From a virus: DNA of 24,325 bases. Under the pieces are notes generated by a model, which had not been told where the DNA came from, did no database searches, and saw only the letters and a list, made by a program, of their open reading frames with translations. The position numbers were made by a program, and so were the translations under genes. Shown piece after piece: positions 1 through 24,325 of this stretch; positions within the stretch are counted from its first letter, which is position 1; each line of letters opens with the position of its first letter. The stretch is taken from positions 1 to 24,325 of IMG/VR virus record IMGVR_UViG_3300009124_000102, one strand, 5' to 3'.

Positions 1-6
1 ATTATA
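1..6 (-). promoter_or_regulatory. Possible late promoter -10 (TATAAT) reading leftward
   Basis: The first six bases read TATAAT on the minus strand. In a linear window this would point out of the sequence. If the molecule is circular it would start transcription about 30 bases upstream of the first late gene at 24293. No good -35 hexamer was found at normal spacing, so the call depends on circularity. Confidence 0.3.
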
Positions 7-16
7 TAGTATTTTT

Positions 17-49
17 TGTCTATGATACCGATAGACAGGACATCATAGA
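17..49. repeat. Nested inverted repeats (two mutually exclusive hairpins)
   Basis: TGTCTAT (17-23) pairs perfectly with ATAGACA (31-37) around a 7-base loop. An overlapping segment TCTATGAT (19-26) pairs perfectly with ATCATAGA (42-49). The two stems share bases 19-23, so only one can form at a time. The position at the edge of the leader, upstream of both gene arms if the molecule is circular, suggests a regulatory or origin element. The function is unknown. Confidence 0.55.
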
Positions 50-58
50 GAAAAAAGG

Positions 59-170
59 TATCTCCACCCTATCTCCACCCTACTTAAATAGTCGGTAAAG
101 ACAATCACGATAAAATCGAGGTTTTTTGATTTTTGCTATCTCCACCCTAGCCCGTTTTATCTCCACCCCT
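59..170 (+). repeat. Four iteron-like repeats TATCTCCACCC
   Basis: Copies start at 59, 70, 137 and 158. The first three read TATCTCCACCCTA; the fourth reads TATCTCCACCCCT. Copies 1 and 2 are 11 bp apart and share their end bases. Copies 3 and 4 are 21 bp apart, about two helical turns. Between the pairs lies an AT-rich segment. Spaced short direct repeats next to an AT-rich stretch and a replication operon resemble iterons bound by an initiator, or an operator array. No Rep-type initiator was recognised in the window, so the binding protein is unknown. Confidence 0.65.
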
Positions 171-189
171 TTTGTTTATTTTCTTTATT

Positions 190-209
190 TTGTTGCAACC
201 TTGCAACAA
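190..209. promoter_or_regulatory. Perfect 9-bp dyad, candidate operator of early operon
   Basis: TTGTTGCAA and TTGCAACAA face each other across a CC centre. The dyad lies 50 bp upstream of the first early gene and directly abuts a TATGAT that could be a -10 box. This is the usual place for a repressor operator. Two small HTH proteins in the same operon (1774-1995 and 3540-3755) are candidate ligands, by inference only. Confidence 0.5.
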
Positions 210-215
210 TATGAT
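210..215 (+). promoter_or_regulatory. Possible early promoter -10 (TATGAT)
   Basis: TATGAT matches five of six bases of the sigma70 -10 consensus and lies about 45 bases before the first early start codon. The -35 region is poor (TTTTG-like), and the adjacent dyad would cover it, which fits a regulated promoter. Weak evidence on its own. Confidence 0.3.
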
Positions 216-259
216 AGTAATGACGTGTCAATAACAACAAAACAAACAGGAGTATCAAA

Positions 260-487
260 ATGGATGAAAAATTAAAACAAAAACTAATAAGTTTTTTCAA
301 AAAGTATGACAGTTACGAATACAGAAGAACGTTGGACAACAATGGTTTGTCTCCATCTGAAACAATGCAGCTGTTATCCCTTTTAGGTATCGACTATCAA
401 AAGGATGTTTCATCATTTCACAGAAAGCAAAGAGAAACCGCTATTGATCTAGGACAACCAGCTCAAGCAAAAGGACTAAAAAAATGA
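260..487 (+). CDS. Unknown 75-aa early protein
   Basis: This is the first gene of the plus-strand operon. It has a clear AGGAG ribosome binding site 6 bases before the ATG. The product is small, soluble and rich in charged residues: a Lys-rich N-terminus (MDEKLKQKL), a middle with a possible helix-turn-helix feel (residues about 25-45, SPSETMQLLSLLG), and a basic tail. I do not recognise a family. Its place at the head of the operon, next to the candidate operator, would suit an early regulator or host-takeover protein, but nothing in the sequence proves that. Its stop overlaps the start of the next ORF as ATGA, so the two are probably translationally coupled. Confidence 0.75.
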   Translation: MDEKLKQKLISFFKKYDSYEYRRTLDNNGLSPSETMQLLSLLGIDYQKDVSSFHRKQRETAIDLGQPAQAKGLKK

Positions 488-630
488 ATAAAGAATTTAT
501 CACAATGACCCCAGACGAGGCAAAAAACGTATATCTCACAATCCTTGGTGGTGGGCTTGCCATCATCGCACTCAAACCCTTTATTGCACTCTGCTGCACA
601 ATCTACATCCTAATTTATGGAGGCATCTAA
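484..630 (+). CDS. Small membrane protein, 48 aa
   Basis: A short ORF starts by ATGA overlap with the preceding gene and ends two bases before the next start. The first 16 residues are polar (MNKEFITMTPDEAKNV). The rest is almost continuously hydrophobic from about residue 17 to 46, with a Lys-Pro break near residue 31, so it could be one long or two short membrane helices. There are two adjacent cysteines near residue 38. No family is recognised. The tight fit between two genes and the strong hydrophobic pattern support it being real. The GGAGG inside its last codons is the ribosome binding site of the next gene. Confidence 0.65.
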   Translation: MNKEFITMTPDEAKNVYLTILGGGLAIIALKPFIALCCTIYILIYGGI

Positions 631-632
631 CA

Positions 633-833
633 ATGCGACACACTAGCACATACAAAAACATTCGCACTGGACTACTAAACACAATGCAGCGATTTGGCAA
701 ACGTTACACCAAACGTCAAGTAGCTGTACTCCTCAAATCATTGGAGACATATGATGATGAGGAGTCAATCAGAATTACAGCAGTATACAGACAGGTCTGC
801 ATTGATATGCACCTGATTGATGGAGTCAAATAA
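633..833 (+). CDS. Unknown basic 66-aa early protein
   Basis: The gene is preceded by GGAGG ten bases before the ATG, and its stop overlaps the primase start by one base (TAATG). The product is small and basic in its first half (many Arg and Lys among residues 1-35) and more acidic around residues 39-44 (TYDDEES). It is predicted to be mostly helical. The spacing of basic residues would allow DNA binding, but no motif of a known family is visible. Its place directly before the primase suggests a replication accessory role, as inference only. Confidence 0.75.
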   Translation: MRHTSTYKNIRTGLLNTMQRFGKRYTKRQVAVLLKSLETYDDEESIRITAVYRQVCIDMHLIDGVK

Positions 834-1777
834 TGCAGCAAATACGATTTTCAGTTTTTGAGAACCGTTTTGCCAAGCGTCCAGAGACAATCACAGTGCC
901 TCTGGACGTTTTTGCCAAACGGATGATTGAGCCTGTCAGCTACAATGCCAGAGACAAAAACAAACTCCCTTTGTGGAGTCCTGCTGTGTTTGATGGCAAC
1001 CGTGCTCAGGCAAATGTGATTGAGGTGTCCTGCCTCGTCTATGACATTGATGATGGTATTGCACCATTTAGCAGCTGGCAATTGTTTGCACAGTACAAAT
1101 GCATTGTGCATACCTCATACAGCCACAAACCTCATCACCACAAATACAGAGTCATTATGCCTCTCAAAAAACCTGTGCTCGTTAGAGATTGGCAACAGTT
1201 TTGGCGTGCAGCTGCAGAGCTGTGGCAAAAAATGACTTATCGTGAGCCTGATACAGACACAATCGACATTTGGAAAAAAACAGGACTCGACAAATCCAAA
1301 CATCCAGAGGCATACAGTAGGATTGTTGGCAGAGGGATACCAGATATGAAAGCATTAAAAGATTGTGCACGTATGTTTTACAGGTATGCAATCCCACATT
1401 CTGATGAGTATCGTGCTGGGCATCCACTTGACCCTGTGCAATACCATAACAGTTGGTATCATCTGGTTGGTGAGTGTATTGATTTGGAATACTCACACAT
1501 TGAGCTGCCCAAACCTCCTGCACGTCCAGTGTATGACACATCCAAACCCATATCAATGGGTGATGCATTGATGATTCCTGAGATGCGTTTGGCACTAGCA
1601 CACAGAGCAAATGCAGACATATCAGGCAACGTGGCACGACATATCATTTGTCCAGGATGCAACAGAGCCACAGTGCATTTTTACATTGACCCTCACGTGC
1701 ATCACAACCCTCAACGATTTGCCAAATGCAATCACGCAAATAGTTGTGGGTGGTATGGCAGTCTGGAGGCATTATGA
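833..1777 (+). CDS. Replicative primase, archaeo-eukaryotic (AEP/prim-pol) type
   Basis: Likely makes primers for phage DNA replication, working with the helicase encoded just downstream. Visible motifs: a hydrophobic-D-x-D motif (VYDIDDG, Asp71 and Asp73) as metal ligands; a second block with His98 followed by KYRVIMPL (residues 104-111), the usual AEP motif with a conserved basic/His site; and Asp153 in LDKSKHPEAYSR, matching the third motif (D...psR). At the C-terminus a zinc ribbon is formed by Cys273, Cys276, Cys299 and Cys305. The length (314 aa) suits a stand-alone primase without a fused helicase. The family call comes from motif reading. It overlaps the next gene as ATGA. Confidence 0.8.
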   Translation: MQQIRFSVFENRFAKRPETITVPLDVFAKRMIEPVSYNARDKNKLPLWSPAVFDGNRAQANVIEVSCLVYDIDDGIAPFSSWQLFAQYKCIVHTSYSHKPHHHKYRVIMPLKKPVLVRDWQQFWRAAAELWQKMTYREPDTDTIDIWKKTGLDKSKHPEAYSRIVGRGIPDMKALKDCARMFYRYAIPHSDEYRAGHPLDPVQYHNSWYHLVGECIDLEYSHIELPKPPARPVYDTSKPISMGDALMIPEMRLALAHRANADISGNVARHIICPGCNRATVHFYIDPHVHHNPQRFAKCNHANSCGWYGSLEAL

Positions 1778-1995
1778 TATATGTGCAAATTATGATTGAG
1801 TTACATTGTTTGTCTATCAATGGATTTTGCAAAATGTCTGGACTATACAGAGACCATTTTTACAGGCTCAAAAATAGACAAAACAAACCCTCTCAACGCA
1901 CCATCAAAATCTTAGCTCAATCTCTGCAGAGATTGGATGGCATTGACTGGTTACAACACGCAGCTGCAATCAAACAGGAGTATCAAAATGAGTAA
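1774..1995 (+). CDS. Small HTH protein between primase and helicase
   Basis: The 73-aa start is chosen at 1774 because it forms an ATGA overlap with the primase stop and has GGAGG six bases upstream; a longer frame begins at 1744 without such a signal. Residues about 13-54 have the spacing of a Cro/XRE-like helix-turn-helix (INGFCKMSGLYRDHFYRLKN, then a PSQRTIKILAQSL helix). Either it is a DNA-binding regulator or a replication accessory that recognises the origin. It overlaps the helicase gene by 8 bases, so expression must be coupled. The position between primase and helicase makes it a candidate iteron- or operator-binding protein. Confidence 0.75.
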   Translation: MIYVQIMIELHCLSINGFCKMSGLYRDHFYRLKNRQNKPSQRTIKILAQSLQRLDGIDWLQHAAAIKQEYQNE

Positions 1996-3223
1996 GGATG
2001 CAATTATAGAGCTCGCAAAACAGATGGGCATTGAGCTGGTTGATAAACCTGCCTCACCTCGCAACGCAAATCCTGCCACGTGGTGTCAGCTCTCCATCAA
2101 TGACAAAACAGACACCCCACATAAAACTGTTGATAACGTTGCAATCATATTGGAGACAGACCCTGTGTATGACTCGCTATGTTGGAATGAGCACTCTGAT
2201 AAGATACTGTGGAAAAATGAGCGACTATCTGACAAGCACATTATGCAGATACGCAGAGACATTGAGGTCAGGTATATGCTATCACGACCCAAAAAGGAGA
2301 TTGATGATGCAGTGATGATGGTTGCGATGAGCAAACCCATTGAGCCAATCAAAGACTATTTACTGTCTCTCAAATGGGATGGTAAACCTCGATTGCACAG
2401 ACTCCTGATTGATGCATTTAGTGCAGAGGTGTTTGACTCAACAGAGGAGTTGATTTGTGGTATGTCATTTAACTGGTTTGTCAGTGCTGTTGCACGCATC
2501 CTCAATCCTGGATGCAAAGCTGACAGTTGTCTCATCTTGGTTGGTGGTAAAGGTATGGGCAAATCAACCTCAATGCGAGTATTGGCATCAGAGCAATATT
2601 TCTCTGACTCCTTTATCGACATTGTTGGCAAGGGTGGATATGAGCTGCTGCACCAAACAGGAGCGTGGATTTGGGAACTCGCAGAGATGCACAGTTTGCA
2701 CGGCAAGTCAGCAAATGCAGCAAAACAGTTTTTGTCCTCACCTGTGGATGTGTATAGACCCTCATATGCCCGTCATCCTGTGGAGAGGAAACGACGCACC
2801 ATTTTTTGTGCCACAACCAACGACTATCAGTTTTTGACAGATGGTGCAGAGCGACGATTTTATCCTATCAAAATCACCAAACCCATCGACATTGACTATC
2901 TCACCACCCACAGACACCAAATATGGGCAGAGGCAGTGCATCATTATCAACAACCTGACAGCTGTTGGTGGTTTGACGACAACACAAACCTCAGTCACTA
3001 CCAAAAAGCATTTATCGTGCAAGACCCGTGGGCAATCAGAGTCATACAATCCATCGAAAAATCAACAATCAAATGCACCACTGCAGACATTATGATTGAT
3101 TTGGAACTACCCATATCACAGCAGCACTCTGGTAACTCTCGCAGGATTGCACAAATCTGCAGAGATTGTGGATATGAGCAAACTGTGGTTAAGGGCACAA
3201 CATATTGGAGTAAAAAACAATGA
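1988..3223 (+). CDS. VirE/VapE-type replicative helicase (P-loop ATPase)
   Basis: Likely the replicative DNA helicase paired with the upstream AEP primase; this pairing is common in phages and mobile islands. The 411-aa start has a CAGGAG site eight bases upstream. The ATPase core shows Walker A GGKGMGKST (186-194), a Walker B-like WIWELAE (227-233, with Glu230 and Glu233), a sensor strand ending CATTND (274-279) and an arginine-finger motif GAERRF (286-291). The N-terminal region carries the typical LKWDGKPRL block (128-136) of the VirE family. The C-terminal about 60 residues, with spaced cysteines (363, 391, 394), look like a small winged-helix or regulatory tail. Size agrees with the family. 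Confidence 0.88.
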   Translation: MSKDAIIELAKQMGIELVDKPASPRNANPATWCQLSINDKTDTPHKTVDNVAIILETDPVYDSLCWNEHSDKILWKNERLSDKHIMQIRRDIEVRYMLSRPKKEIDDAVMMVAMSKPIEPIKDYLLSLKWDGKPRLHRLLIDAFSAEVFDSTEELICGMSFNWFVSAVARILNPGCKADSCLILVGGKGMGKSTSMRVLASEQYFSDSFIDIVGKGGYELLHQTGAWIWELAEMHSLHGKSANAAKQFLSSPVDVYRPSYARHPVERKRRTIFCATTNDYQFLTDGAERRFYPIKITKPIDIDYLTTHRHQIWAEAVHHYQQPDSCWWFDDNTNLSHYQKAFIVQDPWAIRVIQSIEKSTIKCTTADIMIDLELPISQQHSGNSRRIAQICRDCGYEQTVVKGTTYWSKKQ

Positions 3224-3543
3224 CACAATTATTTTTGTTTCCTACCTCAATATATGAGCGTTGTTGGCGTGTCTCACCCACAGCAACATACACAATTTGG
3301 GAAAATTGCAACCAATATGAAACATACAACAATCAGGATGCAGTCAATCATTTTTTATCACTCTCAGCAGCTGATGAGCCTATTGAAATATATAGACTAG
3401 ACCCATACAAACACAAAAAACTAAATGACATCAGATATAACAGAATTTTGATTTGGCAATCTGATGCTGCATATGCAATCAGCAAATCAGACAATTTTGA
3501 AATAGAGCCAAAACATTTGCATTTTTTATCGGAGTTACAATGA
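3220..3543 (+). CDS. Unknown 107-aa protein
   Basis: It starts by ATGA overlap with the helicase stop and ends by ATGA overlap with the next regulator, with GGAG 11 bases before its ATG. The protein is rich in aromatic residues (Tyr, Trp, Phe), with no membrane segment and no recognised motif. Predicted as mixed alpha/beta. Being locked into the operon between helicase and regulator suggests an early function linked to replication or host control, but no role can be assigned from the sequence. Confidence 0.72.
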   Translation: MTQLFLFPTSIYERCWRVSPTATYTIWENCNQYETYNNQDAVNHFLSLSAADEPIEIYRLDPYKHKKLNDIRYNRILIWQSDAAYAISKSDNFEIEPKHLHFLSELQ

Positions 3544-3755
3544 CATATATCAAAAACTTTATGGACAGACACAACCTGTCACAATCTGATTTTGCTAAAC
3601 AGCTAGGTGTGCATCGCTCGCAGGTGTCCAGGTGGTTAAATGGTCAAAAAATGTACGATGAGAACCTTTTTGCTGTATGTGAGCTGATTGCCCACTATGA
3701 TGGTATCACTATCAATCAGGCATTTGCCAGCATATATCAGGAGCAAAAAAAATGA
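3540..3755 (+). CDS. Cro/XRE-family transcription regulator
   Basis: A 71-aa protein with a textbook helix-turn-helix: LSQSDFAKQLGVHRSQVSRW (residues 13-32) followed by LNGQKM. It probably dimerises and binds short dyads. The candidate targets in this window are the dyads at 190-209 and 17722-17736 (inference). Both ends overlap neighbours as ATGA, so it is made with the replication proteins rather than from its own promoter. No divergent CI-type partner and no integrase were found, so it is better seen as a Cro-like switch for timing of gene expression than as proof of lysogeny. Confidence 0.85.
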   Translation: MTYIKNFMDRHNLSQSDFAKQLGVHRSQVSRWLNGQKMYDENLFAVCELIAHYDGITINQAFASIYQEQKK

Positions 3756-4300
3756 GTCTCATTCATTTTATCGACATTGAAACCACGCACCTCAACCCTC
3801 TGCGTGGTGACATCATTGAGATTTGCATACTCACGTCTATTGATGGAGGTATCACACTCAGTGATGATTTTTGCATCAAAATCAAACCTCAAAACCTGCA
3901 AACTGCAGACCCAAATGCACTCAAAATCAATGGTTATAGTGACGAAAAATGGACAAATGCATACACCTGGCAACAGGCTGAGTCAATGATTGCTCTCAAA
4001 CTCAAATATGGCACAATCGTGGCACACAATGCGATGTTTGAGCACAGGTGGCTCAATCACCATCTCTCAACAGGCATCAGCTGGCGATGGCAGTGTACTA
4101 AAATGTTAGCAATTGAGCACCTGCCACATCTCAGGTCTCACAGTATGAAAACATTACGCAGAGTATTTGGCATCTCTGCACACAATGCCCACACAGCAAA
4201 AAAGGATGCATATGATTGTTGGTATCTCTATAAAAAACTCAATCGTGCGTCAATTTTTGACCGTTTGTGGGTCAGGATGTTGGCAAAACTGAGATTGTGA
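3752..4300 (+). CDS. DnaQ-like 3'-5' exonuclease (DEDDh type)
   Basis: A 182-aa stand-alone exonuclease of the DnaQ/epsilon fold, likely acting in replication fidelity, recombination or host DNA breakdown. Motif Exo I is FIDIETT with Asp8 and Glu10. Exo II is VAHNAMFEHRWL (90-101). Exo III is HTAKKDAYD, with His147 and Asp152 in the H-x4-D spacing of DEDDh enzymes. Oddity: the second-site aspartate that usually follows HNxxF is a glutamate here (Glu97), a conservative but uncommon change. No DNA polymerase was found in the window, so this is not a proofreading domain of a phage polymerase encoded here. Last gene of the early operon, followed by a terminator. Confidence 0.85.
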   Translation: MSLIHFIDIETTHLNPLRGDIIEICILTSIDGGITLSDDFCIKIKPQNLQTADPNALKINGYSDEKWTNAYTWQQAESMIALKLKYGTIVAHNAMFEHRWLNHHLSTGISWRWQCTKMLAIEHLPHLRSHSMKTLRRVFGISAHNAHTAKKDAYDCWYLYKKLNRASIFDRLWVRMLAKLRL

Positions 4301-4338
4301 GTTATTTTGTAATGGTTGGGATATATTTACAAATATAC

Positions 4339-4374
4339 GCTGTCAGAGTGCTGCTCTCTGGCAGCTTTTTTTTT
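4339..4374 (+). terminator. Strong intrinsic terminator of early operon
   Basis: GCTGTCAGAG (4339-4348) pairs with CTCTGGCAGC (4356-4365) through ten base pairs including one G-U, with a 7-base loop, followed by nine T residues. It lies 39 bases after the exonuclease stop. The minus-strand holin-like gene ends inside the T-run, so the hairpin also sits at the end of the late transcript. On that strand the downstream tract is only moderately U-rich. Confidence 0.9.
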
Positions 4375-4732
4375 ATCTGCTGACAATACCCTGAAATCTG
4401 TTTTTTATCTCAACAACAGTCTCAACAATGTGCTCCATTTTTTGTTCGATAATCGTGAGCCGTTTGTCAATCTCTGCAATCTCCTTGCCCATTGTCTCAC
4501 GTGTGGCAGTTTCCTTGGCCTGGTAATCTGCAATCACTGCATCATACCTGTTGCGAAGGTCTCGCTCATTTTTCTCAGCCTTTGCCTCACGTGTGTTGTA
4601 TCGCTCCTCTTGTTTTGCCTCACGCTCATCAGCTCGCTGCTGCAGCTGCCGATTTTGATGAAATAAAAACATACCAAATGCGATGTTTGACCCACCAGAC
4701 AAAATCAATTGTAGTAATTGCTCCTCACCCAT
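4373..4732 (-). CDS. Holin-like or lysis-accessory membrane coiled-coil protein
   Basis: Last gene of the late block, three genes after the amidase. The 119-aa product has one hydrophobic segment near its N-terminus (about residues 7-25, LQLILSGGSNIAFGMFLFH). A long, highly charged, coiled-coil-like helix (27-115) rich in Glu, Lys, Arg and Gln follows. One N-terminal membrane helix plus a charged coiled coil is the layout of several phage holin-like and haemolysin/XhlA-type proteins next to endolysins. The role in releasing or activating the endolysin is inferred from position and topology, not from a diagnostic motif. An AGGTG site lies 7 bases before the start. The stop overlaps the early terminator. 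Confidence 0.6.
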   Translation of the reverse strand: MGEEQLLQLILSGGSNIAFGMFLFHQNRQLQQRADEREAKQEERYNTREAKAEKNERDLRNRYDAVIADYQAKETATRETMGKEIAEIDKRLTIIEQKMEHIVETVVEIKNRFQGIVSR

Positions 4733-4740
4733 ATCTGCAC

Positions 4741-4953
4741 CTATCGCATCATTTTGATAATGATAGGCTCAATCTTTGCAGGCAAATCGAGGATGTTTTC
4801 TATGATGATGTCGTGACGCTCTGCACGTGTGATTTTTTTGCCACCATCTGACTCAGCTGATTTGGCTGCCTCTATATCATCTACAATGTCCCAAACAATT
4901 GGAGTCATTAATTTTAGTATCTCAGCAACCATTTTAATTTTGTTCCAATCCAT
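4741..4953 (-). CDS. Small protein of the lysis cassette, 70 aa
   Basis: The start is placed at 4953 because GGAGG lies 6 bases upstream and the ATG is two bases after the endolysin stop. A longer frame would run into the endolysin gene without a signal. The protein has an amphipathic N-terminal helix (residues 5-25, ending TPIVWDIVDDIEAAK), a charged linker and an amphipathic C-terminal helix rich in Ile. It lacks a clear membrane-spanning stretch. Its location between endolysin and the holin-like gene suggests a lysis function such as an antiholin or a second pore component. That is inference; I do not recognise the family. Confidence 0.7.
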   Translation of the reverse strand: MDWNKIKMVAEILKLMTPIVWDIVDDIEAAKSAESDGGKKITRAERHDIIIENILDLPAKIEPIIIKMMR

Positions 4954-4955
4954 AT

Positions 4956-5528
4956 CTATCCTCCAAAATACTGTTTGATACCCTCTGCCAGACATTCTCC
5001 AATCAGTCTGAGGTTGTCTGGTTGGCACAGGATTTTGTGCTCATCATTGTCAATAAAAAACGGCTCAAAACAGACAGCAACAGGTTTGCCAACCCCTTTG
5101 ATTGTATAGTAGGCATTTTTTGTCCAGTCATTTGGAGAGGCTGCAATTGATTTGACATCCTCAATCTCTGGCACATCAATCAGCAGCTGTCCATTGATTT
5201 GGTCTGCGAGATGCTTACCAGCTGCACTCCTGTGGTCGTAAAATGTGCTGCAGTAATCTCCACCACCTGCACCTGCATTGATATGACACGCAACATAAAC
5301 CGATTGACCCACATTCTGCACATATTGATTGACCCGTGTGTGTCTCTCTGTGTATGTGCCATCTGAGAGGACAACCACATCAAAACCCATATCTCGCAAA
5401 GCCCACTCAGCCCAAAATATGTACTGTGATGTTAGATATGCCTCAACCACAAAATCATTTTGTGCTCCTGCATCATTCCATCGTCCAGGTTTGCCTAAAT
5501 GCTGTCTGTCTAAAATAATCAATGCCAT
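4956..5528 (-). CDS. Endolysin: zinc N-acetylmuramoyl-L-alanine amidase (Amidase_3)
   Basis: Cuts the amide bond between muramic acid and the peptide stem of peptidoglycan. The 190-aa frame from 5528 is chosen because GGAG lies 5 bases upstream; an in-frame ATG seven codons earlier has no such site. Residues matching the amidase_3 core are His10 (LDRQHLG), Glu29, His82 (ACHINAG) as zinc ligands, an RVN motif near 65-67 (TRVN), and the catalytic Glu155 in CFEPFFID. It is a bare catalytic domain with no cell-wall-binding repeats and no signal peptide, so it needs a holin to reach its target. The neighbours on the 3' side are the likely lysis partners. Confidence 0.88.
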   Translation of the reverse strand: MALIILDRQHLGKPGRWNDAGAQNDFVVEAYLTSQYIFWAEWALRDMGFDVVVLSDGTYTERHTRVNQYVQNVGQSVYVACHINAGAGGGDYCSTFYDHRSAAGKHLADQINGQLLIDVPEIEDVKSIAASPNDWTKNAYYTIKGVGKPVAVCFEPFFIDNDEHKILCQPDNLRLIGECLAEGIKQYFGG

Positions 5529-5583
5529 ATCATCTCCATGATATATCATTTTGACTGTCTGTCACGTGTTATGACACTCTCTG

Positions 5584-7224
5584 TCATTGATTTTGTATAG
5601 GGTTTTGCTCAAATACTAGCTTAAAAGACCAATTTGAGCCTGTCCATTGTTTTGACACAATCAGCATTTTGTGGTCTGTCAAGTATAGTCTCTCAATGGT
5701 GACATCCAGCACATCACCCACCTGCAACCAACCCAAATACACAGGTGCTGCAATCTGGATTTGATTGATGGGCAGACACCCAGCTCGCACTTTGTCCAGA
5801 GCGATTTTGATTGCTGTGTCTCTGTCATACACATAATTGGTGCTGATTGTTGAGGGTTTTTTGCCATATCGATTGACACTAAGTATGGAGTAATCAGATT
5901 TGACATCATAGTCCTCATTTACAATGTCAGTGACCCTGATTTGACTTGTATATGATTGGTCAAATCCTCGTTTGGCAAAATTGATTGTTAGCTCATTGAT
6001 GAGGTCTGAGGTGTTGCGTATTGTCTCCACAGGTGACACCTGCTCACATTCCTCATCCTGTCCCACACTGATTGATGTCACTGCAGTCACGTGAGTCAAT
6101 GCCCACATCTCAATGAGGATTGGTTTGATACCATTTGCACCCATCCTGATGGCGATTGGCAACAGAGGTAACACATTACCATTGAGCCAATCAAATGCAG
6201 TGATTGCAGGGTCGTTGATATAACCTGCCAGACTATACTGATTGAGCAGAGGTGACAGATTTGACCACGCATCATCATCAACCAGCTGCCCACTTTTACT
6301 CAATGCCCATCTGGACAAATCGCCTGCACCTGTCAATGCCTCAGCTCTGTATGGATTGACTAACCCTGCCCCTGTCAAATAAACCCACCACTCTCGTGAC
6401 GTACCATTTACACCAGTACCAGGTATCGCAACATTGTCAAATGTGTCTGCCTCAATGTAGCTGTACAAATTGCCTCTGCCATCATTACCTGTTTTGATAA
6501 GGAGTGTGTCTGTGTCAAATTTATCATCCTGTATTGATGCTGAGGTTGCTGACACTGGATGTCCTGCAATCATAAAATGTGCGTGACCTCCTGACCCTGG
6601 GTATTTTTCTGTGCAAAATGCAGGTGTCGCAAATATGTTTTTGCTGCCTGATGGACTAGATTTGACATCCTTGCCTGCAATCCCAAACACAATCGGGTAC
6701 GGCTTGCCATCAGCTGTGTCAATGTCTCTGTCTCCAAATCTGGTGTCAATGTATTTGTCTGAGTCCATCAGGAGTCTGTTGCCGTCATAGGGCTGTGCCT
6801 CAATGCTAAAACTGACAAACCCATCAATCTCATCAGGGTCTCCAAATTGCGGCTCTTGTATTTGTCCTCTGTATAGGATTGTCCTGTCCTCATATGTCTG
6901 CTGTACAATCTCATATTTGGTGAGCACATAAAAAAACTCTGCACTCAATCCCTCGATTGTGTCACCAGCTGCCCACCTCTGCAATAAATCAACATCCTGC
7001 ATCACAAGTGCCATTGACACAATGTTTGCCTCAACATCAACACTGAGGATGTCTGCTGACTCTATAAAATCAAAATCAATAATTGTGGGTGCAAAATCCA
7101 AATACCCATCATCAGAATTGAGTGTGATTGCTCTGGTTGCATATCTGTGAGTACGTGACCCCCACACAAACTCAACACAAAAAATCAGCTCTGCACCTGA
7201 CAGCTGCTGTGGAGTCAATGACAT
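5584..7224 (-). CDS. Distal tail / tail tip (baseplate hub-like) protein
   Basis: The 546-aa product starts right after the preceding stop (TAAATG) with a GAGAGGTGAG site. It is soluble, beta-rich and acidic, with no membrane segment. The N-terminal part (ELIFCVEFVWGSRTHRYATR) and the repeated bent-strand pattern, followed by a C-terminal region with LQVGDVLDVTIERLYLTDHK, resemble phage tail hub or tail-tip proteins that carry receptor-binding parts. The position after the tape measure and large tail gene, and before the lysis cassette, fits the tail tip. No specific enzyme motif is visible. The exact structural role is inferred. Confidence 0.65.
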   Translation of the reverse strand: MSLTPQQLSGAELIFCVEFVWGSRTHRYATRAITLNSDDGYLDFAPTIIDFDFIESADILSVDVEANIVSMALVMQDVDLLQRWAAGDTIEGLSAEFFYVLTKYEIVQQTYEDRTILYRGQIQEPQFGDPDEIDGFVSFSIEAQPYDGNRLLMDSDKYIDTRFGDRDIDTADGKPYPIVFGIAGKDVKSSPSGSKNIFATPAFCTEKYPGSGGHAHFMIAGHPVSATSASIQDDKFDTDTLLIKTGNDGRGNLYSYIEADTFDNVAIPGTGVNGTSREWWVYLTGAGLVNPYRAEALTGAGDLSRWALSKSGQLVDDDAWSNLSPLLNQYSLAGYINDPAITAFDWLNGNVLPLLPIAIRMGANGIKPILIEMWALTHVTAVTSISVGQDEECEQVSPVETIRNTSDLINELTINFAKRGFDQSYTSQIRVTDIVNEDYDVKSDYSILSVNRYGKKPSTISTNYVYDRDTAIKIALDKVRAGCLPINQIQIAAPVYLGWLQVGDVLDVTIERLYLTDHKMLIVSKQWTGSNWSFKLVFEQNPIQNQ

Positions 7225-10200
7225 TTATCTCACCTCTCTCAAAATGACTGTGCCAACCCTAAACACCTCACCCTGATTGTTTGCAATCAGCTCATCGCCA
7301 ATAACGTGCTCCATCTGCGTATCATTACCCAATGTGCATAACATATGATTGTGATACCGATTGTAAATCAAATATGATGATGATGGTGATGTCTCGATTG
7401 ATGGCAAATACACCACTGCATCTCTGCTGCCTGACAGGTATTGCACCAATCCTCTCATTGTGTATGGCACACTACCCTGTGCTGCAATCGTTTTTGCTGT
7501 GTATAACTGATAATAATCAGGGTCTGCCTGTTGCTCATTGAGTGCAGAGGTATCCACCCCGTCTGTCCAGCTAACTCGCACCACTCTGCCTCCGTTGCCT
7601 CGTTTTTGTGCATACAATGTGCCTGATGGTGTGATGTTTTCCAATACATTTGCCTCAAATGCCACAGTGCGACCCCTGCCATATTGAGGAGAGGTAATTA
7701 CAACAGAGCCGAGCACCATTGTGCCAATCGTAAAATACCCCTCTGCAGTTTTTTGCGAGGTAATGACAATGCGTAACCCAGCTAACTCATTGACATCCAG
7801 CACCACAGTGCAGGCAGATGGTATCAATGTTGCTGTGCCAGAGTTAGGGTCTGATGATTGCACACCCTCCAAATGCAAATAGGCTTTTTTTGTACTACCC
7901 AATGACAATACACCATCACCATTTGAGATGATTTTGCGTTGCACCACATTACCTGCACCGTCGTCAAGTAATACAGACCACCCTGCACACTCATTGAGCT
8001 GCAGATACTGATTGTTGGTGGCAGTGCTCACAACAGCTGCACCCAAACGTGTAAATGAAAATGTATTGCCTGCAAAATAGTTATTGACTGTGGCGACACT
8101 TGACCACACACCAGATGTATATTTTTGCACCTCAAACTGTGCAAAATTGATGCCTGTCAAATGGAGTCCGATTGCCTCTGTCGGCATGTGCGTGTCTGCA
8201 GTCCCCTGTAATGTTGTGTCAATCATCCAGGCAATAGTTTGAGCTGGCACAGCTGTTGTGTCAGGATTGGCAACAGCATCAGACCTCCACCCAATCTGAG
8301 GAGATGGAGACACAGAGTGCAGGGTGCGTGTGATTGGAGACCCATATTGAGGCTCGATGATATATGCATCACCCTCACGTGCAGCACCATCCAATGTGCT
8401 GATTGTTAGTCCTTCCTTGATTTGTGTATCAAATCCTCTGCCAGAGTAGGCACGTGCATTGACGTCACCATCCTGCCAATCCAACCCGTTACTATCTCCC
8501 AGGCCATAGCTAAAGAAATGCCAATCAACCTCTCTATCAACCACCAATGAGAAATATGATGGGATGCCCCAGTATATTTTTTGTGTGGTTGCTGGGTCTG
8601 TGCTCATTCTGTGTGTGATGGACTCAAATTGACGAGGTGAGCCTGAGTCTGTGGCATAGACGTGTGTGTCACCTGTTTTGTTGTCGATATGAAATAGGAT
8701 TGCAATACCATCCTGCACATTGATGTTTGTGATGCTGGCAACAGGTGTCACTGTTGATGCGTGGTCATCAAACAACAGCACATCATTGTCAGTGATGAGG
8801 ACACGTGCATTATATGTGTCTGTGGTGGTCTGCTCTCGTATCTGGACTCCAAATGCCACACCTGCATTTGTCTGTGACCCTGATATGTTGCTCACTCGAC
8901 AATGTATGATGCATCCATTTGTTTTGTCTGACACTGTGTTGCTGTACTCGATTGTCTGAGACCCTGCACAGGTCAATGTGATGTGGTCGCCACCCAGCAC
9001 TGCAGATGGAGACCCTGCCACAGTGCGTGTCCAAACGCTGTTTTGCTCTGGTTGGTCAAATGGTATCCAGTCCTGCAGATTGTATGCCCATTGATTGTCC
9101 TCTGGATATGGCATCAATCGAGGGTATTGTTGTGTTGTCCACATACCCAGCAAAATACCTTGCAACCCGTTTGCCTGTCCATTTGTGCCAACATTTGCCC
9201 AGTTACAAAATAATAGCTGCTCACCTTGTGATGGCACACCTATGATGTTTTTAATCCCACCACCTGATGCAGCTGGTGAGGTAGTATCAATCACAATACT
9301 GTTGTTGAGATTGGAGATGGCAGGATTTGACCACAATTTCCAATCTGTTGCATATTTTGAGATTGATTGGTCTGCCAAATCATTGTATGCACCCATCAGC
9401 TGCGTTTTACCTGTACGCATCACATAGACATACAACCTGCCATCTGTGTCCAGATAAAATGTTTTATCTCCATCAACCAACCTATTGACATTTGTATTGG
9501 CAAAACCTCCTGACAACGTAAATGCAGGGTCTGCAGTCAGCAAATCAAACACTGAGTCACCTGCATTTGCTATGCGAGTAAATGACAGACTATCAACAGA
9601 GTCAAAATAACTGATGATAAAAACACCATTGTACTCAACAATGTCAGGCAAATAGAAATGACTGCCATCTGCATCACTGGATGCATCCACATATAAAAAT
9701 GATAGTCCTCTGTTTGTGCTCACATATTGACTGACCCGTGATGCATTGACCACTGTGCCTGTATTGGTGTTGTGCAGATTGTATGAGGCAAACAATAAAA
9801 CCTGTGACGCACTCGCAGCTGCTCTGAGCTGTTGTAACTCAACACCTGTATTACCTGAGCCAAATGTTGAGGAGATGTCCAAATCTGCTGACAGACATTT
9901 TGAGCTAACCAAATCCCACGTTGCACCATCATCTGTGCTGCGATACCCCACTACATTTGCAACCTCTTTAAACTCATTGATGGCATAAAAATATAACATC
10001 ACAGACCCATCAGGCAGCTCGCACAATGTGCCAAATCGTTTCTCTGCTGAGAGAGTTGATGAGTCTACTGTTGAGATGGTCACATTGTTATATGTCCCAT
10101 CTGCAGTCAATGATGATACCTCTATAATGTTTTGCGTGACTGTGGTGTGCTCAATGGCAACCAGTATCACTCCTGATGTTGTGCGTATTGCGTGACGAGG

Positions 10201-10533
10201 TATGTATTGCTCATTGACACCCACAGACTCAAATGACAGTACATCAGTGATTTTATTTGGAGGCTCTGCACCGTAGTAATCTGTATCCCCCTCATATCTC
10301 CACACAAAACCTGCATTGTCCTGGATATGTCCTGCACGTCTGGTCTCAATCTCCACAGTTTGTGTCTGAGTGCCCTTGGCTGTGATTGTCAGTGATGGTG
10401 AGTCTGCAGAGGTTGGCACACCTGCCAGCTCGCCATTTTGAGTCATTGATGATTGTGATTGCCACCAATGGTCTGCAGTCAGTCTCAATGGTGCAATAAA
10501 TCCTCTGATGTAATCTGGTGTAATGTTTGCCAT
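7225..10533 (-). CDS. Large tail protein with sialidase-like (Asp-box) propeller region
   Basis: At 1102 aa this is the largest gene of the window, one base after the tape measure stop. The N-terminal region (about residues 1-90) probably attaches to the tail. It is followed by a segment with Asp-box signatures of sialidase/BNR beta-propellers: STDDGATW (199-206) and a degenerate STNRGLSF (272-279). Further parts look like carbohydrate-binding-type beta-sandwiches (for example around 490-640) and more beta-rich repeats to the C-terminus. Such proteins usually bind or trim surface glycans on the host. Whether it has enzyme activity is unclear, because the arginine triad of true sialidases was not identified. 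It is the best candidate for host recognition. Confidence 0.7.
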   Translation of the reverse strand: MANITPDYIRGFIAPLRLTADHWWQSQSSMTQNGELAGVPTSADSPSLTITAKGTQTQTVEIETRRAGHIQDNAGFVWRYEGDTDYYGAEPPNKITDVLSFESVGVNEQYIPRHAIRTTSGVILVAIEHTTVTQNIIEVSSLTADGTYNNVTISTVDSSTLSAEKRFGTLCELPDGSVMLYFYAINEFKEVANVVGYRSTDDGATWDLVSSKCLSADLDISSTFGSGNTGVELQQLRAAASASQVLLFASYNLHNTNTGTVVNASRVSQYVSTNRGLSFLYVDASSDADGSHFYLPDIVEYNGVFIISYFDSVDSLSFTRIANAGDSVFDLLTADPAFTLSGGFANTNVNRLVDGDKTFYLDTDGRLYVYVMRTGKTQLMGAYNDLADQSISKYATDWKLWSNPAISNLNNSIVIDTTSPAASGGGIKNIIGVPSQGEQLLFCNWANVGTNGQANGLQGILLGMWTTQQYPRLMPYPEDNQWAYNLQDWIPFDQPEQNSVWTRTVAGSPSAVLGGDHITLTCAGSQTIEYSNTVSDKTNGCIIHCRVSNISGSQTNAGVAFGVQIREQTTTDTYNARVLITDNDVLLFDDHASTVTPVASITNINVQDGIAILFHIDNKTGDTHVYATDSGSPRQFESITHRMSTDPATTQKIYWGIPSYFSLVVDREVDWHFFSYGLGDSNGLDWQDGDVNARAYSGRGFDTQIKEGLTISTLDGAAREGDAYIIEPQYGSPITRTLHSVSPSPQIGWRSDAVANPDTTAVPAQTIAWMIDTTLQGTADTHMPTEAIGLHLTGINFAQFEVQKYTSGVWSSVATVNNYFAGNTFSFTRLGAAVVSTATNNQYLQLNECAGWSVLLDDGAGNVVQRKIISNGDGVLSLGSTKKAYLHLEGVQSSDPNSGTATLIPSACTVVLDVNELAGLRIVITSQKTAEGYFTIGTMVLGSVVITSPQYGRGRTVAFEANVLENITPSGTLYAQKRGNGGRVVRVSWTDGVDTSALNEQQADPDYYQLYTAKTIAAQGSVPYTMRGLVQYLSGSRDAVVYLPSIETSPSSSYLIYNRYHNHMLCTLGNDTQMEHVIGDELIANNQGEVFRVGTVILREVR

Positions 10534-10534
10534 T

Positions 10535-12625
10535 TTAGTACGCTCCTGACCCTGCCTGTCTGCTCACTCTGCGTGCAGCTGCTCTGTTGTATCTATCAAA
10601 ATGTTTAAATGGTTGTATAATAACCAGCTCAGCACCACCCTGCCCATTTTGCAGACGTCTGATGCCCTCCTCACCGCCTAGCTGTCTCACTGTTGTCCTG
10701 TCTAGTATTGCCTCACCTCGCAGGACACTGGCTGTCAGTGAGTCAGGTTGTGATGCATCACTAGATGAGCCAATCATACCACCCACGTCAAACTTTGGAG
10801 GTGATTGGCTTGCAATCGTAGCGAGCTGGGCAGCACCCGTGGCAGATGCTGTGGCGATTGCGACACCTCTTGCAACAGGTGGCAGTGTGAGTGCTGCAGC
10901 AATTGCCTGGGCTGTCTTAAATGCGACATCAGCAACAGCGAGCGCCTGATTTGTCTTAAATACTCTCTCTTGTGCCTCTTGATTTTCACCTGCATACGCT
11001 GTCACCAATTCTGACAAACTCGCTGTCAGGTCTCCAAATGCACCCATTGTGGATGCAATCCCATCTAGGTGCTCACGTTGTGCAGCTGCCTGCAAATCCT
11101 TCTCTTTTGCAATTTGGTCAATGCGTGTCTGGTGCATATCATCAACCAGTGCCTGCATCTCCTGCTGTTCTGCAATCCTGTTTTGTGCAGCAATTTTGTC
11201 AATCTCTGCAATCTCCTCAGCGAGTACCAGTAATTGATTTTGCTCTTGTATTGATAGCTGTCTGACCTGTGATTGATTGAGGAGTGCATCATATTGGTCA
11301 TCGATGGCATCACTCTGCAATTCTATCTCTGTTCTGAGTGCGAGAATTTGATTGCGTTGCTTGGTGTATTCTGGGGTTAGTCTGTCTCTGACAGCATCTG
11401 CCAGCTCAATGTTTTTATCAAACACACCACTGATGATGTCTGTCATTGTCTGCAGCTCTGCATTTGCAGATTGCACTGATGCTGCATAACCATCCATTGA
11501 CCCACTGGCATCATCTGCACTGTTTGCTGTGCCATCCAATACAGAGCGTGATTGTGATGATGATGCATTAAACTCATCAACCCTGTCATTTGCAATTTTG
11601 AGTATATCTGCAAAATTCATTGTTGATTGTGCTGTTTTGATGGTTGCTAACTCAATCAAATCACCTGCACTCTCAAAATCTCGCCTCAACAATGCTGACC
11701 CTGCTTTTGCAGTCAAAAACAATGCCTCAAAATTATCACTCAGACGACTCAATGATGTCTCACCCACAGAGCCAAAAAATATCATCGCATCTGTTGCCAT
11801 ATCAAATGCACGTGTGATGCCACTGTCACCACCTGTGATGGCATTGAGGAGTCGTTGCATTGTCCCTGTTGCAACCGTGTCAAACTCTGCCATTTGTCGC
11901 TGGAAATCTGCCATTGATGAAATAGCGTTCTCGTTAATGGCAATACCAAAATCACGCGCGAGGTCTGTCATTGACTCCAAATTGTCCAGAGCACCTGATT
12001 GGATGAGTCCTGCACCTGCCTGTCTGCCAAACACCTGCATCGCCACTGCATTACGCTCTGTTTGATTGTCCATCTCGCCAAGTGCTTTGATTGTGTCATT
12101 AAAAACACTGTCAGCATCTCGCAGCTGTCCATTTGAGTCTGTGATTGACACACCCAGTCTATCAAAACTATCTGACAGGTTTTTGCTGCCTCTGGATGCC
12201 TCCAAAATCGAGCCTTGAAACTTTATCAGGCCACCCTCTAAATTTGCAAATGATAGCCCACTACCCTCTGCTGCGAGTCTCAACCCTGCCAACGTATCAA
12301 CAGCGATACCAGTTTTTGAGGATGCATCAACCAGCTCATTTGTCAGGTCTGCAAATCTCTGACCCAATGCGACAACACCCACACCCAATGCACCAACAGC
12401 TGCAGTCACTGCACCAAATGATTTGGTCATTTTGCTCATTTTTGAGCTGATTGATTTTGATGTGGAGTCTGCAGACCTCTCCATTTTTTTGAAATTTTTA
12501 TCTAAATCTGCAGCTGCCTTTTTTGAGGATGCATCAGTGATATCTGGTATGCGTTTGAGTGCCTTTTCCAGATCCTGTGTCGATGCTTGATAGTTGATTG
12601 ATACTGTCTTATTTACGTCTGCCAT
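10535..12625 (-). CDS. Tail tape measure protein
   Basis: Sets tail length and is ejected with the DNA. The 696-aa protein shows the usual composition: long alpha-helical, Ala/Ser/Gln-rich stretches, a hydrophobic segment at 70-89 (FGAVTAAVGALGVGVVALGQ), a second near 290, and an Ala-rich segment near 590-625 ending in GAAQLATIASQ. Coiled-coil-like regions lie at about 20-65 and 435-520. At roughly 0.15 nm per helical residue, the length predicts a tail near 100 nm, a typical siphovirus estimate and not a measurement. The start has GGTGG six bases upstream. A hidden small membrane ORF overlaps its first codons. Confidence 0.9.
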   Translation of the reverse strand: MADVNKTVSINYQASTQDLEKALKRIPDITDASSKKAAADLDKNFKKMERSADSTSKSISSKMSKMTKSFGAVTAAVGALGVGVVALGQRFADLTNELVDASSKTGIAVDTLAGLRLAAEGSGLSFANLEGGLIKFQGSILEASRGSKNLSDSFDRLGVSITDSNGQLRDADSVFNDTIKALGEMDNQTERNAVAMQVFGRQAGAGLIQSGALDNLESMTDLARDFGIAINENAISSMADFQRQMAEFDTVATGTMQRLLNAITGGDSGITRAFDMATDAMIFFGSVGETSLSRLSDNFEALFLTAKAGSALLRRDFESAGDLIELATIKTAQSTMNFADILKIANDRVDEFNASSSQSRSVLDGTANSADDASGSMDGYAASVQSANAELQTMTDIISGVFDKNIELADAVRDRLTPEYTKQRNQILALRTEIELQSDAIDDQYDALLNQSQVRQLSIQEQNQLLVLAEEIAEIDKIAAQNRIAEQQEMQALVDDMHQTRIDQIAKEKDLQAAAQREHLDGIASTMGAFGDLTASLSELVTAYAGENQEAQERVFKTNQALAVADVAFKTAQAIAAALTLPPVARGVAIATASATGAAQLATIASQSPPKFDVGGMIGSSSDASQPDSLTASVLRGEAILDRTTVRQLGGEEGIRRLQNGQGGAELVIIQPFKHFDRYNRAAARRVSRQAGSGAY

Positions 12626-12695
12626 AATACCACCATAATAACACGCATATCAAAATATACACTACAATGCACAGTGACACAAAACGTTTTATCAT
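12609..12695 (-). CDS. Hidden 28-aa single-helix membrane peptide
   Basis: This ORF begins as ATGA overlap with the stop of the gp10-like gene and ends 17 bases inside the tape measure gene. The product starts MIKRF, continues with about 17 hydrophobic residues (VSLCIVVYILICVLLWWYY) and ends GRRK. Charged ends around one uninterrupted hydrophobic core are a clear single-pass membrane pattern and unlikely by chance in the only gap between two genes. Function unknown; possibilities are an inhibitor, a lysis modulator or a leader peptide coupling tape measure translation. No good ribosome binding site precedes it, so reinitiation after the upstream stop would be needed. Confidence 0.5.
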   Translation of the reverse strand: MIKRFVSLCIVVYILICVLLWWYYGRRK

Positions 12696-13129
12696 TTTGC
12701 TCTCTTGATACGTTTGATTGTTTCATTTGCTATTTTTTTAACTACATTTTGAGCGTTTTTGCGTGCAGGTGTCCAGAGGACAGCATCTGCCAATCGTTTG
12801 CCCTCTCTCAGATTGGTATCTGATTGACGACCCACCTTGATTGCCCAGGCATACTCTGCTGTGTTGCCAACAAATGCCTCAATCGTATATGGAGGTATAA
12901 TACGCAATCCGGTCTCATGCTTAAATTTACTACCTTTTGAGCGACCATACTTTTTTTGACGTACTAGCCAACCCTCCTCAGACTCCTTTGCCAATCGCTC
13001 TGTCTCATCCTCCAAAACTTTGACAATGGCAGGGTCTGCAGCTCGCAGTGATTGCAGGATGATGTCACGTTGCAAACCGTCAATCTCAATGGATGATTTA
13101 CCCTTGCCATATCTGAGTTTGCGTGCCAT
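12692..13129 (-). CDS. HK97 gp10-like tail/neck component
   Basis: The 145-aa, strongly basic protein has the features of the HK97 gp10 family: an early DGLQRDI helix, a middle with AFVGNTAEYAWAIKVGR (residues about 85-101, matching the usual VGN..pYA.yvE.G pattern) and a C-terminal amphipathic helix rich in Lys/Arg. Members act as tail completion or head-tail joining proteins. Here the gene sits between the chaperone and the tape measure, which is unusual; it normally lies near the tail terminator upstream of the tail tube. The start has GGAG 8-9 bases upstream and follows the frameshifted chaperone stop directly (TAGATG). Confidence 0.65.
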   Translation of the reverse strand: MARKLRYGKGKSSIEIDGLQRDIILQSLRAADPAIVKVLEDETERLAKESEEGWLVRQKKYGRSKGSKFKHETGLRIIPPYTIEAFVGNTAEYAWAIKVGRQSDTNLREGKRLADAVLWTPARKNAQNVVKKIANETIKRIKRAK

Positions 13130-13671
13130 CTATCCTCTCCAATTTTTGATTTTGTCTAGCTGTGCCTTTTTGCGTTTTTTGTCTGCATCCTGTTTGGTCT
13201 CGTGACACATTACCCAATCAATATACAATCGAGCTTGCAAATCTGAGTCCAGTGATGCATACCAGTTTGGCAGCTGACCCCAAAATCGAGAGATGGCAAA
13301 ACCCTGTCTCTCTATTTGTCCAGATTTGGAGGTTCTGTAAAATTTTCAGTTTCTGCAACCTCAGATTGAGATGGTAATGCATTTGCCATCAATGTGATGC
13401 ACTGCATACCCAAATCTAAAATCTCAGGTATGGAGACACCTGCACCCAGTAATGTATCGAGACATTTTGACCCGTACTGATGCACATCAACAATGTGCCT
13501 CTGTTTGGGTAGCTTGGCATTGTCTCCACAGACACATATTGCCATCGCACACAATCTGCCTGTCACACTGCGTGATTGCTCATCACTCCACATTGACACC
13601 AAATCAAAACAAGTGCTCAGAGAGGGACGCACAAACGTCACCTCTCCAAATGTTGTCATATTTCTAAACAT
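13130..13671 (-). CDS. Tail assembly chaperone, -1 frameshift fusion (GT-type)
   Basis: Read in zero frame the gene stops at 13312 after 119 codons. If the ribosome slips -1 at A AAT TTT (13345-13339), translation leaves frame after Phe111. It then adds 69 codons of a frame that has no start of its own and ends exactly before the next gene (TAGATG). The result is a 180-aa fusion whose tail is charged and basic (ETKQDADKKRKKAQLDKIK). This mirrors the lambda G/GT arrangement, where the fusion and the short form escort the tape measure during tail assembly. The last stop of the extension frame (TGA) lies immediately before the slippery site, so the overlap window is minimal and the site is well placed. 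Confidence 0.8.
13312..13671 (-). CDS. Tail assembly chaperone, short form (G-type)
   Basis: The main, unshifted product of the same start codon, 119 aa. It is preceded by ATAAAGGGG and lies between the tail tube gene and the gp10-like gene, the usual place for the chaperone pair in siphoviruses. The sequence is small, helical and soluble, with several Cys residues in the middle (AMAICVCGD), and an acidic C-terminus (EVAETENFTEPPNLDK). Family assignment rests mainly on gene order and on the overlapping -1 frame, because chaperones of this class diverge strongly. Confidence 0.8.
   Translation of the reverse strand: MFRNMTTFGEVTFVRPSLSTCFDLVSMWSDEQSRSVTGRLCAMAICVCGDNAKLPKQRHIVDVHQYGSKCLDTLLGAGVSIPEILDLGMQCITLMANALPSQSEVAETENFTEPPNLDK
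13339..13345 (-). other. -1 ribosomal slippery heptamer (A AAT TTT)
   Basis: Read on the minus strand in frame, bases 13345-13339 form A AAT TTT, a perfect X XXY YYZ heptamer: AAT re-pairs as AAA and TTT as TTT. It begins directly after the last TGA of the -1 frame (13349-13347 region) and 25 bases before the zero-frame TAG. No strong pseudoknot was recognised downstream by eye. Confidence 0.75.
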
Positions 13672-13677
13672 TGTAAA

Positions 13678-13686
13678 CCCCTTTAT
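13678..13686 (-). promoter_or_regulatory. ATAAAGGGG leader of tail chaperone gene
   Basis: One of four identical nonamers before late genes. It lies 6 bases upstream of the ATG at 13671, so AAGGGG can act as the ribosome binding site (one G-U to the 16S tail). The identical upstream ATA suggests a shared extended signal. Confidence 0.6.
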
Positions 13687-13695
13687 TTTGCATCA

Positions 13696-14193
13696 TTATG
13701 ATTGTGCGTATGTTACACCACCATAACACTCACCAGATACCTCGATTGTATTGCCATCAGCTGACTCAGACAATGAGCTAACCTCCATCAGACATTTAGC
13801 ATATGTTGCTGTGTAGGTTTTACCTGACCCCACTGCAGAGGTATCCACCTCAAATGCTACTGTCTGCAAAAATTGCTCAAATCCATCACCACCTGTGGAT
13901 GTCAATGGAGACCCAGCGTGGATGCCTCGATTGTACAATCTGTCCATCAGGTTGTCAGCTGTGCTGTCTGTGAGACTACGCATATGCACAGAAAATGAGA
14001 ATGTGATAACAGGGTCGTCACCCTTTCTCAATCCTACAATTGCACCGCGGTCACGAATAACCACTCTGTCTGCCTTTGGCTCTGCTGCTGAAAAATCACC
14101 CACCTCAAATGACACTGCATATGCTGATGCAGCTCCATCAGTAATTGTGATAGTCCCATCTCGTCTTGTTGCTACTACACTACTGTCACTCAT
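13696..14193 (-). CDS. Major tail tube protein
   Basis: The 165-aa protein is small, soluble and beta-rich, with no membrane helix and an acidic balance, as expected for a tube subunit. It starts with AGGAG about 8 bases upstream. Location is diagnostic: after the tail terminator gene and directly before the chaperone/tape measure group. Sequence features include strands around residues 13-31 and 45-70 and a C-terminal strand pair (NTIEVSGECYGGVTYAQS), similar in style to lambda V/HK97-like tubes. Such a protein should be highly abundant in the virion. The call relies on context more than on motifs. Confidence 0.75.
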   Translation of the reverse strand: MSDSSVVATRRDGTITITDGAASAYAVSFEVGDFSAAEPKADRVVIRDRGAIVGLRKGDDPVITFSFSVHMRSLTDSTADNLMDRLYNRGIHAGSPLTSTGGDGFEQFLQTVAFEVDTSAVGSGKTYTATYAKCLMEVSSLSESADGNTIEVSGECYGGVTYAQS

Positions 14194-14203
14194 TGTTTAT
14201 CTC

Positions 14204-14650
14204 CTATGATGTTAAATTGATATAATGTAAAATAATAAATGTAATTGTAATTGTCATCCACTCACCACTATCTGACAATTCGTTGTCAAGACCTGTCCAT
14301 CTGATTTGCAGGTCATTATGGAGAGGTGATGTGCGTGGTGTCAATGCCTCAATGACATCCTGTGCTGAGTCCAGCCCATTGTCATATGAGTCTATTTGGT
14401 CTTTGGGTTTGATACGATATGCGTATCTCACAAAAACCTCTGTCTCTGTCAATGCACCAGCTGCACTGCGTTGCCTATCATCATCACGTGAGCTGACAGA
14501 CCTGATGCCCACAGCAAAACGTTTATGTGCAATTGTATTTGGAGACCTGCCATAACCATCAAAGGGATTGCGTGACTCCTCAAAACCATCCAATGAGGTG
14601 ATTTTTGTTGCAAATCGCTGTCTGATTGTTGATAGTTTTACAGTGCTCAT
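14204..14650 (-). CDS. Tail terminator-like protein
   Basis: The 148-aa gene is between the head-tail connector and tail tube genes, the normal site for the tail terminator/completion protein that caps the tube and joins it to the head. The sequence has an N-terminal helix (LSTIRQRFATKI), a long polar middle and a C-terminal beta-type segment (GEWMTITITFIILHYI) as in gpU-like folds. It is basic in its first half. Homology cannot be claimed beyond order and pattern. It starts 4 bases after the preceding stop with a GGTGGTAGG-type site. Confidence 0.65.
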   Translation of the reverse strand: MSTVKLSTIRQRFATKITSLDGFEESRNPFDGYGRSPNTIAHKRFAVGIRSVSSRDDDRQRSAAGALTETEVFVRYAYRIKPKDQIDSYDNGLDSAQDVIEALTPRTSPLHNDLQIRWTGLDNELSDSGEWMTITITFIILHYINLTS

Positions 14651-14653
14651 AAC

Positions 14654-15409
14654 CTACCACCTGCGATACCACACAGGAGGTGCAGAGGTGTAAAACACAC
14701 CCAATGCAGACCGTCTGTGATTTTTATCGTCTGCTCTACCATCCTGATTGAGGTCATAGGTAAATTTGAGCCGTTTGAAATCAAATTCAAACTGTTTTCT
14801 GTGCTCTCTCGCTAAATCGAGGTAACGACCCTCACCCAATCCAGAGCTGTCCATATCTTTGAAAATCAAATAGAATGTCAGGTTTTTATGACAGGCTCGG
14901 AGTGATTGTGGAGACATTACCAGATACTCAATGTTGCCAAGGTCTCTGATGCGTTGCACCAGCTGCACCCAGGCCTCATCAATATATGTCTGATATGTTG
15001 TGCCCAGTGACGAGGGTCTGATTGATGCAAGGTCTGAGTATTCTGCCTCTAAATCTAAATCAGAGATAACAGGATATAGAGCACTCAATGCAATTGCTGT
15101 GGGTTTCTTAAATGTGTGCACCACACCAGCAATTGTCAGCTCCCAATATTGCATATAACCATCACCCAATGTGAGGGTCGTTGGCAATTCTGATGCTGAC
15201 ACATTGTAGGTTGCAATATTGGCAACAATAGACACAGATGTGCGAGCAATCACATCATTACCCTCAGGATCAACCAATTTTAGATATGCAGCTGTGGGCG
15301 ATACCAAATTGTTGTCTCTGTATATGGGCAAATCAATCGTTGCACCTCTGTTACGCTCCAAAACCTCATGTATTCTGATGCGTGGGGAATATAGCCTTTC
15401 TGTTGCCAT
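14654..15409 (-). CDS. Head-tail connector/adaptor protein with added N-terminal beta domain
   Basis: The 251-aa product has two parts. Residues 1-115 are beta-rich, like a small immunoglobulin-type domain (TIDLPIYRDNN, YMQYWELTIAGVVHTF). Residues 120-235 are mainly helical, with the pattern of portal-binding head-completion adaptors (gp6/gp15-type). Near the end, DLNQDGRADD (219-228) has the D-x-N-x-D-G spacing of an EF-hand or dockerin-like calcium loop. The order after head genes and before the tail terminator fits an adaptor. The N-terminal extra domain is not standard. Family assignment is by context and helical layout. Confidence 0.6.
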   Translation of the reverse strand: MATERLYSPRIRIHEVLERNRGATIDLPIYRDNNLVSPTAAYLKLVDPEGNDVIARTSVSIVANIATYNVSASELPTTLTLGDGYMQYWELTIAGVVHTFKKPTAIALSALYPVISDLDLEAEYSDLASIRPSSLGTTYQTYIDEAWVQLVQRIRDLGNIEYLVMSPQSLRACHKNLTFYLIFKDMDSSGLGEGRYLDLAREHRKQFEFDFKRLKFTYDLNQDGRADDKNHRRSALGVFYTSAPPVWYRRW

Positions 15410-15426
15410 TACTGCAGTCCTGTTTT

Positions 15427-15762
15427 TTAGTTATTGTTAACGTTGAGTACTGGATACCACGCAGACCCATCAGACACAACCCAAGCCATCTCACCTGGTG
15501 ACAGTGTAACCACACCCACTGCAGCATCATCCTGAATGAGGATTGTGTTTGTTGTGCCTGCATTGAGGACAATAAACATTCTTCCATCTTTCTCAGCTGG
15601 TAATGTTAGATTGCGATTTACAAGTCCTCCATCAATCATCTGAAATAATGAGGATTTGCCATCTAGGGTCACATTACCTGTGACTGTCTCGTTATTGACA
15701 CCACCCTCTAAAAGCAAAGGACGTGGGATTTTAAAAAATGATTTACCGTTATATTGTGCCAT
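15427..15762 (-). CDS. Small beta-rich head protein (decoration or fibre-like)
   Basis: A 111-aa protein with AAGGAGA 8 bases before its ATG. The C-terminal half is a run of strands (MFIVLNAGTTNTILIQDDAA, then TLSPGEMAWVVSDGSAWYPV), like small trimeric capsid-decoration or fibre-knob modules in which an LPA..DGR..IVLNAG pattern is common. It has no membrane segment. The position among the head genes after the capsid protein suggests an outer head or neck protein. The exact role is unknown. Confidence 0.6.
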   Translation of the reverse strand: MAQYNGKSFFKIPRPLLLEGGVNNETVTGNVTLDGKSSLFQMIDGGLVNRNLTLPAEKDGRMFIVLNAGTTNTILIQDDAAVGVVTLSPGEMAWVVSDGSAWYPVLNVNNN

Positions 15763-15779
15763 GTTGGTCTCCTTAGAGT

Positions 15780-15923
15780 TTATTTTTTATTATGTAATCT
15801 CTGGGCACGCTTGACAACCTCTCGCCTGATTTGGTCACGTGACACATTTTGTCCTGACTGCACAGCATCTCTGTGTATTCTGGTTGTGACTCGCTCCACC
15901 TGCTCTCGTGTAGGTTTTGACAT
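15780..15923 (-). CDS. Unknown 47-aa basic protein
   Basis: A short ORF starts by a one-base overlap with the preceding stop (TAATG), preceded by GAGG five to six bases upstream, and ends 17 bases before the next ATG. The product is basic and probably helical (MSKPTREQVERVTTRIHRD...). It fills the only gap between two structural genes and has a proper ribosome binding site, which supports it being real. It could be a small head-completion or DNA-binding protein; no family is recognised. Confidence 0.65.
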   Translation of the reverse strand: MSKPTREQVERVTTRIHRDAVQSGQNVSRDQIRREVVKRAQRLHNKK

Positions 15924-16549
15924 TACGCACCTCGTTTTTTTGATTTGGGTTTAGGATTGACAGCATCCTCAAATGTCTGCATCATTGTTTTTCTCAGCTC
16001 ATACAATCCATCAATCTCTTTTTTAATCTCTGGAATGTGTTGCATTTTGAGTCGTCTATCAATCTTTTTATCTAGCATTTTGATTTTGCTCTGCACAACC
16101 TCAATCTCAGGATAGGCAATTACACCCATCTCAATCAGCTGCAGTCTAAACTCGTTAAATCCTGCCTCATCCATATTCCAATATGTTTTTGAGCCAATGA
16201 TTTTAGGTATATTCCACTTTAACGTGTAAAAATACCCGCCAAACTTTGTCTCATATCGTGCAATATAGCCAAACTCTCTGTCAATGACATTGATGCCCTT
16301 TTCCTGCAATTTGACCCGTGTGATTGTGGAGTCTGCACCCTGTGCTGTTTCCTCAATCCCATTGACACCTGCAATCTCATTGAGATGCCCAAATTGAGGC
16401 AACCACGCCCAATTTTTATCATCTAGCTGCACCAGCTCCCACGCAAATGGAGAGTGTAACAGGTAAAATGGTGCATTTGGGTAATTGCTCACCTTTGGTG
16501 CATCTGATTGTCGTTTGTGTCCTGTCCAGGATGTTGGTGTAAAACTCAT
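15923..16549 (-). CDS. Unknown 208-aa head-region protein
   Basis: First gene after the capsid-gene terminator, with an ATAAAGGGG leader. The N-terminal half is rich in aromatics and Pro/Asn (PNAPFYLLHSPFAWELVQLD), and the middle carries WNIPKIIGSKTYWNMDEAGF. The C-terminal about 65 residues are a charged, coiled-coil-like helix ending in a Lys/Arg tail (PKPKSKKRGA). No known motif. The location between capsid and connector genes suggests a structural or assembly role; a coiled coil plus basic tail would allow contact with packaged DNA (inference). Confidence 0.7.
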   Translation of the reverse strand: MSFTPTSWTGHKRQSDAPKVSNYPNAPFYLLHSPFAWELVQLDDKNWAWLPQFGHLNEIAGVNGIEETAQGADSTITRVKLQEKGINVIDREFGYIARYETKFGGYFYTLKWNIPKIIGSKTYWNMDEAGFNEFRLQLIEMGVIAYPEIEVVQSKIKMLDKKIDRRLKMQHIPEIKKEIDGLYELRKTMMQTFEDAVNPKPKSKKRGA

Positions 16550-16558
16550 AATTTTTTT

Positions 16559-16567
16559 CCCCTTTAT
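16559..16567 (-). promoter_or_regulatory. ATAAAGGGG leader of 208-aa protein gene
   Basis: Same nonamer as at 13678, 20467 and 24301, here 9 bases before the ATG, with an A-rich spacer. Probably a strong ribosome binding site. Confidence 0.6.
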
Positions 16568-16587
16568 GGTTTTTTTGTTTGTTGTAA

Positions 16588-16617
16588 TAAAAAACCCCTC
16601 CCCAAAAGGAGAGGGGC
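16588..16617 (-). terminator. Intrinsic terminator after major capsid gene
   Basis: On the minus strand a C-rich arm (CCCCTCTCC) pairs with GGAGGGG with a small bulge, and is followed by TTTTTTATT. It lies about 55 bases after the capsid stop. On the plus strand there is no T-run, so it acts in one direction. It would make the capsid gene a separately ended transcript, with partial read-through feeding the tail genes. Confidence 0.8.
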
Positions 16618-16669
16618 AGACAGAGCCTAAAGGGGTGTAAAAACCCTATCAGCCCCAAAAGATGTTTTT

Positions 16670-17593
16670 TTATGCATCAGTAACGATTTTCACCATGCGT
16701 GCATCTTCGATGAGCGCAGCCCCGCAATATAGGTGACCAATCACCTCTGTCAAGCCTTTTGACTCGTCACGCTGAAAAGCCACGACAACAGGAGTGCCAG
16801 CTGGACGAATTTCAATTCCTGCACCAGCGAGAGGTCGAGGTGTACCGATGGCATAACCTACTGCACCACGTGACATCATAGCACCGATTTTGTTACCTGC
16901 TGACTCCTCAACATAGGAAGATTTGAAAATGTCAACCCCACCAAACTTGCCAGCATATCCCTGACCTTTGATGTTGAGCATCTCCTCTGTGGCAGGAGAG
17001 AAAGCCAATGCATTATTTGACTCAGCACGGAGTGAGTCACGCAAATCAGACAGCTGCTGTGGATGCAGTACAGAGTAAAACTCTCCATCATTTGACTCAG
17101 ACTCAAGCTGAAACATCGCATCATAGAAATCATCAACAGACATATCAACACCTGATGTGCCCACGAAGTTTGATGCAGAGGCAAATGTTGCTGTGATGAT
17201 GGCATTGATGCGTGCCTCAGCAGACATCGCCATTTTTTGAGCAAGTGAAAATGGGTCAACATCAACACCACCAGCCAAACCAGAGAGGGCAGCCAAATCA
17301 GTGATGTCATAGCGGAGTGCAGAGCGTCCGACAGTGATGTCTACAGTTGTTGGAGTCAATGTGGTCTCAGATACGTCTGCACCATCAGAGGCAGATGCAA
17401 ATGGTGTAGCAGCTCCCCAGTTAGCATAACGCATACGCATAGATTTAGAACCGATGCCAGCAACATCGCCAGCAAAAATAAGAGCACCAGAGTTACGGAT
17501 TGATGCCATATCGGCAAGGATTGCACGCACTTCGTTTTCAATCATCGCAGCGAGACGCAAATTACCCAATCCAGAATAATCAATAATAGCCAT
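16670..17593 (-). CDS. Major capsid protein (HK97-fold type)
   Basis: Forms the head shell. The 307-aa length, N-terminal helical region (residues 1-30, with N-terminal MAIIDYSGLGN), the middle beta segments and a C-terminal domain with the GAAL-x-DARMVKI end agree with small HK97-fold capsid proteins. Residues around 175-200 (FYSVLHPQQLSDLRDSL) fit the long helix of the A-domain. No protease domain or delta domain of a cleaved precursor is obvious. It lies after the portal and scaffold genes but is separated from them by fibre-type genes and an inverted gene. An extended -10 promoter (17688-17696) and a terminator (16588-16617) suggest its own high-level unit. The ribosome binding site is weak (AGGT). 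Confidence 0.82.
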   Translation of the reverse strand: MAIIDYSGLGNLRLAAMIENEVRAILADMASIRNSGALIFAGDVAGIGSKSMRMRYANWGAATPFASASDGADVSETTLTPTTVDITVGRSALRYDITDLAALSGLAGGVDVDPFSLAQKMAMSAEARINAIITATFASASNFVGTSGVDMSVDDFYDAMFQLESESNDGEFYSVLHPQQLSDLRDSLRAESNNALAFSPATEEMLNIKGQGYAGKFGGVDIFKSSYVEESAGNKIGAMMSRGAVGYAIGTPRPLAGAGIEIRPAGTPVVVAFQRDESKGLTEVIGHLYCGAALIEDARMVKIVTDA

Positions 17594-17687
17594 AATAATA
17601 CCTATAGTTTTTAATGTTTTTATTTGTTGATTGGTTTTACGCGTTTTACGGGTGCGACCCTAAACCAAATTTGAAAAATACAACCAT

Positions 17688-17696
17688 ATTATATCA
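17688..17696 (-). promoter_or_regulatory. Extended -10 promoter for major capsid gene
   Basis: On the minus strand the bases read TGATATAAT: a perfect TATAAT with the TGn extension that compensates for a missing -35. It would start transcription about 90 bases before the capsid ATG. The leader in between contains a GGGT-CGC-ACCC hairpin and a repeated CGTAAAAC. Best promoter match in the window. Confidence 0.6.
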
Positions 17697-17711
17697 ATAT
17701 AAGCATTTTTT

Positions 17712-17720
17712 TGTTATACA
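17712..17720 (+). promoter_or_regulatory. Possible extended -10 promoter for inverted gene
   Basis: TGTTATACA on the plus strand gives a TGn extension plus a partial -10 (four of six bases). It lies about 32 bases before the ATG at 17752 and faces away from the capsid promoter, with a dyad directly downstream. No clear -35. Confidence 0.4.
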
Positions 17721-17721
17721 A

Positions 17722-17736
17722 TGACATTAAATGTCA
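17722..17736. promoter_or_regulatory. Dyad TGACAT-TAA-ATGTCA, candidate operator
   Basis: Perfect 6-bp arms around TAA, located between the possible plus-strand -10 and the AGGAG of the inverted gene. A protein bound here would block transcription start or early elongation of that gene. The Cro-like protein of the early operon is a possible ligand (inference). Confidence 0.5.
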
Positions 17737-17751
17737 CAACAGGAGTACTAC

Positions 17752-18069
17752 ATGGCAATCATAGACCTCTCTAACACAAATACATACCCATACATCAAAC
17801 GTGTGTCAATCACCTCCACAGCACAAGAAATCACCATACCAGCTGCAGCAACACGCATCTCAATTGGTAGCTCTGCAGCGCTGTATTTTGCCAATGAGGG
17901 TGATGATGGTGATGCATTTGGTGGTGTTGGTATTGCTAATTATGCGTTTATACCTGCCAACAACATCCTCGCCATTGATATGGAGACAGGCAGACAGTCA
18001 AACCGTAAATTGTTGGTAGGCACACAATCAGGCTCTGCAGACCTCTCCATCATAATCGAAAAACAATAA
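17752..18069 (+). CDS. Inverted virion-type beta protein, 105 aa
   Basis: The only plus-strand gene inside the long minus-strand structural block. The start at 17752 is chosen for its AGGAG 6 bases upstream; an in-frame ATG 7 codons earlier lacks one. The protein is beta-rich without membrane or enzyme motifs. It contains RVSITSTAQEITIPAAATRI, an Asp/Gly-rich loop (EGDDGDAFGG), and ends GSADLSIIIEKQ, a pattern seen in small phage head-decoration and fibre-base proteins. Its first residues MAIID match those of the capsid protein, although the rest does not. It has its own possible promoter and dyad, and ends in a convergent terminator. A separately timed outer capsid protein is the favoured idea. 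Confidence 0.75.
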   Translation: MAIIDLSNTNTYPYIKRVSITSTAQEITIPAAATRISIGSSAALYFANEGDDGDAFGGVGIANYAFIPANNILAIDMETGRQSNRKLLVGTQSGSADLSIIIEKQ

Positions 18070-18070
18070 A

Positions 18071-18111
18071 AAAAGGGCAGGACAAGGGCAGGACATCAGC
18101 CCCACCCTTTT
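18071..18111. terminator. Bidirectional terminator with tandem 11-bp duplication
   Basis: AAAAGGG and CCCTTTT frame a second inner stem GGGC/GCCC (18086-18102). A/T tracts on both sides allow termination from either strand. It separates the plus-strand gene from the converging fibre gene. AAGGGCAGGAC is present twice in tandem (18073-18083 and 18084-18094), a recent-looking duplication inside the loop. Confidence 0.7.
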
Positions 18112-18136
18112 ACAACACATACAAGTTTGAAACAAA

Positions 18137-19507
18137 TTATAGAGATACTACGATGTCAACGCCTGTGAGTCCTACTGTTGATTTTACAGTCACGACTGTT
18201 GTTGAGGTGTATACAATCTCCAAATCAATATGGTTGCCAGAGCTGTCCATCGCAGACACATGCACCAATTGTTTTTGCAGATTGTGAGTCAATGCCAATC
18301 CAGTGTTTGCAGTAAGTGACTGGTTGTCAAACTCTTTGCGGATATAGCTGAGAGGCACAGAAAATTTACCTGTGGATGAGTTATAATCCAGGATGTTTTC
18401 TGACACAGTATCATCAGTATCAACACTGGAGCGTACACGTGCAGATGTGTGATATAAATTGACACTTCCCTCGCCCACGTCGTCGCTGTCTCCTGCCCAG
18501 CTAAAAGCACCAGTTGAGGAGTTATATGCAACAATCCCGTCAGCAGACAATGCACCACGTGCTCTTGCATCAGTAAAATAAAGATTGGTTGCACCCTCAG
18601 TGATATCATCTGAGTCAGCATTGAGAGCAAATGCACCAGTACCAGAGTTATATGACAATCCTGACCCTGCTGACAATGCACCACGTGCTCTTGCATCAGT
18701 AAAATAGAGGTTTGATACACCCTCGCTCACATTATCAGTATCACCAGTAAATGAGTACTCACCACCATCAAATGTTAGTCCAGTACCTGCTGAAAACTCA
18801 TTGAGTACATCAGACAGCTCAACAGACAACGCACCTGTGGAGGAGTTGTATTGCAGCAGCTGCACATCTGGTGAGGCGACTGTTGCTAATGAGATTGCAG
18901 AGCGTACACGTGCATCAGTGTGATACAGATTGCTGCTGCCCTCAGTTACATTATCAGAGGTCGCATTAAGTGAAAATTCACCAGCACTAAATGACAACCC
19001 AGTACCTGCAGAGAAAAACGCTCTAATCTCGGCTTGGTCTGCAGTGAATTCACCCGATGTGGAATTGTAATTGATACCTGATGAGGCAGACAGTTTTGCA
19101 CGAATTTGAGCATCAGACAAACCTGAGTTTACTTGCTCCCAATCAGCAGTTGTGCCAGCAGTACCACCGTTGTGGATATATGCCTCTGTGGGTGATGGAG
19201 AGGTGAGGAATACAATGTCACCCTCTTGGAAATTTGACCCATCATAAACATCAGAGACAAATGCTGACAGGCTGGCTGCAGAGCTGTTTGTTGTTACTGA
19301 TGTGACAGTGAGGGGTTTGAGTTTGAGTTTGTTAACGCCACCCTCTGCAATAACCTCAGCATAGTTTGCTGAGTCGCTGTGGATGCCATTGACAAGATTG
19401 TCATGTGCCCAACCACGGGTAATGACGTGCTCATCATTTGAGACAGTACCTTTTTGTTTTAGTAATCCCTCAACAATCAATTCGGGTGCTAAAAATCTTT
19501 GTGCCAT
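18137..19507 (-). CDS. Repeat-containing fibre protein, 456 aa
   Basis: A fibre-type protein with about seven related units of 40-45 residues. Each is built around a DNVTEGSSNLYHTDARVRSA-like block followed by AGTGL.YNS.TG.F. Clear blocks start near residues 185, 258, 300 and 342, and looser ones near 131 and 158. Such repeats are known from phage fibres and probably form a trimeric beta shaft. The C-terminal about 60 residues (from DNQSLTANTGLALTH) form a separate beta tip with a THNL motif. The N-terminal part (MAQRFLAPELIVEGLLKQKG) may anchor it. Lying between scaffold and capsid genes rather than with the tail genes, it could be a head fibre, or a displaced tail fibre. The start has AGGA upstream. 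Confidence 0.7.
   Translation of the reverse strand: MAQRFLAPELIVEGLLKQKGTVSNDEHVITRGWAHDNLVNGIHSDSANYAEVIAEGGVNKLKLKPLTVTSVTTNSSAASLSAFVSDVYDGSNFQEGDIVFLTSPSPTEAYIHNGGTAGTTADWEQVNSGLSDAQIRAKLSASSGINYNSTSGEFTADQAEIRAFFSAGTGLSFSAGEFSLNATSDNVTEGSSNLYHTDARVRSAISLATVASPDVQLLQYNSSTGALSVELSDVLNEFSAGTGLTFDGGEYSFTGDTDNVSEGVSNLYFTDARARGALSAGSGLSYNSGTGAFALNADSDDITEGATNLYFTDARARGALSADGIVAYNSSTGAFSWAGDSDDVGEGSVNLYHTSARVRSSVDTDDTVSENILDYNSSTGKFSVPLSYIRKEFDNQSLTANTGLALTHNLQKQLVHVSAMDSSGNHIDLEIVYTSTTVVTVKSTVGLTGVDIVVSL
18546..18706 (-). repeat. Exact 35-bp coding direct repeat, two copies 126 bp apart
   Basis: Bases 18546-18580 and 18672-18706 are identical. They encode the FTDARARGALS part of two neighbouring fibre units, whose centres are 42 residues apart. 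Exact DNA identity, where other units differ, suggests recent duplication or gene conversion of a unit. Confidence 0.8.
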
Positions 19508-19538
19508 AATTATAAATCCTCATATGGAGTGTTAAAAA

Positions 19539-19757
19539 TCACCTGTAATATATCACACCCGTTTGATTTGAAACTAAAATGACAGTAAATGTCAAGTTAT
19601 TATTATGTGTGATGTCTGCCTCAATCTGTTGCCCATCAATGACAATCCAGACATTTGGCACATATCCTAACCCGTGCGTCACACTGATTGTGTCTGTGCC
19701 TGTAAAATCAAATCTGTTGGGTATCCCTGCACCGTCACTAAATCTAAAACCTGCCAC
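19539..19757 (-). CDS. Free fibre-tip-like domain, 72 aa (GTG start)
   Basis: The start is GTG at 19757, with GAGAGG 9 bases upstream. The protein is a single beta domain: FDFTGTDTISVTHGLGYVPN, then WIVIDGQQIEADITHNNN, then LTFTVIL. The THGLGY..VW motif and strand order match the C-terminal tip of the neighbouring 456-aa fibre (LALTHNLQKQLVHVSA), so it looks like a paralogous tip module expressed alone. It may assemble with the fibre or provide an alternative adhesin. Not a broken gene: it has intact start, stop and signals. Confidence 0.65.
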   Translation of the reverse strand: MAGFRFSDGAGIPNRFDFTGTDTISVTHGLGYVPNVWIVIDGQQIEADITHNNNLTFTVILVSNQTGVIYYR

Positions 19758-19767
19758 AGCTCACCTC

Positions 19768-20457
19768 TCAAAATTTGTATGGTGATGGTGTTATCCCTTT
19801 TTGCGAGTAATAGGCATCACGGATTGCATCACGATTTTGTGAGTAAAATGTTGGGTCTGATGCTCTGGACAACAAATCATTTGGCACACCTGGTGTCTGT
19901 TGGCTCACACCTCGGTTTGATTGTGGAGGTTGTGCAGGTTGTGCAGGTTGTGCAGGTTGTGCCACCTGTGCCACCTGTGCCTGCAGTGTTTGAATTGGTT
20001 GTGATTGCAGCTGCTGTGTTTGCTGTTGCTCTGGTGCATTAAAAAATGGACGCAGCACAGATGGTGCAGTCTCTGGATTTTGTTGGATTTGTGATAGCCA
20101 ATCATTGAGACCAATTTTGTCTTTCTTTGGTAGGTTGCTCATCGCTCTGTCATAAGCCCACTCGACTGCATCACGCACGTCATTGTCAGTGATGCCATAT
20201 TGTGAGATGGTGACGTGTCTGTCATATCTGCTGTTGGCTGTGGAGAGGTCTGATTGCAGTGCCTCAATTTGTTGTGACAGCTGCTCAACCAATCCCTGTT
20301 TTGATGATGCCTCATCAATCTGTGCCTGGTATTGACTGAGCTGTGTTTCTAGCTCTGAGGTTTTTGTTGCATATTTTGCAATTCGTTGTCTGACAATCTC
20401 ATCGACGTGTGATTTTTCAATGTACTCAACACCCTCAATGGTTTTTGTTTTGCTCAT
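19768..20457 (-). CDS. Capsid scaffolding protein
   Basis: Lies directly after the portal gene, the usual scaffold position. The 229-aa product has an N-terminal coiled coil (about residues 31-78, rich in Gln, Glu, Ser and Leu), a helical middle (88-140), and a low-complexity Gln/Pro/Ala stretch (140-182) with tandem AQP units. The C-terminus contains a short DAIRDAYYSQKG region. Length, composition and absence of membrane segments suit a scaffold that guides shell assembly and is removed. No protease domain is seen here or elsewhere in the window. It carries the ATAAAGGGG leader. Confidence 0.75.
   Translation of the reverse strand: MSKTKTIEGVEYIEKSHVDEIVRQRIAKYATKTSELETQLSQYQAQIDEASSKQGLVEQLSQQIEALQSDLSTANSRYDRHVTISQYGITDNDVRDAVEWAYDRAMSNLPKKDKIGLNDWLSQIQQNPETAPSVLRPFFNAPEQQQTQQLQSQPIQTLQAQVAQVAQPAQPAQPAQPPQSNRGVSQQTPGVPNDLLSRASDPTFYSQNRDAIRDAYYSQKGITPSPYKF
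19928..19979 (-). repeat. 9-bp tandem repeats in scaffold gene
   Basis: On the plus strand GGTTGTGCA occurs three times in tandem with a partial fourth, followed by two CCACCTGTG units. They encode the AQV/AQP run of the scaffold. All units keep the frame, so length changes by slippage would be tolerated. Confidence 0.85.
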
Positions 20458-20466
20458 AATATATAT

Positions 20467-20475
20467 CCCCTTTAT
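20467..20475 (-). promoter_or_regulatory. ATAAAGGGG leader of scaffold gene
   Basis: Same nonamer as at 13678, 16559 and 24301, 9 bases before the scaffold ATG, with an AT-only spacer. Likely a strong ribosome binding site. Confidence 0.6.
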
Positions 20476-20480
20476 TTTTG

Positions 20481-21938
20481 TTAAAATGACAGGTTGTCTG
20501 TCTGTATTTGTATTAATTTGCGTTTGGCATCTGTCTCATCCAAATCAGGATACAGCTGTCTGATGGCATCAATCTTTGACATCAACCCTGCATTGAGTAA
20601 TGACAAAATGTGCTCTCTTTGCTCCTTGCTCTCCTGTGGTGACAGAGGTATTGCGTGGTATTGCACTCTGTAACCTGTCTCTGGATATGCTGTGCCCATA
20701 AAACGATTTGCGATTTTTGCAGAGATTGCAAGTGTTTGCTCATCAGCTCGCCTAAATGATGGTGCATATTTACGCTGTGCCTCACGCATTGATGACCTGC
20801 TGATTGCGATTGCCACACCACTGCGAGGGTCGCCATTTGTCATTTTTTGCACGTCTGCACCAGAGATGCCCATGTACATGGCAATCCGTCGCTCATATAC
20901 TGTGATGGACTCTAACATCTCACTCACATCACCACCTGCCTGATACTGTCCGATTTGAGGCTGCTGTCCTGCCTGCAAATCTGGGTCAGGTGCAAATATG
21001 AGGATTGATGCAGGGTCTGATGCGATTGCGTTGCGTCTGGATTCCAAATTATTATCAAATGTGTCCAGGCCTGCCAATGTTGCACCCATCAAATAACGTT
21101 GTGGGTGGCTGCAATCTCTGGACAGGTGCAAAAAATATGTGTAGAGGACACTTGCATTGAGTGACCCCTGCACAACCTCTCTGTTGGCATATGGGTCAAA
21201 CAGTTTGCCATGTACCTCTGCGTGATATAGCGAGTACGGCAAAAATGGTGTCCCCTCTGAGTCTCTGTATGGGTATGCAGCTCCTGATTGAGATGCACCC
21301 AAATACATCTCAGTGACATCATTTTGTTTTTGTCCATTTGAGCCGACTGTATACACCTCATAGATTGGATTGGAGACGTCTTTGATACTAAGATGGTCAA
21401 TCGTCCATTCGTGCTCTCCTGTCTCTGGATTTTGTCTCAATCGCATCTCTTTTATGGTGTGAGGATTTGAGGGGTCTGATGCATCACTGTCAGCATCCAC
21501 AAAATCAGGAGTCACAATCCGATATAGCAAACCTGTGGTATCTCCATTGACATCAACACGCACAAAACACTCATTGAGTCCCAATGTAAAAAACTGGACT
21601 CGCTGCATCAATGCCCACAGACCTGCCTGATTGACTAGCCCATTACGTCCAATTAAACCCTCTGCCTGTCCTTGTGTTGCCTCTGTGACTCCAATTGTGG
21701 GTGTCTCAACATACAAACCACACAATGCCTGCACAGCTGCCTTAAATATATTTGAGGACATATCTGGCACACCCCACGCTGCTTGACGTGATGCAGGTAT
21801 GTGTTGTGCAATCTCATCCTGCAAATCCTGCATCCAGTTACCTGTCAGCATTCTGTGTCTCAAACTTGTGTGCTCAATCCTGCGTTGTGTGAGTCCGTCT
21901 GCATATATTGGCATCGGTGCAATTTGATTGTTAATCAT
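20481..21938 (-). CDS. Portal protein
   Basis: Forms the dodecameric DNA channel at one head vertex and binds the terminase. The gene overlaps the large terminase stop as ATGA, with GAGG upstream, the standard terminase-portal order. The 485-aa length is normal. The sequence shows an N-terminal helical crown-type region, a central clip/stem region, and a late segment YMGISGADVQKMTNGDPRSG (about 360-379) followed by a long helix with SSMREAQRKYAPSFRRADEQ, typical of portal families that end in a helical domain. The identification rests on order, size and this helical pattern. Confidence 0.85.
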   Translation of the reverse strand: MINNQIAPMPIYADGLTQRRIEHTSLRHRMLTGNWMQDLQDEIAQHIPASRQAAWGVPDMSSNIFKAAVQALCGLYVETPTIGVTEATQGQAEGLIGRNGLVNQAGLWALMQRVQFFTLGLNECFVRVDVNGDTTGLLYRIVTPDFVDADSDASDPSNPHTIKEMRLRQNPETGEHEWTIDHLSIKDVSNPIYEVYTVGSNGQKQNDVTEMYLGASQSGAAYPYRDSEGTPFLPYSLYHAEVHGKLFDPYANREVVQGSLNASVLYTYFLHLSRDCSHPQRYLMGATLAGLDTFDNNLESRRNAIASDPASILIFAPDPDLQAGQQPQIGQYQAGGDVSEMLESITVYERRIAMYMGISGADVQKMTNGDPRSGVAIAISRSSMREAQRKYAPSFRRADEQTLAISAKIANRFMGTAYPETGYRVQYHAIPLSPQESKEQREHILSLLNAGLMSKIDAIRQLYPDLDETDAKRKLIQIQTDNLSF

Positions 21939-23365
21939 CTCAACCTCATTTTTGATTGTTTGGGTGTACTATATTGTGTATTAATTATTGGGATTGTAGC
22001 ATATCTGAGCGCATCTATACAGTGTTTCCATTCACTCAATGTGTCCATCGCTCCATTTTTTTTCATAGCCCAGTATTTTAATGATTTGATTGTGCGTGCA
22101 GCTGCAGGAAAAATCTGAAAACGTGAGGCACACATCAGCTCATGCAGAGATTGACACCCATAATAAACTGAATATTTAGGCTTGTATGCTGTGCGTATTC
22201 TAAAGGGTAGTTTGCCTTTTGGGTATTTGAGCACGTGTGCAAATGCAGCTGTCAGCATTGTGTTGCTCATCCTGCCTCCGTTGTTTTTACTACCACCATG
22301 TGACCTGTCCCCTGTCCATCTCTGAATGTTAGCTAACTCTAACCCGTTACGTTTTATCATGGCAATTATGCCTTTGGCATGTATCTCTGCAGATGCACCA
22401 GAGGCAACATACTCGTCAACCACATAAACAATTGGTGTTGTTGGGTCTGTGACATCCACAGCACACAATATGGCAACCTGTGACGCTATATCGTGCCCGT
22501 GGTCAATCCCTATACTCCATACATATTGTCTGTCTGGGTTTGGTGTCAGGTCACTAATCAAATCATCTGTAAATGACTCAAAAATCCTGCCCTCTGGGAT
22601 GCCACCCTCCCAATCACCATTGATGCGTGCATCTCTGTCAATAGGTAGGTATGACATTTTCAAGTCCTCAATTTCCTGCTCACTCATCAGAGGTCTGCAG
22701 CCTTTGGGTGTTGTATTTTCTACACTCATCACACCCACGTGCTCTGATATGATTTTGTCCTGCACCAGCTGTTTAAGATAATCCACAGGTGCTCCAATCG
22801 GAGTCATTGTAAACAGGATGCGTCCATTTGTGCGTGTCACCCTACTGCGTAACTCTCCAAACAGGTTTGGTGGTGGTGGCTCGTCAATCCAAATTATACC
22901 GTCAATCGTACCAGAGGCGAGACCCAATGTGCCCTGATTGGTCGTCTTAAACCTGACAATACTGCCGTTTTTCCACCTGACCACTGGTGCTCCTGTGCCT
23001 CGATACCCCTTACCTGGCACAAACTCCACATCAGGGTGTAACTCTGATTTGGGTACGAGGTCGTGAAACTTGCCCATAATCGTGCGTGATTGTTCCCAGC
23101 TATGACACACAACCCAGCTCTCTACAGGAGGAGGAGACACAGATTTGTATGGATGCTGACCCAAAGACACACATATTGTCTCATATGCACCCACGGCAGT
23201 TTTCCCAATTTGATTGCCGCCTCTGAGCATCACGATTTTGTGCCTATCACGTAGCACTCTCTCCTGCACAGCTGTGGGTCTCCACCATCGCAGAGGATTG
23301 AGCGTGGCATCATCTGACAGTGCATTTGTCGATTTTGCTATGACTCGCAGATTTGCCAAATTCAT
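21935..23365 (-). CDS. terL: Terminase large subunit (packaging ATPase and nuclease)
   Basis: Packs DNA into the head and cuts it. The start at 23365 is the first ATG; an upstream TTG in frame lacks support. The 476-aa protein has Walker A RGGNQIGKTAVG (48-59), Walker B GIIWIDEP (157-163, Asp161 and Glu162), a coupling motif TMTP (186-189), and RNase H-type nuclease acids: Asp288 in IGIDHG, Asp317 in VVDEY, Asp353 in TGDRSHG and Asp451 in HCIDALRY. It overlaps the portal gene by four bases. Oddly, it has no good ribosome binding site and is preceded by a terminator-like hairpin and a small hydrophobic ORF ending one base before its ATG, so its translation may depend on coupling. Confidence 0.93.
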   Translation of the reverse strand: MNLANLRVIAKSTNALSDDATLNPLRWWRPTAVQERVLRDRHKIVMLRGGNQIGKTAVGAYETICVSLGQHPYKSVSPPPVESWVVCHSWEQSRTIMGKFHDLVPKSELHPDVEFVPGKGYRGTGAPVVRWKNGSIVRFKTTNQGTLGLASGTIDGIIWIDEPPPPNLFGELRSRVTRTNGRILFTMTPIGAPVDYLKQLVQDKIISEHVGVMSVENTTPKGCRPLMSEQEIEDLKMSYLPIDRDARINGDWEGGIPEGRIFESFTDDLISDLTPNPDRQYVWSIGIDHGHDIASQVAILCAVDVTDPTTPIVYVVDEYVASGASAEIHAKGIIAMIKRNGLELANIQRWTGDRSHGGSKNNGGRMSNTMLTAAFAHVLKYPKGKLPFRIRTAYKPKYSVYYGCQSLHELMCASRFQIFPAAARTIKSLKYWAMKKNGAMDTLSEWKHCIDALRYATIPIINTQYSTPKQSKMRLR

Positions 23366-23366
23366 T

Positions 23367-23510
23367 TTACAACCAAAAAACAAACAGACACACAGAAGGG
23401 TGTGTGTCTGATATGCTAAACAGCTCTAATCCCTCAATCAGAGCGATGGCAAATCCCATCTGTAATACAATAGCACCCATCTCAATCAGTGCCAAATAAA
23501 TTGACAACAT
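23367..23510 (-). CDS. Hidden hydrophobic ORF between terminase genes (47 aa)
   Basis: In the space between the small-terminase-like and large terminase genes lies an ORF that can start at 23510 (47 aa, overlapping the upstream gene by 29 bases) or at 23480 (37 aa, one base after the upstream stop). It ends one base before the terL ATG. The N-terminal 31 residues are almost entirely hydrophobic (SIYLALIEMGAIVLQMGFAI in the middle), followed by a polar SDTHPSV and a second hydrophobic end. The tight one-base fits suggest a real, translationally coupled membrane peptide. An alternative is a leader peptide coupling terL translation. No family is recognised. Confidence 0.45.
   Translation of the reverse strand: MLSIYLALIEMGAIVLQMGFAIALIEGLELFSISDTHPSVCLFVFWL
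23371..23410 (-). terminator. Terminator-like hairpin just before terL
   Basis: CAGACACACA (23385-23394) and TGTGTGTCTG (23401-23410) form a perfect 10-bp stem with a 6-base loop. On the minus strand it is followed by TTTGTTTTTT. This has the form of an intrinsic terminator or attenuator, between the small and large terminase genes. It may limit large terminase transcription, or act as part of a packaging site; both are inferences. Confidence 0.6.
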
Positions 23511-24054
23511 TGTTGTACTCGCCATTAAGCATGTCTTCCAATTTGTCTCTGAGGATTGGTGGCAGACCTTTGATTGCCACGGCTATATTTGACAGCAGCT
23601 CATCAGGATTGGTGATGCCATCTGCGTCCTCTGCATCTCTCCTCATCTGCGTCCATTCGTCATGTACCTGTAAATGTAACCTGTGGAATTGAGGTAATGC
23701 GTGCAGGCTGCCTCTCTCTCTGGTGGCATCAATGTCACCAGCAATCTCAGCGAGTTTGTACTGCCTAAATAGCAACGGGTCAATTATCACATCATCATCA
23801 ATCTGTGATTGAGGTGGTGGAGGTGATTGAGATGGTGCAGCTGCAGTCTCAGGATTTTGTTTATCAATGACTCGATTGAGCTTTTTTTGCTGCCTGCCAA
23901 TAATCCTGCTGATTGTGGATGCACTGACATCATATTGCTCTGCCAAACTCCTGTATGACTCACCACCTGCATCATACTTTTTGATGATGTCCAGTCTCTC
24001 AGACTCGCTCAATGTGCCTCGTTTATTATTTGTATTTTTACCCATCTCTATCAT
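23482..24054 (-). CDS. Terminase small subunit-like DNA-binding protein
   Basis: Located directly upstream of terL. The 190-aa protein begins with a helix-turn-helix (residues 17-54, with SYRSLAEQYDVSASTISRII as its recognition part), as in small terminases that bind the packaging site. A Pro/Gln/Ser-rich linker follows (about 68-85), then a helical part (90-190) that could oligomerise. ATG at 24054 overlaps the previous stop as ATGA; a second ATG three codons later is possible. Similar HTHs occur in transposase-like and regulatory proteins, so the small-terminase call depends on its place beside terL. Confidence 0.7.
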   Translation of the reverse strand: MIEMGKNTNNKRGTLSESERLDIIKKYDAGGESYRSLAEQYDVSASTISRIIGRQQKKLNRVIDKQNPETAAAPSQSPPPPQSQIDDDVIIDPLLFRQYKLAEIAGDIDATRERGSLHALPQFHRLHLQVHDEWTQMRRDAEDADGITNPDELLSNIAVAIKGLPPILRDKLEDMLNGEYNNVVNLFGTD

Positions 24055-24293
24055 CCATTTGGATACGTGTAGTTATCATTATACTCCACCACCTCTCTGA
24101 TTGTCACCTCACCTGATGTGTAACCAGATACCAAATCCTGCAAATCCTCAATTGACAGGTCAGTATCAACAATGACCTCACTGATGATTGGCACAACCTC
24201 TGTGATTTGTGGCAACAATCCCTTTTTATGGATTGTGATAAACTTTGTCAGTCTATACCTGGGTGTCAATACGTATGTTTTTTGTGTCTGCAT
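24051..24293 (-). CDS. Unknown 80-aa protein, first gene of the late block
   Basis: It starts at 24293 with the ATAAAGGGG leader and ends by ATGA overlap with the small-terminase-like gene. The first 25 residues are basic (MQTQKTYVLTPRYRLTKF), and the rest is acidic, with beta-type segments (EVVPIISEVIVDTDLSIEDL). There is no membrane segment or known motif. As first gene of the late arm it may be a regulator or a packaging accessory, by position only. Confidence 0.72.
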   Translation of the reverse strand: MQTQKTYVLTPRYRLTKFITIHKKGLLPQITEVVPIISEVIVDTDLSIEDLQDLVSGYTSGEVTIREVVEYNDNYTYPNG

Positions 24294-24300
24294 ATATAAA

Positions 24301-24309
24301 CCCCTTTAT
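24301..24309 (-). promoter_or_regulatory. ATAAAGGGG leader of the first late gene
   Basis: Same nonamer as at 13678, 16559 and 20467, 7 bases before the ATG at 24293, with an AT-only spacer. Confidence 0.6.
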
Positions 24310-24325
24310 TGTTGCAGTTTTATTT

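Follow-up and report, generated by a model that had tools for sequence, protein, structure and literature searches.

Evidence for −1 programmed ribosomal frameshifting in putative phage tail assembly chaperone genes of a new sequence family

The two-frame gene and its surroundings

The window analysed in this study comprises all 24,325 bases of an IMG/VR record. On its minus strand, an ORF running from an ATG at 13671 to a TAG at 13314–13312 (gene coordinates 13312–13671) encodes a protein of 119 aa, which is predicted from the ORF itself, its homologs and an AlphaFold2 (AF2) model to be a gpG-like tail assembly chaperone. The string AAATTTT at 13345–13339 (minus strand) lies across the 0-frame codons GAA AAT TTT ACA; it is in register with the 0 frame and is therefore a true in-frame X_XXY_YYZ heptamer, A_AAT_TTT. 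The −1 frame is shut by a TGA at 13348–13346 and is open from the heptamer onwards, comprising 69 codons from TAC at 13339 to GGA at 13133 (13133–13339, minus strand), and it ends in a TAG (13130–13132, minus strand) that touches the ATG of the next gene at 13129. This extension is predicted to form the gpT-like part of a 180-aa fusion, as judged by its conserved protein sequence, its coding codon-position pattern and its AF2 model. No start codon is found at its beginning, the first ATG, GTG or TTG being a TTG at 13240, about 33 codons in. A previous sequence-only reading of this DNA had described the 119-codon minus-strand ORF with its in-frame A AAT TTT, the TGA directly upstream, the −1 frame open to a TAG abutting an ATG, and the missing start codon, and all of these features were found at the positions given here.

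The gene lies among tail genes. Directly upstream is a gene for a 165-aa protein (13696–14193, minus strand), a conserved neighbour that is, by position only, the probable major tail protein gene; its product has no family or PDB match and no relative among phage records. Downstream come a gene for a 145-aa protein (12692–13129, minus strand), which matches no Pfam or PHROG family, and the tape measure protein gene (10535–12625, minus strand), which was recognized by PHROG tape measure families (best E 3.7e-24). Rfam and tRNA scans were empty. The presence of an amidase endolysin suggests a bacterial host.

Canonical slippery heptamers occur in frame at 21 places in the called genes of the window, and at 5 of the 21 the −1 frame runs past the 0-frame stop. 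When the codons of the 0-frame gene were shuffled and the real downstream DNA was kept, a heptamer together with at least 50 extension codons appeared in 4.1% of the shuffles; when the downstream DNA was shuffled as well, the value was 0.14%. The window by itself therefore gives moderate evidence for a frameshift, and it is the conservation across relatives, described below, that makes the evidence decisive.

Three other heptamers of the window may be mentioned here. On the plus strand, TTTTTTA (3522; 3516–3528) stands in frame at the end of the gene at 3220–3543, where the −1 frame enters the next, overlapping gene, and AAAAAAA (3746; 3740–3755) stands in frame at the end of the gene at 3540–3755, where the −1 frame enters an exonuclease gene; both sites are probably ordinary start–stop overlaps. 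On the minus strand, an in-frame AAAAAAA at 15935–15941 lies near the end of the gene at 16549–15923, and there the −1 frame is open for 46 codons past the stop.

Conservation of the slip site and the extension in relatives

Relatives were sought with each half of the gene, and IMG/VR contigs encoding both halves were kept. The two-frame arrangement is also present in 33 other contigs, giving, with the window, 34 genes. At 95% nucleotide identity, all of these but L081 (33 genes) group into 28 clusters. The 0-frame proteins of the main clade share 43–71% identity and those of distant contigs down to about 21–40%. The group is probably marine, judging by the origin of several of the IMG samples. 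The fusion is encoded by none of 50,697 phage records, and two scans of GTDB genomes yielded no relative, either as host or as prophage.

Of the 34 genes, 27 carry A_AAT_TTT in frame at the corresponding position. The sequence-only reading had proposed that loss of the heptamer or interruption of the extension in related phages would speak against it, and this check came out in its favour: among the seven genes without an in-frame A_AAT_TTT, six have an intact two-frame gene with a slip-prone string at the same place. G_GAT_TTT takes the place of the heptamer in L079 and G_GGT_TTT in L086, while in L081 to L083 a T_TTT_TTR lies three bases downstream of that place, with G_GAT_TTT kept as well in L082. 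The exception among the seven is L081, which has an apparent one-base break of the 0 frame upstream of the site, with the slip string still there. Such a break is what one would expect if the two frames were a single gene damaged by sequencing error or by decay into a pseudogene; that notion is refuted by conservation and has next to no probability, since contigs of many samples, making up 28 clusters at 95% identity, share this layout and site, and the synonymous sites of the heptamer are frozen.

In two contigs from different samples, L040 (4309–4360) and L041, which differ from each other at 7 positions over 563 nt, A_AAT_TTT is replaced by GAA GTT TTT ATA, and both GAGGT, a short element upstream of the site that is dealt with in the next section, and an intact extension are retained. 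We counted this loss of the canonical heptamer against the frameshift explanation. At the site in these contigs (GTTTTTA), only the second tRNA would re-pair well after a −1 slip, and from the sequence the slippage of a single tRNA, on T_TTT, seems the only kind available.

The extension evolves as a coding sequence. Its protein conservation starts at the slip site (FYRT...) in the relatives, and past the 0-frame stop the differences are mostly in third codon positions (0.33, 0.28 and 0.53 for the first, second and third positions, respectively). The strongest motif, FAISRFW...P.WF..L, precedes any ATG, GTG or TTG in the 24 main-clade genes, with the exceptions of L035 and L045, and no initiation codon is conserved in the relatives, either at the start of the extension or before this motif. 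Because conservation begins at the heptamer, the FAISRFW motif comes before the start-type codons and the differences favour third positions, initiation of the extension on its own is unlikely. It could be argued that the extension is a small gene in its own right, with its own start or with its translation coupled to that of the gene upstream: the −1 ORF overlaps the end of that gene, and GAGGT could in principle serve as a Shine–Dalgarno (SD) sequence for initiation. This is strongly disfavoured, since in the window the −1 frame is shut 3 nt before the heptamer, far ahead of its first start-type codon, and since the frozen synonymous sites of the heptamer would not be needed for initiation. 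Only some members share the TGA that immediately precedes the heptamer; in others the −1 frame remains open over a much longer stretch upstream.

A Shine–Dalgarno-like element upstream of the heptamer

The sequence-only reading did not mention the element GAGGT at 13358–13362 (minus strand), which lies 12 nt upstream of the heptamer and which we regard, from its conservation, synonymous constraint and spacing, as an internal SD-like element. GAGGT can base-pair with the 3′ end of bacterial 16S rRNA. In 31 of the 34 genes its distance from the slip site is exactly 12 nt. This spacing falls inside the range of 9–14 nt published for SD-like stimulators of −1 frameshifting (PMC5009743), and the presence and constraint of the element at this distance mark it as a putative stimulator.

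The constraint is seen at synonymous sites. In the main clade, the mean identity of synonymous codons over the gene is 0.52 (sd 0.24), and it reaches 1.00 at Glu104 (the GAG of GAGGT) and at Glu109-Asn110-Phe111 (the heptamer); it is also 1.00 at Glu113 and Pro115, where both frames overlap. The Glu104 codon is GAG in L044, L045, L046 and L047, although GAG makes up 20, 11, 2 and 5% of their Glu codons, respectively. Over 24 genomes, the nominal probability of GAG comes to about 5e-10 and that of AAT and of TTT to about 1e-5 in each case. The significance is overstated by these values, because related genomes are treated as independent and because the product for AAT includes L040, which has no AAT.

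The sequence-only reading is also silent on RNA structure downstream of the slip site; none was found to be conserved in stem folds and a consensus fold: z-scores of single folds ranged from −0.3 to −1.7, the consensus fold was empty (2 pairs), and the mean folding energy after the slip site was no lower than elsewhere in the gene. GAGGT and its 12-nt distance are mostly fixed, while the slip string varies (AAATTTT, GGATTTT, GGGTTTT, TTTTTTR and GTTTTTA, the last with the single-tRNA slip suggested for L040 and L041). We lean slightly towards the view that this tail chaperone frameshift depends not on RNA structure but on pairing of the mRNA with 16S rRNA.

The conserved element also bears on whether the frame change might arise from slippage of RNA polymerase. 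The A-T richness of the site speaks for such slippage, but known transcriptional slippage sites require runs of the kind A(n>7) or T(n>8) (PMC3711429), whereas the runs here are A4 and T4, and up to T6 in distant members, and the conservation of GAGGT at 12 nt upstream favours the ribosome. Polymerase slippage is therefore extremely unlikely.

Protein identity, proposed mechanism and known systems

Neither half of the gene matches a Pfam or PHROG family, as searched with the window proteins and 31 aligned members, and neither has a sequence match in the PDB; direct searches with the Phage_TAC_5 and Phage_TAC_6 models were negative as well. The gene thus lies outside the known Pfam and PHROG families of tail assembly chaperones. 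The 0-frame protein and the extension were folded by AF2 as separate chains, giving a β-hairpin followed by helices for the former (pLDDT 82) and a helical model for the latter (pLDDT 85). In fold searches, the best viral-library match of the 0-frame protein was a tail assembly chaperone, weak at E 0.28, and the highest TM-score in its PDB list was that of YqbN (3klu; 0.40, weak, E 3.2), which we take to be a member of a tail chaperone family. For the extension, a tail assembly chaperone of a Bacillus phage came at rank 6 (TM 0.72, weak, E 1.0). These weak matches of predicted models agree with a tail assembly chaperone and point the same way.

Gene order is consistent with this. In the relatives checked, the order is 165-aa gene, chaperone, extension and tape measure gene; the 165-aa gene is upstream in all 17 mapped relatives, and the tape measure gene is downstream in 16 of the 17, the contig of L047 ending before that place is reached. 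The pair is thus placed as a G/GT pair would be, upstream of the tape measure gene and downstream of the probable major tail protein gene, the latter so named by position only. Most relatives have the 145-aa gene between the extension and the tape measure gene; L079 lacks it there, and its extension adjoins the tape measure gene directly. The assignment as a tail assembly chaperone is a prediction made mainly from gene order and the frameshift, together with the weak fold matches, without a family match. A true −1 frameshift yielding proteins with some other tail or accessory role would fit the fact that neither part matches a family or, with confidence, a fold, and also the intervening 145-aa gene. 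We consider such a role unlikely, given the position of the pair shortly ahead of the tape measure gene in the relatives checked (with no gene between in L079), the size of both parts, and the naming of tail assembly chaperones by the weak matches in both viral-model searches.

Taken together, the evidence is best read as a −1 frameshift of the lambda G/GT type, with mRNA:16S pairing as its stimulator, in tail assembly chaperones that form a new sequence family. We estimate from sequence evidence a probability of about 0.92 for this reading, by which a tail assembly chaperone gene yields two proteins through −1 programmed ribosomal frameshifting. The G/GT-type frameshift that the sequence-only reading had put forward is supported by the heptamer, the relation of the frames, the extension and the genomic place across many lineages, and its in-frame site and −1 coding sequence are conserved in the relatives. 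We infer the slippage, its rate, the SD pairing and the chaperone function from the anatomy of the locus, conservation, synonymous constraint and gene order. The majority of ribosomes would read the 119 codons and stop at the TAG at 13314–13312, giving the G-like chaperone. In a minority, the anti-SD of the 16S rRNA would pair with GAGGT 12 nt upstream, and these ribosomes would slip from AAT_TTT to AAA_TTT at 13345–13339 and read 69 more codons, giving the 180-aa GT-like fusion (...AETENF-YRTSKSGQIER...). If the two parts act as they do in lambda, G would coat the tape measure protein and T would recruit tail tube subunits (PMC5009743; PMC4493119).

The mechanism is already known, the G/GT frameshift being conserved in tailed phages (PMC5009743; PMC4493119), and in HK97-like tail chaperone genes 6–7% shifting has been measured (PMC3711429). 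What had gone unrecognized is the gene family, which belongs to little-known uncultured phages, and the helper signal just before its slip site is unusually strict. The 69-codon segment, present in dozens of environmental phage contigs, would be missed or misplaced by gene calling based on start codons, and GAGGT-N12-AAATTTT offers a sequence signature for finding such extensions. The relatives also provide a natural series of slippery strings at a fixed place and usually in a fixed SD context, which may help to test how far an SD-like element by itself, with no downstream structure, can drive −1 slippage.

Like lambda G/GT and its relatives (e.g., TP901-1), the gene is short, lies upstream of the tape measure gene and has a putative −1 slip site near its 3′ end (PMC5009743; PMC4493119). 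An extension without its own start and a fusion as the minor product are likewise shared with lambda (PMC5009743; PMC4493119), here as predicted from sequence. It differs from lambda G/GT in that no sequence relation was found, and in its conserved SD-like element at 12 nt and the 145-aa gene that usually precedes the tape measure gene; the heptamer of TP901-1 is GGGAAAG, compared with A_AAT_TTT here. The −1 frameshifts of E. coli dnaX and of IS elements also have an internal SD-like sequence 9–14 nt upstream of X_XXY_YYZ (PMC5009743); dnaX has in addition a downstream stem-loop, whereas none is conserved here, and the product here is a phage protein. The same heptamer, as AAAUUUU, is used by the umbraviruses GRV and E-TBTV, where it was termed a conventional slippery sequence (PMC4737148), although these are plant RNA viruses whose genes and stimulators are unrelated.

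Among the 50,697 phage records, only that of phage DSL-LC06 (OR003941) contains a detectable relative of the capsid protein of the window, a remote match, and its head–tail gene order is similar. Its chaperone has no sequence relation to that of the window. In DSL-LC06, the annotated tail assembly chaperone gene (16983–17503) ends with an in-frame A_AAA_AAC at 17312, and an unannotated −1 extension fills the gap before the tape measure gene.
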